This document shows, piece after piece, positions 1-64,000 of a stretch of DNA of 64,000 nt. A program made the position numbers and the translations under genes. The DNA is taken from the NCBI GenBank assembly GCA_000955795.1, contig JYOB01000010.1, positions 542,590 through 606,589 on the forward strand, written 5' to 3'. The stretch is from Burkholderiaceae bacterium 26. Its GTDB lineage: Bacteria > Pseudomonadota > Gammaproteobacteria > Burkholderiales > Burkholderiaceae. A model generated the notes under the pieces. That model was not told the origin of the DNA, did not search any database, and saw only the letters and a program-made list of their open reading frames with translations. Each line of letters opens with the position of its first letter. The first letter of the stretch is position 1.

Positions 1-121
1 GCAAAAAGCCTCACGCGCCGAGCTCTGAGCTCCAATCGCCGAGTAAAAAGCCTCACGCGTCGAGCTCTGAGCTCCAACCGTCGAGCAAAAAGCCTCGCGC
101 GCGGAGCTCTGATCTCCGTAA
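1..121. repeat. Three tandem copies of a 42-bp direct repeat
   Basis: Unit boundaries are 1-42, 43-84 and 85-121. The first two copies differ at only four positions (all C/T differences) and the third is diverged and truncated. Each copy carries an AAAAAGCCTC run and a GAGCTCTGAGCTC core (two SacI-type palindromes). Because 42 is a multiple of three, the frame is kept across copies. In frame 1 the repeats read as a 14-residue peptide unit (KSLTRRALSSNRR plus one residue), and that frame stays open into the ABC transporter at 220. No start codon for such an extension lies in the window, so I treat it as a non-coding repeat, with the coding option left open. It may continue upstream of the window. 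Confidence 0.8.
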
Positions 122-219
122 GCCGGGCCGCCAGCAGGGCTGCTTTCACGCGCGTATCATGGGCGGCTCTTCCGCGCACGTCCCGCCCTGGGGCGTCGGT
201 CTCCTCTCCCCGACCCGAC

Positions 220-2052
220 ATGCTGCTGCGCCGCCTGGAAAAACTCATCGATCCGTTCCGCCCCCTGCCCGACACGCAGCCTCCGGCCAATGTCTGGCGC
301 TTCTACGCGTACTTCCTGCGCGAAGTGCGCGGCGTCTTCGCATTCCTGCTCGTCGTCGGGTTGCTGGGCGCGCTGATCGAAGTCGCGCTGTTCGACTTCC
401 TGGGTCGCATCGTTGACATGATCCAGGCGACACCAGGGCCCGAGTTCTTCGGCCGCCACCGCAACGAATTGCTGTGGATGGCCTTTGTTGCGCTGATCGC
501 GCGGCCGGTCATCTTTGGCCTGCACGACGTGCTTGTGCACCAGGTCATCAACCCGAACCTGTCGAACCTGATCCGCTGGCAGAACCATCGCTACGTCCTC
601 AAGCAGAGCCTGACGTTTTTCCAGAACGACTTTGCGGGCCGCATTGCCCAGCGCATCATGCAGACCGGTTTCTCGCTGCGCGATTCCGCCGTGCAGGCCG
701 TAGATGCGCTCTGGCATGTCGTGATCTACGCGATCAGCGCGATGGTGCTGTTTGCCAGGGCCGACTGGTGGCTCGTGGTGCCGCTGCTGGTGTGGATTGG
801 CTGCTACATCGCGGCCCTGAGCTACTTCGTGCCGCGCGTGAAGGCGCGTTCAGTTATCGCCACGGAATCGCGCTCCAAGCTGATGGGCCGCATCGTGGAT
901 GGCTACACCAACATCACCACGCTCAAGCTGTTCGCCCACACGCAGCACGAAGAAAGCTATGCGCGCGACGCCATGGCAGAACAGACCGACAAGACCCGCC
1001 TGTCCGGCCGCATGATCAGCGGCATGGATTTCACCATCACCGCCATGAACGGCCTGCTGATCGTCGGCACGTCGGCGCTCGCGCTCTGGCTGTGGAGCCA
1101 GGGCCGCGTGAGCGCCGGCACCATTGCGCTGACCACGGGGCTGGTGATCCGCATCAACAACATGTCGGGCTGGATCATGTGGGTGGTCAACGGCATCTTT
1201 GAAAACGTCGGGCAGGTGCAGGACGGCATGCAGACCATCGCGCTGCCGCGCGCCGTGATCGACCAGCCCGGCGCCAAGCCGCTGAACGTGACGCAGGGCG
1301 AAGTGCGCTTCGAGCACGTGGGCTTCCACTACGGCAAGGGCAGCGGCGTGATCGAAGGGCTGGACTTGGTGGTGCGCCCCGGTGAACGCATCGGCCTGGT
1401 CGGCCCATCGGGCGCGGGCAAGTCGACGCTCGTGAACCTGCTGCTCCGGCTATACGACGTGGAGCGCGGCCGGATTCTGGTGGACGGCCAGGACATTGCG
1501 GCCGTGACACAAGAGAGCCTGCGCGAGCAGATCGGCATGGTCACGCAGGATACGTCGCTGCTGCACCGCTCCATTCGCGACAACCTACGCTACGGCAAAC
1601 CCAGCACCACCGAGGCTGAGTTGATGCAAGCCGTACGCCGTGCGCGCGCCGACGAGTTCATCCCGCAGCTATCCGATGTGCAAGGGCGACGCGGCTTTGA
1701 CGCGCTGGTGGGTGAACGTGGGGTGAAGCTCTCGGGCGGTCAACGCCAGCGCATTGCGATTGCGCGTGTGCTGCTCAAGGACGCGCCGATCCTGATCCTG
1801 GACGAAGCCACGTCAGCGCTGGATTCGGAAGTGGAAGCGGCCATCCAGGAAAGCCTGGAAACGCTGATGCAAGGCAAGACCGTGATCGCCATTGCGCACC
1901 GGCTCTCAACCATCGCACGCATGGACCGGCTGGTGGTGCTCGACGGCGGCCGCATTGTCGAGAGCGGCACGCATGCCGAGTTGCTCGATCACGGCGGCCT
2001 GTATGCGCGGCTGTGGGCGCATCAGACCGGCGGGTTCGTTGGGGTGGACTGA
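220..2052 (+). CDS. ABC exporter, fused permease and ATPase
   Basis: A half-transporter of 610 residues. It has an N-terminal membrane domain with about six hydrophobic segments (residues roughly 30-330), followed by a nucleotide-binding domain. Walker A is GPSGAGKST near residue 395, the signature LSGGQ is near 504, and the Walker B/D-loop [10 protein letters not shown] and the switch His in IAHRLS follow. The architecture is that of MsbA/YddA-type exporters working as homodimers in the inner membrane. The substrate cannot be read from sequence. The start at 220 has no clear Shine-Dalgarno sequence, and the same frame is open all the way to the window edge through the 42-bp repeats, so the N-terminus is less certain than usual. 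It converges on the MHS symporter gene with a 3-bp gap. Confidence 0.92.
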   Translation: MLLRRLEKLIDPFRPLPDTQPPANVWRFYAYFLREVRGVFAFLLVVGLLGALIEVALFDFLGRIVDMIQATPGPEFFGRHRNELLWMAFVALIARPVIFGLHDVLVHQVINPNLSNLIRWQNHRYVLKQSLTFFQNDFAGRIAQRIMQTGFSLRDSAVQAVDALWHVVIYAISAMVLFARADWWLVVPLLVWIGCYIAALSYFVPRVKARSVIATESRSKLMGRIVDGYTNITTLKLFAHTQHEESYARDAMAEQTDKTRLSGRMISGMDFTITAMNGLLIVGTSALALWLWSQGRVSAGTIALTTGLVIRINNMSGWIMWVVNGIFENVGQVQDGMQTIALPRAVIDQPGAKPLNVTQGEVRFEHVGFHYGKGSGVIEGLDLVVRPGERIGLVGPSGAGKSTLVNLLLRLYDVERGRILVDGQDIAAVTQESLREQIGMVTQDTSLLHRSIRDNLRYGKPSTTEAELMQAVRRARADEFIPQLSDVQGRRGFDALVGERGVKLSGGQRQRIAIARVLLKDAPILILDEATSALDSEVEAAIQESLETLMQGKTVIAIAHRLSTIARMDRLVVLDGGRIVESGTHAELLDHGGLYARLWAHQTGGFVGVD

Positions 2053-2055
2053 GCG

Positions 2056-3375
2056 TTACGAGAGGCGCCGGCCGAGCGTCTCGGGCACCATCGCCAGACC
2101 GATCAGCGAGACCAGCCCGCAGCCGATCACGTAGAAGGCCGGCGCGTTTGCGTTGCCCGTGAGCTGGATCAGCTCGGTCGAGAAGAACTGCGCAAAGCCA
2201 CCGAAGATGGCAATGGCAACGCAGTAGGCAATCGATAGCCCCGTGGCGCGCAGCCGCTGCGGCAACACCTCGCTGACGAGCACCATCGAGGCCGGCGAGG
2301 TCATCGACATCGGCACCGACAGGCAGCCGACCACGATCAGCAACCGGGCAAGCGAAGGCTCTGCGTTGATGAGCGCGAAGGCCGGATAGATCATCGCCAG
2401 CAGCGCAACGCGCGACCACAGCACCACCTTGCGACGCCCGACGCGATCGGCCAGGCGGCCCGCCAACGGTGACAGCACCACCTGCACCAGCGCCGCAATG
2501 CACGCCGCCCAGATGCCCAGCGACAGCGGCATGTGCAGCACGCTCACGGCGTAATTGCTGAGGTAGTAGACGATGATGTACGTGGACGAAGCCACGCCAA
2601 TCATCAGCAGAATGCTCGCCACCAGCGTGCGGCGGTGTTCGCGCAGCAGCGGCAGCGTGGCGTCGGCTTCGCGCGTGCTGTGCGGTGCGGCGGTTTCCTC
2701 AAGACGGCGACGGATGATCAGGCCGACGGGGATCACGAGAATGCCGATCACGAACGCAAGCCGCCAACCCCACGACTCCAACGCGGCGGGCGCCAGCACA
2801 TTGCTCAGCAGCAAGCCGACCAGCGCGCCGAACAGTGCCGCCAGCCCCTGGCTGAACGGCTGCCAGCTCGTATAGAAACCACGCGAGCGATCATCAGCGT
2901 ATTCCAGCAGCAGCGCAGTCGAAGCACCCATCTCACCGCCAATGGCAAAGCCCTGCACGAGCCGCGCAAGCACGACGAGCACCGGTGCGAGGATGCCGAT
3001 CTGGGCGTAGGTCGGCGTGACAACGAAGATCAGCGACGACAAGCCCATCAGCCACAGCGTGAGCGCCACGGCGGGCTTGCGGCCTGCACGGTCGGCGTAC
3101 ATGCCGATCAGCAGACCGCCGAGCGGCCGCATCAGGAAGCCGACGCCAAACGTGGCGAACGACATCAGCAACTGGCCGGTCGCGTTGCCGACCGGAAAGT
3201 ACAGCCGGCCGATCAGCGTGGCGAAGAAGCTGTAGACCACGAAGTCATAGAACTCGAGGCCGTTGCCGATGGTGATGGCGGCAATGGCGCGCGTGCGGGA
3301 CAGCGGTTGCGCGTGGACCGTCGCCTGCGCGCCCGCGCGGCCGGCGTACGACGGCGCAGAGGTGTGGTTCGACAT
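2056..3375 (-). CDS. MFS transporter, metabolite:proton symporter (MHS) family
   Basis: 439 residues with about twelve hydrophobic segments. The N-terminus (NGLEFYDFVVYSFF) and the cytoplasmic loop motif YADRAGRKPA are typical of the MHS family, which includes the citrate, alpha-ketoglutarate, proline/betaine and shikimate symporters. The substrate is not assignable from sequence. Upstream on the minus strand TGGAGACAACCG precedes the ATG at 3375, a good ribosome binding site. The gene lies 42 bp after the amino-acid permease and is probably co-transcribed with it, which hints at uptake of an amino acid or its breakdown product. Confidence 0.9.
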   Translation of the reverse strand: MSNHTSAPSYAGRAGAQATVHAQPLSRTRAIAAITIGNGLEFYDFVVYSFFATLIGRLYFPVGNATGQLLMSFATFGVGFLMRPLGGLLIGMYADRAGRKPAVALTLWLMGLSSLIFVVTPTYAQIGILAPVLVVLARLVQGFAIGGEMGASTALLLEYADDRSRGFYTSWQPFSQGLAALFGALVGLLLSNVLAPAALESWGWRLAFVIGILVIPVGLIIRRRLEETAAPHSTREADATLPLLREHRRTLVASILLMIGVASSTYIIVYYLSNYAVSVLHMPLSLGIWAACIAALVQVVLSPLAGRLADRVGRRKVVLWSRVALLAMIYPAFALINAEPSLARLLIVVGCLSVPMSMTSPASMVLVSEVLPQRLRATGLSIAYCVAIAIFGGFAQFFSTELIQLTGNANAPAFYVIGCGLVSLIGLAMVPETLGRRLS

Positions 3376-3417
3376 CGGTTGTCTCCAGAAATCGTCTTTC
3401 TTTTTTTCCGGCCGGGC

Positions 3418-4800
3418 TCACGCCCCGCTTGCCTCTTCAGCCAACACGGCTGCTGCGTTGGGCTTCACGCGCAGATACCACGCTGCCGACATGAGCAGTA
3501 CCCAGCCTGCGCCAACGTACAGCGCCACGCGGGTATCTTCCATGGTGCCCAGCACGCCAATCACGAACAGCATGAACGCGATGGCGAGTGCCGGCCCCAC
3601 GGGCCACAGCGGCACCTTGAACTTGAGCGCACGCACTTCTTCGGCTGACAGGCGCCGGCGCATGGCCACCTGCGAAAGCAGGATCATCAGCCAGACCCAG
3701 ACGGTCGCGAACGTGGCGATCGACGCGATGATCACGAAGACGTTTTCGGGAATCAGGTAGTTCAGCACCACGCCGCCCAGCAGCGCACCTGCCATGAACA
3801 GCACCGTCACCCAGGGCACGCCGTGGCGGGAAGTGGCCGCAAAGATGCGTGGCGCCTGGCCCTGCTCGGCCATGCCGTACATCATCCGGCCCGCGCCGAA
3901 GATGTTGCTGTTGATGGCCGAAATGGCCGCAGAGATGACGATGAGGTTCAGGATCGCCGCGGCAGACTGGATGCCCAGCCCCGAGAAGATCTGCACGAAC
4001 GGGCTGCCCTGGCCGTCGATACCCGTCCACGGGAAGATCGCCATCAGCACACACATGGTCAGCACGTAGAACAGCAGGATGCGCGCCGGCACAGCGTTGA
4101 TGGCCTTCGGGATGACCTTGTCGGGGTTCTGCGCTTCACCGCCGGTGATGCCGATGATCTCGACGCCGCCGTACGCAAACATCACCACGGCAAACGAGGC
4201 GATGAGGCCGCCCACGCCATGCGGCAGGAAACCGCCGTGCGACCACAGGTTGCTCAGGCCGGAGGCATGCTCGCCGTTCATCTTCACGCCGAGGAACAGG
4301 ATGACGGTGCCGCCGATGATCATCGCGCCGATCGCCACGATCTTGATGAGCGCGAGCCAGAATTCCATCTCGCCGAACACCTTGACGTTGCACAGGTTCA
4401 GGCCGCAGATGAGCATGACGATGCCCAGCACCCAGACCCATTGCGGCACCTCGGGAAACCAGAAGCCCATGTAGATGCCGAAGGCCGTGACGTCAGCCAA
4501 GCAGACGATCACCATTTCGAGGATGTACGTCCAGCCGGTCAGAAAGCCGGCGAGCGGTCCGAGGTTGTCGCGCGCATAACGCCCGAACGAACCGGAGACC
4601 GGCTGGCGCACCGCCATCTCGCCAAGCGCGCGCATGACCATGTAGACGGCCGCGCCGCCGATGATGTACGCAAGGATCACGGCCGGCCCGGCCAACTGGA
4701 TGGCCGAAGCGGAGCCGTAGAAAAGGCCCGTGCCGATGGCCGAACCGAGCGCGAGAAAACGGATATGCCGCGCGCGCAGGTTGCGTTGAAGGTGTTCCAA
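3418..4800 (-). CDS. Amino-acid permease, ProY/HutT-like (APC superfamily, AAT family)
   Basis: 460 residues and about twelve membrane segments. The N-terminal stretch [20 protein letters not shown] is the AAT-family hallmark that forms the substrate site in TM1. The whole sequence resembles E. coli ProY and the histidine permeases of pseudomonads ([47 protein letters not shown]-like region). It is probably a proton-driven importer of histidine, proline or a related amino acid. The start is supported by GAGGAGACAGTTT just before the ATG. The promoter region at 4801-4990 holds palindromes that look like a GntR/HutC-type operator, which favours histidine or another regulated catabolic substrate. 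Confidence 0.88.
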
Positions 4801-4887
4801 ACTGTCTCCTCTTTATGTCGGCGAGGTCGCCTGCAGGGCGGGTCGCGGCTTGACCGGTTGGCCGAGCGGACTCGAATTCACATACAG

Positions 4888-4924
4888 ACAACATCGCGTG
4901 GATGCGTATGTTGTTGTATATACA
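4888..4924. promoter_or_regulatory. Candidate GntR/HutC-type operator upstream of the permease
   Basis: Two adjacent symmetric elements: an inverted repeat ACAACAT (4888-4894) / ATGTTGT (4908-4914), and a perfect 10-bp palindrome TGTATATACA (4915-4924). The latter resembles the TTGTATATACAA-like boxes of HutC-type GntR repressors. The site is about 90-110 bp upstream of the permease start. The match to a known box is from memory of the family and was not scored. Confidence 0.45.
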
Positions 4925-4990
4925 TTATCGATGGCATTGGGGTATTCCCGAAGGACTGGCCCACCCGGTATCTGACGGGAGCGCACAAAG

Positions 4991-5015
4991 AAAAAGGCGG
5001 ACTTTCGTCCGCCTT
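4991..5015 (-). terminator. Rho-independent terminator after the chromate transporter genes
   Basis: The 9-bp stem AAGGCGGAC (4994-5002) / GTCCGCCTT (5007-5015) has a 4-nt loop. On the minus strand it is followed by TTTTTC. It lies about 35 bp beyond the stop of the second chromate transporter gene. Confidence 0.8.
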
Positions 5016-5050
5016 GGATTCGATTGCCGTCGTCGATGTGATTGAAGGCG

Positions 5051-5581
5051 CTACACCCAGCCCATACCGCCGACCAATGCCCCCAGCCCCACCAGCACCA
5101 GCGGGTGGACGCGGGTGAAGGAGCACGCCACGACCGTCGCAACGGTCAGCGCGATGGTGCTGAAGCTGCTGTCTGCCCCGCGGGCCAGCACCCAGCCGGT
5201 TGAGAACAACAGGCCGATCGTCAGCGGTGCAAGGCCGCGGCGGACCAGCGCAATCCAGCGCGCGTCGGGCTTGCGGTCCATGACGCGCGCGATGACGGCG
5301 GCGATCACGCAGGATGGCCCGCAGATGCCAACCAACGAGGCGATTGCACCGCCCAGACCTGCCGCCTGCCACCCGAACAGTTCCACAAACAGCACGTTGG
5401 GGCCTGGGGCCGCCTGCGAGATGGCATACATGGCGCTCAGCTGCTCGCTCGTCATGTAGTGGCGCGTATCGACCAGGAAACGATGCATGTCGGGCAGCGT
5501 CGAGCTTGCCCCGCCGATGGCGAGAAACGACAGCACGAGAAAGTGCCAAAACAGGTCGAAGACGGTGGCGAGGTAGCTCAT
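5051..5581 (-). CDS. Chromate transporter, second half (short-chain ChrA family)
   Basis: A 176-residue membrane protein starting MSYLATVFDLFWHFLVL. The family motif region reads FLAIGGASSTLPDMHR, and QAAPGPNVLFVELFGWQ matches the conserved PGPN motif of CHR domains. It is one of a pair of monodomain CHR proteins. Such pairs are known to act together in exporting chromate, one inserted opposite to the other in the membrane. The start overlaps the stop of the first half by 4 bp (ATGA at 5578-5581), a mark of translational coupling. A longer in-frame opening upstream, to 6097, is a shadow of the first gene. Confidence 0.85.
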   Translation of the reverse strand: MSYLATVFDLFWHFLVLSFLAIGGASSTLPDMHRFLVDTRHYMTSEQLSAMYAISQAAPGPNVLFVELFGWQAAGLGGAIASLVGICGPSCVIAAVIARVMDRKPDARWIALVRRGLAPLTIGLLFSTGWVLARGADSSFSTIALTVATVVACSFTRVHPLVLVGLGALVGGMGWV

Positions 5582-6156
5582 CGCATCGCCCTCCATTCGA
5601 GCAGGAGGGCAAGCGGTATCAGCACCAGCATCACGGGAAGCAGCGGCCACTGCAACACGCCGATGGTGAGCACGACCGCCAGACCGATGCCGACGGCACG
5701 CCAGGTGCGGGACTGGCCCTGCGCCAGCTTGACGGCGGTTGAGAGCACCAGCCCCGCCGCCACCGCTGCCATGCCCTTGAGCAGGTTCTGCACCAAAGGC
5801 AGCGCGCTGAATTGGTCGTACAGCATGACGATCAACAGCAGCAGCACGGCAGGCGTGAGCACAAGACCGCCCATTGCGGCTGCGGCGCCACGCACGCCGT
5901 GGTACCGATAGCCGAGCATCACCGACAGGTTGACGACATTCGGACCGGGCAACACCTGCCCCAGACTCAGCAGCTCGGCGAACTCGGTGTTGGATAGCCA
6001 GCGGTTGCGATCCACAATGCCGGCACGCGCGAACGGCAGCACGCCGCCAAAGCCCGACAGCCCCATGCGCGCAAACTCTGTGAAGAGCTTGCGGCACGAG
6101 GGAACGTTTGCGTCTGTCGCCGAAACCGCATCAGGCGGTGCGTGCGGATCGCTCAT
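5578..6156 (-). CDS. Chromate transporter, first half (short-chain ChrA family)
   Basis: 192 residues and about six hydrophobic segments. The motifs GLSGFGGVLPFAR and GQVLPGPNVVNLSVM are the conserved GFGG and PGPN elements of the CHR superfamily. It forms a two-gene transporter with the next gene, overlapping it by 4 bp. Its start is only 4 bp after the parC stop, so the pair probably rides on the parC transcript. Chromate efflux is the family's best-known role. Other anions are possible and I see no dedicated chromate regulator nearby. Confidence 0.85.
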   Translation of the reverse strand: MSDPHAPPDAVSATDANVPSCRKLFTEFARMGLSGFGGVLPFARAGIVDRNRWLSNTEFAELLSLGQVLPGPNVVNLSVMLGYRYHGVRGAAAAMGGLVLTPAVLLLLIVMLYDQFSALPLVQNLLKGMAAVAAGLVLSTAVKLAQGQSRTWRAVGIGLAVVLTIGVLQWPLLPVMLVLIPLALLLEWRAMR

Positions 6157-6160
6157 CGGA

Positions 6161-8503
6161 TCAGGTGGCTGCCGGTGCCGGTTTCGGCAGGGAGAGCTTT
6201 GCGTCGCGCAGCTTGGGCTCCAAAGTCTTGCCCTTGCGCGCGCGCTTGCCGGCGTACGGCTCTTGCGCGCGGGTCGTCATGGTCTGCTCAACGGCCTTGC
6301 CGCCGCGTGGGCCGGTGCCCGAGAGCACGAAGCCTGCGGCGCCGAAGGCCAGCGCCTGGAGCAGCGTTTCGTTCTTCTCCAGCTCCATCAGGATCACGCC
6401 ACGGCCACCGCTGGCGAGCGTCTTCAACTCGCTGATCTGGAACAGCAGCATGCGGCCGCCTTCCGACAGACACGCCACGCCATAAGCGTCGGCAGGCACG
6501 GGCGCCGGTTTGTTGGGCTGGTCGCCCTCGTCCAGCGTCAGGAACGCCTTGCCGGCCTTCTGGCGGCCGACCATATCGCCCACCTTGGCCAGGAAGCCGT
6601 TGCCGCCGCGCGTGGAGATCACCAGATTCTGTTCGGCGTGGCCCGCGAACGTGTGGGCGATATGCGTGCCCGGCGCGAGTTCGATCAGCGTCGTCAGCGG
6701 CACGCCATCGCCACGGCCGCCCGGCAGGTTGGCCACGGCCACGGAATAGACGCGGCCCGTGCCCTTGTCGTCGCGCGTACCGAAGATCAGCAGCGCATCA
6801 GTGGTACGGCATTCAAACGTGTCATACAGCGTGTCGCCTGCCTTGAAGCCGAATTGCGTGGCGTCGTGGCCGTGGCCCTGGCGCGTACGCACCCAGCCCT
6901 TTTGCGAGACGATCACCGTGACGGGCTCATCGACGACCTTCACTTCGGCGGCGGCACGGCGCTCTTCCTGGATGAAGGTGCGGCGGTCGTCGCCGTACTG
7001 CTTCGCGTCGGTCTCGATCTCCTTGATGATGCGACGGCGCATCATGGTCTCGGACTTCAGCAGCACGTCCAGCTCGCCCTGCTCTTCGCGCAGGTTCTTC
7101 AGTTCCTGCTCGATCTTGATGGCTTCCAGGCGTGCGAGCTGGCGCAGGCGGATTTCCAGGATGTCTTCGGCCTGACGGTCGCTCAGGTTGAAAACCTGGA
7201 TCAGGGCGGCCTTGGGGTCTTCGCTCTCGCGGATGATGCGGATCACATCCTCAATGCGCAGCAGCACCAACTGCCGGCCTTCGAGGATGTGGATGCGGTC
7301 TTCCACCTTGCCCAGACGATGGCGCGTGCGGCGCGTGACCGTGGCAAAGCGGTAGGTGATCCACTCGCGCAGGATCTCGGCCAAGCCCTTCTGGCGCGGC
7401 CGGCCATCCGTGCCGATCATCACCAGGTTGATGGGCGCGCCCGACTCCAACGACGTATGTGCCAGCAGCGTGTTGGCAAATTCCTGCTGGTCGATATTCT
7501 TGCTCTTGGGCTCGAACACGAGGCGCACCGGCGCGTCCTTGCCCGACTCATCGCGCACGGCGTCGAGCAGACCCAGCATGGTCTGCTTCATGGTGAGCTG
7601 ATCCGGCGACAGCGACTTCTTGCCCGTGCGCACCTTCGGGTTCGTCAGCTCTTCAATCTCTTCCAACACCTTCTGCGACGAGGTGTTGGGCGGCAATTCG
7701 TTCACCACGAGCTGCCACTGGCCGCGCGCGAGTTCTTCGATCTTCCAGCGCGCGCGCACCTTCAGGCTGCCGCGACCGCTCTCATACACCTGCGCAATGT
7801 CGGCTGCAGACGAGATGATCTGACCGCCGCCCGGGAAGTCCGGCCCCGGCATGTACTGCATCAGATCGGAGCTGGTGAGCTTGTCGTCGCGAATGAGCGC
7901 CACGGTGGCGTTCGCCACTTCGCGCAGGTTGTGCGACGGGATCTCCGTGGCCATCCCCACCGCAATGCCCGATGCGCCGTTAAGCAGCACGAACGGCAGG
8001 CGCGCCGGCAGCAGCTTCGGCTCGTCCATCGAACCGTCGTAGTTCGGGATGAAGTCGACCGTGCCCTGGTCCAGCTCTTCGAGCAGCAGACGCGAGATGG
8101 GCGTGAGGCGCGCTTCGGTGTAGCGCATCGCCGCCGCACCGTCGCCATCGCGCGAGCCGAAGTTGCCCTGCCCGTCGATCAACGGGTAACGCAGCGAGAA
8201 ATCCTGCGCCAGGCGCACCAGCGCGTCGTAGGCAGATTGATCGCCGTGCGGGTGGTATTTACCGAGCACGTCGCCCACCACGCGCGCCGATTTGACCGGC
8301 TTGGCATCGGAGCGCAGGCCCATCTCGTGCATCGCGAACAGGATGCGGCGCTGCACCGGCTTCTGGCCATCGGCCACCTCGGGCAGCGCGCGGCCCTTGA
8401 CCACGCTGATGGCGTAGTCGAGATAGGCGCGCTCGGCGTAGGCGCCAAGCGTGAGCGCTTCGGCCGGCTCGCTGGGGTCGAAGAGGATGTCTTGTTGTTC
8501 CAT
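6161..8503 (-). CDS. parC: DNA topoisomerase IV subunit A
   Basis: 780 residues, the breakage-reunion subunit that decatenates daughter chromosomes with ParE. The catalytic tyrosine is Tyr128 in [10 protein letters not shown]. The helix-turn-helix around it and the six-bladed C-terminal pinwheel (residues about 510-760) are present. In the quinolone region the sequence is [10 protein letters not shown], so the position of E. coli Ser80 is Gln89 and that of Glu84 is Asp93. The start at 8503 fits the family N-terminus. The gene follows a transglycosylase gene by 49 bp and is followed at once by the chromate transporter pair. Confidence 0.97.
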
Positions 8504-8552
8504 GGAGGCTCAAGCGAAAGCGGCGCGCTTCAATGTTGCGGCGCCGCCGGGA

Positions 8553-9443
8553 TCAATGTTGGGGGATGTTCGTGGCCACGCCGGTGGCCGGGTCCAATAC
8601 GAGTTCGATGCGTGCGGGCCGGCCCGTGCGGCCCGGCTTGCGCGTGGCGATAACGCCGTTGGCGCTCACATTCATCAACCCGGGCACGGCGGCGACCGGG
8701 TTGTAGTAACGATAGAACTGCAGCACCGTCTTCACGTAGTTCTGTGTCTCGGCGTACGGCGGAATGTCGTTGCCGTGCTTCTGCACCGCGCCTTCGCCAG
8801 CGTTGTAGGCGGCCAGCACGAGTTCCAGGTTGCCCGAGAACATGCGCAGCAGATCGCTCAGGTAACGCACGCCGGTGGTGATGTTCGTTTTCGGGTCAGC
8901 CAGCTTCTGTGCAGCCGTGCGGCGGGCGTCGCCAGTCACGCCGTAACGCGCGCCGGTATCCGGAATCACCTGCATCAGCCCGATTGCACCTTTGGGCGAC
9001 ACGGCCTGCGGGTTGAAACCGGATTCGGCGGCAATCACGGCCTTCACCAGCGCGGGGTCGATACCGTGCTTGCTGGCGGCCTGGCGGATCAGCGGCTCCA
9101 CCGTCGGCACGTTTGGGTGCTGCAGCACCGCGCGCACCAGGCGCTGGCGCATGCCGGCCGCGTTGTCGAGTGCATCGCGCTTGCTGGCGTTGAGGTACGC
9201 ATCGGCATCGGGCAGTTCGGTTGCCGGCAGGGCGATGGCGCTGTCGTCCTTGGCCTTGTCGTCACCCTTGCTCGCCACCGCGGCGCCCTTCATGAAGAGC
9301 ACGTAGCGATCGTCCAATCGTTCGGCAGCGAAATGCGCGAGACCGTTTTCATCGATGTAGCCGTAGACGTCCGCGCGCACCGGCTGGCTGGCCAGAAGGG
9401 CCAGCGCCGTCAATGCGAATGCGAAACGTACGAAAAGCTTCAT
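8553..9443 (-). CDS. Lytic transglycosylase, SLT family, periplasmic
   Basis: 296 residues. It has a signal peptide (residues 1-24, cleavage near PVRA-DV), a short DUF4124-like N-terminal segment ([13 protein letters not shown]) and a C-terminal SLT (goose-lysozyme-like) domain from about residue 110. The catalytic glutamate is Glu140 in IAAESGFNP, followed by [17 protein letters not shown] and [11 protein letters not shown], all classical SLT motifs. It cleaves peptidoglycan to 1,6-anhydromuropeptides. It sits 16 bp downstream of parE and 49 bp upstream of parC, so the three genes look like one operon. Confidence 0.93.
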
Positions 9444-9459
9444 CGTTGTCGGTCAGCGG

Positions 9460-11445
9460 TCAAATGTCGGCTTCGACTTCGTTGCCGCGCGCTTCCAGCC
9501 ACGTGCGGCGCGCGCCGGCTTCGCCCTTGCCCATCAGCATGTTCATCATGTTGATGGTCTGGTCTTGGCCCAGTTCGCCCAGCGCCACCGGCAGCAGCCG
9601 GCGCGTGTCGGGGTTCATGGTGGTTTCCCAGAGCTGTTCGGCGCTCATTTCGCCCAGGCCCTTGAAGCGGGAGATCTGCCAGGCGCCTTCCTTCACGCCG
9701 TCCTTGCGCAGCTTGTCTTCAATGGCTTCCAGCTCGCCGTCGTCCAGCGCGTAGAGCTTCTGCGCGGGTTTCTTGCCGCGCGCGGGGGCATCGACACGAT
9801 ACAGCGGCGGCCGGGCCACGCATACGTTCCCGCGATCGATCAGTTGCGGGAAGTGCTTGAAGAACAACGTGAGCAGCAGCACCTGGATGTGCGCGCCGTC
9901 CACGTCAGCATCGGACAGGATGCAGATCTTGCCGTAGCGCAGGCCCGACAGGTCGACCGTATCGTTCGGCCCGTGCGGGTCTACGCCGATGGCGACCGCA
10001 ATGTCATGCACTTCGTTGTTGGCGAACAGTCGGTCGCGCTCGGTTTCCCACGTATTGAGCACCTTGCCGCGCAACGGGAGGATGGCTTGGAATTCCTTGT
10101 CGCGGCCCATCTTGGCCGAGCCGCCAGCGGAGTCACCTTCCACCAGGAAGAGTTCGTTGCGGGTCACGTCGTCGGACTCGCAATCGGTCAGCTTGCCGGG
10201 CAGCACGGCCACGCCGGAGCCCTTCTTCTTCTCGACCTTCTGCGCGGCACGTGTACGCGCCTGCGCTTGCTTGATGACGAGTTCGGCCAGTTTCTTGCCG
10301 TGCTCAACGTGCTGGTTCAGCCACAGCTCCAGCGCCGGGCGGCTGAAGGTGGACACGAGCCGCACCGCATCGCGGCTGTTCAGGCGTTCCTTGATCTGGC
10401 CCTGGAATTGCGGGTCGAGCACCTTGGCCGACAACACGAACGAAGCGCGCGCAAACACGTCTTCGGACATCAACTTGACGCCCTTGGGCAGCAGCGCGTG
10501 CATCTCGACAAAGCTCTTCACGGCCTGGAACAAGCCTTCGCGCAAACCGGATTCGTGCGTGCCGCCCGCGGGTGTCGGGATCAGGTTGACGTATGACTCA
10601 CGTACCGGCGAGCCCTCTTCCGTCCAGGCCACCACCCACGAAGCGCCTTCTCCGAAGGCAAAACCTTCTTCGCCGAGCTTGTCGGGGTCGGCAAAGTGCT
10701 CGCCTTCAAACAGGGGGATCACCGGCTCGGCACCGCTGCCCTGTGCGAGCGATTCGACCAGATAGCCGCGCAGGCCCTGGTCGTATTGCCATTCGAGCGT
10801 CTCGCCGGTTTTTTCCAGCGTAAGGCTGACCTTCACGCCCGGCAGCAGCACGGCCTTGCTGCGCAGCAAACGCTGCAGCTCGGCCTGCGGGATGTTCTCG
10901 GAATCGAAATACTTGGCGTCCGGCCACGCGCGCACGCGTGTGCCGCTCTTCTTCTCGCCGCGTTCGGCCTTGCGGGTGGTCAGCGGCTCGATCACGTCGC
11001 CACCGGAGAACGCAAGGGTCGACACATTGCCGTCACGCCAGACAGTCACTTCCAGCCGCGTCGACAGCGCGTTCGTGACCGACACCCCCACGCCGTGCAA
11101 GCCGCCGGAGAACGCGTACGCGCCGCCGCGGCCCTTGTCGAACTTGCCGCCGGCATGCAGGCGCGTGTAGACGATCTCGACCACCGGCACGCCCTCTTCG
11201 GGGTGGATGCCGACGGGAATGCCGCGCGCGTCGTCCTCCACGCTCACGCTGCCGTCCTTGTGCAGCGTCACGGCGATTTGCTTGCCGTAGCCGCCCAACG
11301 CCTCGTCAGCGGAGTTGTCGATGACTTCCTGCACGATGTGCAGGGGATTGTCGGTGCGCGTGTACATGCCCGGCCGTTGTTTGACCGGTTCCAGGCCCTT
11401 GAGGACCTTGATCGACGATTCGCTGTATTGGGAGGTTTTGCTCAT
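9460..11445 (-). CDS. parE: DNA topoisomerase IV subunit B
   Basis: 661 residues, the ATPase subunit. The GHKL ATP-binding motifs are visible in order: [23 protein letters not shown] and [15 protein letters not shown]. The TOPRIM motif [14 protein letters not shown] is near residue 430, with the acidic DADVDGAHI downstream. The C-terminus [18 protein letters not shown] is typical of GyrB/ParE. It is the first gene of the parE-slt-parC group. The upstream 11446-11617 region holds the shared promoter space towards uup's end, and I see no strong hexamers there. Confidence 0.97.
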
Positions 11446-11617
11446 GGAAGGCGGAAAAACTGACCAGGCTTGGGTCTGTCCCCAAGCACCGGGAATGCAG
11501 CGCGCATTGTAAAGGAAGCTGTCCTCAACAATGCGGAGGGATCGTCAGCGTTGGGATGCGACCCGAAAACCACATTCGGGCGACATCCCGCTGACATATT
11601 GCGTGGTTACTGCTGCG

Positions 11618-13528
11618 TCACACCGTGCCGGCGCGCTTGGCTTCGAGGGCTTCCCAACGCTCCAGCGCCTCCAGCAGCTCCAGTTCGATGGCTTCGTGGC
11701 GCTCAGCCAGCTTCTGCGCGCGCTCCGGGTCGCGGCCGTAGATCGTGCCGTCTTCCAGTTCGCCGCCGACCTGCTTCTGCTCAGCCTCCAGCGCCTCGAT
11801 GGTGGCGGGCAGCGCGTCGAGTTCACGCTGCTCCTTGTAGCTGAGCTTGACCGTGGCGCGCTCGCGCGGCTTGGCCGCCTCGGGCTTCTTCTCTTCGGCG
11901 ACGGGCTTGGCGGCTTGCGCCATCTTGGCCGAGCGCGCCGATTGTGTCTGCCAGTCCGAGAACCCGCCCACGTATTCGCGCCAGCGGCCCTCGCCCTCCG
12001 CCGCAATCACCGAGGTGACGACGTTGTCGACAAACGCGCGATCGTGCGAAACCAGAAACACGGTGCCGCTGTATTCCTGCAGCAGCTCTTCCAGCAGTTC
12101 GAGCGTGTCGATATCCAGATCGTTGGTCGGCTCGTCGAGCACCAGCACGTTGGCCGGACGGGCAAACAGGCGCGCCAGCAGCAGCCGGTTGCGCTCGCCG
12201 CCAGACAGCGAGGCCACCGGCGAGCGCGCGCGCTCGGGCGGGAAGAGGAAATCGCCCAGATAACTCATCACGTGCTTGCGCTGACCGTTGACTTCGATCC
12301 AATCGCTGCCGGGGCTGATGGTGTCGGCGAGCGACCGGTTCAGGTCCAACTGGGCTCGCATCTGGTCGAAATAGGCCACCTGCAGGTTGGTGCCGTTGCG
12401 CACCGTGCCCGAATCGGGAGGCAGTTCGCCGAGAATCAACTTCAGCAGCGTGGTCTTGCCGACCCCGTTGGCGCCGAGAATCCCGACCTTGTCGCCGCGC
12501 AAAATCGTGGCGGTGAAGTTGTCGACGACGGTTTTGTCGCCATAGCGCTTGGTCACGTCGATCAGCTCGGCGACGATCTTGCCGGAGCGGTCGCCCTGCG
12601 AGACCTCCAGTTTGACGTTGCCCTGCACCTCGCGGCGCACCTGGCGTTCCACACGCATCTGTTCCAGCCGCGCAACGCGGCCGACACTGCGTGTGCGACG
12701 CGCTTCCACACCCTTGCGGATCCACACTTCTTCCTGCGCGAGCAGCTTGTCGAAGCGGGCGTTCTCCAGGGCTTCGGCTTCCAGCTCCTGCGCCTTGCGC
12801 GTCTGATACGCCGTAAAGTTGCCGGGGTACGAACGCAGCTTGCCGCGATCGAGTTCGATGATGCGCGTGGCGACACGGTCGAGAAACGCGCGATCGTGCG
12901 TAATGAACAACACGCTGCCGCGGAAGGCCAGCAGCAAATCTTCGAGCCAGCGGATGGAGTCGTAGTCGAGGTGGTTGGTCGGCTCGTCCAGCAGCAGGAT
13001 GTCGGGCGCGCTCACCAGCGCCTGCGCAAGCGCCACACGCTTGGTCAAGCCGCCAGACAGCGAACCGATGCGCGCGCCCGGCTGCAGGCCCAATTGGGCG
13101 ATCGTCGTTTCCACGCGCGTATGCAGCTGCCAGGCGTCTGCCGCTTCCAACTGGGATTGCAGCGCCTGCAGCTTGTGCAGCGCGTCTTCATCGTGGGAAT
13201 CGCCCATCGACGTAATCAGCGCTTCGTATTCGGCAAGCAGGCCGGCGGCATGCGGCACTCCCATCGCCACGGCTTCGGCCACGGTCTGCTCCGGGTCGAA
13301 TTCGGGTTCTTGCGGCACATAGGCCGACGTCACGCCGCTCTGGCGGGCGATCAGGCCGTCATCCGGCGAGGTCGTACCCGCCACGATCTTGAGCAGCGAC
13401 GACTTGCCAGTGCCATTGCGGCCGATCAGGCCTATGCGCTCGCCGGCCTCCAGCGAGAAATCGGTGTGGTCGAGCAGCGCCACGTGGCCGAACGCCAGTT
13501 GCGCATCGGTAATGGAAAACAGGGCCAT
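11618..13528 (-). CDS. uup: ABC-F family ATPase, Uup type
   Basis: 636 residues from the ATG at 13528 (MALFSITDAQLAFGH), which matches the usual Uup N-terminus. An upstream extension to 13678 in the same frame overlaps the divergent promoter and is rejected. Two tandem ATPase domains carry Walker A motifs GRNGTGKSSLL and GANGVGKTTLL, signatures LSGGL and LSGGE, and a linker between them, with no membrane segments. The C-terminal coiled coil (about residues 545-636, rich in Lys/Glu/Ala) is the Uup-specific DNA- or ribosome-binding arm. Members act in translation and in suppressing precise transposon excision. It is transcribed away from the small membrane protein gene. Confidence 0.93.
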   Translation of the reverse strand: MALFSITDAQLAFGHVALLDHTDFSLEAGERIGLIGRNGTGKSSLLKIVAGTTSPDDGLIARQSGVTSAYVPQEPEFDPEQTVAEAVAMGVPHAAGLLAEYEALITSMGDSHDEDALHKLQALQSQLEAADAWQLHTRVETTIAQLGLQPGARIGSLSGGLTKRVALAQALVSAPDILLLDEPTNHLDYDSIRWLEDLLLAFRGSVLFITHDRAFLDRVATRIIELDRGKLRSYPGNFTAYQTRKAQELEAEALENARFDKLLAQEEVWIRKGVEARRTRSVGRVARLEQMRVERQVRREVQGNVKLEVSQGDRSGKIVAELIDVTKRYGDKTVVDNFTATILRGDKVGILGANGVGKTTLLKLILGELPPDSGTVRNGTNLQVAYFDQMRAQLDLNRSLADTISPGSDWIEVNGQRKHVMSYLGDFLFPPERARSPVASLSGGERNRLLLARLFARPANVLVLDEPTNDLDIDTLELLEELLQEYSGTVFLVSHDRAFVDNVVTSVIAAEGEGRWREYVGGFSDWQTQSARSAKMAQAAKPVAEEKKPEAAKPRERATVKLSYKEQRELDALPATIEALEAEQKQVGGELEDGTIYGRDPERAQKLAERHEAIELELLEALERWEALEAKRAGTV

Positions 13529-13695
13529 GCTGGAGTGAGAAGGAGGCAGGCCGCGTGCGGCCGGAAGGCGCGTATTGTAGTCGCCCCGCGCGTCGTCCAC
13601 CGGCGGCATTGCGCTTGCAGATGCCGGTGCTATAACGCTTGTGCCGCCGGACTCGCTTTTTCCGGCCGCGCCATTCATACCGTTACGGAAGGGGA

Positions 13696-13908
13696 ATGAC
13701 GATGCGCGGACTATTCGGGCTGTTGATCATCTTGATCGTGGCAGGCATTCCGGTGCGGCAGATCTTGCTGCGGACCGGCTTCTCGCCTTGGTGGACGCTG
13801 CTTGTGCTGGTGCCGCTGGTGAACCTTGTGGCGCTGTGGATTTTCGCGTTCTCGAACTGGCCGCGGCAGTCGTCGCAACCGGGCAATGTGCTGCCCAACC
13901 AGAACTAG
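13696..13908 (+). CDS. Small membrane protein, unknown function
   Basis: 70 residues starting MTMRGLFGLLIILIV. There are two hydrophobic stretches (residues about 5-18 and 30-52) separated by a short charged loop, then a polar tail ending in Asn-Gln-Asn. The purine-rich GGAAGGGGA sits just before the ATG. A second ATG two codons later (13702) is also possible. Its promoter region is shared with the divergent uup gene. I recognise no family, only a small inner-membrane protein. Confidence 0.75.
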   Translation: MTMRGLFGLLIILIVAGIPVRQILLRTGFSPWWTLLVLVPLVNLVALWIFAFSNWPRQSSQPGNVLPNQN

Positions 13909-13930
13909 AAAACGAGCGCACCAAAGAAAA

Positions 13931-13951
13931 CGGCCCGCTTTCGGCGGGCCG
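13931..13951. terminator. Hairpin after the small membrane protein gene
   Basis: The stem is CGGCCCGC / GCGGGCCG (13931-13938 and 13944-13951) with the loop TTTCG. The T-run is on the minus-strand side (GTTTTC), and on the plus strand the hairpin is followed by GAAGAGTCTC. It is probably a weak or bidirectional terminator for the 13696-13908 gene. Confidence 0.5.
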
Positions 13952-14057
13952 GAAGAGTCTCTCCTCGATGCCTTGCGAACAAGACATGGCCGGAGCATAG
14001 CGCCCCTCGTCTGTCTCGGGCAGTCGGGACAAACCCGGTAGGGAAAAACGCCTAACG

Positions 14058-14182
14058 CTAGGCGCGGTGCGGCTTCGCACCGCAGCAACGCATGCACGGC
14101 TCGGGCATGCACCGCGGGGAGTCCACTGCACCGCCCGGGCGGCTGAGACGGTGCATCGCGCACGTCACGTGTGCGCAATGCA
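14058..14182 (+). other. Cluster of strong inverted repeats in the leader of the solute-binding protein gene
   Basis: The 463-bp gap 13909-14371 holds no convincing gene but several nested palindromes. They are a GCGGTGCGG/GCACCGC hairpin near 14062-14083, TGCACCG (14127-14133) / CGGTGCA (14149-14155), and TGCA-tc-GCGCAC (14152-14163) / GTGCGC-aa-TGCA (14171-14182). The last two share bases 14152-14155, so they are mutually exclusive in part. This could be a structured RNA leader or a small-RNA locus. I cannot match it to a known riboswitch class. Confidence 0.45.
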
Positions 14183-14371
14183 CCACTGCAACGCAATCGC
14201 CACGCGTCGGCTTTTAGAGGGCTGGGTCGAGTCTTGCAGCCTGCTTACAACACCCAAAAAGTACTGGCCTGCAGGTTGCAACGTCGCGCCGTATCATGCG
14301 GCAGGCCCTCCGGCCACGAGCCGGGCATAACGATAAAGTGGGCCGCCGATTCTTTCCCGGGGGATACAACC

Positions 14372-15283
14372 ATGCCGTTCTTCACGCGCGCGCTGCCGGC
14401 CGCAGCGCTGCTCTTCGCTTCGCTGTCCAGTTTTGTACCAGGCACTGCCCTGGCTTCCTCCACACCGGTGCTCGACCGCATCCGTGATACCGGCACCGTC
14501 CGCGTCGCCTATCGCGAAAGCTCCGTGCCCTTCTCGTTCTACGACGCTGATAAAAAGCCCGTCGGCTATGCCGTCGACCTGTGCCTGCGCGTGGTCGACA
14601 AGCTGCGCACGGACTTGAAGCGGCCTGACCTGAAAGTGCAATACGTGATGGTCACGCCTTCGACGCGGATGCCGGCCATCATCGAAGGCAAAGCCGACCT
14701 CGAGTGCGGCTCGACCACCAATAATCGCGAACGCCGCGAGAAAGTGGCATTCACGATCCCGCATTACATCGCGGGCATCCGCATGATCGTCAAGACTTCG
14801 TCTGGCATCCGCAGGTGGGACGACCTGCGCGGCAAGACCGTCGTCACCACCAAAGGCACCACCAGCGTGGCGGAACTGCGCAAGATGAATGACGTGCGCG
14901 TGCTGAATATGAAGTTTCTCGAAGCCAAGGACCACGCTGAATCGTTTGCGATGGTCGAAACCGGCAAGGCTGACGCCTTTGCGATGGACGACGTGCTGCT
15001 CTTCGGCTTCCGCGCCAACACCAAGACGCCAAGCGACTACGCCGTCGTCGGCGACATGCTCACGGTCGAGCCCTACGCGATCATGCTCAGCAAGGACGAC
15101 GCCGAGTTCAAGCACCTTGTTGATCGCGCGATGACCAACATCATCCTCGACTACGACGCCGACAAGCTCTACAAAAAGTGGTTCCAGCAACCGATTCCGC
15201 CGCACAGCGCGAAGCTGGATATCCCGATGAGCTTCCTGCTGCGCGACTCGTTCAAGTACCCGAGCGACAAGGTCGCCGATTGA
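14372..15283 (+). CDS. Periplasmic amino-acid-type solute-binding protein (SBP_bac_3 family)
   Basis: 303 residues from the ATG at 14372. A longer opening back to 14171 has no signal peptide at its start and is rejected. The N-terminus MPFFTRALPAAALLFASLSS is a Sec signal peptide ending near ALA-SS. The mature protein has the type II binding-protein features of ABC importers for polar amino acids: RDTGTVRVAYRESSVPFSFYD, VGYAVDLCLRV and a C-terminal YDADKLYKKWFQQP. No permease or ATPase gene is adjacent, so it is an orphan binding protein. A terminator follows directly. Confidence 0.88.
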   Translation: MPFFTRALPAAALLFASLSSFVPGTALASSTPVLDRIRDTGTVRVAYRESSVPFSFYDADKKPVGYAVDLCLRVVDKLRTDLKRPDLKVQYVMVTPSTRMPAIIEGKADLECGSTTNNRERREKVAFTIPHYIAGIRMIVKTSSGIRRWDDLRGKTVVTTKGTTSVAELRKMNDVRVLNMKFLEAKDHAESFAMVETGKADAFAMDDVLLFGFRANTKTPSDYAVVGDMLTVEPYAIMLSKDDAEFKHLVDRAMTNIILDYDADKLYKKWFQQPIPPHSAKLDIPMSFLLRDSFKYPSDKVAD

Positions 15284-15303
15284 ACGCAACGGTGTGATCG
15301 CGC

Positions 15304-15334
15304 AACGCCGCCGTGTAGTCAGGCGGCGTTTTGC
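15304..15334 (+). terminator. Rho-independent terminator after the solute-binding protein gene
   Basis: The 9-bp stem AACGCCGCC (15304-15312) / GGCGGCGTT (15322-15330) is followed by TTGCTTTG. It lies 20 bp past the stop codon and 10 bp before the end of the convergent Kdo hydroxylase gene. Confidence 0.8.
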
Positions 15335-15343
15335 TTTGCGCGG

Positions 15344-16318
15344 TCAGCGCTGGGCGGGCAGCATCGGCTTGTTGAGCATGCGCGACAGGACAGCTTCGGG
15401 CGAATGGGTGCGATCGGCAATGGCCGCCGGATCAAGGTAGAACGTCTGTTCCATCATCGCGCGGCCGCGCATTGCCGCATGCAGCGCCTGATCGCTGAAG
15501 ACCACCCACGTCGCACCCGGAGCGAATTCGAACGTCTGTTGCGGTGCCCCGCGCTGATAGACCAGGTCGGCCTTCGCGAGATCGTGCAGCTGCAGCATGC
15601 GGTGGTCGTATTCGGAGCGTAGGCGCTTGGTGATATGCAGCTTGTGCATCAGCCACGATTGTCCCGGGAGCATCCCACGCGTTTTCTGCACAAACCGCTG
15701 GGCGAAGTCGGCAAAGGGTTCGCCGATGCGCCAGACGCGCGAGGCATTCGGATCGACATTGTGGAACACACGCAAGAGGCGCTGGCCGTGCAGCGGGTTC
15801 GACGGGAATGCGTCGACGTGCAGACGCGCGTCGTCCTTGCGCCAACTGACCGGCCGCCCGGCAATCTCGGCCGGCCGCAACGACGTGCCGGCTCGCTTCA
15901 AATGCGGGGCGTAGTCGGAAAAGAGCGTCAGCACGAGGCGCTCGGCAGCATCGGCGTAACGCCGGATCAGGGTAGCGAGATCGCGCAGGTCGGCAGACTG
16001 CCCGACGGCACCGCGCACGTGGGATTCATTGGCGCGCAGGTTGATGTTCTTCGTCTTGCCGTCAGACCAGCGTGCGTCGAGAAAGCGCTGCTCCCGGGCA
16101 TCAAGTGGGAAGTCGAGCCCTGGAAAATGCAGCACATTGCCGCGCTCCAGCGCAGACCGCATGGCAGCCGCCTCATCAGACGTCACCACGGGTGACCATT
16201 CACGCACCGGCCACGGCACCACCATGTCGATGGCAGGCGGCGCAGCGACGGCTCGCTGTCCCGAATAGTGGTTGTGCGTCGGCGGCGTGGCGGGCGCAAA
16301 CCCTTGCATACTTCCCAT
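15344..16318 (-). CDS. kdoO: Kdo hydroxylase (Fe(II)/2-oxoglutarate dioxygenase)
   Basis: 324 residues. The sequence fits the Kdo-hydroxylase family, which hydroxylates C3 of the outer Kdo sugar of lipid A-core to make Ko in Burkholderia, Ralstonia and Yersinia. The iron site is suggested by the HxD in ARLHVDAFPSNP, with a distal His in DQALHAAMRG, and FHNVDPNASRVWRIG lies between. There is no signal peptide, in line with action at the inner face of the inner membrane. Start choices are 16318 (MGSMQGF) or 16309 (the second Met). The assignment rests on remembered family motifs. Confidence 0.8.
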   Translation of the reverse strand: MGSMQGFAPATPPTHNHYSGQRAVAAPPAIDMVVPWPVREWSPVVTSDEAAAMRSALERGNVLHFPGLDFPLDAREQRFLDARWSDGKTKNINLRANESHVRGAVGQSADLRDLATLIRRYADAAERLVLTLFSDYAPHLKRAGTSLRPAEIAGRPVSWRKDDARLHVDAFPSNPLHGQRLLRVFHNVDPNASRVWRIGEPFADFAQRFVQKTRGMLPGQSWLMHKLHITKRLRSEYDHRMLQLHDLAKADLVYQRGAPQQTFEFAPGATWVVFSDQALHAAMRGRAMMEQTFYLDPAAIADRTHSPEAVLSRMLNKPMLPAQR

Positions 16319-16399
16319 GAACTTATCAATCGCTTACGTAAATATTTGCGAATGATAGAGCGCTCACCGCCTCAGCGCATCGTCAGGAAACACAACACA

Positions 16400-16417
16400 A
16401 CATGTCTTACGACATGT
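16400..16417. promoter_or_regulatory. Perfect inverted repeat upstream of kdoO
   Basis: The 7-bp arms ACATGTC (16400-16406) and GACATGT (16411-16417) have a 4-nt spacer. It lies 82 bp upstream of the kdoO start and 32 bp after the end of the small gene at 16449. No T-run follows on either strand, so an operator or RNA hairpin is more likely than a terminator. Confidence 0.4.
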
Positions 16418-16448
16418 GCCGAAGTGCTTGCCGGCGCGAAAGCGGATT

Positions 16449-16664
16449 TCAGAGAAAGTGCTTGACGACCTGCTCTTCCAGGCCGACAAAGCGCACGAGC
16501 TGGCGTGAGCCGTCAGGAAATTGCTTGATGACGTGGCCGTCGGGGGTATCGGTGTGACGGAAATAGATCGGTCGATCAATCGTCCCGGGCCGATGCTTGG
16601 GAAGCAGGCTTTCCAGCGACGGCTCCACCGTCCACGGATCGTCCCGTTCTTCGGATGTCAGCAT
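16449..16664 (-). CDS. Small hypothetical protein, 71 residues
   Basis: The product is acidic to neutral and soluble, with no signal or membrane segment (MLTSEERDDPWTVEPSLESL start). The middle reads RPIYFRHTDTPDGHVIKQFPDG, which looks like a folded beta-rich protein rather than random sequence. No clear Shine-Dalgarno precedes the ATG. It is oriented with kdoO, 130 bp upstream of it. I recognise no family. Confidence 0.5.
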   Translation of the reverse strand: MLTSEERDDPWTVEPSLESLLPKHRPGTIDRPIYFRHTDTPDGHVIKQFPDGSRQLVRFVGLEEQVVKHFL

Positions 16665-16975
16665 GTTGGTCGCCTAGGGGTTTCTGAAAGGGGTGATGAA
16701 GCATAACTTCCGTGAACAACCGTGGAAAGTTCGTAATACTTAAATCTGATTCTTTGACCGATCGTTCGTTCGCTTTAGCGTTTGCCTCATCACAAGCACG
16801 CCTGGACTGTGGGCCGCAACCTACAAAACTCATGGCGTCATCATCGTTTCATGTGACATCGGTAACCGCCGTCGACGCCACCCTGCGTCCCTGCGGTTCA
16901 CTGGTCTTGGCTCTGCAAATTGCGTAGAATCGCGGCTCGCTCGGGCGGCCGTTGGCGTCACCCGGGAGTCGGTCA
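16665..16975. other. Intergenic stretch upstream of tRNA-Arg
   Basis: 311 bp without a supported gene. It contains a TAGAAT hexamer at 16925-16930 followed by a GC-rich discriminator, a plausible -10 for the tRNA. The only open frame (16712-16927, GTG start) has no ribosome binding site and no protein-like composition. Confidence 0.5.
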
Positions 16976-17050
16976 CTCGCCGTAGCACAATGGATAGTGC
17001 ACGCGCCTCCTAAGCGTGAGATACAGGTTCGATTCCTGTCGGCGGGACCA
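16976..17050 (+). tRNA. tRNA-Arg, anticodon CCT
   Basis: 75 nt including an encoded CCA. The acceptor is CTCGCCG with CGGCGGG (one T-G wobble), the D stem GCAC/GTGC, the anticodon stem CGCGC/GCGTG with the loop CTCCTAA (anticodon CCT, reading AGG), and the T stem ACAGG/CCTGT with the loop TTCGATT. All arms fold cleanly. Its 3' end is intact and no integrase follows, so no island sits here on the visible side. Confidence 0.95.
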
Positions 17051-17062
17051 GCAGATACGACA

Positions 17063-17092
17063 AAGCCAGGCAACACGCCTGGCTTTTGTTTT
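17063..17092 (+). terminator. Terminator after tRNA-Arg
   Basis: The stem AAGCCAGGC (17063-17071) / GCCTGGCTT (17077-17085) has a 5-nt loop and is followed by TTGTTTTC. It lies 12 bp past the CCA end. Confidence 0.85.
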
Positions 17093-17161
17093 CTTGCTCG
17101 CAAAAACAACGAGGCCCGCCACACGCGGGCGGGCCTATGGCTGCGGATGGCCCCGGGCCAT

Positions 17162-17350
17162 CTAGGTCAGCACCGGTAGCGCTTCGAGCACGAGCAGCCC
17201 GATCAGCACCCCAATGATCGTCAACAGCACGCGGATCCCTACTCGCGCACCTCGGATCACCAGCGGCGCAGACGCCAGTCCGATCACGCCCGCAACGCAA
17301 ACGGCGAGCAACAGGTACAGGTTGGAGAAGGCCATCGGGAATTCCATCAT
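17162..17350 (-). CDS. Small membrane protein, unknown function
   Basis: 62 residues (MMEFPMAFSNLYLLLAVCVA...). There are two hydrophobic segments with a basic stretch (RGARVGIR) between them, consistent with a two-helix inner-membrane protein. The start at 17350 was chosen because GGAAAGGGGCGG sits directly upstream. The longer opening to 17467 would run into the helicase promoter. No family is recognised. Confidence 0.65.
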   Translation of the reverse strand: MMEFPMAFSNLYLLLAVCVAGVIGLASAPLVIRGARVGIRVLLTIIGVLIGLLVLEALPVLT

Positions 17351-17454
17351 CCGCCCCTTTCCGGCTGTGAGCATGGCCGGTCTTTTGAGTATAGGCGGCG
17401 CGCTCGATCCAGCAAGCGTCGGTACCGTCACATACATCAATGTCACCAGCATTT

Positions 17455-17483
17455 TTGCGCACTGCAAAAATTCGTGCTATAGT
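17455..17483 (+). promoter_or_regulatory. Sigma70-type promoter of the rhlE leader
   Basis: TTGCGC (17455-17460), a 17-bp spacer and TATAGT (17478-17483). The predicted transcript starts near 17490, about 360 nt before the helicase ATG. Confidence 0.65.
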
Positions 17484-17849
17484 CCGCGACTTGGCTGCTT
17501 ACTGCCGTATTTTTCGGTCCGCGGTTGGCCGATGTGCCGGTTTCAAACCGGCGCGCATCGTCCAAATCCCCGCCCGTTGCATGCATGCGCAGCCGATTGC
17601 CATTGTGCTTGGCATCGTCTCCGATCTCCCGCGTGGATTCACATCACGCCGAAGGGACCGCCGCCCCACCTCGCTGACCTGTTCAGCTTGAGGCCGGCCC
17701 ATTCCCCCGCCTGTCCGTTCTGCAGCCCGTCTGTCGAACCGGCCTTATCCGATTGGCGCCGACGCCCGTGATTAACCGGTCGCCGTATCCCATTTCCGTC
17801 GCCTGCATCCGTTGATGTAGCGGCGCGGCAGCCTTACTACCTATTCGAC
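17484..17849 (+). other. Long 5' leader of the RNA helicase gene
   Basis: About 360 nt between the promoter and the ATG, with no convincing gene. Openings in it (for example 17214-17771 plus) have no ribosome binding site and poor composition. Long untranslated leaders are known for cold-regulated RNA helicase genes, where the leader RNA is a control target. I see no known riboswitch class here. Confidence 0.5.
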
Positions 17850-19724
17850 ATGACGCAGCCTCAAGACGGCAGCGGCGCTATTGCGCACGCTGAAACCAGC
17901 AACACCAATACCGAAAACCTCATCGCCGAAGCCGCGACCCGTGCTAGCGCCTTTGCTGCACTGGGCTTGGACGAACGCATCGTCCGCGCGCTGGGCGAAG
18001 TGAACTACATCACCCCGACGCCGGTTCAAGCGCAAGCCATTCCGGCCTGCCTGTCGGGCCGCGACCTGCTGGTCACGAGCCAAACCGGCTCGGGCAAGAC
18101 CGCCGCCTTCATCCTGCCGGCCATCCAGCGCATCAGCGAGCAGCCTGAGCCGCAGCGTCCGCGCATGGACGGCCCGCCGCAACGCATGAAGGGCCGCCGC
18201 CCCCGCCCGGCACCGGCCAAGCCGTCGCTGCTGGTGCTCACGCCCACGCGCGAACTGGCCCTGCAAGTGACTACCGCCACCGCACAATACGGTCGCCATC
18301 TGCGCCGCATCGTCTGCGCGAGCATCCTGGGCGGCATGCCCTACCCGAAGCAGCTGGACATGCTGGCACGCATGCCGGACATCATCATCGCCACGCCTGG
18401 CCGCCTGCTCGACCACATCGACTCAGGCCGCATCGATCTGTCGGCGCTCGACATGCTCGTCTTTGACGAAGCCGACCGCATGCTGGACATGGGCTTCTCG
18501 GATGACATCGAAGCCATCGTCGGCGCCACGCCGGCCACGCGCCAAATGCTGATGTTCTCGGCAACGATGGACCGCCGCATCGAGCAACTGGCCGAGCGCA
18601 TGATGCGCGAGCCGCAGCGTATCGAAATCGCCGCCACGAAGATCGACCAAAGCAACATCGAAGAGCGCCTGCACTTCACCGACGACATGTCGCACAAGCA
18701 GCAACTGCTGGATCACCTGCTGCGCGACGCGTCGCTCAAGCAAGCCATCGTCTTCACGGCGACCAAGCGTGATGCTGACTCACTGGCCGAGCGCCTGACC
18801 GAGCACGGTTTCTCCGCCGGCGCCTTGCATGGCGACATGCACCAGGGCGCGCGTAACCGTACGCTGACGGCACTGCGCCGCGGTCAGTTGCGCGTGCTGG
18901 TGGCCACCGACGTGGCAGCTCGCGGCATTGACGTGCCGGACATCACGCACGTGGTCAACTTCGACCTGCCCAAGCAAGCTGAAGACTACGTGCACCGCAT
19001 CGGCCGTACGGGCCGTGCTGGCCGCAGCGGGATCGCCATTAACCTGGTGAACCACAACGACACGTTCCAATGGCGCCGTATCGAGCGCTTCGTTGATCGA
19101 CGCATCGACGCATCGGTTGTTGAGGGCCTGGAGCCGAAGCGCTCGGCCAAGCCCCGCACTGGTGGCCCGCGCGCCGGCGGCGACCGTGGCGGCTACCGAG
19201 GAAACGGTGGTAATGGCGGCGGTTATCGCGGCCAGCGTGAAGGCTACGGCGCACGCCAAGGCGGCAACGGTGGCAATAGCGGCAACAACGAAGGCCGCTT
19301 CCAACGCAGCTTCGGCGGCGACCGCGACGGCTTTGCTCCGCGCCGCGATGATCGCAACGGCAACGGAAACAGCAACAGCAACAGCGGCGGCTACCAAGGG
19401 GCCCAACGCGAATGGAACCGCGACGACCGCGCCCCGCGTCCGTCGTATGGCCAAGGCCAGCAAAACCGTGGCGACTGGCAACAACGCCCCGCGCGCACGC
19501 AAGGCACGCAAGACGGCAACCGTAGCTACGGCAACGGCGCGGGCACCAGCAACGGTGGCGGCTATGGCAATCGCGATGGCAACCGGGAAGGCGCCCCGCG
19601 TCGCTTCGGCGACAACAACGGCGCCAGCCGCTTCGGCGACGGTGGCAACGGCGCGCAGCGTCGCAGCTATGGCAACCGCGACAGCTACGGCAGCAAGGGC
19701 CGTTCGCGCGACTTCGATCGTTGA
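17850..19724 (+). CDS. rhlE: ATP-dependent DEAD-box RNA helicase
   Basis: 624 residues. The Q motif is near 52-60 (ITPTPVQ), Walker A TGSGKT at 79-84, PTREL at 132-136, TPGR at 182-185, DEAD near 206-209, SAT at 237-239, the ARGID motif at 357-361 and HRIGRTGR at 382-389. The core is followed by a tail of about 195 residues (430-624) made almost only of Gly, Asn, Arg, Ser, Tyr and Asp with RGG-like repeats. This is a disordered RNA-binding tail such as those that promote condensates. It fits RhlE/CsdA-type helicases in ribosome assembly and RNA decay. A long leader suggests post-transcriptional control. Confidence 0.93.
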   Translation: MTQPQDGSGAIAHAETSNTNTENLIAEAATRASAFAALGLDERIVRALGEVNYITPTPVQAQAIPACLSGRDLLVTSQTGSGKTAAFILPAIQRISEQPEPQRPRMDGPPQRMKGRRPRPAPAKPSLLVLTPTRELALQVTTATAQYGRHLRRIVCASILGGMPYPKQLDMLARMPDIIIATPGRLLDHIDSGRIDLSALDMLVFDEADRMLDMGFSDDIEAIVGATPATRQMLMFSATMDRRIEQLAERMMREPQRIEIAATKIDQSNIEERLHFTDDMSHKQQLLDHLLRDASLKQAIVFTATKRDADSLAERLTEHGFSAGALHGDMHQGARNRTLTALRRGQLRVLVATDVAARGIDVPDITHVVNFDLPKQAEDYVHRIGRTGRAGRSGIAINLVNHNDTFQWRRIERFVDRRIDASVVEGLEPKRSAKPRTGGPRAGGDRGGYRGNGGNGGGYRGQREGYGARQGGNGGNSGNNEGRFQRSFGGDRDGFAPRRDDRNGNGNSNSNSGGYQGAQREWNRDDRAPRPSYGQGQQNRGDWQQRPARTQGTQDGNRSYGNGAGTSNGGGYGNRDGNREGAPRRFGDNNGASRFGDGGNGAQRRSYGNRDSYGSKGRSRDFDR

Positions 19725-19770
19725 TCGATGAGGGGTCATCTTTTCCGGATGGCCCTAGCAGACAGCCAAC

Positions 19771-19804
19771 AAAAAACCCCACGTTTAACAGCGTGGGGTT
19801 TTTT
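19771..19804. terminator. Bidirectional terminator between rhlE and the EgtB-like gene
   Basis: A very strong stem, AAAAAACCCCACG (19771-19783) / CGTGGGGTTTTTT (19792-19804), with an 8-nt loop. It has T-runs on both strands and serves the two convergent genes. Confidence 0.92.
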
Positions 19805-19867
19805 GCTTCTTGGGCAACGCCGGTCAATCGCGGCTCGACTTGCCGGTCCCGCCCCAAAAGGCTTCCA

Positions 19868-21166
19868 TCACAGCGCGCAGGTTCGGAAGCCGACAAAGAC
19901 GTCATCACGCTCCGGCAGCAGAAAGCCCCGGAAACGCGGGTGACGGGTGCGTTGCGGCGTATGTGCGGCAGCGCCCCGCACCGCCTGCATCGTCATGAAA
20001 TGCGGCGCCGACAGGCTCGCCACACGACCGCGCGGCATGCCCGGTACAAAATCCGGATACGGCTCGAACGGCGACGACGTCCACTCCCACACCTGCCCCC
20101 AATGAAAGCCGGCCCTGCCCTGCACCGCAGCCATCTCCCATTCGTCTTCGGTCGGTAAGCGACGGCCGGCCCAGCGGCACCACGCCTGGGCTTCGTACAG
20201 GCTTACATGGCGCACGGCTTCATCCCGGTTGATCGTACGCGCTTGACCGTAGCGCAGTGCCTGCCAGGTACGCGTGGCGGGATCGCGCTGCCAACCCAGC
20301 GGCGCCGAACGCTCCTGCATCATCAGCCACTCCATGCCGGCCGGCGACCACCACTGCGGATTATCGTAACCACGGTCTTCGATGAACTCGAGGTATTGGC
20401 CATTCGTGACCGGCTGCGCATCGATCTCGAACGCGGGCACATACGTGCGGTACGGCGGACACTCGTTGTCGAAGAAGAAGCCATCGGCATCGGGCCAGCC
20501 CATCTGGAAACGGCCGCCGGACAACGCCAATGTCTGGGCAGCCGGCACGGCCACGGCAGCCAGCGGTGGCTGTCCAGCGGGTTGCAGGCCCAGTACCTGC
20601 AGCAGACCGTGCAGATGTTCGGCGCGCAGGTCTTCGTGGAATACCGCCCAGCGGAACGGCTCCAGCGACGCATCGTCATCGGTGCCGAGCGTGGCCAGCT
20701 TACGCAGCACGCGGTCGAGCACGTCATGCGCGTACTGCTTGATCGCGGCAATGCCGGGCAGCGTCAGGTCCCAGCATGCCTCTGGCGGCATGCGATCCAT
20801 GTCGAAGAACGTATCGGCACCGTCAAGCGCGGCGGGCAGCGTAGCCTGCCAAAGTGCAAGGTCCCACTCCGTGCCGGCGCCGTCTTCGATGGTGTCGCTG
20901 CCATTGCGACGCGGCTCGCGCAGACACCAGAACTCGGCAAACCAGGCCAACTGGCCCAGGGTCCAGAGCGGCGGGGCGTGATGTTCCACGCGTTCAGTCT
21001 GCCAGCCGCGCTGCGTATCGCCAAACGCCGACAACAACGCCAGCGTGCGATTGCGCGCATCGACCAGGCTATGCGCGATGCCTTGGCGAGGCAGGCGGCG
21101 GCCGTCGGTCCAGTCGGGAAGCGATCCGATGAAGGTCGGATCGGGGAGCATGAAGAATTCAGCCAT
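19868..21166 (-). CDS. EgtB/SenA-like nonheme-iron oxidoreductase family protein with altered metal site
   Basis: 432 residues. It has an N-terminal DinB-like helical domain (about 28-195) and a C-terminal FGE-sulfatase/SUMF1 domain (about 212-432, with PVTNGQYLEFI, LPTEDEWEMAA and RDDVFVGFRTCAL). This is the architecture of EgtB sulfoxide synthases and the related SenA enzymes. The expected iron ligands are one His in the W-x-L-G-H motif and two in H-E-x-x-H. Here the motifs read WTLGQ (Gln72) and HEDLR (His177 kept, Arg181 in place of His). Each change could come from one base. It is 67 bp after egtD, with GAGGTTTGCCGCG before the ATG. Either the enzyme is degenerate or it uses another metal site. 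Confidence 0.85.
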   Translation of the reverse strand: MAEFFMLPDPTFIGSLPDWTDGRRLPRQGIAHSLVDARNRTLALLSAFGDTQRGWQTERVEHHAPPLWTLGQLAWFAEFWCLREPRRNGSDTIEDGAGTEWDLALWQATLPAALDGADTFFDMDRMPPEACWDLTLPGIAAIKQYAHDVLDRVLRKLATLGTDDDASLEPFRWAVFHEDLRAEHLHGLLQVLGLQPAGQPPLAAVAVPAAQTLALSGGRFQMGWPDADGFFFDNECPPYRTYVPAFEIDAQPVTNGQYLEFIEDRGYDNPQWWSPAGMEWLMMQERSAPLGWQRDPATRTWQALRYGQARTINRDEAVRHVSLYEAQAWCRWAGRRLPTEDEWEMAAVQGRAGFHWGQVWEWTSSPFEPYPDFVPGMPRGRVASLSAPHFMTMQAVRGAAAHTPQRTRHPRFRGFLLPERDDVFVGFRTCAL

Positions 21167-21233
21167 CGCGGCAAACCTCGGGCGGGAATCGGTCCATTAT
21201 CGCACCGGCCTGCCTGGCGTTCTGCCGCCTCGC

Positions 21234-22280
21234 CTACCTGCCTACGCTCGCGTGGCAGACGGCAAAGTCGCCACCGACATCAGTCCAGGCATGCAGGTCT
21301 TCGAAACCGGCATCGGCAAACATCGCTTGCAGACTCGGCAGATCGTATTTGACGGAGTTCTCGGTGTGCACGCGTTCGCCGGCGGCGAAGGTACGCGCGC
21401 GCTTGCCCCATTGCACCGTTACATCGCGTAGTGCTTCCAGGTGCATCTCAACGCGGTGCGCCTCCGGGCGGTACAGCGCGACATGGCGCCAATCCCGCAC
21501 GTCGAAATTTGCGCCCAGGAGGCGATTCAGGTTGCGCAGCACGTTCAGGTTGAACGCTGCCGTCACGCCGAGCGGATCGTCGTAAGCGGCCTCGAGGCGT
21601 TGGGCGTCTTTGATGAGGTCGATACCGATCAGCACGCTGTCGCCAGGCGCGGAAGCCTCGTGCAGGCGTGAGAGAAATGCCCTCGCCTCTTCCGGCGTGA
21701 AGTTGCCCAGGCTCGAACCAGGATAGAACCACACGCGGCGCCCATCGCCCACGGCATCGGGCAACACCAGCGGTGCACATAGATCGGCGCCGATGCCGAC
21801 CATCGGCAATTGGGGATGCTGACGCGCAAGTCCACGCAGCGTATCGCGTAGAAAATCCGCCGAGATGTCGATCGCCACATAACGCGACGGCGCGAGCGTG
21901 CGGAACAGGCGTGCGGCCTTCTCGCAATTGCCGGCCCCCAGGTCGATCAACGTGGCGCCGCGACCCACGCGCATCGCGATCTCGGCCGCGTGCAGGCTGA
22001 AGATGGCGGCTTCGGTGCGCGTCGGGTAGTACTCGGGCAAGTCGGTAATCGCTTCGAACAGACGCGAGCCGAGGGCATCGTAGAAGAACTTCGGGCTGAT
22101 ATTGGCCGCGGGTGAAAGCAGGCCAGCCTCCGCTTCGGCACGCAGGGCAGCATCATCTTCCGTAAAGAGCTGGTAGAAAGTCAGGCCCGCGCCAATGGCG
22201 TCGACCGTGGGCTGGGGCTGGATCAGACGAGCCAGCGCGCGGCGGGCATAGGTATCGGCGGACGGCTTGGTGGCCTGCAT
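21234..22280 (-). CDS. egtD: L-histidine N-alpha-trimethyltransferase (hercynine synthesis)
   Basis: 348 residues from the ATG at 22280, chosen because GGGAGACACC lies just before it. The opening to 22355 adds 25 unlikely residues. EgtD family features are ISPKFFYDALGSRLFEAIT near residue 60, the SAM-binding LIDLGAGNCEKAARL, the Rossmann-side YVAIDIS, and VWFYPGSSLGNFTPEEA. It converts histidine to hercynine, the first step to ergothioneine. It is the first gene of an egtD-egtB-like operon, with no egtA, egtC or egtE gene in the window. Confidence 0.92.
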   Translation of the reverse strand: MQATKPSADTYARRALARLIQPQPTVDAIGAGLTFYQLFTEDDAALRAEAEAGLLSPAANISPKFFYDALGSRLFEAITDLPEYYPTRTEAAIFSLHAAEIAMRVGRGATLIDLGAGNCEKAARLFRTLAPSRYVAIDISADFLRDTLRGLARQHPQLPMVGIGADLCAPLVLPDAVGDGRRVWFYPGSSLGNFTPEEARAFLSRLHEASAPGDSVLIGIDLIKDAQRLEAAYDDPLGVTAAFNLNVLRNLNRLLGANFDVRDWRHVALYRPEAHRVEMHLEALRDVTVQWGKRARTFAAGERVHTENSVKYDLPSLQAMFADAGFEDLHAWTDVGGDFAVCHASVGR

Positions 22281-22567
22281 GGTGTCTCCCGTCGTGGGTG
22301 GAACGGCACGGTGCTGCATGGTCATGACGGCCATTGACAGCGAGAAATGTGCCATCGCGTCTATGCCATCACCGCACGCCTATGGCGCGCGGATGAAATT
22401 GCAGCGTAGACGCCGCTTTGTGACAGCGCCACCGTTCTTTCGCCGGAGGCTGTCACAACGCGGCATCGCGCTAATCGTAAAAATCACCCGCACCGCTGAA
22501 AAAATCACGCACACCGTGCTGCTAGGCCAACGTTGCGTTCTTGCAGCGCACAATCCCCTCGCTGCGA
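22281..22567. other. Divergent promoter region, egtD and the riboswitch-controlled exporter
   Basis: 287 bp without a gene. It carries the upstream signals of egtD (minus) and of the TATAAT-led transcript (plus). I see no further conserved element. Confidence 0.5.
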
Positions 22568-22573
22568 TATAAT
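22568..22573 (+). promoter_or_regulatory. -10 element of the riboswitch transcript
   Basis: A perfect TATAAT followed by GCGGGC. The only -35-like hexamer, TTGCAG at 22541-22546, is 21 bp away, which is too far for a standard promoter. Confidence 0.6.
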
Positions 22574-22583
22574 GCGGGCTTCC

Positions 22584-22712
22584 TCAAAGGGGAGTAGCTC
22601 GGGGGTTCTTCAGCCCCAGGCACGATCGTCATGACGAAGCCCACGCTTCCGGTCGTGCCGGCACCAGCAGGTTCCCAACCTGTTCGTGTCGAGCAAGACC
22701 TTTGCAACCGGA
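22584..22712 (+). ncRNA. yybP-ykoY manganese riboswitch
   Basis: The leader carries the conserved AAAGGGGAGTAGC of this class (22586-22598). A middle helix with CGTCATGACG follows, then the 3' conserved GAGCAAGACCTTTGC (22691-22705), matching the alx/mntP-type aptamers that bind Mn2+. The segment CTTTGCA (22700-22706) can also pair with TGCAAAG (22723-22729) beyond the aptamer, a plausible expression platform. It sits upstream of a TerC-family gene, the usual partner. The identification is by eye from consensus memory. Confidence 0.88.
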
Positions 22713-22796
22713 TTTCATGGTCTGCAAAGCGTCTCGCCCCAGCACTCCATGCAGTTCGGTCAATCGATTTTTATTGTTGTTTGACTTGGAGTCACC

Positions 22797-23489
22797 ATGG
22801 AATGGTTGTCTGACATCTTCACCATGCAGTTTGCCGCCGCGCTGGCGTCGATCATCGTGATCGACCTCGTGCTTGCGGGCGATAACGCCATCCTCATCGC
22901 GCTGGCAGCGCGCAACCTGCCGCCCGAGTTGCAGAAGAAGGCCATCATGTGGGGCGCCGCGGGCGCCATCATTGTGCGTGCGCTAATGACGCTGGCGGTG
23001 GTATGGCTGCTGAAGATTCCGGGCCTGATGCTGGTGGGCGGTCTGGCGCTGGTGTGGATCGCGTGGAAGCTTCTGGCTGACGACGGCCAAAGCGGCGATG
23101 AACACGGCACAGGCAGCACCACGCTGATAGGCGCCATGAAGACCATCATCATCGCCGATGCGGTGATGGGCATCGACAACGTGCTCGCCATTGCCGGCGC
23201 ATCCCACGGCAGCTTCCTTCTGGTGGTACTGGGCCTGCTGATCAGCGTGCCGGTCGTGGTGTGGGGTAGCGGCGTGGTACTGCGCCTGATCGAACGCTTT
23301 CCGGTCATCATCTACGGCGGCGCTGCTGTGCTGGCTTATACGGCCGCGCACATGATCGTGGCCGAACCGGTTCTCAAGGCGTTCTTTGCTGCACAGCCGC
23401 TGCTTAAGTGGGCAGTGTATGTGGTGGTGTTCGTGGTCGTACTGGGCGGCGGTTGGTTGGTCCAACGTCGCCGCCAACAACCCGCCTAA
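22797..23489 (+). CDS. TerC/YjbE-family membrane protein, probable Mn2+ exporter
   Basis: 230 residues with about seven hydrophobic segments. The two paired acidic motifs of the TerC family are clear: IDLVLAGDNAILIA near residue 25 and ADAVMGIDNVLAIAG near residue 120, each with the Asp-Asn that lines the metal path. TTGGAGTCACC precedes the ATG. Manganese export is supported by the yybP-ykoY riboswitch directly upstream. The last bases overlap the convergent dehydratase gene by 3 bp. Confidence 0.9.
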   Translation: MEWLSDIFTMQFAAALASIIVIDLVLAGDNAILIALAARNLPPELQKKAIMWGAAGAIIVRALMTLAVVWLLKIPGLMLVGGLALVWIAWKLLADDGQSGDEHGTGSTTLIGAMKTIIIADAVMGIDNVLAIAGASHGSFLLVVLGLLISVPVVVWGSGVVLRLIERFPVIIYGGAAVLAYTAAHMIVAEPVLKAFFAAQPLLKWAVYVVVFVVVLGGGWLVQRRRQQPA

Positions 23490-24487
23490 GCCAGGATCGG
23501 CTGACCGGCAAGCACGCGTGCCAGCTTGGCGCGATCAATGTTGCCGCCGGTCAGCGGCAGACCGACGCGCAGGCCCGCAATCCGCTCCCGCTGCTGCCAT
23601 GCCCCCGCAAGGGCCGCGGCGGCGGCGCCTTCAGCGATGTTGTGCGTGGTGGAAAAGTACAGGCGAATGGCCTCCGCCACTTCGTCATCCGTCACCGCAA
23701 TGATCTCGTCGACACCGGCGCGGATCACCTCCAGCGCGTTCGCATCCGGTGTGCGGCATGCAAGCCCGTCGGCCAGCAGCGTGGACATCGGCGCCGACAC
23801 CACGGTACCGCTGGTGAACGACTGCTCGTAGCATCGGGCATGTGCTGACACGACGCCAACGATGCGCGTCGAAAGCCCCAACGCGTCGCGGGCCCGCACT
23901 GCCGCGCAAATCCCGGAACCCATGCCGATCGGCACGTAGACCACATCCAACGGCGTGGCCTCAAGAAACTCCAGCCAGTAGCTCGCCACCCCGACCACCA
24001 GATCGTCGTGATACGAGGGCACAAAGTGCAAGCCACGTTCACCGGCCAATTGATCGGCGAACTCGCGGCTTGCCTGGAAATCGTCGCCCGCTTCAATGAG
24101 CTCTGCGCCGAGCGCGCGCATGGCGGCATTCTTCTCTACGCTATTGCCGTACGGCACGACGATGGTGACGGCCATACCGTTCCCGCGCGCCGCCAACGCA
24201 ATCGACTGACCGTGATTACCGCGCGTCGCCGCAATCACACCGCGCACCTTTGGCTCACGTTGGCGCAAGGCATGCAGATAAGTCAGCCCGCCCCGCACCT
24301 TGAACGTACCCACTTCGGTGTGGTTTTCATGCTTAACCCACACCGCCGCCCCCATCGCTTCCGAGAGCAACGGCCAGCAGTACTGCGGGGTCGGCGCAAT
24401 CGCCGCATGGACCACGTTGGCGGCTGCGCGAAGATGGCGCAATTCGGCGGCACGGTCCAGCGACGCGGAGGTAGCAATGGGCAGCAT
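23486..24487 (-). CDS. Threonine/serine dehydratase-like PLP enzyme
   Basis: 333 residues from the ATG at 24487, with GGAGAAACACC just upstream. It has the fold-type II PLP signature: the Schiff-base lysine in EVGTFKVRGG, the phosphate/substrate loop ATRGNHGQS, and the Gly-rich PLP-phosphate loop GMGSG near residue 185. Members remove ammonia from threonine or serine. The C-terminus lacks the ACT-like regulatory domain of biosynthetic IlvA, so a catabolic role or use of another hydroxy-amino acid is equally possible. Confidence 0.85.
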   Translation of the reverse strand: MLPIATSASLDRAAELRHLRAAANVVHAAIAPTPQYCWPLLSEAMGAAVWVKHENHTEVGTFKVRGGLTYLHALRQREPKVRGVIAATRGNHGQSIALAARGNGMAVTIVVPYGNSVEKNAAMRALGAELIEAGDDFQASREFADQLAGERGLHFVPSYHDDLVVGVASYWLEFLEATPLDVVYVPIGMGSGICAAVRARDALGLSTRIVGVVSAHARCYEQSFTSGTVVSAPMSTLLADGLACRTPDANALEVIRAGVDEIIAVTDDEVAEAIRLYFSTTHNIAEGAAAAALAGAWQQRERIAGLRVGLPLTGGNIDRAKLARVLAGQPILA

Positions 24488-24650
24488 GGTGTTTCTCCGG
24501 CAGACAGTTTGAAGCGATGGCGCCATCTTGCCAGCCCCGCGCATCTGACAACATCGACAGTTCTGCGCTTTGTCAGTCCAGCTGTGCCGTCCATTCGACC
24601 GGGCCAGTTTCCCGACACTCCCGGTACAGTCGACGTCGCGCCGCTCACGT

Positions 24651-24656
24651 TACAAT
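24651..24656 (+). promoter_or_regulatory. Candidate -10 element of thyA-folA
   Basis: TACAAT followed by GCGG, 46 bp before the thyA ATG. The same TAnAATGC pattern recurs at several genes in this window. No good -35 is seen. Confidence 0.45.
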
Positions 24657-24701
24657 GCGGCTCACCCGATTTCAGACGCCCGCCTCTTCGCCCGCGCTCG
24701 C

Positions 24702-25496
24702 ATGAAGCCTTATCTCGACCTGATGCGCCATGTCTACGAACATGGCACCGACAAAGCCGACCGCACCGGCACCGGCACGCGATCCGTGTTCGGCCACCAG
24801 ATGCGCTTCAACCTGCAAGACGGCTTTCCGCTGGTGACCACCAAGAAGGTCCACATCAAGTCCATCGTCTATGAACTGCTGTGGTTCCTCCAGGGCTCGA
24901 CCAACGTGCGGTGGCTGCAAGACAACGGCGTGACGATCTGGGACGAGTGGGCCGACGCCGACGGCGAACTGGGCCCCGTCTACGGCTCCCAGTGGCGCTC
25001 GTGGCCGACGCCCAATGGCGAACACATTGACCAGATTGCCGAGCTGATCGCGCAGATCAAGCGCAACCCCGATTCGCGTCGGCTGATCGTGTCCGCCTGG
25101 AACGTGGCCGAGATTCCGCGCATGAAGCTGCCGCCCTGCCACGCGTTCTTTCAGTTCTATGTGGCCGACGGCAAGCTGTCGTGCCAGCTCTACCAGCGCA
25201 GCGCCGATATCTTCCTTGGCGTGCCGTTCAACATTGCCAGCTACGCGCTGCTCGTGCATATGGTTGCGCAGCAGACTGGCCTCGATGTGGGCGATTTCGT
25301 CTGGACCGGTGGCGATTGCCACCTCTATAACAACCACTTCGAACAAGTCGAGACGCAGCTCGCGCGCGAACCGCTGCCGTTGCCGAAACTGCACATCAAA
25401 CGCAAGCCCGAGAGCATCTTCGACTACCAGTACGAAGACTTTGAGATCGTCGGCTATCAGAGCCACGCTGCGATCAAAGCACCGGTGGCCGTGTAA
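24702..25496 (+). CDS. thyA: Thymidylate synthase
   Basis: 264 residues, the same length as E. coli ThyA. The catalytic cysteine lies in [10 protein letters not shown] (about Cys146). The dUMP-binding [24 protein letters not shown] and HLYNNH motifs are intact. It converts dUMP to dTMP with methylenetetrahydrofolate. The start at 24702 gives the canonical [12 protein letters not shown]-terminus. folA starts 4 bp after its stop, so the two act and are expressed together. Confidence 0.98.
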
Positions 25497-25500
25497 CCGT

Positions 25501-26004
25501 ATGACCATCCTGACGCTCATCGTCGCCCGCGCCCGTAACGGCGTGATTGGCCGCAACAACACTCTGCCCTGGCGGCTTCCCGAAGATCTCGCGCACTTCA
25601 AGCGCACCACGATGGGCGCGCCCATCGTGATGGGCCGCAAGACGTACGATTCAATCGGCCGCCCGCTGCCGGGCCGGCGCAACATTGTCGTCACGCGCAA
25701 TGCCAAGCTCGAACTGCCGGGCTGCGAGATCGCATTTTCGATGGAAGATGCGCAGCGCCTGTGCGTCGGCGCCGAGCAGATCTTTCTGATCGGTGGCGCA
25801 CAACTGTACGCGGATGCGCTCCCGAGCGCAGACCGCCTGATCGTCACGGAGATCGACGCCGATTTCGAAGGCGATGCGCACTTTCCCGCGCCCGACCCGA
25901 AGCTCTGGCACGAGGTCGCACGCGAGACGCACCACGCGGCAGCGCCCAACGATTTCGACTACGCGTTCGTTACGTACGAACGCCCGCCATCTGACGAGCA
26001 ATAA
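25501..26004 (+). CDS. folA: Dihydrofolate reductase
   Basis: 167 residues. The motifs [22 protein letters not shown] (substrate and NADPH loop, with the Trp and the catalytic acid at LPEDL), [17 protein letters not shown] and [10 protein letters not shown] are standard for DHFR. It regenerates tetrahydrofolate consumed by ThyA, whose gene is 4 bp upstream. Confidence 0.97.
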
Positions 26005-26018
26005 TCCCAGCAGGCCAT

Positions 26019-26053
26019 AAAAAAACGCGCTCAGTTCCGAGCGCGTTTTTTAT
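26019..26053. terminator. Bidirectional terminator, folA and pmbA
   Basis: The stem CGCGCTC (26026-26032) / GAGCGCG (26039-26045) is flanked by A and T runs on both sides, so it can serve both convergent genes. Confidence 0.9.
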
Positions 26054-26068
26054 TTCGGCGGTGGCGAT

Positions 26069-27442
26069 TTATTCGCCGGCTATCGTCATCTGTTCGATCA
26101 GAATCGAGCCAGTTTCCTTCGTACCACGCACGAGCGCATCGGCACCGATGGCGACGATCTGGCGGAACATCTCACCCAGGTTGCCGGCAATCGTGATTTC
26201 TTCCACCGGATACTGAATCACGCCATTCTCAACCCAGTAGCCTGACGCGCCGCGCGAGTAATCACCCGTCACGTAGTTCACGCCCTGACCCATCAGCTCG
26301 GTGACCAACAGGCCCGTGCCCATGCGGCGCAGCATGCCGGCAAAGTCATCCTCAGGCGTGGTCTTGTCGGAGAACAACGTCAGGTTGTGCGAGCCGCCGG
26401 CGTTGCCCGTGGTTTGCATGCCGAGCTTGCGCGCGGAATACGTCGACAGGAAGTAGCCCTCCACCACGCCGTTCTTCACCACATCGCGGCGCTGCGTGCG
26501 TACGCCTTCCTCGTCGAAAGGGGCGCTCCCCATGCCGTTGAGGACGTGCGGGTCTTCCGTGATCTGCACATGCGGCGCGAAAACTTCCTTGCCCAGCGTA
26601 TCGAGCAGGAACGTCGACTTGCGATACAACGCCCCGCCCGACACCGCCTGCACAAACGCCCCCAGCAAACCCGCCGCCAGCGGCGCCTCGAACAACACGG
26701 GGCACTTGCGCGTTGTCAGCCGGCGCGCGGACAAACGCGCCAGCGCACGTTCCGCCGCGTACTTGCCGATCGCTTCCGGTGCGGCCAGATCGTCCGGCGA
26801 GCGCTTGGATGAATACCAATCGTCGCGCTGCATATGCGCGCCCGAACCGGCGATCGGCGCGGCCGAAATGAAGTGACGCGAATACGGGTAGCCCGCCATG
26901 AAACCGCGCGACGTGGCCAACACAAAGTGCGAATGCTGCGCCGAGATGCTCGAGCCGTCGCTGTTGCGGATCTTCGGGCTTACGGCAAAGGCAGCGGCTT
27001 CAGCAGCGCGTGCGATCTCCACGGCGGCTTCCGCATCGATCATCCACGGGTGATAGAGCTGCAGGTCTTGCGGGTGCTTCTCCAGCAGTTCTTCTTCTGC
27101 CAAACCGGCGCAATCATCATCGGCAGTGAAGCGCGCAATGTTGTAGGCAGCCTCGACGGTGGACCGCAGTGCCGCCGGCGAAAAGTCCGACGTGCTGGCG
27201 TTGCCACGCTTCTTGCCGAGCATGACCGTCACGCCAACAATCTTGTCGCGGTTCTGCTCGATGGTCTCGATCTCGCCCTTGCGCACTGTGACCGACAGGC
27301 CTTGGCCTTCGGAGATTTCCGTTGCGGCATCGGAGGCGCCGAGTTCGCGTGCAATGCGGAGCACATCGGTGGCCATCTCCTCGAGCTGCTCGCGGCGGTA
27401 GGCAAACACAGGGGCGGTCTTGGAATCGGGCGTTTGAGACAT
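26069..27442 (-). CDS. pmbA: TldD/PmbA family metalloprotease subunit
   Basis: 457 residues from the ATG at 27442. An upstream TTG at 27448 in the same frame is less likely. The family sequence VVEGYFLSTYSARKLGMQTTGNAGG and the C-terminal YWVENGVIQYPVEEITIAGN are typical of PmbA (TldE). With TldD it forms a protease that matures microcin B17, CcdA and other peptides. TldD itself is not in the window. PmbA subunits lack the HExxxH metal site carried by TldD, and none is visible here, as expected. Confidence 0.93.
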   Translation of the reverse strand: MSQTPDSKTAPVFAYRREQLEEMATDVLRIARELGASDAATEISEGQGLSVTVRKGEIETIEQNRDKIVGVTVMLGKKRGNASTSDFSPAALRSTVEAAYNIARFTADDDCAGLAEEELLEKHPQDLQLYHPWMIDAEAAVEIARAAEAAAFAVSPKIRNSDGSSISAQHSHFVLATSRGFMAGYPYSRHFISAAPIAGSGAHMQRDDWYSSKRSPDDLAAPEAIGKYAAERALARLSARRLTTRKCPVLFEAPLAAGLLGAFVQAVSGGALYRKSTFLLDTLGKEVFAPHVQITEDPHVLNGMGSAPFDEEGVRTQRRDVVKNGVVEGYFLSTYSARKLGMQTTGNAGGSHNLTLFSDKTTPEDDFAGMLRRMGTGLLVTELMGQGVNYVTGDYSRGASGYWVENGVIQYPVEEITIAGNLGEMFRQIVAIGADALVRGTKETGSILIEQMTIAGE

Positions 27443-27522
27443 AGGCAATGGAGGGGAGAAACGGGTGCCGGGATTTTGCCAAAAGCGGGCAAGAACTGGC
27501 GAAAGCGCCCATCATAGCAAGA

Positions 27523-27528
27523 TACAAT
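27523..27528 (+). promoter_or_regulatory. Candidate -10 element of darP
   Basis: TACAAT ends 7 bp before the darP ATG at 27536, so transcription would start at about 27535 and the mRNA would be leaderless. No good -35 is seen, so it is tentative. Confidence 0.4.
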
Positions 27529-27535
27529 GCGCGCC

Positions 27536-28149
27536 ATGAGCCGAGCATCCCGACACAACCCCACGTATCTCCAACCCGTCGTGCGCACCGACATCGGTGA
27601 CGAGGACGATCCGGATACGCCCAAGAGCAAATCGCAGCGCAAGCGCGAGGTGAATGCCTTGCAAGACCTGGGCACCGCCCTGGAAGCGCTGCCCAAGGAC
27701 AAACTCGCCAAGGTGCCGCTGCCCGAAAAGCTGCTCGACGCCCTGCGCGAAGCCAAACGCACCACCGCCCATGAAGGCAAGCGCCGCCAGATGCAGTACA
27801 TCGGCAAGCTGATGCGCGCCCTGACCGACGAGGAAGTCGAAGCCATCCGCCGCGTCCTGGCCACCTTCGTTGGCGCTTCCAAGGCGGAAACCGCGCGTCT
27901 GCACGCCATCGAGCGTTGGCGCGACCGCCTGATCGCCAGCGACGACTCCGTTACCGAGTTCATTGCAGCGCACCCGGATTCCGACGTGCAGGCGCTGCGT
28001 ACGCTGGTGCGCAATGCGCGCAAGGAAGCACAGTTGGCCAAGCCGCCCAAGTCGTCGCGCGAGCTGTTCCAAATGGTCAAGCAGGCCCTGTCGGCCAACG
28101 ACCGCGACGAAGACGACGCCGATCAACCCGAAGCCGAAGACGACGAAGC

Positions 28150-28153
<4 letters not shown>
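27536..28153 (+). CDS. darP: Ribosome-associated protein, 50S assembly factor (DUF615)
   Basis: 205 residues. The [24 protein letters not shown]-terminal motif and the [13 protein letters not shown] motif define the YjgA/DarP family, which binds late 50S precursors near the peptidyl-transferase centre. The start at 27536 gives MSRASRHN. Its stop overlaps the mogA start (ATGA, 28150-28153). The acidic tail ([15 protein letters not shown]) is a local low-complexity extension. Confidence 0.92.
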
Positions 28154-28797
<644 letters not shown>

Positions 28798-28800
28798 CGC

Positions 28801-29457
28801 TTACGGGGCCACCGAAGACGCCAGCGCTTCAGCGTCCGGCGTTTGCGGCACGTCGCGGATGAAGTGCTCGCGGTAATAGCGCAGCTCTTCGATCGACTCG
28901 ATGATGTCTGCGAACGCCGTGTGCCGCTGGTGCTTCGTAAAGCCCTTGGCAATGGCCGGCTGCCAGCGCTTGCAGAGTTCCTTGAGCGTGGAGACGTCCA
29001 GGTTGCGGTAATGGAAGTACTCCTCGAGCTTGGGCATGTAGCGCGCCATGAAACGGCGGTCCTGGCAGATGGAGTTGCCGCACATCGGCGACTTGCTCTT
29101 CGGTACCCACTTCTTGAGGAACGCCAGCAATTCGGCTTCCGCTTCCGCTTCGGTCGTGGTCGACGCCTTGACCTTGTCAATCAGCCCCGAACGGCCGTGC
29201 GTTCCCTTGTTCCAGGCGTCCATGCCGTCGAGCAGCTCGTCGGACTGATGAATCACCAACACGGGGCCTTCAGCGAGGAGGTTCAACTCCGAATCCGTCA
29301 CCACCACGGCCACTTCGATGATGCGGTCGTTTTCGGGGCTCAGGCCGGTCATCTCCATGTCGAGCCAAACGAGGTTGTTATCGCTCTTGGCGGCAACGCG
29401 GTTGGCGGGCGAGGAGGATGCAACGGACGAAACAGGGGTACTCACTGGGGTGCTCAC
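28801..29457 (-). CDS. orn: Oligoribonuclease
   Basis: 218 residues if read from the GTG at 29457, or 214 from a second GTG at 29445. There is no upstream ATG in frame. The DEDD exonuclease residues lie in [12 protein letters not shown] (Asp, Glu), in the middle [28 protein letters not shown] region, and in [18 protein letters not shown] (His, Asp). It degrades two- to five-base RNA to mononucleotides, finishing RNA decay and c-di-GMP (pGpG) breakdown. The first 25 residues before NLVWLD are longer than in E. coli and probably unstructured. Confidence 0.94.
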
Positions 29458-29486
29458 TCAAGGGCCTTGAGAAAATGACTGAAGGC

Positions 29487-29492
29487 TATAAT
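29487..29492 (+). promoter_or_regulatory. -10 element for the M48 protease gene
   Basis: A perfect TATAAT 29 bp before the ATG at 29522. A weak -35 (GCCTTG, 29464-29469) lies 17 bp upstream. The region is shared with the divergent orn gene. Confidence 0.5.
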
Positions 29493-29521
29493 TTTCGCAT
29501 ATCTGATAGGTGCTTCCCCAC

Positions 29522-30781
29522 ATGCCCGCCTTTACCGCTGTATTCCTGATCGCCCTTGTATTGATGTCCACCGCGCGCCTGTGGCTGGCCGCGCGGCAAG
29601 TCCGTCACGTGGCGCGTCACCGTGATGCCGTGCCTGCGCAGTTCGCCGAGTCGATCACGCTGGACATGCACCGCAAGGCCGCGGACTACACCATCGCCCG
29701 CACCCGTCTGGCGATGCTGGAAGTGCCGGTTCAAGCCGCCCTGCTGATCGCGCTGACGCTGCTCGGCGGACTGAACTGGGTCAACCAGGCATGGCTGGGC
29801 GTGTTTGGCCCCGGTTATGCGTATGGCGTGGCGCTGATCGCATCAGTCATCGCGATCAGCAGCGTGATCGAGCTGCCGTTTTCGCTGTACGGGCAGTTCG
29901 TCGTCGAAGAACGATTCGGCTTCAACCGGATGACGTTCAAGCTGTGGCTGGCCGACAACCTCAAGGGCTTGGCCATCGGCACCGTGCTGGGTCTGCCGCT
30001 GCTGCTGGCGGTGCTCTGGCTGATGGACAAGATGGGCGCGTACTGGTGGCTATACACCTGGATCGTGTGGATGGCGTTCATGCTGTTTGTTCAGGCGATC
30101 TACCCGAACGTCATCGCGCCGCTCTACAACAAGTTCACCCCGCTGCAGGACGAGGAAATGCGCTCGCGCATCGAGAGCCTGCTCCAGCGCTGCGGCTTCG
30201 CCAGCAAGGGCTTGTTCGTGATGGACGGCAGCCGCCGCAGCGCCCACGGCAATGCCTACTTCAGCGGCTTTGGAGCAACCAAGCGCATCGTCTTCTTCGA
30301 CACGCTGCTTGCCCGCTTGAACCCGTCCGAAATGGAAGCCGTGCTCGCGCACGAGCTAGGCCATTTCAAGCGCCACCACATCACCAAGCGCATCGCCGTG
30401 ACGTTCGTGCTGAGCCTCGGTGCGCTGGCGCTGCTCGGCTGGCTTATGACGCGCACATGGTTCTACCTGGGTCTTGGCGTCGCACCCAACCTGTTCTCCG
30501 ACAACCACGCGCTGGCGCTGATGCTGTTTTTCCTGGTGCTGCCAGTGTTCACGTTCTTCGTCTCGCCGCTGGCGAGCCTGTCGTCGCGCAAGGACGAATA
30601 CGAAGCGGATGCCTTCGCCGCCGAGCACGCCGACGCCAATCAACTTGTCTCGGCGCTGGTCAAGCTGTTCCAGGACAACGCATCGACGCTCACCCCGGAC
30701 CCGGTCTACTCAACGTTCTACTATTCGCACCCGACTGCATCGCAGCGCGTGGAGCGCCTTGTGCAGGCTCGCACGGCATGA
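29522..30781 (+). CDS. M48 family Ste24-type zinc endopeptidase, membrane bound
   Basis: 419 residues. The zinc site HELGH is in [15 protein letters not shown], with the third ligand Glu in [13 protein letters not shown]. There are about seven hydrophobic segments, which is more than HtpX and like the CAAX protease Ste24. The N-terminal DUF-like region [20 protein letters not shown] is typical of bacterial Ste24 homologues. It probably degrades misfolded membrane proteins. A GTG start at 29510 is possible but the ATG is preferred. The stop overlaps the rsgA start (ATGA). Confidence 0.9.
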
Positions 30782-31725
30782 CGCGCGGCAAACCGGGCCG
30801 CGCCCATAAGCAGGCAGCCACCGGCGAACACGGGCTTGTCATCGCCGCGCACGGGCGCCATTACTTGGTAGAACGCGAGGGCGGCGGCTTCCTGCAATGC
30901 TTCCCGCGCGGCAAGCGCAGCGAATGCGCTGTCGGCGATCGGGTGGTCTATGAAGCCACCGCCGTCGACCAGGGCGTCGTCGTGCGCGTGGACGAGCGCC
31001 GCAACCTGCTCCACCGCTCCGACCAGTTCAAATCGAAGGTGCTGGCAGCGAACCTGGATCAGATCATCATCATGCTCGGCACCGAGCCGAGCTTTTCGGA
31101 AGATCTGCTTGGCCGCGCGCTTGTCGCGGCAGAATCCCTCGGCCTCACCCCACTGATCCTGCTCAACAAGATCGACCTGACCGCGCGGTTGGAGACGGCT
31201 CGCTCACGCCTGGCCCTCTACCGAGAGCTGGGTTACACGATCGTGGAATTGACCGTCCATGGCGCGCCGGACGCCGCGCACGCCGCGCTCGAACCGCACG
31301 TGGCTGCGCGCGCTTCGATCCTGATCGGACAATCGGGCATGGGCAAATCATCGCTGCTGAACCTGCTGATTCCGGGCGTGGACGCGCAAACGCGCGAGAT
31401 CTCCGAGAAGCTGGATTCCGGCAAGCATACGACCACGTTCACGCGGCTCTATCACCTACCCGCTGAATGGGGCCAGGGCGGCGTGCTGATCGACTCGCCG
31501 GGCTTCCAGGAATTCGGCCTGCATCACCTGAGCGAAGGCATGTTGGAACGCGCCTTTCCCGAATTCCGCCCCCGCCTAACCGAGTGCCGCTTTTATAACT
31601 GCCGGCACCTGCAAGAACCTGGCTGTGGCATTCTGGGTGCGATGGCCGAAGGCAAGATCGATCCACGGCGGCACCAGCTTTATGCGCAACTGCTGCACGA
31701 ATCGGAGCAACAGAAGCCTTGGTAG
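30778..31725 (+). CDS. rsgA: Small-subunit ribosome biogenesis GTPase
   Basis: 315 residues. The circularly permuted GTPase order is clear: an N-terminal OB fold, then G4 (LLNKIDL), G1 ([10 protein letters not shown]) and G3 (DSPGFQEFG), with a C-terminal zinc motif [14 protein letters not shown]. It releases RbfA and checks the decoding site late in 30S assembly. Translation is coupled to the M48 protease gene by a 4-bp overlap. Confidence 0.96.
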
Positions 31726-31754
31726 CGGCTTCGTAACACGTTCGGGGGGCTGGG

Positions 31755-32069
31755 ATGAAGTTGCTGATCAGCAGTTCATCGCTCGGCATGGCGGCACACT
31801 GGCAGAACGTGCTGTCTGCAGCCGGCATCCGCACCGAGCTGCGCAACATTTACCTGAGCAGCGTAGCGGGTGATGTTCCGCCGCAGGACTGCGCAGCGCA
31901 AGTCTGGCTCGTGAACCCCTCGCAGGAAGCGCAGGCTCAAGCGCTGCTCGATCAAGCGCAGCATCCGCCCACCGGGCCGGCATGGCGTTGCGTGCATTGC
32001 GGAGAGAGTCACGAGCCGCAGTTCGCCCAATGCTGGCGCTGCGGCAAAGACCGCGAGGATGCGGCCTGA
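31755..32069 (+). CDS. DUF2007-like protein with C-terminal zinc ribbon
   Basis: 104 residues. The first 70 residues resemble DUF2007 'signal-transducing' ferredoxin-like folds (MKLLISSSSLGMAAHWQNVL, LVNPSQEAQAQALLDQA). The last 30 contain CVHCGES and CWRCGK, two CxxC knuckles that should bind zinc. GGGGGGCTGGG precedes the ATG. It lies 29 bp after rsgA in the same direction. The function is unknown. Zinc-ribbon versions are seen in other betaproteobacteria. Confidence 0.75.
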   Translation: MKLLISSSSLGMAAHWQNVLSAAGIRTELRNIYLSSVAGDVPPQDCAAQVWLVNPSQEAQAQALLDQAQHPPTGPAWRCVHCGESHEPQFAQCWRCGKDREDAA

Positions 32070-32101
32070 TTGATCGTTCAGCGGCTAGGCGTCGTGCCGC
32101 A

Positions 32102-33043
32102 TCAGCCCAGCCACACGGCAATCGACAGCATCGCCAGCAGCAGCATCCACAGCACCACCGCGCGCCACACCAGCCCCACAGCTGACTGCAGCGTGCGGAC
32201 ATTCGGCTCCTGCCCCACTTCCATCGGATAGGCGCCGTCTTCGTCGGCAATGCTGTCGACCGAATCGCGTTGCGCAATGGGCGTACCCAGGCGCACTCCG
32301 AGTGCGCCGCCCCCGGCCGCCAGCAGGATGCCATTCACTTCGTCGTTCCACTTGGCAGCGCGGTTGCGCCACGCGTACACGGCATCTTCAAAGTTACCCA
32401 CGATGGAGAAGCCAATCGCAGTCAGGCGCGCGGGGATGTAGTCGATGACGAAAAATGCCTGACGGGCGAATAGGCCCAGCGCGGGGCTGCGCTCCGTCGA
32501 CGTGTCGCTCCAGTGGCGAGCGAGGTATTCAGCGCCGCGGTACAGCACAACGCCCGCCGGCCCGATCGGCACCAGGAACCAGAAGAACACGCCAAACACG
32601 TGACGATGCGCCGCCACGATCGCGCATTCGAGCGTGTGGCGGACGATCTCGTTGACAGGCATGTCGGTCGTGTCCTGCCCCGACCATTCGTTGAGCAGCA
32701 GGCGCGCAGTGACAACGTCATCGCTGCGCAGCGCCTCGTGGATATCGGTGAAGTAGTGGCTGAACTGGCGGAAGCCAAGCGTCAGGTAGACCATCAGCAC
32801 GTTCCACAGGAACGCCAGCCCAAGGCTGATCGACGACAGGAGGTAGTGCACCAGCGCCACGACTACCACGGCCGGCAGCGTAACCACGCACCAAGCGAGC
32901 ACGGCATCGCGACGATGGCCCGTGTCGAACCATTCTTCTGCCCGCGCGGCCAGTGCGCGTACGACGTCGTAGATCGGGTTGTCCCGGCTGAGCGCACGGA
33001 ACTGTTCAAGAATCAGCGCGCAGAGTACGGAGAAAAAAGTCAT
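32102..33043 (-). CDS. CobD/CbiB family membrane protein
   Basis: 313 residues from the ATG at 33043 (MTFFSVLCALILEQF). Openings further upstream give no better start. There are several hydrophobic segments with the family motif RHTLECAIVAAHRHVFGVFFWFL and the closing GLFARQAFFVIDYIPARLTAIGFSIVGNFEDA, as in CobD (adenosylcobinamide phosphate synthase) and AmpE-type relatives. No other cobalamin gene is near, so the cobalamin role is uncertain. It follows the CoA pyrophosphatase gene on the same strand. Confidence 0.8.
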   Translation of the reverse strand: MTFFSVLCALILEQFRALSRDNPIYDVVRALAARAEEWFDTGHRRDAVLAWCVVTLPAVVVVALVHYLLSSISLGLAFLWNVLMVYLTLGFRQFSHYFTDIHEALRSDDVVTARLLLNEWSGQDTTDMPVNEIVRHTLECAIVAAHRHVFGVFFWFLVPIGPAGVVLYRGAEYLARHWSDTSTERSPALGLFARQAFFVIDYIPARLTAIGFSIVGNFEDAVYAWRNRAAKWNDEVNGILLAAGGGALGVRLGTPIAQRDSVDSIADEDGAYPMEVGQEPNVRTLQSAVGLVWRAVVLWMLLLAMLSIAVWLG

Positions 33044-33151
33044 TGGAAGGGCGTTGCGAAGGCGTGGATCACGCCGTGGAGGCGATGTGCAAGACGATAG
33101 CACACAGCGTGCGCGCAACAGCGCACCTTGGGGCTCATATTCGCGCCAACG

Positions 33152-33847
33152 CTACGCTGCCAGCAGGTGATACAGGTTGCGCAGCATGCCCGCCGTCGCG
33201 CCCCAGATGAAGTGATAACCAGCGTCTGGCGCTTGGTCAGATCGCCGATACGGCATCGCGTAGAAACGACGCACACGGTCTTCCCAACGCAGCTCGCGCA
33301 CTTCGTGGTTGGCTGGGTCCATCAAGAAGGCCAGCGGCACTTCAAACACCTCGGCCACTTCGCTGGGGTCGGGTTGAAGCGTGAAATCGGGCGCCAGCAG
33401 TCCGACAATCGGACTCACGTGGAAACCCGTCCCGGTGATGTAGTCAGGAAGGCGACCGATCACCTCAATGTGATTCGCACTGATGCCGACCTCTTCCATC
33501 GTCTCGCGCAGCGCCGTGTCGACCATGTCGAGGTCGAAATCTTCCCGCCCGCCGCCCGGAAAGCTGACCTGGCCGGCATGTTGACTAAGCGACGCATTGC
33601 GTTGCGTCAGCAGCACCGTCAGACCCACCTCGCGCTGCACCAGCGGCACCAACACCGCCGCCTCGCGCAACTTGAGCGAAGCATCGATCAGGCGGGATTC
33701 ATCCGTCTGCTCCGGCTGCCAGTCGGGCGGCATCTGCAGCCGTGCGCGTACGAACTCGGCGGTCAACCGCGCGACCTCGAGCGCCGGCAACGATGCCTCG
33801 GTCGGCACCACCGGCAACTGCTCAGGATCGAACAAGGGACGGCGCAT
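33152..33847 (-). CDS. CoA pyrophosphatase (NUDIX hydrolase, UPF0035 type)
   Basis: 231 residues. The NUDIX box starts GGGREDFDLDMVDTALRE and runs on into EEVGI, preceded by LLTQRNASLSQHAGQVSFPGG, the UPF0035 hallmark for CoA or acyl-CoA hydrolysis to 4'-phosphopantetheine. It is about 60 residues longer at the N-terminus than the shortest members. The start at 33847 gives MRRPLFDPEQLP. Confidence 0.87.
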   Translation of the reverse strand: MRRPLFDPEQLPVVPTEASLPALEVARLTAEFVRARLQMPPDWQPEQTDESRLIDASLKLREAAVLVPLVQREVGLTVLLTQRNASLSQHAGQVSFPGGGREDFDLDMVDTALRETMEEVGISANHIEVIGRLPDYITGTGFHVSPIVGLLAPDFTLQPDPSEVAEVFEVPLAFLMDPANHEVRELRWEDRVRRFYAMPYRRSDQAPDAGYHFIWGATAGMLRNLYHLLAA

Positions 33848-33910
33848 CGGATCGGAATGAATAGTGATGGGCTAAAAATACATATGCGGTCAATCTTCCG
33901 CCGCAAAAGA

Positions 33911-33936
33911 GAAAAAAGGCACCCGAAGGTGCCTTT
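33911..33936 (-). terminator. Terminator of the rpsP-rimM-trmD-rplS operon
   Basis: The 10-bp stem AAAAGGCACC (33913-33922) / GGTGCCTTTT (33927-33936) has the loop CGAA, with TTTTTTC following on the minus strand. It is 17 bp beyond the rplS stop. Confidence 0.9.
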
Positions 33937-33952
33937 TCGCAACGCGCGCAGA

Positions 33953-34339
33953 TTACTCCGCTACGGCTTCCTTGCGCTTGAAGGTCAGCTTCTCCTTGAT
34001 GCGTGCCGACTTGCCCGAGCGTTGGCGCAGGTAGTACAGCTTCGCACGGCGCACATCACCGCGACGCTTCACTTCGATGCTAGCCAGCAGCGGCGAGTAC
34101 AGCTGAAACGTACGCTCCACGCCTTCGCCCGAAGAGATCTTGCGAACGATGAACGACGAATTCAGGCCACGATTGCGCTTGGCAATCACGACGCCTTCAT
34201 ACGCCTGCACACGCTTGCGGGTGCCTTCAACGACGTTCACGTTGACGATCACGGTGTCACCAGGGGCGAACGGGGGGATCGTCTTGTTGGCCGTCAGGCG
34301 CTTGATTTCTTCCTGCTCGATTTGCTCGATGATATTCAT
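33953..34339 (-). CDS. rplS: 50S ribosomal protein L19
   Basis: 128 residues. [50 protein letters not shown] (in part) and the C-terminal [19 protein letters not shown] are L19 signatures. It sits at the 30S-50S interface. AGGAGAAAAAG precedes the ATG. It is the last gene of the operon, before the terminator at 33911. Confidence 0.98.
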
Positions 34340-34412
34340 CTTTTTCTCCTAGACCATCATGCCGGCGTTTTGCCTGATCGGTTGACCGCGGCCCCGGTAG
34401 AGGATGGGAACT

Positions 34413-35201
34413 TCATTTGGTCGAACCTTCCGGTGTGGAAGCCTCTGACCCCTTTGCCGTTATCGCCGCGGCAGCGAGGAAGACCTCATCGCTGCGGGAC
34501 AACAAACCCTGCTTGCGCGCTGCCTCGATCAGATCGGGCCGCTTGCGCATCGTATTCAACAGCGCCTGCTGGCGGCGCCACTTCTCGATCTCGGCGTGGT
34601 GACCACCCAGCAGCACATCGGGCACACGCACACCTTCATATTCTTCCGGCCGCGTGTAGTGCGGGCAGTCGAGTAAACCGTTGACGAAGCTGTCTTGCAC
34701 CGCCGACTGCGCATCGCCCAGCACGCCGGGCAACTGCCGCACTACGGCGTCGATGATCGCCATCGCTGCAATCTCTCCGCCGGAGAGGACGAAATCGCCA
34801 AGGCTGATTTCTTCATCTACGCGACGGTCGACCAGTCGTTGATCGATCGCTTCATAGCGTCCGCACAGCAACGTGAGCGCCGGCAGTTGCGCCAGCTCCA
34901 TCACCCGCTTGTGCGTAAGCGGCTTGCCTTGCGGCGACAGCAACACCACATGCGAAGCCGCCGGCGCTTGCGCTTCATGAATCGCGTCCAGCGCGGCTTC
35001 CAGCGGCTTGGCCAACATCACCATGCCTGGACCACCGCCGTAAGGGCGATCGTCCACAGTGCGGTAGTTGTCCGTCGTGAAATCGCGCGGGTTCCAGGTG
35101 CGCAACGTGTACACCTGCTGCTTGGCTGCACGGCTGGTGATCCCCCAGTCAGTGAGCGCCCGGAACATGTCCGGAAACAGCGAGACGACGTCGAACTGCA
35201 T
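34413..35201 (-). CDS. trmD: tRNA (guanine-37-N1)-methyltransferase
   Basis: 262 residues from the ATG at 35201, preceded by GGAGAATTCGGCG. An ATG seven codons earlier (35222) overlaps the end of rimM and is less likely. SPOUT-family knot motifs are [16 protein letters not shown] and [15 protein letters not shown], and the N-terminus [13 protein letters not shown] is typical. It methylates G37 next to the anticodon to prevent +1 frameshifts. It has a tail of about 25 residues beyond the E. coli protein. Confidence 0.97.
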
Positions 35202-35224
35202 CGCCGAATTCTCCGGCCGCATGT

Positions 35225-35866
35225 TCAGTAATCCAGACCCCAGTCGACGACGATGCGCTTGCCCGCGACATCCACCGACTTCACGTAAACCTCGACAAAC
35301 GGCACGAGCCGCTCAACCTCGCCCTCACCGACGATACGCAGGACTTGATGCGCACCGTTGTCGATCAGGCCGCCCACCGTGCCAAGCGTTTCCTGTTGCT
35401 CGTTGACGACCGTGGCGCCGATCAGATCGACCCAGTAGAACTCGTCATCGTCCGGCTCGGGAAAATCGGCCCGGCTGACCCACACGGCATAGCCGCGCAG
35501 TGCCTCGGCGACATTGCGATCGGGCGCGGCAGGCGAACCCGCCACCACCGTGCCGCTATGCTCACGCGACGTGCCGACGGGAAACACCCGCCAGTCTGCC
35601 GACGTTGCCAGTGCCCCAGCAGCCGGCTTGAGCCACCAGGTGCGAGCATTCAGCAGCGCATCGGCATCGCCGTGCAACTGGACCTTGATCCAACCGCGAA
35701 TACCGTAGGCTCCACCGACATAACCCACCTCGACGAGATCGTCGGGAAGCGCCGGGTTGGAGCCCGCGCCCGGGCGCATGGCTTGGAGCCGTTCGGCAAC
35801 CTTTTGCGAGGTTGCCTGCGTTGCAGCAGCCACAGGACCGGGCCGTGTCGATGCGGCGCGCGTCAC
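35225..35866 (-). CDS. rimM: 16S rRNA processing protein
   Basis: 213 residues from a GTG at 35866, or 184 from an ATG at 35779. Neither has a good ribosome binding site, so the N-terminus is uncertain. The conserved core is [37 protein letters not shown] and the C-terminal [21 protein letters not shown]. It binds S19 in 30S head maturation. The Ala/Thr-rich first 35 residues look disordered. Confidence 0.93.
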
Positions 35867-35912
35867 AGCAGGAAGTGCTCGGACGGCACCGTCGATCGAC
35901 GCATGCTAAAAC

Positions 35913-36167
35913 TTAGGCAGCGGCTTTCTTGCCGTTTTGCTTCACCAGACGGGCAACCGTCGGCGACAGTTGTGCGCCCACGCCTTCCCAATAGGTCAGG
36001 CGGTCTTGCACGATGCGCAGACCTTCTTCGCCTTCACCGGCGAGCGGGTTGTAGAAACCGACGCGCTCGATGAAACGGCCATCACGGCGGTTACGCGAGT
36101 CGGTCGCAACGATATTGAAGAACGGGCGCTTCTTGGAGCCACCGCGGGCCAGACGGATCACGACCAT
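35913..36167 (-). CDS. rpsP: 30S ribosomal protein S16
   Basis: 84 residues from the ATG at 36167, with AAGGAATAGATCC just upstream. [33 protein letters not shown] and [15 protein letters not shown] are canonical. It is the first gene of the operon. The opening that continues to 36458 crosses the promoter and is rejected. Confidence 0.98.
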
Positions 36168-36192
36168 GGATCTATTCCTTGAAAAACTGGGT

Positions 36193-37386
36193 ATGCGTAC
36201 AGAGAAACACGCAAGTATAGCGCAATTTCTCCGACCAAACAAACACTTAGGCGTAGCGAATGGAGATGCCGGGCGGCACGCGCGGCAAGGACGGTACGTA
36301 AAGGCCGCCATTGTGGTCGCAGCTTGGCTTGGTGGAGTGGCTGCAGCACTCGCCCAGCTCTCCATCGAGACACTCCACGTACCGCCCGGCTTCCGTGTCG
36401 AAGTGCTGACCGACGCGATGCCGGCCGCACGTGAAATGGCGCTTTCTCCAGCCGGCATTCTTTATGTCGGGAGCCGCGCCGGCAAAGTCTACGCGATGTC
36501 ATTGCAGACGCCGAATGCGCCTATCCATGTGGTGGCGTCTGGGCTGCAACTCCCTGTTGGCGTGGCATGGCGTGGCGGCGACCTGTATGTGTCTGCGGTT
36601 TCGCGTGTGGTGCGGCTTGATGGCATCGACAAACGACTCGGCAATCCGCCCGAGCCCGTGGTCATCAATGACAAGCTGCCGACGGAAACGCATCACGGTT
36701 GGAAATTCATCGCATTCGGGCCAGACGGAAAACTGTATGTGCCTGTTGGCGCACCCTGCAATATCTGCCGCCCCGATGAAAACCGGTACGCCAACATCAT
36801 GCGCATGAACGCCGACGGCAGCGGACTGGAACTGGTGGCGCGAGGCATTCGCAACACGGTCGGCTTCGACTGGCACCCGACCACGCACGAATTGTGGTTC
36901 ACCGACAACGGCCGTGATCTGATGGGTGACGATGTGCCCGACGACGAACTGAACCGCATCACTCAACCCAATCCGCACTTCGGCTACCCGTTCTGCCACG
37001 CGGGCAACATTCCGGACCCGGAATTCGGCGCCGGACACCCTTGCAGCAACTACGTGCCGCCTGCCGCCAAGCTCGGGGCGCACGTGGCGGCGTTAGGCAT
37101 GCGGTTCTATGCAGCGGGCAGCTTTCCGACGGAGTACCGGAACAACATCTTCATTGCCGAGCACGGCTCCTGGAACCGATCGTCGAAAGTGGGCTACCGC
37201 GTCATGCGCGTCGCATTGGACGCTGCTGGCAATGTGACGAAGCAGGAACCGTTCGCGCAGGGCTGGCTGCAAGGCGAACAGGCGTGGGGACGCCCAGCCG
37301 ATGTGCTCGTGGCACCCGACGGCAGCCTGCTGGTGTCCGACGACTTGGCCGGCGCTGTGTATCGCATCCGCTACACCGGGAAATGA
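36193..37386 (+). CDS. PQQ-type sugar (glucose/sorbosone) dehydrogenase family, secreted
   Basis: 397 residues if started at the ATG at 36193. The beta-propeller core has [62 protein letters not shown] and [11 protein letters not shown], as in the soluble GSDH family that oxidises sugars with PQQ. A signal-like segment [20 protein letters not shown] (about 36292-36351) precedes the mature part, but no ATG or GTG starts it. The nearest in-frame starts are 36193 (too far upstream, inside the rpsP promoter region) and the GTG at 36313 (too short a signal). The original start may be lost or non-standard. Confidence 0.75.
36214..36242 (-). promoter_or_regulatory. Sigma70 promoter of rpsP-rimM-trmD-rplS
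   Basis: On the minus strand TTGTTT (36237-36242 in plus coordinates), a 17-bp spacer and TATACT (36214-36219). The predicted start is near 36207, giving a leader of about 40 nt. Confidence 0.75.
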
Positions 37387-37579
37387 CCTCGGCGTCGCCC
37401 CTCGCCATGGCAAAGCGTGGACGAAACATCTCGTTACACGGGTAACGTTCGGACAGTGGATGCCTACTGAGTGAAGCCTTACATTGACAAGCATGAACAC
37501 GCGCTGCCGATCTCTGTTGCACACACCAGAAGCACGCGGCGCGTGGCGCTCTCGAATCCTTGCCCGACAGGAGATAGCC
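37387..37579. other. Intergenic stretch with a small palindrome
   Basis: 193 bp. It contains CGTTAC (37432-37437) / GTAACG (37442-37447) and a TTGACA at 37484-37489 that could be a -35 for the next gene. The matching -10 would be near 37507-37512 and is not clear. Confidence 0.35.
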
Positions 37580-37972
37580 ATGCCGATTCGCGCATTGCTT
37601 CGCCCTTTGGCGGCAGGCGTTCTGATCGTCGCCTCTGCGGGCGCTGTGGCTGCCAACGCATCGGCGCGTCAAGCCGCCGTCGCCTTTGCAAAATCCGCCC
37701 TGCCCGTCTGGACGCAAACGGCACAGACGACACCGCAGGCGCGTCCGTTGGTGGCGCAATTCTTTGCCGACACGCGTAGTGAGCAGGCCGCCCGCATCCG
37801 CGCGCAAATGGAGCGCATGGAGGCACGCGCCCGCGCCGATGATCGCCTCAATGGCCGGGTTCAACCTCGGGATGGCGGCGGCCGCGGCGACTGGCAGCAA
37901 CAGCAAGAACGCATGCGCCAGGAGCGCGGCAACGGCGACCAAGGTAACTGGCGCGGCTCGCGCCGAGGCTGA
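37580..37972 (+). CDS. Small exported protein with Gln/Arg/Gly-rich tail
   Basis: 130 residues from the ATG at 37580, with CAGGAGATAGCC upstream (a strong site that decides the start). The signal peptide is MPIRALLRPLAAGVLIVASA, cut near AANA-SA. The mature part has a short Thr/Gln-rich stretch, a helical charged stretch with many Arg and Glu residues (EQAARIRAQMERMEARARAD), and a basic Gly/Gln/Arg tail (GNWRGSRRG). No family is recognised. It resembles periplasmic proteins that bind RNA, metal or membrane, but this is only composition. Confidence 0.65.
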   Translation: MPIRALLRPLAAGVLIVASAGAVAANASARQAAVAFAKSALPVWTQTAQTTPQARPLVAQFFADTRSEQAARIRAQMERMEARARADDRLNGRVQPRDGGGRGDWQQQQERMRQERGNGDQGNWRGSRRG

Positions 37973-38099
37973 GGCACATACGCGGCCTCATTTCACATCC
38001 CGGAACTTGCCGGGGGCACCTGAGTCGGATTGGATGTCACGTGCACACGTTTGGCGTGCACGCGGCATCACACCAATCACAACGACAACAGGTGCTCCA

Positions 38100-38282
38100 A
38101 TGTCATTTCCCCTCCACCGCCACGTGCGGCTTATCCTCGGCCTGATCTGGACCACGGCCTTTATGCTGATGCTCGCTCACCTGCTCTACGGTGAAGTCGG
38201 TTCGCGCCATCAAGCACCCCAGCTACAGCAAGACGCGACGGTTTCGATGAGCGTCCCGTCGCTGCGTCCGGTTCCGATTTAG
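38100..38282 (+). CDS. Small single-pass membrane protein
   Basis: 60 residues (MSFPLHRHVRLILGLIWTTAFM start). A basic N-terminus and one long hydrophobic segment are followed by a polar tail. CAGGTGCTCCA is the only ribosome-binding candidate. No family is recognised. It could be an assembly factor or a signal-anchor peptide. It lies 127 bp after the previous small exported protein gene. Confidence 0.45.
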   Translation: MSFPLHRHVRLILGLIWTTAFMLMLAHLLYGEVGSRHQAPQLQQDATVSMSVPSLRPVPI

Positions 38283-38426
38283 TGATCCTGCCTCTCCTGC
38301 CGCAAGCGCTCCGCAGCGTTGCGCGCATCCGGCCGAACTGACGGCCTCTTCTTCCAGTTGCTGATGCGTCTTTAGGACGCGCTCCCGGCGCCGCCATTTT
38401 GGCTGCGCCGCGGTTGATGTTGGGCG

Positions 38427-38432
38427 TAGAAT
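38427..38432 (+). promoter_or_regulatory. Candidate -10 element of the TM2 gene
   Basis: TAGAAT followed by GCGCGG, 38 bp before the ATG at 38471. It matches the TAnAATGC pattern seen upstream of other genes here. No -35 is seen at the right distance. Confidence 0.4.
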
Positions 38433-38470
38433 GCGCGGCGCTGTCTCTTGCCGTGTGTCCACCGCCCGCT

Positions 38471-38926
38471 ATGCCTACGACCGCTCTCCAGAAAAAATCC
38501 AAGCTGTTGACCGTGCTGCTCGCCTTCCTGTTCGGTAGCGTGGGCGCGCATCGCTTCTACCTCAAGGGCGGACGCGATTTCTGGGCGTGGTCGCAAGTGC
38601 TTGCCATGGCGCTCGGCGCGATTGGCGTGGCGCTGCTGTGGTCGACGCAGCGTGCGAGCGTCCCGGGCTGGGTCTGCGCAATAATCGGTGGATCTTCAGT
38701 GCTGGCGGGCTATCTGTCTGCGCTGGTCTACGGCCTGCGCCCCGACGAAAAATGGGATGCGCAATTCAATGCCGACGGCGCGCCCACACATTCGGGCTGG
38801 CCTGTCGTTCTGCTCAGTATCCTCACGCTGATGATCGGCACGGGCCTGCTGATGGCCGGTCTCGCCATCACCTTCCAGACGTATTTCGAAACGCAGGTGC
38901 AGGCCGCGAAAGAACTGTCGCAGTAG
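38471..38926 (+). CDS. TM2 domain-containing membrane protein
   Basis: 151 residues. The TM2 signature LLAFLFGSVGAHRFYLKGG sits near residue 15, followed by three more hydrophobic segments. TM2 proteins are small inner-membrane proteins of unknown molecular role. The start at 38471 gives MPTTALQKKSK with a basic N-terminus. It converges on the radical SAM gene, with no gap. Confidence 0.8.
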   Translation: MPTTALQKKSKLLTVLLAFLFGSVGAHRFYLKGGRDFWAWSQVLAMALGAIGVALLWSTQRASVPGWVCAIIGGSSVLAGYLSALVYGLRPDEKWDAQFNADGAPTHSGWPVVLLSILTLMIGTGLLMAGLAITFQTYFETQVQAAKELSQ

Positions 38927-40051
38927 TCAAAACAAGCTGCCCTGGCGCTCATCGACCGGCTTTCGCGGCTTGACGGCGCGCGCCGGAGGTTTGAACTGCG
39001 AGGTATCGAGCACCAGTTCGTTGTACCGGTGGTAACTGAAGCCGAGCCTGTCGGCGGTCTTGTAGAAACGCTGCCGCAATAAGTCCGCCCAGATGCCGGT
39101 GCCGCGCATGCGCGTGGCGAAATCCGCCTTGTAATCGTGCCCACCGTGCAGATCGCGAATACGGTTCATCACGCGTTGCGCCCGATCCGGAAAATGCGCC
39201 GTCAGCCAATCCTGGAACACCGCGTTCAGCTCATTCGGCAAACGCAGCACGATGTAGCTCGCGTACGTGGCGCCCGCCTCGCGCGCAGCCTCCAGAATCT
39301 GCTCCATGTGGTCGTCCGTGATGAACGGAATCATCGGCGCGACGCTGACTCCCACCGGAATGCCCGCCTCGGCCAGCGTGCGAATCGTGCGCAGGCGGCG
39401 CGATGGCGTGGCGGCGCGAGGCTCCAGCTTGCGCGCCAGATCGGCGTCGAGCGTGGTGATCGTGACGGCGGCTACGACGAGGTTCTTTGCCGCCATCGGG
39501 GCGAGCAAATCGATATCGCGCTCAATCAATGTCGACTTGGTGATGAGCCCGACAGGGTGATCGCAATCGTGCAGCACCTGTAGCACGTCGCGCGTGATGC
39601 GCAACTCGCGCTCGATCGGCTGATACGCATCGGTGTTCACGCCCAGCGCAATCGCCTCGCAACGGTAGCCGGGCTTGGCCAACGTCTCACGCAGCACCTC
39701 GGCGGCATTGGCTTTCGCGAACAGCTTGGTCTCAAAATCGAGACCCGGCGACAACTCCAGGTACGCGTGCGTCGGCCGCGCAAAGCAATACACGCAACCG
39801 TGCTCACACCCACGATACGGATTGAGCGACACCCCAAACGGAATATCCGGCGACTGGTTATGGCTCAGGATCGAGCGCGCACGTTCGATCGAGACGGAAG
39901 TCTGGATGCGCGGCGGCGCGTCATCCGGATCGAGATGCCCGACGAGCGGTTGCCAGCCGTCGTCGACGCGCGCGCGTTCGTCGCGTTCGAAGCGGCCTTG
40001 CAGATTGGAAGTGGCGCCGCGTCCCTTGCGGGGGACGTGGCGATCGGACAT
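38927..40051 (-). CDS. Radical SAM protein, PA0069/SPL-like family
   Basis: 374 residues from the ATG at 40051, or 377 from a GTG at 40060. The 4Fe-4S site is GCEHGCVYCFARP (CxxxCxxC). NPYRGCEHGCVYC and GVNTDAYQPIE are typical of the PA0069-type 'radical SAM' family related to spore photoproduct lyase, but its substrate is unknown. The C-terminus (PPARAVKPRKPVDERQGSLF) is rich in Lys and Pro. The nearest neighbour on the strand is phoD, ending about 85 bp upstream. Confidence 0.85.
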   Translation of the reverse strand: MSDRHVPRKGRGATSNLQGRFERDERARVDDGWQPLVGHLDPDDAPPRIQTSVSIERARSILSHNQSPDIPFGVSLNPYRGCEHGCVYCFARPTHAYLELSPGLDFETKLFAKANAAEVLRETLAKPGYRCEAIALGVNTDAYQPIERELRITRDVLQVLHDCDHPVGLITKSTLIERDIDLLAPMAAKNLVVAAVTITTLDADLARKLEPRAATPSRRLRTIRTLAEAGIPVGVSVAPMIPFITDDHMEQILEAAREAGATYASYIVLRLPNELNAVFQDWLTAHFPDRAQRVMNRIRDLHGGHDYKADFATRMRGTGIWADLLRQRFYKTADRLGFSYHRYNELVLDTSQFKPPARAVKPRKPVDERQGSLF

Positions 40052-40134
40052 ATCAGACACAGCGGAAACAGAATGGATGCGGGGGCCCGCTGATCCTATC
40101 GCATCCGCCCCCGCCCCGCTGCGGGTGACGCCGG

Positions 40135-41754
40135 CTACGCCTCGGGATCGAGCTTCACTTCCCAGAGCGATTTGCCATCGAGGTCGTGCAGCGACACGTG
40201 CATCGTGCGCGTGGCCGGGTCGATCTTGGCACGGCCGTAATACTGCTGCAGCGCTGCCGGCGACTGGTTCTGCGGATTGTCCTTGGGAATGCTGATGTAA
40301 CGCAGGTCCGGCCCAAAGGTCTGATCCACTTCGTTCGGCCCGAACGTGCCCGCGTTGATCGGCCCACCGACGAATTCCCAGAACGGCTTGAACTCGGTGA
40401 ACTTCGCGCGCGACGGGTGGTAGTACGTGGCCTGTGCGTAGTGCACATCAGCCGTCACCCACACCACGTTCTGGATGTTCTCCTGCTTGATGAAGCGCAG
40501 GATCTCCGCCAGTTCCAGTTCGCGGCCCGACGGCGCGCCATCATCCGCATTGGCCCAGGCTTCGTAGGTGCCCTTGGGCACGTCCGGATTCAAATCGGGC
40601 ACGATCAGCGAGATCGGCATGTCGCTCGCAATCACCTTCCAAGTCGCCTTCGACTGCTTGAGCGATTGCTTGAGCCACGCGGCCTGTGCAGGGCCGAGGA
40701 AGGCCGAATCGGCATCCAGCTTGGTCTGGCGGTTCGGCGAGTTGCGCCCGCGATAGCTGCGCTCGTCCAGCATGAAAACGTCGAGCAGCGGCCCGTACTG
40801 GAACACGCGGTAGATTTGCTCGGGGTCGATCGGGTTGAATCGGAACGGGTTGTACTCGAACATCGCCTGCTTCGCGCGGGCGGCCAATAGCGACGCGCTG
40901 CGCTCCTGGTAGCGCTTCTCTTCCGGGCCGATCTGCTGCCCGGGATACCAGTTGTTGCGCACTTCGTGGTCGTCCCACTGCACGAGGAACGGCACTTCAG
41001 CCGAGAACGCCCGCTTGTTTTTGTCGAGCTGGTTGTAGGCGAAGGCACCCCGGTAATCGTCGAGCGTTTGTGCAACGTGCGACTTGGCCTCGGTAACAAG
41101 GTTGGTCCACATCGAGCCGTCGGGCAGCTTCACCTCGGCCTGGATCGGGCCGTCGGCGTAGATCTGGTCGCCGGAGTGGATGAAGAAGTCGGGCGATTCG
41201 CGACGCATCGCTTCGTACAGCCGATATCCGCCAAAGCGCTCGTTGATGCCCCAGCCCTGGCCAGCTTCATCGCCAGAGAAGACGAAGCAGATCGGGCGAT
41301 TGGCCGACACGGGTGCCGTGCGAAAACGGCCGGTGACGGACTCGCTGAAGACCTTGTCGTGCACGAGATCCTGGAAGCGGACGCGGTAGAACAGGTCAGC
41401 GCCAGCGGGCAGCCCCGTCAAGTCAACGCGGGCTGTGAGCCCGCCGCTTTCGAGGGCCGCTGGGCCAACGCGACGCGCGACGCTCTTGAAGGCAGCGTCC
41501 GTGGAATATTCGACGATCATGCGCGCAGGCCGGTCGGTGCGGCTCCAGACGATGGCACTGTCGGCCGTGATATCACCGCTCATCACACCGCCAGGCAGTT
41601 GCGGCCGCAGGCGCTCGGACGTCACGGCGGCCGGCGCGACACCCTGGGCCAGCACATCGCCAATACGCGAGCCGAGCAGCGCGGTGCCGCTGGCGGAAAC
41701 GAGACCTTTGATAAGCGTGCGGCGGGTCGGCTTGAAGATCGGCTGGTCGGACAT
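40135..41754 (-). CDS. phoD: Alkaline phosphatase D, Tat-exported
   Basis: 539 residues from the ATG at 41754. The twin-arginine signal is TRRTLIKG (Arg11-Arg12), then a hydrophobic stretch to VLAQG. The metal site motifs are FVFSGDEAGQG, FIHSGDQIYADG, QWDDHEVRNNWYPG and WVTADVHYAQATYY, as in PhoD phosphodiesterases/phosphatases with Fe and Ca. It is periplasmic and acts in phosphate scavenging from phosphodiesters. The Lrp-type gene upstream ends about 65 bp away. Confidence 0.94.
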   Translation of the reverse strand: MSDQPIFKPTRRTLIKGLVSASGTALLGSRIGDVLAQGVAPAAVTSERLRPQLPGGVMSGDITADSAIVWSRTDRPARMIVEYSTDAAFKSVARRVGPAALESGGLTARVDLTGLPAGADLFYRVRFQDLVHDKVFSESVTGRFRTAPVSANRPICFVFSGDEAGQGWGINERFGGYRLYEAMRRESPDFFIHSGDQIYADGPIQAEVKLPDGSMWTNLVTEAKSHVAQTLDDYRGAFAYNQLDKNKRAFSAEVPFLVQWDDHEVRNNWYPGQQIGPEEKRYQERSASLLAARAKQAMFEYNPFRFNPIDPEQIYRVFQYGPLLDVFMLDERSYRGRNSPNRQTKLDADSAFLGPAQAAWLKQSLKQSKATWKVIASDMPISLIVPDLNPDVPKGTYEAWANADDGAPSGRELELAEILRFIKQENIQNVVWVTADVHYAQATYYHPSRAKFTEFKPFWEFVGGPINAGTFGPNEVDQTFGPDLRYISIPKDNPQNQSPAALQQYYGRAKIDPATRTMHVSLHDLDGKSLWEVKLDPEA

Positions 41755-41818
41755 GCGGGCTCCGGTGTCGGTGATGAAGGTGCCGGCCAGCCTAAGGCGT
41801 TTCCGTGACAACGCTACG

Positions 41819-42316
41819 TCACGCGGCCCCTTCCGTCACATCGATGGCGAGCGTCTCCTTGATCTCTTCCATCACGATGTAACTCTTGGACTGCACTGCG
41901 CCGGGCAGTTGCAGCAGGATGTCGCCCAGCAAGCGGCGGTATTCGCTCATCTCGCGAATGCGCGCCTTGATGAGGTAATCGAAATCGCCCGAGACGAGGT
42001 GGCACTCCAGCACCTCGGGAATGCGCAGCACCTCGCGCCGGAACTGCTCGAACATGTTGCCGGATTTGCTGCCCAGGCTGATCTCCACAAACACCAGCAG
42101 CGACGCGCCCAGCATGGCCGGGTTGAGCCGCGCGTAGTAGCCAAGGATGAAGCGTTCGCGCTCCAGCCGTTTGACACGCTCGATGCACGGCGTGATGGTC
42201 AGGCCGACCGCCTCGGACAGCTCTTTCATCGACAGCCTTCCGTCTTTTTGCAGCAGGTCGAGGATGCGCCGATCGAGCTTATCGAGGGCCCGGACGGGCT
42301 TGCGCTGGGTTCGCAT
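41819..42316 (-). CDS. Lrp/AsnC family transcriptional regulator
   Basis: 165 residues. The N-terminal helix-turn-helix (RRILDLLQKDGRLSMKELSEAVGL) and the C-terminal RAM/ACT-like ligand-binding domain (LVSGDFDYLIKARIREMSEY) are clear. It is divergent from dadA, with a perfect inverted repeat between them. This suggests it is the dadA activator of the DadR or Lrp type, responding to an amino acid such as alanine. Confidence 0.93.
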   Translation of the reverse strand: MRTQRKPVRALDKLDRRILDLLQKDGRLSMKELSEAVGLTITPCIERVKRLERERFILGYYARLNPAMLGASLLVFVEISLGSKSGNMFEQFRREVLRIPEVLECHLVSGDFDYLIKARIREMSEYRRLLGDILLQLPGAVQSKSYIVMEEIKETLAIDVTEGAA

Positions 42317-42341
42317 GATTGAAAACGCCTGAAAATCGAAT

Positions 42342-42374
42342 TTGTTTCTGTTTCCGATAAATATACAGAAACAA
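42342..42374. promoter_or_regulatory. Probable Lrp-family operator between the regulator and dadA
   Basis: A perfect 10-bp inverted repeat, TTGTTTCTGT (42342-42351) / ACAGAAACAA (42365-42374), with a 13-bp AT-rich spacer. It lies 25 bp upstream of the regulator start and 64 bp upstream of the dadA ATG. Its size and position fit an Lrp-type site, probably controlling both directions. Confidence 0.65.
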
Positions 42375-42438
42375 TTGCTGGACTTCTACGAATACGATAG
42401 CGACATCTATCGCAAATGCATCTCCGGGGAGTATCACC

Positions 42439-43728
42439 ATGCGCGTACTCGTTCTTGGCAGCGGCGTGATTGGCGTGACCAGCGCCTATTACCTGGCCCG
42501 CGCAGGCCATGAAGTCACCGTCGTCGACCGCGAAGCCGGTCCGGCGCTGGAGACAAGCTTTGCCAATGCTGGCCAGATCTCGCCGGGCTACGCGTCGCCG
42601 TGGGCCGCCCCGGGCGTACCGCTCAAGGCCATCAAGTGGATGTTCCAGCAGCACGCGCCGCTCTCCATCCGCCCCGACGGCACGCTCTTCCAACTCAAGT
42701 GGATGTGGCAGATGCTGCGCAACTGCGACGCCGCCAGCTATGCGCAAAACAAGGAGCGCATGGTTCGCCTGGCTGAGTACAGCCGCGACTGCATCCGCGA
42801 CCTGCGCGCTGACACCGGCATCGCCTACGAAGGCCGCCAGCAAGGCACGCTGCAAATCTTCCGCACCCAGCAACAGCTCGACGGCGCCGCGAACGACATC
42901 GCCGTGCTCGAGCGCGCCGGCGTGCCCTACGAACTGCTTTCACGCGAAGACCTCGTGCGCAGTGAACCAGGCCTGGCCTCGACCCGCCACAAGCTGGCCG
43001 GTGGCTTGCGCCTGCCCAATGACGAAACGGGCGATTGCCAACTCTTCACCACGCGCCTCGCCGCGATGGCGGAAAAGCTAGGCGTGCGCTTCCGTTTCAA
43101 CAGCACGATCAACAGCCTCATCTTCAAGAACGACGCCGTACGCGGCGCGCTGGTCGACGGCCAGCCGATCGACGCCGATCTCGTGGTCGTGGCGCTGGGC
43201 AGCTACAGCACGCCGTTCCTGAAGAATCTGGTGAACGTGCCGGTCTACCCGCTCAAGGGTTTCTCGATCACCGTACCGATGACGGACGCGGCGAAGAGCC
43301 CTGCATCCACAATCCTGGACGAGACCTACAAAGTCGCCGTGACGCGCTTTGACGACCGCATCCGCGTGGGCGGCATGGCGCAGATCGTCGGCTATGACAA
43401 GCGCCTGGACCCGGGCAAGCGCAAGACGCTGGAGTTCGTGGTCAACGATCTGTTCCCGGGTGCCGGGGATGTGTCGCGCGCCTCGTTCTGGACCGGCCTG
43501 CGCCCGATGACGCCGGACGGCACGCCCATCGTCGGCCAGACACCCGTGCGCGGCCTGTGGCTCAACACTGGCCATGGCACGTTGGGTTGGACCATGGCAT
43601 GCGGCTCGGGCAAGCTGCTGTCGGATCTGGTGTCGGGCCGCTCGCCTGCCATCCGCTCGGACGACCTGTCGGTGTATCGCTACCTGGGCGGCACGCAGAT
43701 GCCGGCAACCAAGCCTGCGCTTGCCTGA
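42439..43728 (+). CDS. dadA: D-amino acid dehydrogenase, small subunit type
   Basis: 429 residues. The N-terminal FAD-binding [19 protein letters not shown], the [13 protein letters not shown] segment and the C-terminal [20 protein letters not shown] are DadA hallmarks. It oxidises D-alanine and other D-amino acids, passing electrons to the quinone pool at the inner membrane. CCGGGGAG precedes the ATG. No alanine racemase (dadX) gene follows. The terminator at 43748 ends the transcript. Confidence 0.96.
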
Positions 43729-43747
43729 TCACCTACGCTGCATGCAA

Positions 43748-43778
43748 CAAAAAGGGAGGCCGAAGCCTCCCTTTTTTG
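43748..43778. terminator. Terminator between dadA and the acyl-CoA dehydrogenase gene
   Basis: The stem AAAGGGAGGC / GCCTCCCTTT (around 43751-43774) has the loop CGAA, with T-runs on both strands. It serves the two convergent genes. Confidence 0.9.
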
Positions 43779-43793
43779 TTCCGCTGATACCGC

Positions 43794-45578
43794 TTAGAAC
43801 TGCACTTCCGGCGTCGCACCGATCGTCTCGCCGCCCGTCAGCACGCTCTGCGCAATACCGGGTGCCTGCGTGAGCAACACGTCAGCGAACACGCGCGCCG
43901 TGGCGATCTTCGCGCCGTAGAAGTTCGGGTCTTCGCTCTCGCGGTCGATCGCCACCAGCAACGCACGCGCCATCTGCCACCCCGACAGCACGATGCCGCA
44001 CAGTCGCAGATACGGCACGCTGCCCGCGAACACGGCATTCGGCTGCGCCTTGGTCTGCGCGACCACAAAGCGCACCACCGATTCCAGTGCCTCGCGACCT
44101 GCTGCTAGACGCGCCCGCATCGCGTCGCAATGCGCACCGCCCTTTGCTGCCAGCGCCGCTTCCACCTTGGCGATTTCCGCGCAAATGCCCAGTGCCACTG
44201 CGCCACCATCCCGCACCGTCTTGCGGCCGATCAGATCGTTGGCCTGAATGGCCGTGGTGCCTTCGTAGATCGGCAGGATGCGCGCATCACGATAGAACTG
44301 CGCGGCGCCCGTCTCTTCGATAAAGCCCATGCCGCCGTGCACCTGCACGCCCATGCTGGTGACGTCAATCGACATCTCGGTGCTCCAGCCCTTCACGATC
44401 GGCACCAGGAATTCGTACAGCGCTGCGTTCTGCTTGCGCGTTGCGTCATCGGCCGCGTGATGGCCGGCATCGCACGCTGCAGCAGCCACATAGGCCAGCG
44501 CGCGTGCGCCTTCGGTCATGGCGCGCATCGTCAGCAGCATGCGCTTCACATCCGGGTGGTGAATGATGGGCACGGCCTTGGCAACAGAGCCATCCACGGG
44601 GCGGCTCTGCACGCGGTCGCGCGCATAGGCGACGGCCTTCTGATACGCGCGCTCCGACACGCCGATGCCCTGCATGCCCACCGCATAACGCGCCGCGTTC
44701 ATCATGATGAACATGTATTCCAGGCCGCGATTTTCTTCGCCGACCAGCGTACCGATCGCCCCGCCGTTGTCGCCAAATTGCAGCACCGCCGTCGGGCTCG
44801 CCTTGATGCCGAGCTTGTGTTCGATCGACACGCAATGTGCATCGTTGCGCGCGCCCAGCGAGCCGTCTTCATTGACCATGAACTTCGGCACCACGAAAAG
44901 CGAAATCCCCTTCACGCCTTCTGGCGCGCCCGGCGTCCGCGCCAGCACAAGGTGGACGATATTCTCGGCCATGTCGTGCTCGCCCCAGGTGATGAAGATC
45001 TTCGTGCCGAAAATCTTGAACGTGCCGTCGCCGACCGGCTCGGCGCGCGTGCGCACGAGTGCCAGATCGGAGCCGGCCTGCGGCTCGGTCAGGTTCATCG
45101 TGCCCGTCCATTCGCCCGAGATGAGCTTGGGAACGAAAAGCTGTTTCTGCTCTTCGGTGCCAGCCGTCAGCAACGCCTCAATGGCGCCATCCGTCAGCAG
45201 CGGACAGAGGGCGAACGACAGGTTGGCCGCATTCAGCATTTCGATGCACGCCGTGGCGATCAGCTTGGGCAAGCCCTGGCCGCCGTATTCCAGCGGGTGC
45301 TGCACACCCTGCCAGCCGCCTTGGCCGAACTGGGCGAACGCTTCTTTGAAACCCGCGGTGGCCGTGACGACGCCGTCTTTCCAACTGCTCGGATTGCGGT
45401 CGCCTTCCGCGTTGAGCGGCGCAACCACTTCACCGGTAAAGCGCGCGCTTTCTTCCAGCACGGCCTGCGCTGTGTCGGCGGTGGCGTCTTCAAAGCCAGG
45501 CAGCTTGGCGACGTTGTCCAGGCCGGCCAACTCGTTCATCACGAACAGCATGTCCTTGACGGGAGCTTGATAGGTCAT
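43794..45578 (-). CDS. Acyl-CoA dehydrogenase (long form, DmdC-like)
   Basis: 594 residues from the ATG at 45578, preceded by TTGGAGAGAGAC. A TTG four codons earlier is not needed. It has N-terminal, middle and C-terminal acyl-CoA dehydrogenase domains (WTGTMNLTEPQAGSDLALVRT as FAD/substrate strand), the catalytic Glu in YEGTTAIQANDL, and the extra C-terminal domain that gives this family about 600 residues. It passes electrons to ETF, whose genes lie just upstream. The substrate is unknown. The DmdC label (3-methylmercaptopropionyl-CoA) is only a length and family match. Confidence 0.88.
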   Translation of the reverse strand: MTYQAPVKDMLFVMNELAGLDNVAKLPGFEDATADTAQAVLEESARFTGEVVAPLNAEGDRNPSSWKDGVVTATAGFKEAFAQFGQGGWQGVQHPLEYGGQGLPKLIATACIEMLNAANLSFALCPLLTDGAIEALLTAGTEEQKQLFVPKLISGEWTGTMNLTEPQAGSDLALVRTRAEPVGDGTFKIFGTKIFITWGEHDMAENIVHLVLARTPGAPEGVKGISLFVVPKFMVNEDGSLGARNDAHCVSIEHKLGIKASPTAVLQFGDNGGAIGTLVGEENRGLEYMFIMMNAARYAVGMQGIGVSERAYQKAVAYARDRVQSRPVDGSVAKAVPIIHHPDVKRMLLTMRAMTEGARALAYVAAAACDAGHHAADDATRKQNAALYEFLVPIVKGWSTEMSIDVTSMGVQVHGGMGFIEETGAAQFYRDARILPIYEGTTAIQANDLIGRKTVRDGGAVALGICAEIAKVEAALAAKGGAHCDAMRARLAAGREALESVVRFVVAQTKAQPNAVFAGSVPYLRLCGIVLSGWQMARALLVAIDRESEDPNFYGAKIATARVFADVLLTQAPGIAQSVLTGGETIGATPEVQF

Positions 45579-45663
45579 GTCTCTCTCCAACTCTTGTTAA
45601 GCGCGATCAGGACAGTGCCTCATCGAATGCGTGACGCACTCTCCTGATAGCGCTCGCGTATAA

Positions 45664-45697
45664 AAAAGCCGTTTCCAAACAGGTCGGAAACGGCTTT
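45664..45697 (-). terminator. Terminator after etfA
   Basis: The stem AAAGCCGTTTCC (45665-45676) / GGAAACGGCTTT (45686-45697) is followed on the minus strand by TTTTTTA. It separates the etf genes from the dehydrogenase gene, which therefore needs its own promoter or readthrough. Confidence 0.88.
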
Positions 45698-45746
45698 GCG
45701 TCAGGCATTGCTGCGCGCTTCTCTTGATGCGCGCAGCGCGGTGCAA

Positions 45747-46682
45747 TCAGCCCAGTGCGGTCACCAGCTCCGGCACGACAGCGTTCAGATCGCCCACGAG
45801 GCCATAGTCCGCCACCTGGAAGATCGGCGCTTCCGGATCCTTGTTGATCGCGACGATCACCTTGGAGTCCTTCATGCCGGCCAAGTGCTGGATCGCGCCC
45901 GAGATACCGACGGCGATGTACAGCTGCGGCGCGACGATCTTGCCGGTCTGGCCAACCTGGTAGTCGTTCGGCACGAAGCCAGCGTCCACCGCGGCGCGCG
46001 AGGCACCCAGCGCGGCGCCCAGCTTGTCCGCCAGCGGCGTCAGCACCTTGGTGTAGTTTTCGCCCGAGCCCACGCCACGGCCACCCGACACGATGATCTT
46101 GGCGGCGGTCAGTTCCGGGCGGTCGCTCTTCGTCACCTCGCGCGAGACGAATTGCGAGATACCGGCGTCAGCCACGGCGGCCAGGCTTTCGGTTGCAGCG
46201 GAGCCACCGGTAGCGGCAGCCGGGTCGAATGCCGTGCCGCGCACGGTGATCACCTTCACCTTGTCCGCCGATTGCACGGTGGCAATCGCGTTGCCCGCGT
46301 AGATCGGGCGCTCGAAGGTGTCCGGGCCGTCGACCTTGGTGATGTCGGACAACTGGGCCACGTCGAGCTTGGCGGCCACGCGCGGCAGGATGTTTTTGCC
46401 GTAGGCGGTGGCGGGTGCCAGGATGTGGCTGTAGTTGCCGGCAACGGCCAGGGCCTGCTCGGCGACGTTCTCGGCCAGGCCATCGGCAAACTGAGGCGCG
46501 TCGGCCAACAGCACCTTGGTCACGCCGGCGATTTGCGCAGCGGCCTGGGCGGCAGCGCCGCAGCCAGCGCCGGCCACCAGCACGTGGACGTCACCACCGC
46601 ATTGGGCGGCTGCCGTCACGGTGTTCAGCGTCGCGGCCTTGATGGAATGATTGTCGTGTTCAGCAATAACGAGTGCGGTCAT
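45747..46682 (-). CDS. etfA: Electron transfer flavoprotein, alpha subunit
   Basis: 311 residues. The C-terminal FAD domain has [39 protein letters not shown] and [23 protein letters not shown]. It takes electrons from acyl-CoA dehydrogenases and feeds ETF:ubiquinone oxidoreductase. It follows etfB by 65 bp in one operon. Confidence 0.97.
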
Positions 46683-46747
46683 CTTGATCTGCCTGTTCGG
46701 TGTGCTTGAAGTTGCGTGCAGTTGCGGGAGGGTTACAAACCCGCCGC

Positions 46748-47497
46748 TTACAGCACCTTGGCTTCCGTCTTGAGCTTGGACACCAGCGTGGCCACATCGG
46801 GCACCATCACGCCGGCGCTGCGCTTGGCGGGCTCGACCACCTTCAGCGTCTTCAGGCGCGGTGCAACATCCACGCCCAGATCTTCCGGCTTGACCGTGTC
46901 AAGCTGCTTCTTCTTCGCCTTCATGATGTTCGGCAGCGTCACGTAGCGCGGCTCGTTCAGGCGCAGGTCGGTGGTGACCACGGCCGGCAGCTTGACCGAC
47001 AGGGTTTCCAGCCCACCGTCCACTTCACGCGTTACCGAAGCCTTGCCGTCGGCAATCTGCACCTTCGAGGCAAACGTGGCTTGCGGCAGGCCGGCCAGCG
47101 CAGCCAGCATCTGGCCGGTCTGGTTGGCGTCGTCGTCAATCGCCTGCTTGCCGAGGATGATCAGCTGAGGCTGTTCCTTGTCGACCAGCGCCTTGAGCAG
47201 CTTGGCAACGGCCAGCGGCTGCAGCTCTTCGGCGGTCTCGACCAGAATGCCGCGGTCGGCGCCGATGGCCATGGCGGTGCGCAGGGTTTCCTGGCACTGC
47301 GTCACGCCGCACGAGACGGCGATCACTTCAGTAGCGATGCCCGCTTCCTTCAGGCGAACCGCCTCTTCCACGGCGATCTCGTCGAACGGGTTCATGCTCA
47401 TCTTGACGTTGGCAAGATCGACACCGCTGCCGTCCGTCTTCACGCGAACCTTCACGTTGTAATCGATCACGCGCTTGACTGCGACCAGGACTTTCAT
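46748..47497 (-). CDS. etfB: Electron transfer flavoprotein, beta subunit
   Basis: 249 residues. [36 protein letters not shown] and [17 protein letters not shown] are EtfB signatures (AMP-binding subunit). The ribosome binding site GGAGTGAGCGC is clear. It is the first gene of the etfBA operon, behind the promoter at 47544-47572. Confidence 0.97.
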
Positions 47498-47543
47498 GCG
47501 CTCACTCCACTAATTGATAAGACGATTTTGCAAAACGCCGGCC

Positions 47544-47572
47544 ATTATAAGGGGGGCCGGTCGCTCGCGTAA
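47544..47572 (-). promoter_or_regulatory. Promoter of etfBA
   Basis: On the minus strand TTACGC (47567-47572), a 17-bp spacer and a perfect TATAAT (47544-47549). The start of transcription is near 47537, 40 bp before the etfB ATG. Confidence 0.65.
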
Positions 47573-47605
47573 TTTTTCCGAACGGTCGTGCTATTTTAAC
47601 CGCGA

Positions 47606-47638
47606 AAATTTGCCGGACGCCAGTCAAACGTCCGGCAA
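47606..47638 (-). terminator. Terminator of metNIQ
   Basis: The stem TGCCGGACG (47611-47619) / CGTCCGGCA (47629-47637) has a 9-nt loop and is followed on the minus strand by AATTTTCG. A second small hairpin (CGGTAGA/TCTACCG) lies just before it. Confidence 0.8.
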
Positions 47639-47686
47639 TCTGTTCGGTAGAACCCTCTACCGGGTCACCGAGGGATCACAAAGTGG

Positions 47687-48487
47687 TTACCAAGCCACAA
47701 TCACCGCATCTTTGTACTTCGTCTTGACGAAGGACTTCACGGCGTCGGAATGATACGCCTTCACCAGCTTGGCAACCCAGGGTTGGTCCTTGTCGGCGGC
47801 GCGGATGGCGATCACGTTGGCATACGGGCCTTTCGGGCTTTCGATGGCGATGCCGTCCTTGGTCGGGTCCAGGTTGGCCTTCTCGGCGTAGTTGCCGTTG
47901 ATGGCGGCGGCATCTAGATCATCCAGCGAGCGCGGCAGTTGCGCGGCATCCAACTCGACAAACTTCAGCTTCTTCGGGTTCTCGGCCACGTCGCGCGGCG
48001 ACGCCTTGAAACCGGCGTTCGGCTTGAGCTTGATCACGCCTTGCGATTGCAGCAGCAGGAGCGCGCGGCCTCCGTTGGTCGGATCGTTCGGCAGGCCGAA
48101 GCGCGCACCGTCCTTCAGTTCCTTCAGCGACTTGATCTTCTTCGAGTAGATACCCATCGGGAAGGTGATGGTCTGGCCGACGCTCACGAACTTGTAGCCA
48201 CGCGTGGCAATCTGGTCATCGAGATACGGCTGGTGCTGATAGCTGTTGGCGTCCAGATCGCCGGCGGCCAAGGCGGCGTTCGGCTGGATGTAATCGTTGA
48301 ACTCGACGATCTGCAGCTTCAGGCCATCCTTCTCGGCGACCTTCTTCACTTCTTCCATGATCTCGGCGTGCGGGCCGGCGGTGACGCCGATCTTGATCGG
48401 CTTGCTCTGCGCCAGGGCGCTGCCTGCGACCAATGCCAGTGCGGCACCAAGACTCGCGGACCATTGCAGCAGTTGACGGCGATTCAT
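47687..48487 (-). CDS. metQ: D/L-methionine ABC importer, substrate-binding protein
   Basis: 266 residues. The signal peptide is MNRRQLLQWSASLGAALALV, cut at ALA-QS. There is no lipobox Cys, unlike E. coli MetQ. The NlpA/MetQ features KIGVTAGPHAEIMEEVKKVAE, DANSYQHQPYLDDQ and the C-terminal DAAAINGNYAEKANL are present. It delivers methionine to MetNI. It is the third gene of the operon, 33 bp after metI. Confidence 0.94.
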   Translation of the reverse strand: MNRRQLLQWSASLGAALALVAGSALAQSKPIKIGVTAGPHAEIMEEVKKVAEKDGLKLQIVEFNDYIQPNAALAAGDLDANSYQHQPYLDDQIATRGYKFVSVGQTITFPMGIYSKKIKSLKELKDGARFGLPNDPTNGGRALLLLQSQGVIKLKPNAGFKASPRDVAENPKKLKFVELDAAQLPRSLDDLDAAAINGNYAEKANLDPTKDGIAIESPKGPYANVIAIRAADKDQPWVAKLVKAYHSDAVKSFVKTKYKDAVIVAW

Positions 48488-48520
48488 TGTGTTTCCTCGT
48501 TGTGTCTGTCGATAGGGTGA

Positions 48521-49174
48521 TTAACGGTGGCTCAGGCGGCGCACGAGCCAATCGCCCGTCGATTGCACCGCCTGCACAAAGACGATCAGGATGACGACAA
48601 CCGCCAACATGATGTCCGATTCGTAGCGCTGATAGCCGTAGCGAATGCCCAGATCGCCCAGGCCGCCGCCACCGATGGTACCGGCCATGGCCGAGTAGCC
48701 GACAAGACTGACGAAGGTGATCGTCAGGCCAGCGAGGATACCGGGCATCGCCTCGGGCAACAGCACCTTGTAGACGAGTTGACCCGTCGTAGCACCCATC
48801 GATTGGGCGGCCTCGATCAGGCCGCGGTCCACTTCGCGCAACGCGGTCTCAACCAAGCGCGCAACAAAAGGAATCGCAGCAATCGTCAGAGGCACGATGG
48901 CCGCGGCAGTGCCGATGGACGAGCCCGCCAGCAGGCGCGTGAACGGAATCACCGCGACCAGCAGGATGATGAACGGCACCGAGCGCACGGCATTGACGAC
49001 AAGGCCCGCCACGCGGTTGAACACCGGCGCCGACAGCACGCCGCCCGAAGTCGTCAGATACAGCAGCACGCCCAGCGGCACGCCAAACAGCGCACCAATG
49101 CCGCCGGACACGCCAACCATGGCGAGCGTTTCCCAGAAGGCTGGCAGGAACAGATCGGTCAGGTCAGACCACAT
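48521..49174 (-). CDS. metI: D/L-methionine ABC importer, permease
   Basis: 217 residues and five hydrophobic segments. The EAA loop reads [26 protein letters not shown], typical of MetI. Its first 11 bp overlap the end of metN, which gives translational coupling. Confidence 0.95.
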
Positions 49175-50213
49175 GGTTGATCTCCTCGACCACCACGCCT
49201 TGCTCGCGCAGGAAGTTCATCGCGTTGTTGATATCGGAGGTTTCGCCCGACGCCAGGATCGCCAGCGAGCCAAAGGCTTGGCCCTGAATTTCGTCGATAT
49301 GGCCGTGCAGGATGTTGAAGTCGAGCCCGTAGTTGCGGATCGCCTGCGCCAGCACCGGTTGGTCCACGCCTGCGCCGGTAAAGGCGAGACGGAACAGGTG
49401 GTCGCGGCCACCTTGCTCACGTGCGGTGAGGCGACTTTCCACGCGCGCCAGAACGGAGGGCGGCAGCTCTTGCGAGATCACCTCCCCGATGAGCGCACGC
49501 GTCACGTCATGCGCGGGCTTCAGGAACACGTCAATCACGCGGCCCAGTTCCACCACCCGGCCGGCGTCGAGCACCGCCACCCGGTCGCACACCTGCTTGA
49601 TGACTTCCATCTGGTGCGTGATCAGCACGATGGTCAGACCCAGTTCGCGGTTGATCTTGCGCAGCAGGTCAAGAATCGAGCGCGTCGTCTCCGGGTCCAG
49701 CGCGGACGTCGCCTCGTCGGAGAGCAGCACATCGGGCTGGCTGGCGAGGGCGCGGGCGATGCCAACGCGCTGCTTCTGGCCACCGGAAATCTGCGCAGGG
49801 TAGCGGTCCTTGTGTGCAGACAGGCCCACCAGTTCCAGCAGCGGCAACACGATCTCGCGTATGCGTTCACGCGACGTGCCGGCCAACTCCAGCGGCAGCG
49901 CCACGTTGTCGTACACGGTGCGCGACGACAGCAAGTTGAAGTGCTGAAAGATCATGCCGATCTTGCGGCGCGCCTGACGCAGGCCGTCGGCATTGAGTGC
50001 GGTGAGCTCCTGCCCTGCCACGGTAACAGTGCCGGAGGTCGGCCGGTTCAGGAGATTGATGACGCGGACCAGCGTGCTCTTGCCCGCGCCGCTGCGGCCG
50101 ATGATGCCGAAGATCTCTCCCCGGTCGATGGCGAGGTCCACATCGCGCAGCGCGTGGACGTCATGGCCGCCCGCTCCCCGAAAATGCTGCGATATCCCCT
50201 TGAGTTCGATCAT
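49164..50213 (-). CDS. metN: D/L-methionine ABC importer, ATPase
   Basis: 349 residues from the ATG at 50213. Walker [12 protein letters not shown], Walker [13 protein letters not shown] and signature [15 protein letters not shown] are intact. The C-terminal 100 residues are the NIL domain that binds methionine for feedback inhibition. No Shine-Dalgarno sequence is visible before the ATG, and the leader ends in a terminator-like hairpin. Confidence 0.96.
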
Positions 50214-50227
50214 GCGTACAGACAAAA

Positions 50228-50260
50228 ACGGCAACCGCCTTGTGCCTAGGCCGTTGCCGT
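50228..50260 (-). promoter_or_regulatory. Terminator-like hairpin in the metN leader
   Basis: The perfect stem ACGGCAAC (50228-50235) / GTTGCCGT (50253-50260) has an inner CCT/AGG pairing. On the minus strand it is followed by TTTTTG and then, 14 nt from the stem end, by the metN ATG. Since no promoter fits in that gap, all metN transcripts must cross it. It may be an attenuator or the terminator of the upstream deacetylase gene. The plus strand also has a T-run, so it is symmetric. Confidence 0.6.
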
Positions 50261-50379
50261 CTCTTTTTTGTTTGAATGAGGCGCTAGTGTAAGGCAGACC
50301 CTACATGCGAGGAACGATTCTTTAACGATGTCTTTATTACTTTTTCGAATGTCCTCAACGATTCGTCATCGTCGACGGC

Positions 50380-51303
50380 TTAAAGCTCCGCCAGCGCCTT
50401 GATGTGCGCCACCACGCTGCGACCCAGCGCGCTGAGGTTGTAACCGCCCTCGAGGCAACTGACGATACGGCCCTTGGCGTGCGTGCGCGCCACTTGCATG
50501 AGTTGCTTCGTAATCCACGCGTAGTCCGCCTCAACCAGGCCCATCTGGCCCAGATCATCTTCGCGGTGCGCATCGAAACCGGCGGAGATGAACAGCATCT
50601 CTGGCTGGAACGCCTCCAAGCGAGGCACCCAAATGGTCTCCACCACTTCGCGCACGGTCAGGCCGTTCGTGTACGCCGGTAGTGGAATGTTCACCATGTT
50701 GGCCGCAACCGCTTCCGTGCCGGAATACGGATAGAACGGGTGCTGAAAGATGCTGCACATCAGCACGCGCGGCTCATTGATGAACGCCGCTTCGGTGCCG
50801 TTACCGTGATGCACGTCAAAGTCGACGATCGCCACGCGTTGCAAGCCGTGATACTCCAGCGCGTGACGTGCAGCCACGGCCACGTTGTTGAAGAAGCAGA
50901 AGCCCATCGCCCGGCCCGGCTCCGCATGATGGCCAGGTGGGCGCACGCTGCAGAAGGCGTTCTCCAGTTCACCGGCGATGACCTTGTCGGTGGCATCCAC
51001 CGCGGCACCTGCGGCCAGCACCGCGGCCATATAAGTGTGCGGGTTCATCGAGGTATCGGGATCGATCGGCATATAGCCGGCAATCGGCACGCTGGCCACC
51101 AACTCGCGCACGTATTCGGTGCGATGGACGCGACACAGCTGCGCCTCGGTGGCCGGGGGCGCTTCGCAGGGAACGAGCAGGTCGTCGATGCGGCTGGCGA
51201 TGAGCTGGTCTTCGATCGCGCGCAGGCGGTCCGGGCATTCGGGATGGTGTGGTCCCATCTCGTGCCGGAGGAATTCGGGATGCGTGTAGAGGCCGGTCGC
51301 CAT
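50380..51303 (-). CDS. Histone deacetylase-family amidohydrolase
   Basis: 307 residues. The zinc and catalytic motifs are intact: SVRPPGHHAEPG (tandem His), IVDFDVHHGNGTEAAF (Asp-x-His zinc ligands) and ISAGFDAHREDDLG (Asp zinc ligand), then CLEGGYNLSALG. Bacterial members hydrolyse acetylated polyamines or acyl amides, or break down acetylated small molecules. The substrate is not readable. It is divergent from mltB with 131 bp between them. Confidence 0.9.
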   Translation of the reverse strand: MATGLYTHPEFLRHEMGPHHPECPDRLRAIEDQLIASRIDDLLVPCEAPPATEAQLCRVHRTEYVRELVASVPIAGYMPIDPDTSMNPHTYMAAVLAAGAAVDATDKVIAGELENAFCSVRPPGHHAEPGRAMGFCFFNNVAVAARHALEYHGLQRVAIVDFDVHHGNGTEAAFINEPRVLMCSIFQHPFYPYSGTEAVAANMVNIPLPAYTNGLTVREVVETIWVPRLEAFQPEMLFISAGFDAHREDDLGQMGLVEADYAWITKQLMQVARTHAKGRIVSCLEGGYNLSALGRSVVAHIKALAEL

Positions 51304-51402
51304 GTTGTTGTGATCCGGTGTGTTTCAGTGTCTCCAGCCGCTACGTTAGCACGGCGGTGCGACAACGCCGCACGCCCCGGGCGATCCGACAGACGCATCC
51401 GC

Positions 51403-51408
51403 TACAAT
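51403..51408 (+). promoter_or_regulatory. Candidate -10 element of mltB
   Basis: TACAAT followed by GCCCCG, 26 bp before the mltB ATG. It is one of the TAnAATGC elements. No fair -35 is visible. Confidence 0.4.
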
Positions 51409-51434
51409 GCCCCGATCCCGTATGAAGCCTGCCC

Positions 51435-52559
51435 ATGAGCCAATCGCCTTCTTCCCGTCGTCCCGTATTGCGCGCCCTGGTGGCTGGCGCAGCGCTCTCC
51501 GCGCTCTCTTTCCCGGCACTCTCGCTGGCTGCCAAGAAAGCCGCCAAATCGCCCAAGCGCCGCGTAGCGGTGCATGAAGAAGAGATCGACCCCGATCGTT
51601 ATCGCAACAACCCGCAAACGCAGGCCTTCATCGGCATGCTGGTCGCCCAGTACAACTTTGACCGGACATCGCTCGATACACTGTTCGCGGGCACGGCCTA
51701 TTCCGCCACCGTGGCGCGCCTGATTCTGCCGCCTGCAACGCCCGCGCGTCGCAGCTGGACGGCTTATCGCGGCCGCTTCATCGAGCCGATCCGCATTGGC
51801 GCCGGCGTACGGTTCTGGCAGCAATACGGCGACACACTGCGCCGCGCGGAGAACGAATTCGGCGTGCCGGCCGACGTGATCGTGGGCATCCTGGGCGTCG
51901 AGACCATCTACGGCCGAGACATGGGCAACTTCCGCGTGATGGACGCGCTGTCCACGCTGGCCTTCGACTACCCCGACACGCCCAACCGCGAAGACCGCAG
52001 CACGATGTTCCGCAACCAGCTCAAGGATTTCCTGCTCTGGTGCCGTGACACGGGCGCGGATGCGTTCTCGATCCTTGGCTCATATGCGGGGGCAGTCGGC
52101 ATTCCGCAATTTATGCCGACCAGCATCCGAGAATACGCCGTCGATTACGACCACGATGGTCATATCGACCTGCGCAACAGCGCGGTGGATGCCATTGGCA
52201 GCGTCGCGCGCTTCCTGCAGATGCACGGCTGGGAGCAGAACCGCCCTGTGATGTGGAACATTGCCGGCGATACCGACAGCCAGGGCATTGCGGCAGCGGC
52301 CGCAGACGGCCAGCCGTATCCCGGCATGACGTTGTCCAGGCTCACACGCGCTGGTCTGGCCCTGGCTCCGGGCGTCGATGCCGCACGCGAGCAGGAAACC
52401 GAAGTGCTGATGATCGATCTGCCCACGCCTGGGCAGCCAACCGAATACCGCGTCGGCCTGCGTAACTTCTACGTGCTCACGCGCTACAACCGCAGCTTCT
52501 TCTACGCGGCCGCGGTGTATGAGCTGGGCCAGGCCGTACGGCAGGCGATGCAGGGGTGA
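51435..52559 (+). CDS. mltB: Lytic murein transglycosylase B
   Basis: 374 residues. The N-terminus is a signal peptide (SRRPVLRALVAGAALSALSF) with no lipobox Cys, so it is periplasmic rather than lipid-anchored. The catalytic Glu is in ILGVETIYGRDMGN. AGAVGIPQFMPTSIREYAVDYDHDGHIDL (in part) gives the goose-lysozyme-like fold, and the closing YNRSFFYAAAVYELG is typical of MltB. It cuts peptidoglycan glycan strands in remodelling. Confidence 0.95.
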   Translation: MSQSPSSRRPVLRALVAGAALSALSFPALSLAAKKAAKSPKRRVAVHEEEIDPDRYRNNPQTQAFIGMLVAQYNFDRTSLDTLFAGTAYSATVARLILPPATPARRSWTAYRGRFIEPIRIGAGVRFWQQYGDTLRRAENEFGVPADVIVGILGVETIYGRDMGNFRVMDALSTLAFDYPDTPNREDRSTMFRNQLKDFLLWCRDTGADAFSILGSYAGAVGIPQFMPTSIREYAVDYDHDGHIDLRNSAVDAIGSVARFLQMHGWEQNRPVMWNIAGDTDSQGIAAAAADGQPYPGMTLSRLTRAGLALAPGVDAAREQETEVLMIDLPTPGQPTEYRVGLRNFYVLTRYNRSFFYAAAVYELGQAVRQAMQG

Positions 52560-52584
52560 TCCGCCGCCCAGGCAAAGGCAAACG

Positions 52585-52612
52585 AAAAGCGCAGCCGAAG
52601 CTGCGCTTTTTT
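52585..52612. terminator. Terminator between mltB and cysM
   Basis: The stem AAAAGCGCAG (52585-52594) / CTGCGCTTTT (52601-52610) has the loop CCGAAG and ends in TTTTTT on the plus strand. Both convergent genes can use it. Confidence 0.9.
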
Positions 52613-52632
52613 CATGGCGATGCGGCGTGCCG

Positions 52633-53535
52633 TCAGGCTGGGAAGACGCCCGTCGACAAGTAGCGATCACCTCGGTCGCACACAATGAAAGCGATCGTCG
52701 CGTTTTCGACTTCCTCGGCTACACGCAGCGCTACGCACAACGCCCCCGCCGCAGAGATTCCACAGAAGATGCCTTCTTCGCGAGCCATGCGACGTGCCAT
52801 GTGTTCGGCGTCGGACTGGCTCACCGACTCGGTGCGATCGATGTACTTAGGATCGTAGATCTTCGGCATGTACGCCTCGGGCCACTTGCGGATGCCCGGA
52901 ATGCGCGAGCCTTCTTCCGGCTGCGCGCCAACGATCTGGATGCCGGCATTCTTCTCTTTCAGGAAGCGCGAGACACCGGTAATCGTGCCCGTCGTCCCCA
53001 TCGCCGAGACGAAATGCGTGATGCGGCCTTCGGTGTCGCGCCACAGTTCGGGGCCGGTGGTCTCGTAGTGCGCGAGCGGGTTGTCCGGGTTGGCAAATTG
53101 ATCGAGGATGACGCCCTTGCCTTCCTTTTCCATCGCGTCGGCTAGGTCGCGTGCGTATTCCATGCCGCCCTTGACGGGGGTGAGGATGATCTCCGCGCCG
53201 TAAGCGGCCATGCTCTGGCGGCGTTCCACCGACAGGTCTTCCGGCATGATCAGCACCATCTTGTAGCCACGCACGGCGGCGGCCATGGCCAGGGCAATGC
53301 CCGTGTTACCAGACGTGGACTCGATCAGCGTGTCACCCGGCTTGATGCGGCCACGCGCTTCGGCATGCTTGATCATGGACAGCGCAGGGCGATCCTTGAC
53401 CGAGCCGGCGGGGTTATTGCCCTCGAGTTTGCCGAGGATGACATTGCCGCGGCGCGCGTTGCCTTCGCCGGGAATGCGCTGGAGCTGAACCAGCGGCGTG
53501 TTGCCGATGGTGTCTTCGATGGTGAGATAGGCCAT
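52633..53535 (-). CDS. cysM: Cysteine synthase B
   Basis: 300 residues from the ATG at 53535. The PLP lysine is Lys47 in NPAGSVKDRPAL. STSGNTGIALA is the substrate loop and SAMGTTGTITG the PLP-phosphate loop. The C-terminal ISAAGALCVAL and DRGDRYLSTGVF complete the family set. CysM uses O-acetylserine (or O-phosphoserine) with sulfide or thiosulfate. Confidence 0.96.
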   Translation of the reverse strand: MAYLTIEDTIGNTPLVQLQRIPGEGNARRGNVILGKLEGNNPAGSVKDRPALSMIKHAEARGRIKPGDTLIESTSGNTGIALAMAAAVRGYKMVLIMPEDLSVERRQSMAAYGAEIILTPVKGGMEYARDLADAMEKEGKGVILDQFANPDNPLAHYETTGPELWRDTEGRITHFVSAMGTTGTITGVSRFLKEKNAGIQIVGAQPEEGSRIPGIRKWPEAYMPKIYDPKYIDRTESVSQSDAEHMARRMAREEGIFCGISAAGALCVALRVAEEVENATIAFIVCDRGDRYLSTGVFPA

Positions 53536-53598
53536 GATGCTTGAGGGACGGGAATCAAGGCATTGTAATGCAGCCCAAATCCCTCCCCCGCACATGGC

Positions 53599-53624
53599 AA
53601 AACGCCCCGCTCGGGGCGGGGCGT
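53599..53624 (-). terminator. Terminator after comEA
   Basis: The GC-rich stem AACGCCCC (53601-53608) / GGGGCGTT (53617-53624) is followed on the minus strand by TTGCC with a short T-run. Confidence 0.65.
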
Positions 53625-53645
53625 TGTCGGCAGATAATCGCAGAC

Positions 53646-53963
53646 TTATTTCTTCTTCGCGTCCTTGCCGTCCTTCTTAGCGGTGGCCGGCGCCGCTGCC
53701 GGCGCACCGAACGTCAAACCTTCGTTCTCCAGCTTGACGAGCGTCTTGTCGCCAATGCCTGACACGCGAGCCTTGAAATCGGCGGCGTCCTTGTACGGGC
53801 CGTTCTTAGTGCGCTCTTCAATGATCGACTTGGAACGCTTGGGACCGATGCCGGACAGCGTTTCGAGCGCGGCATGATCTGCAGTATTCACATCTACCGC
53901 GGCCCACGAGACCGACAGCATCGACAGCGACATCAACGCGGTGGCCAACAGCTTCTTCAACAT
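53646..53963 (-). CDS. ComEA-like helix-hairpin-helix DNA-binding protein, exported
   Basis: 105 residues from the ATG at 53963, with CCAAGGAGAAGC directly upstream. The signal peptide is MLKKLLATALMSLSMLSVSW-A. The HhH motif is VDVNTADHAALETLSGIGPK with RSKSIIEERTKNGPYKDAADF following, the DNA-binding part of ComEA needed for periplasmic DNA uptake in natural transformation. It is a short ComEA form without the membrane anchor. The Ala/Lys-rich tail is unordered. Its leader starts right at a terminator hairpin. Confidence 0.9.
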   Translation of the reverse strand: MLKKLLATALMSLSMLSVSWAAVDVNTADHAALETLSGIGPKRSKSIIEERTKNGPYKDAADFKARVSGIGDKTLVKLENEGLTFGAPAAAPATAKKDGKDAKKK

Positions 53964-53986
53964 GTGCTTCTCCTTGGTATAGGGAA

Positions 53987-54015
53987 TAAAAAAACCGCCA
54001 CGTGAGCGGCGGTTT
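53987..54015 (-). terminator. Terminator-like hairpin between hldD and comEA
   Basis: The stem AAACCGCC (53992-53999) / GGCGGTTT (54008-54015) is followed on the minus strand by TTTTTTTATT. It ends 24 nt before the comEA ATG, so it should stop hldD transcripts but also lies in the only possible comEA leader. Confidence 0.75.
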
Positions 54016-54101
54016 CGGCACATCTTAAAGAGCATCCTGGCGATGCTGCAGCGCGCGAACAAAAAGTCACACGCTGTCTGATTGTTGGCAGGACTGACCG
54101 A

Positions 54102-55097
54102 TCAGGCCGGCTGCTTCAACAGCCACTGGCAGTAACGCTCCACGCCTTCCTGGACCGTCAGGAACGGCGCCGTGTAGCCCGCCGCGCGCAGGCGCGACTG
54201 GTCCGCCTGCGTGAAGCACTGATACTTGCCGCGCAACGCATCGGGAAATTTCACGTACTCGATCAGGCCTTCCTGTGCCAGTTCTTCGGTGGAAAGCGCC
54301 GGCTTGCCATCCGCTGCGCGCAACGTGTTCACGACCGTCGTCGCGATGTCGTTAAACGGCTGCGCGCGGCCCGTGCCGAGGTTGAAGATGCCCGACTTGT
54401 CCGGATTGTCGAAGAAGAACAGGTTGACCTTCACCACATCTTCCACCGACACGAAATCGCGCATCTGGCCGCCCTGCGGGTAGCCGTTGTATTCGCCGAA
54501 CAGCTTGACGGTGCCTTCAGCGCGGAACTGGTTGAAGTTGTGGAATGCCACAGACGCCATGCGACCCTTGTGCTGCTCGCGCGGGCCGTAGACGTTGAAG
54601 TAGCGGAAGCCGACGATCTGCGACAGCGCGGTCGGCATGACACGGCGCACGATCTGGTCGAACAGCAGCTTGGAATAGCCGTACACGTTGAGCGGCCGCT
54701 CGAACTCGGGCTCTTCGCGGAACGTTTCCGACGCGCCGTACGTGGCCGCCGACGAGGCATAGAGGAACTGCACGCCTTGGTCCAGACACGCGCGCATCAC
54801 CGCCAGCGAGTAGCGGTAATTGTTGTCCATCATGTAGCGACCATCGGTCTCCATGGTGTCGGAGCAGGCGCCCTCATGGAAGATCGCGCGGACTTTGCCG
54901 AACTCGCCGCGCGCAAAGCGTTCGACAAAATCGGTCTTGTCCAGGTAGTCGCTGATCTGGCAGTCGACGATGTTCTTGAACTTGTCGGCCCGCGTCAGGT
55001 TGTCGACGGCGATGATGTCGGTCTCGCCGCGCTCGTTCAGGCCTTTGACGATGTTGGCGCCGATAAAGCCAGACGCGCCGGTGACGATGATGGTCAT
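54102..55097 (-). CDS. hldD: ADP-L-glycero-D-manno-heptose-6-epimerase
   Basis: 331 residues. The N-terminal Rossmann [18 protein letters not shown] binds [34 protein letters not shown] and the active-site [10 protein letters not shown] are intact. It makes the heptose of the lipopolysaccharide inner core. It follows the hldE-type kinase gene by 18 bp on the minus strand. Confidence 0.97.
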
Positions 55098-55115
55098 GAT
55101 CCGTTGATCAGGTGA

Positions 55116-56048
55116 TCAGTTGAAGAGTTCTGCGTAGGTGACGACAGCCGTGCCCAGCTTGCCGACGACGATGCCGCCTGCGCGATTCGCGTACTGCACG
55201 GCTTCCTTGATGTTGGCGCCTGCGCCCAACAGCGTGGCCAGCGTAGCGATCACGGTATCGCCCGCGCCCGAGACGTCGAACACTTCCCGTGCCTGCGCTG
55301 ACACGTGCAACACCTCGTGCTCGGTATAGAGCGTCATGCCTTCTTCCGAGCGTGTAAGCAGCAGTGCCTCGAGCTGCAGTTCGCGACGCAGGTTCTGTGC
55401 ACGGATGGTGAGGTCCTGCTCGGATTTCCACGAGCCGACCACCTGACGCATTTCAGCGCGGTTGGGCGTGATCATGGTTGCGCCCTTGTAGCGCGAATAA
55501 TCGTCGCCCTTCGGGTCGACCAGCACGCGGCGGCCCGCCTGGCGTGCCGTCTCGATCATCTTGCCCACGTGCGTGAGACCACCCTTACCGTAGTCCGACA
55601 GCACCACCACGTCGTGCTGCGGCACCAGCATAGCGAAACGATCGAGCACCGACATCAGCACTTCGTGTGTGGGCGCGTTCTCAAAATCGACGCGGATCAA
55701 TTGTTGCTGACGTGCCAGCACGCGCAGCTTGATCGTCGTGTTGACCGCCGGGTCACGATGCAGTTGACCCGTAACATGGCTCTCGCCAAGCAGCGTTTCG
55801 ATGGTGCGGCCCGGTTCGTCATCGCCAATCACCCCGAGCATGGTGGCCTGCGCGCCCAGTGCCGCCACGTTGCGCGCCACGTTGGCGGCACCACCAAGGC
55901 GTTCTTCCTGGCGCTTGATCTGCACGACCGGTACCGGCGCTTCCGGCGAAATCCGATCGACGTCTCCAAACCAGTAGCGGTCGAGCATCATGTCGCCGAC
56001 CACGAGAATACGGGCGGCGTGGATCTGTTCGGAAGCGAGCGTGGTCAT
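55116..56048 (-). CDS. D-glycero-beta-D-manno-heptose-7-phosphate kinase (HldE N-terminal domain only)
   Basis: 310 residues from the ATG at 56048. The ribokinase-fold motifs are ILVVGDMMLDRYWFG, RLGGAANVARNVAALG, VLSDYGKGGLT and the ATP-site FDVSGAGDTVIATLA with the catalytic Asp. E. coli HldE also has a C-terminal adenylyltransferase domain of about 155 residues, which is absent here, so that activity should be encoded by a separate gene (RfaE2/HldC) elsewhere. The TTG codons upstream are part of a hexamer repeat in the same frame. Confidence 0.93.
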   Translation of the reverse strand: MTTLASEQIHAARILVVGDMMLDRYWFGDVDRISPEAPVPVVQIKRQEERLGGAANVARNVAALGAQATMLGVIGDDEPGRTIETLLGESHVTGQLHRDPAVNTTIKLRVLARQQQLIRVDFENAPTHEVLMSVLDRFAMLVPQHDVVVLSDYGKGGLTHVGKMIETARQAGRRVLVDPKGDDYSRYKGATMITPNRAEMRQVVGSWKSEQDLTIRAQNLRRELQLEALLLTRSEEGMTLYTEHEVLHVSAQAREVFDVSGAGDTVIATLATLLGAGANIKEAVQYANRAGGIVVGKLGTAVVTYAELFN

Positions 56049-56060
56049 GGGTCTGGGCGT

Positions 56061-56090
56061 CGGCAACGGCAACGGCAACGGCAACGGCCG
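56061..56090. repeat. Hexanucleotide repeat at the hldE start
   Basis: Four copies of CGGCAA (56061-56084), read on the minus strand as TTGCCG, start 13 bp upstream of the kinase ATG at 56048. They take the place where a ribosome binding site would lie. Each TTG is an in-frame start candidate, so a change in copy number would lengthen or shorten the leader by 6 bp without shifting the frame. Confidence 0.8.
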
Positions 56091-56104
56091 GTGATTCTCG
56101 GTGA

Positions 56105-57469
56105 TTACGATTGGGTGGAGCGCCCGATGGCCTGGTATTCAAAGCCCGCATCGCGCATGGCTTGCGGCTCGAACAGGTTGCGGCCGTCGAACACCATCGG
56201 CGTCTTCAACAGGGCCTTTACGGCGTTGAAATCCGGGCTGCGGAACGCCTTCCACTCGGTCACGATGACCAGCGCGTCGGCATTCTTGAGCGCATCCATC
56301 TGACCGGCGCAGAACGTCACGCGTTCCAGTTGTTCGGCAGAAAGATCGAGCGCCAGCGCATGGCGGGCTTCTTCCATCGCAACCGGGTCATACACTTGAA
56401 CGCGCGCGCCACGCCCCAGCAGCGCACCGATCAGGATGCGGCTTGGCGCTTCGCGCATGTCATCGGTGTTCGGCTTGAAAGCCAGCCCCCAGATGGCGAA
56501 CGTGCGGCCGGTCAGGTCGGCGCCCATGCGGTCTTCGATCTTGCTGACCAGCACTTCCTTCTGCTTGTCGTTGACGGCTTCGACCGCTTCCAGCACGTGC
56601 AGCGTCTGACCGTACTCCTGCGCCGTGCGCACCAGCGCCTGCACATCCTTCGGGAAACACGAACCGCCGTAGCCAGTGCCGGCGTAGAGGAAGCTGTAGC
56701 CGATACGCGGGTCGGAGCCGATGCCCAGGCGAACGAGTTCGATATCCGCGCCCACCTTGTCGGCCAGATTGGCCATCTCGTTCATGAACGAGATGCGTGT
56801 GGCCAGCATCGAATTGGCGGCGTACTTGGTGAACTCTGCGGAGCGCACGTCCATGTAGAACGTGCGTTCATGGTTGCGGTTGAACGGCGCGTAAAGCGTG
56901 CGCATGATGGCCTTGGCGCGCAGACCGTCGTTATCGCCATACGTGCCGAGCACGATGCGGTCCGGGCGCATGAAGTCGTCCACCGCAGCGCCTTCTTTCA
57001 GGAATTCGGGGTTAGACACCACCGAGAAGCCGACATCCGACTTGCCGCGCGTTGCGAGCACTTCACCAACCGCAGCGCGCACCTTGTCGCCCGTTCCCAC
57101 CGGCACCGTCGATTTGTCGACGATCACCTTGAAGCCCGTCATGTGCTGGGCGATGTTGCGGGCGGCCGCGAGCACGTACTTCAGGTCGGCCGAACCGTCT
57201 TCATCGGGCGGCGTGCCCACAGCAATGAACTGCACGTCGCCGTGCGCCACGCTGGCAGCCACGTCGGTCGAAAACTGGATGCGGCCGGCCGCGCGGTTGC
57301 GCTCGATCAGCTCCTTCAGGCCCGGTTCGTAGATGGGCACGCCGCCGGCGTTGAGCAGGTCGATCTTCTTCTGGTCGACGTCGAGGCAGAACACATCGTT
57401 GCCAAGCTCCGCCAAACATGCGCCGGTGACCAGACCGACATAACCGCTACCGATGATGGTGATTTTCAT
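56105..57469 (-). CDS. ugd: UDP-glucose 6-dehydrogenase
   Basis: 454 residues. The NAD-binding [19 protein letters not shown], the catalytic Cys in [16 protein letters not shown] and the C-terminal [18 protein letters not shown] are intact. It makes UDP-glucuronate for capsule, polymyxin-resistance sugars or surface polysaccharide. It sits between the lapB and heptose genes. Confidence 0.97.
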
Positions 57470-57533
57470 ACGAACACTTGAAGATTAAAAAAGCGCCAGC
57501 GCGGCTGCTACAAACAGGCCGCGCCGGACTGAA

Positions 57534-58808
57534 TTACATGCTCGCACCGCCGCTGCCGCCGAGTGTCTCGGTACGGCGCGGTGCATATGTTTCCCAGCGG
57601 TTGCAGCCGGGGCACTGCCAATAGAACAGACGCGCGCGGAAACCGCACTCCTGGCAGGTATAGCGCGCCAGATTGCGCGTACGGCTTTGCAGCAAATCGC
57701 GAATGGCGCCGAGATCCTGCGCGCGCTGGATATCGGCATTGCTGCCCGCTTCAACGGGGTCTGCCAGCGCACTTTCGGCGACGTCGGCCGTCGCGGGTGC
57801 CTCATTGCCAACCGCCTCGGACGCGCGAGTCGCTTCGGCTTCCACGAGCCGCGTCAACGCCATCAGCGACGGCTGACGACGGATCTGGTCGCGCATCAGC
57901 GCCACGGCATCGTCAATACCGTGCACATCCAATTCGTACTTGTAGACCGTATCGAGCAGTTCGGGGCCCAGGCGCGCGTCCATCTTGGAGCGCAGCCATG
58001 CAAGTCCCTCGGCGGCTCGGCCAAGCTGCGTGTACGCTTTCATCAGGCGTTCAGCCACCAACGGCAAGAAGGCCGCGTTTTGCTGTTCGATGCTGCGCCA
58101 ACGCTTGATGGCGCCTTCCACATCGCCCTGCCCTTGTGCCACATCGCCCAACTGAATGGTGGCGCGTACGTTCTTCGGATTCTCCTGCAGCGCACGTTCC
58201 AGCCACTCGATGGCGGTCGGTACATCCTTGCGCTGCAGCGTTTCCTGGGCGATCTCGCAGCAGAACTGCGCAATCTGCACAGCGTAATCCTTGCCTTGCA
58301 GCTTTTGCAATTCGCGCGCTGCGTCAATGGCCTTGCGCCACTCCTTCTCGATTTCGTATAACTCGAGCAGCACGCGCTTGGCCGGCTCAGCGAATGTGCC
58401 TTCCATCAGCATGCGCAGGGATTCCTCTGCGCGATCCAACAGGCCCGCGCGCAGGAAATCCTGCCCCAGTTCAAACAACGCGTGATCGCGCTCATTGGGG
58501 GGAAGATCGGGGCGGTTGACGAGGTTTTGGTGAACGCGGATGGCGCGTTCGGTTTCGCCGCGGCGGCGGAACAGGCTACCGAGCGCAAAGTGCAGCTCCG
58601 TGGTCTCCGGGTCCAGACGCGCAACTTCAATGAAAGCGTCGATGGCCTTGTCCGGCTGCTCGTTGAGCAGGAAATTGAGCCCCTTGAAGTACGAGCGCGG
58701 CAGCGACGATTGTTCGGTGCGCAACTGGCGGGCATCGAGCCGAGCGGCCACCCAGCCCAAGCCAAACACCAGGGGGATGGCCAACAGCCACCAGAGATCA
58801 AAATCCAT
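57534..58808 (-). CDS. lapB: Lipopolysaccharide assembly protein B
   Basis: 424 residues. One N-terminal membrane helix (DFDLWWLLAIPLVFGLGWVA), then a long TPR array (about 40-330), then a rubredoxin-like zinc motif with two CxxC pairs (CQECGFRAR and CPGCNRW). It regulates LpxC turnover with FtsH and couples LPS synthesis to transport. An acidic Ala/Glu spacer lies between the TPR and metal parts. Confidence 0.94.
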   Translation of the reverse strand: MDFDLWWLLAIPLVFGLGWVAARLDARQLRTEQSSLPRSYFKGLNFLLNEQPDKAIDAFIEVARLDPETTELHFALGSLFRRRGETERAIRVHQNLVNRPDLPPNERDHALFELGQDFLRAGLLDRAEESLRMLMEGTFAEPAKRVLLELYEIEKEWRKAIDAARELQKLQGKDYAVQIAQFCCEIAQETLQRKDVPTAIEWLERALQENPKNVRATIQLGDVAQGQGDVEGAIKRWRSIEQQNAAFLPLVAERLMKAYTQLGRAAEGLAWLRSKMDARLGPELLDTVYKYELDVHGIDDAVALMRDQIRRQPSLMALTRLVEAEATRASEAVGNEAPATADVAESALADPVEAGSNADIQRAQDLGAIRDLLQSRTRNLARYTCQECGFRARLFYWQCPGCNRWETYAPRRTETLGGSGGASM

Positions 58809-58811
58809 GCG

Positions 58812-59135
58812 TCAGACCTTGGGGCCGGGAACGTGATACGGAGAATCGGCGACGACGGGGGTGGGCACCTCGATCACCTCATCCGCCTTCTTCATGCGAC
58901 CGATCTGGCGACGCAAGCGGCTTGCCGTAAAGCGATGCCGCATCACGCGCGGCGCCATCGCCAGCATGGCCAACAAGATGCCGGCGACAAAGAATGCCAA
59001 GGCGATCAGGATCAACGGTGCATGCCAGACCACGCCAAACGGGAGCACGAGCGAGACTTCCGCCGTGTTGTGCAGTGCCAGCACGAAGAGCAGCACGAAC
59101 AACAGAATGCGGATGGCCCAGACGAGAAATTTCAT
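58812..59135 (-). CDS. lapA: Lipopolysaccharide assembly protein A (DUF1049)
   Basis: 107 residues. Two hydrophobic segments (residues about 6-24 and 43-65) enclose HNTAEVSLVLPFGVVWHAPL, typical of LapA. It is the usual partner gene of lapB, 3 bp away. A coiled segment with RLRRQIGRMKKADEV follows. Confidence 0.9.
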   Translation of the reverse strand: MKFLVWAIRILLFVLLFVLALHNTAEVSLVLPFGVVWHAPLILIALAFFVAGILLAMLAMAPRVMRHRFTASRLRRQIGRMKKADEVIEVPTPVVADSPYHVPGPKV

Positions 59136-59263
59136 GCGGATTCGGAAACGGGCGGCGGTGCAACAGCCGGAAACGGCGCGATTGCCGGGTTGTGCCGCAT
59201 TGTAGCGGATTCATATGGCGGCCAGCCACGCCAGGCTTGGCGGCGGACAAGCATCGCCGGAAT

Positions 59264-59290
59264 AAAAAACGCCCCGGCAAGCGGGGCGTT
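59264..59290 (-). terminator. Terminator after ihfB
   Basis: The stem AACGCCCC (59268-59275) / GGGGCGTT (59283-59290) has TTTTTTATT following on the minus strand. Confidence 0.85.
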
Positions 59291-59317
59291 CCTGAAACTA
59301 CCAAGTGCTACCTAGGC

Positions 59318-59746
59318 TTAGCGCGACATTGCCAGCGGCACAGCCGTGTCTACCGGAAAACCGGCAGCCTGACGGGTGCTGTCAGCCTGTCTCGAAGCCT
59401 TTACAGTCGCGAGCGACACGGCAGGCTCACCCTCCAATGAAGGCTCGCCTTGTCGCTCCAGGCTGCGGTCAACCCGTTCGCGCAACTCCTTGCCCGCCTT
59501 GAAGTGCGGCACCCGCTTCTCGGGTACCAACACCTTCTCGCCTGACTTGGGATTGCGGCCGACACGCGGCGGACGACGATTCAGACCGAAACTTCCGAAT
59601 CCGCGGATCTCGATGCGGTGGCCGTCCGCCAGGGCGTCGGACATAGCATCCAGGATCGTCTTGACCGCGATATCGGCATCCCGCAGCAGCAGCTGCGGAA
59701 AGCGAGCGGCCAGCTTTTCCACGAGTTCGGACTTGGTCATGGGCAT
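59318..59746 (-). CDS. ihfB: Integration host factor beta subunit with C-terminal extension
   Basis: 142 residues from the ATG at 59746, or 140 from the second ATG at 59740. The HU/IHF fold is intact: [19 protein letters not shown], the DNA-intercalating arm [21 protein letters not shown], and [22 protein letters not shown]. About 49 residues follow the fold ([21 protein letters not shown]...), rich in Ser, Gln and Arg, which IHF of E. coli lacks. IHF bends DNA in recombination and transcription. Confidence 0.93.
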
Positions 59747-59791
59747 CTTGCGCGCGTCCTCGTCGTTCTTTAGGGTCGACCCGGTTGATGC

Positions 59792-61480
59792 TTACTGATT
59801 GGTTTCGTTCAGCTTGGCCTTCAGCAGCGCGCCGAGGTTCGTGGTACCAGCAGCGCCGGTATCCGCCGAGAACTTCTGCATCGCTTCCTGTTGGTCGGCG
59901 CTGTCCTTCGCCTTGATGGAGACGTTGATGTTGCGCGACTTGCGATCGATGTTGACGATCATCGCGGTCATCGTTTCGCCTTCCTTCAGCACGTTACGGG
60001 CATCTTCCACGCGGTCGCTCGAGATTTCCGAGGCGCGCAGGTAGCCTTCAACGTCGTCAGCCAACTGCACCACGGCACCCTTCGGATCAACGGCCTTGAT
60101 CGTGACCGGCACGATCGAACCCTTGTCGTTGGTCGAGATGAAGTTGTTGAACGGGTCGCCCGACAGTTGCTTGATACCCAGCGAGATGCGTTCCTTGTCG
60201 ACGTCGATGGCCAGCACAACGGCTTCGACTTCGTCGCCCTTCTTGTACTTGCGAACGGCTTCTTCGCCAGTCTCTTGCCACGACAGGTCCGACAGGTGCA
60301 CCAGGCCGTCAATGCCGCCCGGCAGACCGATGAACACGCCGAAGTCGGTGATCGACTTGATCTGGCCAGCCAGCTTGTCGCCCTTCTTCTGGTTGCGCGC
60401 GAAATCGTCCCACGGGTTGGCCTTGCACTGCTTCATGCCCAGGCTGATACGACGCTTGTCTTCGTCGATATCCAGAACCATGACTTCCACTTCGTCGCCC
60501 AGCTGGACAACCTTCGACGGGGCCACGTTCTTGTTGGTCCAGTCCATTTCCGACACGTGGACCAGGCCTTCGATACCGGCTTCGATCTCGACGAATGCGC
60601 CGTAGTCGGTCAGGTTGGTCACCTTGCCGAACAGGCGGGTGCCTTGCGGGTAGCGGCGCGAGATGCCGACCCACGGATCTTCGCCCAGTTGCTTGACGCC
60701 CAGCGAGACGCGGTTCTTCTCTTGGTCGAACTTGAGGATCTTGGCGGTGATTTCCTGGCCAACCGACAGCACTTCGCTCGGGTGACGCACACGACGCCAT
60801 GCTAGGTCGGTGATGTGCAGCAGACCGTCGATGCCACCCAGATCCACGAACGCGCCGTAGTCGGTGATGTTCTTGACGATACCGTTGACGATCGCGCCTT
60901 CCTTGAGCGTCTCCATCAGCTTCTGACGCTCTTCGCCCAGCGTGGCTTCAACCACGGCACGGCGCGACAGCACAACGTTGTTGCGCTTGCGGTCCAGCTT
61001 GATGACCTTGAATTCGAGGGTCTTGCCTTCGTACGGCGTGGTGTCCTTGATCGGACGCACGTCGACGAGCGAACCCGGCAGGAATGCACGAATACCGTTG
61101 ACCATGACGGTCAGGCCGCCCTTGACCTTGCCAGTCACGGTACCGGAGATGATCTCGCCGGATTCCAGTGCCTTCTCAAGGTTCAGCCACGAAGCCAGAC
61201 GCTTGGCCTTGTCGCGCGACAGGATGGTGTCGCCGTAGCCGTTTTCCAGTGCGTCAATAGCGACCGAAACGTAGTCGCCGATTTGCACTTCGAGTTCACC
61301 CTGATCGTTCAGGAATTCCTCGATGGGTACAAACGCTTCAGACTTCAGGCCCGCGTTCACAACGACGAAATTGTGGTCGATACGCACAACTTCCGCAGAG
61401 ATGACCTCGCCAGCCTTCATATTGGTCTGGGCGATCGACTCTTCGAACAGGGCGGCAAAAGATTCGTTAGTTTGGGACAT
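59792..61480 (-). CDS. rpsA: 30S ribosomal protein S1
   Basis: 562 residues from the ATG at 61480 ([20 protein letters not shown]). There are six S1 (OB-fold) repeats, with the internal [23 protein letters not shown] and [11 protein letters not shown] motifs. It unfolds and docks mRNA on the small subunit. No Shine-Dalgarno lies before the ATG, which is usual for rpsA, where translation uses a structured leader. An opening to 61582 in the same frame is rejected. Confidence 0.98.
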
Positions 61481-61615
61481 AAAAAATAGGCATCCGCAGA
61501 ACATGCCTCGCATTGCTTTCGCACAGAATGGGCGAAGACACGCATGCGGGGTTATAAGTTGAACAACCGCCGGCGGCGACATGCCACCGGCACCGATCGA
61601 ACCAGTTCAGCCGAG

Positions 61616-62311
61616 TCAGTTCGCCTTGTTGGCGCCCTGCACCTGACGGTACCAGTCCAGTACCTGCGCGACCACTTCATCGACCGTCATGTCGGACGAA
61701 TCCAGTTGTCGCGCATCTTGCGCCGGACGCAGCGGCGCGACACTGCGGGTGCGATCCCGCAAATCACGCGCCTCCAAGTCCTGCGAAAGACTTTCCACTG
61801 TAGCAGAAAAACCCTTTGCAATCAATTGTTTATAGCGCCGCTCGGCGCGTGCCTGCACGCTTGCCGTCAGGAACACCTTGAGCGCCGCTTCGGGAAAAAC
61901 CACCGTACCCATATCGCGGCCGTCGGCCACGAGGCCGGGCGCCTCCAAGAACGCCCGCTGACGTGCGTGCAACGCCTCGCGCACCGCACCATGCACGGCG
62001 ATCGCCGAAGCCTGGTTGCCAACGGATTCATGTCGCAGCGCCAAACTCACATCTTCGCCCTTGAGCCAGATGTGATCTGCCTTGAAGCGCACATCGAGTT
62101 TCCGTGCGACACGCACGAGGCTCTCAACGTCGTGGTCGTCGATGTTCTCGCGCATGCTGGCGAGCGCCACCAACCGGTACAGCGAGCCGCTATCGAGCAG
62201 GTGGAAACCGAGCAGATCAGCGATCTGGTGAGCGACCGTGCCCTTGCCAGATGCGGTCGGACCGTCGATGGTGATGACCGGATACGGCGTGGAAGCAGCG
62301 GTGTTGGACAT
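61616..62311 (-). CDS. cmk: Cytidylate kinase
   Basis: 231 residues. The P-loop is [20 protein letters not shown], with DSGSLYRL and the LID-side [15 protein letters not shown] motifs. It phosphorylates CMP and dCMP. It sits between aroA and rpsA, a widely conserved order. Confidence 0.97.
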
Positions 62312-62337
62312 GATGAACTCAGGCAGTTAATTGCGAT

Positions 62338-63642
62338 TCAAGCGGTGATGCCGCCGAACGCCGTGAAGTATTCTGGGAACGTCTTGGCTACGCAGCGCGG
62401 GTCATTGATACGCACGGGCACCGGGCCGAACGCCGCCAGCGAAAAAGCCATTGCCATTCGGTGGTCATCGTAGGTGTCGATGCCGCCGGCCGGCGGGGTC
62501 CATTGCGACGGAGGGGTCACTCGAATGTAGTCGGGGCCTTCCTCTACCTCGGCGCCAAGCTTGCGCAATTCGGTAGCCATGGCGCTCAGCCGGTCGGTCT
62601 CCTTGACGCGCCAGCTCGCAATGTTGGTCAGCGTGGTCGTGCCGTCGGCAAACAGCGCGGCCACCGCCAGCGTCATTGCCGCATCCGGAACGTGATTGCA
62701 ATCCAGCTCGACGGCGTGCAGCTTGCCGTCGTCGCGCTCGACGCCGCGCACTTCGATCCAGTTGCCGCCAGCCATGACGTTGGCGCCCATGCGGTTAAGC
62801 GCGTCGGCAAAGCGGACATCGCCCTGGATGCTGGACATGCCCACCCCCTCCACACGCACCGGCCCACCACCAAGCGCGCCGGCGGCCAGGAAGTACGACG
62901 CGGACGAAGCATCGCCTTCCACAAAAATCTCCCCGGGCGCCTTGTAGGCAACGCCGGTCGGCACGCTGAACGACGCCCAGCCGTCGCGCGCAACCTGCAC
63001 GCCGAAGCGCGCCATCAGGTTCAGCGTGATTTCGATGTAAGGCTTGGAAATCAACTCGCCAACCACTTCGATGGTGACATTGCCGGCAGACTCGACCAGC
63101 GGCAGTGCCATCAGCAAAGCCGTCAGGAACTGACTCGACACATCGCCGCGCACGCGGATCGGCGCGTCGATCTTGACCGGCGCCGCGTGGATCGCCAGCG
63201 GCGGATAGCCAGCGTTGCCCGTGTAGTCGATGCTCGCGCCAACTTGGCGCAAGCCGTCGACCAAGTCCCCAATCGGCCGCTCGTGCATGCGCGGCACGCC
63301 GTGCAGCGTGTACTCGCCGCCTTGCAGCGCCAGCGCGGCCGTCAGCGGGCGGATGGCTGTGCCGGCGTTGCCCATGAACAGATCAGCCGACTTATTCGGA
63401 AAGCGGCCGCCAGTGCCGATGACACGGTACGCGTTGTCGCCCAGGCCTTCGACCGAGACGCCCAGCTTGCCAAGCGCATCGAGCATGACGCGCGTGTCGT
63501 CAGAGTCGAGCAGGTCGCGCACCACGGTCTCGCCTTGGGCGAGCGCCGCGAGCAGCAGCACACGGTTGGAGATGCTCTTCGAGCCCGGCAGCTTGATGGT
63601 GCCGCGCGCCGTCTTCAGCGGACCGACGTCCAGATATTCCAT
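62338..63642 (-). CDS. aroA: 3-phosphoshikimate 1-carboxyvinyltransferase (EPSP synthase)
   Basis: 434 residues from the ATG at 63642. The motifs [33 protein letters not shown] (class I, glyphosate-sensitive type with Gly then Ala in the PEP loop), [15 protein letters not shown] and the C-terminal [13 protein letters not shown] are intact. It joins shikimate-3-phosphate with phosphoenolpyruvate. It lies 25 bp after the end of tyrA in the supraoperon. Confidence 0.97.
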
Positions 63643-63667
63643 GAATCCACTCAGTTCAAAACAAACG

Positions 63668-64000
63668 TTATTCAGGTTGTGCGCCGGTGGCATTTCCCGG
63701 CGCTACACGTTGCGGCCACGCCAAGCGCGCTTCGCTGGCACGGCGGAACACGCGCTCGAGCGCGGCGCCGTCGCGCTCCGCAATCATCGCCTTCAGACGC
63801 CCGATCACGGCTTCGTACGTTGTAAGTTCACGCAGCAGCGCATCGCGATTCGACAGGCAGATGTCACGCCACATCTCGGGCGATGATGCGGCGATGCGAG
63901 TGAAATCGCGGAAGCCGCCACCGGCAAAATCGAGCTTGAGCGCACCGTCTTCGGCATTGATGATCTGCGCGACCAGCGCGTACGACAGCACGTGCGGCAA
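63668..64000 (-). CDS. tyrA: Prephenate dehydrogenase, C-terminal part (runs off the window)
   Basis: Only the last 110 or so residues are here and the frame is open to the window edge. [40 protein letters not shown] and the C-terminal helices fit the dimer domain of the TyrA family. Its place directly before aroA is the usual order. The N-terminal NAD domain should lie beyond the edge. Confidence 0.88.

Follow-up and report, generated by a model that had tools for sequence, protein, structure and literature searches.

What does a protein of the SenA/EgtB type do when two of the three histidines expected to bind its iron are absent? The question is raised by a minus-strand gene at positions 19868..21166 of the window (the whole stretch of DNA that was analysed, 64,000 nucleotides), whose 432 aa product is classified by its open reading frame, its score against NF041186, PDB matches and trees as a SenA-derived DinB-FGE protein and is given here the short name EgtX. 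Our explanation is an old pseudoenzyme that descends from SenA and is kept by selection, probably acting as a non-catalytic partner in the synthesis of hercynine and ergothioneine; to this explanation as a whole we assign a probability of about 0.58. Its first part, that EgtX descends from SenA, has lost the classical site and is under purifying selection, is highly probable from the sequences compared. A search of open-access papers found no description of EgtX.

The gene starts with ATG; it is open and has a ribosome binding site (GAGG, read from the letters nine bases 5’ of the ATG), as the original prediction, which gave no strand, had stated. The predicted two-domain architecture probably holds: FGE-sulfatase scores 111 bits (Pfam cut-off 23.3) and DinB_2 23.2 bits, slightly below its cut-off of 24.8. 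Upstream on the same strand, with 67 bases between its stop and the egtX start, lies egtD for histidine N-alpha-methyltransferase (21234..22355, minus strand), the sole egtD match in the window’s genome (G000; 5.68 Mb, 44 contigs); it is intact, as had been claimed, scoring 378.5 bits against TIGR03438 (cut-off 290.9). A DEAD-box RNA helicase gene (17850..19724, plus strand), which marks the ancestral sen locus, lies tail to tail with egtX. Scans for promoter and terminator patterns found none in positions 19650-22850. Elsewhere in the window, positions 15344-16318 of the minus strand hold a Kdo hydroxylase gene (Pfam PF11004, 358 bits).

The two metal-site motifs of EgtX are PPLWTLGQ, with Gln72, and VFHEDLRAEHLHG, with His177 and Arg181. 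Gln72 (codon at 20951..20953, minus strand) stands at the first His ligand place (H51 of MthEgtB), His177 (20636..20638, minus strand) at the retained place (H134), and Arg181 (20624..20626, minus strand) at the third place (H138). In an alignment of 99 proteins, all 33 comparators of the intact SenA-like kind and all ten EgtB comparators carried the three-His set, whereas the window and 12 further Ralstonia rows read Q-H-R; the solved SenA sequences 8k5i and 8ryz have LWELGH and HEAMH at these motifs. The claims that the family carries three histidines and that EgtX lacks two of them and keeps His177 are thus borne out against all 43 intact comparators, and the codons confirm that a single base separates either changed codon from one for His. 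Gln72 is present at 16 of 16 Ralstonia loci, and His177 and Arg181 at all 15 that are long enough. All three places show synonymous codon turnover in Ralstonia (CAA/CAG, CAC/CAT and CGC/CGT), which rules out a sequencing error at the odd codons of these loci.

The profile scores of EgtX are 392.4 bits for SenA (NF041186, below the cut-off of 420), 230.3 bits for EgtB (TIGR03440, below the cut-off of 360) and 64 bits for the EgtB-X signature (cut-off 71). The SenA cut-off is no test of function, since a protein with Arg at the third ligand place (L171) passes it with 478 bits. Among PDB sequences EgtX is best matched by two SenA chains, 8k5i and 8ryz, with E about 1e-64. In the trees, the proteins of Ralstonia, of a second genus of the same family (g3, probably Cupriavidus, a name inferred by us) and of the isolate PBA form one EgtX clade (support 100/100) on the SenA side, split from EgtB with 100/100. 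Its sister group consists of six intact SenA-like proteins (92/92 in the careful tree, where the branch is not starred; SH-aLRT 95 in the quick tree).

The neighbourhoods point in the same direction. Four of the six sister loci have senB and senC adjoining senA, the proteins of two of them (L165 and L166) having been checked against NCBIfam, and in two sisters (L166 and L170) a helicase gene meets senA tail to tail. Compared with the window’s helicase, that of L166 reaches 549 bits, against 354 bits for the next best protein in G000; in turn, the best match of the window’s helicase in G642 and G353 is the gene adjoining senA (reciprocal best hits), while the remaining four sister genomes have their best helicase match elsewhere. 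The shared reciprocal-best neighbour suggests that EgtX is SenA at its apparent old address. By tree and position, then, EgtX is on sequence grounds the orthologue of SenA and not of EgtB; EgtB orthology is ruled out by the tree, the profile scores and the synteny. The original term “EgtB-like” holds for the common fold family, but the protein groups with SenA and is its positional orthologue. As with many EgtB genes, egtD is a neighbour, but unlike EgtB (TIGR03440; MthEgtB 4x8b/4x8e) the protein scores 230 bits against a cut-off of 360 and lies on the opposite side of a 100/100 branch, and the genome has its own EgtB.

With SenA, EgtX shares a probable two-domain DinB-FGE organization, a sister position in the tree and, in two of six sister genomes, the helicase neighbour, as well as the residues R83, D118, W132, E178, E183, W332, W362, R413 and R428. 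It differs from SenA in falling below the family cut-off, in a locus without senB, in an N-terminal motif of its own, and in the loss of two of three iron ligands, of the Tyr377 column, Tyr385 and Asn414, and of other SenA-invariant residues. Using tblastn, neither senB nor senC was found in the EgtX loci listed (for example, L033, L043, L073 and L074). SenB scores over its cut-off in 20 of 299 family genomes, in 0 of 16 Ralstonia and in five of 39 g3 genomes, and in those five it adjoins a second, intact SenA.

The association with egtD is general: egtD lies upstream of egtX on the same strand at 56 of 56 loci, one per genome, the median distance between the aligned ends being 139 bases (range 68-546), and the order helicase-egtX-egtD-terC was found in Ralstonia, in PBA and at the g3 loci with enough flank. 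The window’s EgtD is 51-58% identical to EgtDs near SenA-like genes and 38-50% identical to EgtDs adjoining EgtB genes, with one exception of 56% (L129). Adjacency to egtD alone is no proof of an interaction between EgtX and EgtD. At two loci the egtD adjoining egtX looks irregular, appearing in two pieces in G295 (L056) and having a TGA within the match in G270 (L048/L074).

The second, complete EgtB that the original prediction had proposed to look for is encoded on another contig: a three-His protein on contig 10 of G000 (L004:5477-7138, minus strand). In the family survey all 56 EgtX genomes match EgtB with an E-value of 5e-181 or less. Across Ralstonia the EgtB open frames range from 448 to 920 aa, and three rows carry a TGA towards the N-terminal end of the match, so that the annotated EgtB start may be unreliable.

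The loss is not confined to the ligands, and in this respect the original prediction understated it. The 33 SenA-like rows have 86 columns with at least 90% conservation; Ralstonia departs from these at 22, in part by conservative changes, and g3 departs or is variable at 30. Leu385 (codon at 20012..20014, minus strand) and Gly414 (19925..19927, minus strand) stand where all 33 SenA-like and all ten EgtB rows have Tyr and Asn, respectively. Pro378 (20033..20035, minus strand) replaces a Tyr found in 33 of 33 intact SenA-like rows; this column aligns with Tyr377 of MthEgtB, the chain index and the published numbering being offset by one residue. A review describes MthEgtB Tyr377 as critical for C-S bond formation (PMC10903977). 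The same column is Val in seven of the ten EgtB comparators, so Tyr at this place is a feature of SenA and MthEgtB and not a universal one.

At the ligand places themselves, g3 is far less uniform than Ralstonia. The first 39 g3 copies have the triads HHQ (27), NYQ (three), HHY (two), HHH (two), and YLQ, HLQ, AYQ, SYQ and NFQ (one each); 11 further copies have HHQ (eight), YQQ, HQE and HLQ. Hence 35 of 50 g3 copies combine His72 and His177 with Gln181, and 13 of 50 lack His72, His177 or both; the triad of PBA is NRE. Fifty-one of the 53 EgtX rows lack the third histidine. The g3 copies L111 (G230) and L113 (G236), which have all three, are nested among HHQ rows and are one base away from them at the third-ligand place; even so, L111 has changed residues at the Tyr and Asn columns.

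The 35 copies with His72 and His177 and the two with HHH indicate that a metal site may survive in some of these proteins, and this is the starting point of the strongest competing explanation, a remodelled enzyme acting on hercynine or a relative of it, with iron held by two histidines (plus Gln) in most g3 and with another metal set or none in Ralstonia. In a study of engineered MthEgtB (PMC13426267), one variant remained partly active with H138A, H138D or H138E, in line with such an enzyme, while replacement of H51 or H134 abolished its activity and lowered its iron content; in a second variant, changes of H138 nearly abolished fluorination, which speaks against the idea, and H138A kept azidation. 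The fixation of Q72, H177 and R181 in Ralstonia despite codon turnover would also suit a remodelled site. However, Ralstonia and PBA lack the equivalent of H51, some g3 copies lack one or both of the first two histidines, and the Tyr377 column and columns 385 and 414 are lost throughout the clade and vary in g3. We regard a remodelled enzyme as unlikely. Its fuller version, in which EgtX with a two-His (Gln) iron site in most g3 and a differently liganded or metal-free site in Ralstonia would, together with EgtD, make a new hercynine-derived compound or control the ergothioneine/selenoneine branch, seems quite unlikely.

A metal-free binder or sensor of a small molecule (hercynine, ergothioneine or a selenosugar) would be in keeping with a hercynine-using ancestor, the egtD neighbour and the conserved fold, and the variability of the old pocket bears on it in two ways. 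In g3, the SenA-invariant pocket columns 378, 385, 386, 388, 414 and 422 rank with the most variable positions of the protein (entropy percentiles of 97, 92 and 95 for columns 378, 385 and 414), unlike what is expected of a kept ligand site; the iron-ligand columns 72, 177 and 181 stand at percentiles 73, 75 and 63. The active-site columns are outliers in this respect, as the 52 nearly SenA-invariant columns have a mean g3 entropy of 0.435 versus 0.564 elsewhere. Of the 19 pocket columns that were lost, 18 show variation in g3, a count that is partly circular since the columns were picked as lost in EgtX. In the much less diverged Ralstonia, only two of the 19 (378 and 388) vary, compared with 72 of 432 positions overall; the changed pocket is conserved there like the remainder of the protein, which would fit a new pocket function too. 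Given the drift in g3 and a Pfam search of EgtX that found neither a DNA-binding nor another output domain, a binder or sensor appears unlikely.

Could the gene be a relic drifting to loss, with no remaining role? Decay of the active site would be expected of one, and three g3 genomes seem to hold a damaged copy: the gene is in two pieces in G697, has two internal stops in G699 and gives a partial match in G687. On the other hand, all 16 Ralstonia genomes carry egtX, 14 of them at full length and two as copies truncated to residues 1-247 and 1-143, and a match is present in 59 of 60 g3 genomes, the sixtieth genome being 54% complete; full-length g3 copies are 52-59% identical to the window’s EgtX. 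A search of a plasmid collection gave one distant match only, in Hydrogenophaga (31%).

We determined dN/dS by a simple pairwise Nei-Gojobori count over coding positions and compared medians. In 13 Ralstonia, egtX has a ratio of 0.038 against 0.076 in egtD; a set of eight named Ralstonia gives 0.034 for egtX, 0.051 for the helicase core, 0.074 for terC, 0.075 for egtD and 0.142 for PALP; and in two g3 groups the ratio is 0.081 for egtX versus 0.099 for egtD, and 0.106 versus 0.159, respectively. A rougher count, which took in upstream in-frame bases, gave 0.044 for egtX and 0.101 for egtD in Ralstonia, 0.196 versus 0.178 in one g3 group, and 0.115 for EgtB, the only value available for that gene. 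Judged by these ratios, egtX is under purifying selection. With egtX at 0.04 in Ralstonia and near 0.1 in g3, below egtD in all three groups of the coding-position count, the ratios are not what would be expected of a relic, and we consider a relic very unlikely. The recent loss of function that the original prediction had offered as one of two options is rejected as well: Q-H-R is present at every Ralstonia locus reaching these residues, the EgtX proteins form one clade with 100/100 support, and the third histidine is absent from all of it save the two nested g3 rows.

An active selenoxide/sulfoxide synthase with iron on replacement ligands such as His184 and His186, the pair suggested at the outset, is extremely improbable, because both residues, although fixed at the 15 of 15 Ralstonia loci reaching them, are not conserved across the clade (most g3 rows have G, T, R or A at position 184 and PBA has G there, and neither residue belongs to the columns kept in at least 52 of 53 EgtX rows), while no Ralstonia genome has SenB over its cut-off and a three-His EgtB is already present. 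As a clade-wide site the pair is rejected. A search of the 160 columns conserved in at least 52 of 53 EgtX rows found no new clade-wide His/Cys metal set; the conserved His and Cys residues are H320, H409, C330 and C430, which are usual in SenA too, and C81, which is specific to EgtX.

The part of EgtX that is new is its N-terminus. Residues 1-27 (21086..21166, minus strand) follow the pattern M[SA].F.MLPD[LP].F.G....W.D.R.[LM]PR, which is matched strictly by 50 of 53 EgtX rows; two rows differ slightly, and L076 lacks the pattern in frame. MLPD near the N-terminus occurs in none of the 46 non-EgtX rows.

Loss of the iron site, together with near-universal retention, in the Ralstonia and related genomes searched, next to the first gene of ergothioneine synthesis, suggests a new and probably non-catalytic job, that of the SenA-derived pseudoenzyme named above. 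A role as a partner is favoured because most of the protein stays conserved along with the new terminal motif, whereas the former pocket has been drifting in g3. The second option of the original prediction, a repurposed protein, is supported by conservation, synteny and the clade-specific N-terminal motif; that it acts on hercynine, as was also suggested, may be so. That the partner is EgtD or an EgtD-EgtB pair is our tentative proposal, somewhat short of an even chance.

In the proposed history, a SenA orthologue would have turned into a pseudoenzyme in the ancestor shared by Ralstonia, g3 and PBA; compared with the sister loci, senB and senC are missing and egtD is found upstream. The simplest course would be that the third iron ligand was lost on the stem and that His returned there once within g3. 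Changes at the other two ligands, at the Tyr377 column and at more of the SenA-invariant columns would have come later, lineage by lineage, and the remaining protein with its new N-terminal motif would have been kept under selection. EgtX may be made together with EgtD and bind EgtD or the EgtD-EgtB pair, thereby stabilising or controlling the production of hercynine or its transfer to the EgtB encoded elsewhere. Inactive paralogues that regulate active partners in other pathways offer an analogy. SUMF2 (pFGE), an FGE paralogue regarded as catalytically inactive, partners an active pathway. Its structure (PDB 1y4j_A) is among the matches of EgtX and shares the FGE fold; it is eukaryotic, single-domain and part of another pathway, unlike EgtX, so the comparison is an analogy only.

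If this explanation is right, ergothioneine synthesis in two bacterial genera has an unrecognised non-catalytic component, which family models place near SenA/EgtB and which in Ralstonia is more tightly constrained than egtD; a selenium pathway would have been dismantled while one of its enzymes was retained for another purpose. The triads HHQ, HHY, HLQ, NYQ, QHR, NRE and others also provide a natural series in which a three-His iron site is lost step by step.

A second case is provided by three degenerate SenA-like proteins of family f49, L138, L140 and L150. Like EgtX, they are SenA-derived, have Arg instead of the third His (two of three) and have lost the Tyr377 and Asn414 columns (three of three; column 378 is Gln, Trp and Trp, and column 414 is His, Ala and Gly, respectively). 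Unlike EgtX, they form a separate clade (100/100), and all three keep His72 and His177. With EgtX counted, such residue loss in SenA-derived copies has thus occurred at least twice. Within the stretches examined, no egtD was found near these degenerate genes, and Pfam scans of ten neighbours of f49 copies revealed no common partner. The f49 loci L171, L172 and L173 (genomes G555, G612 and G638) show this same pattern, and G555, which holds L138, carries a sen cluster with egtD too (L175).

The small genomes (about 2 Mb) of another genus, g13 (for example, G132, G047 and G298), often have SenB directly adjoining egtD, and ten g13 genomes have SenB over its cut-off.
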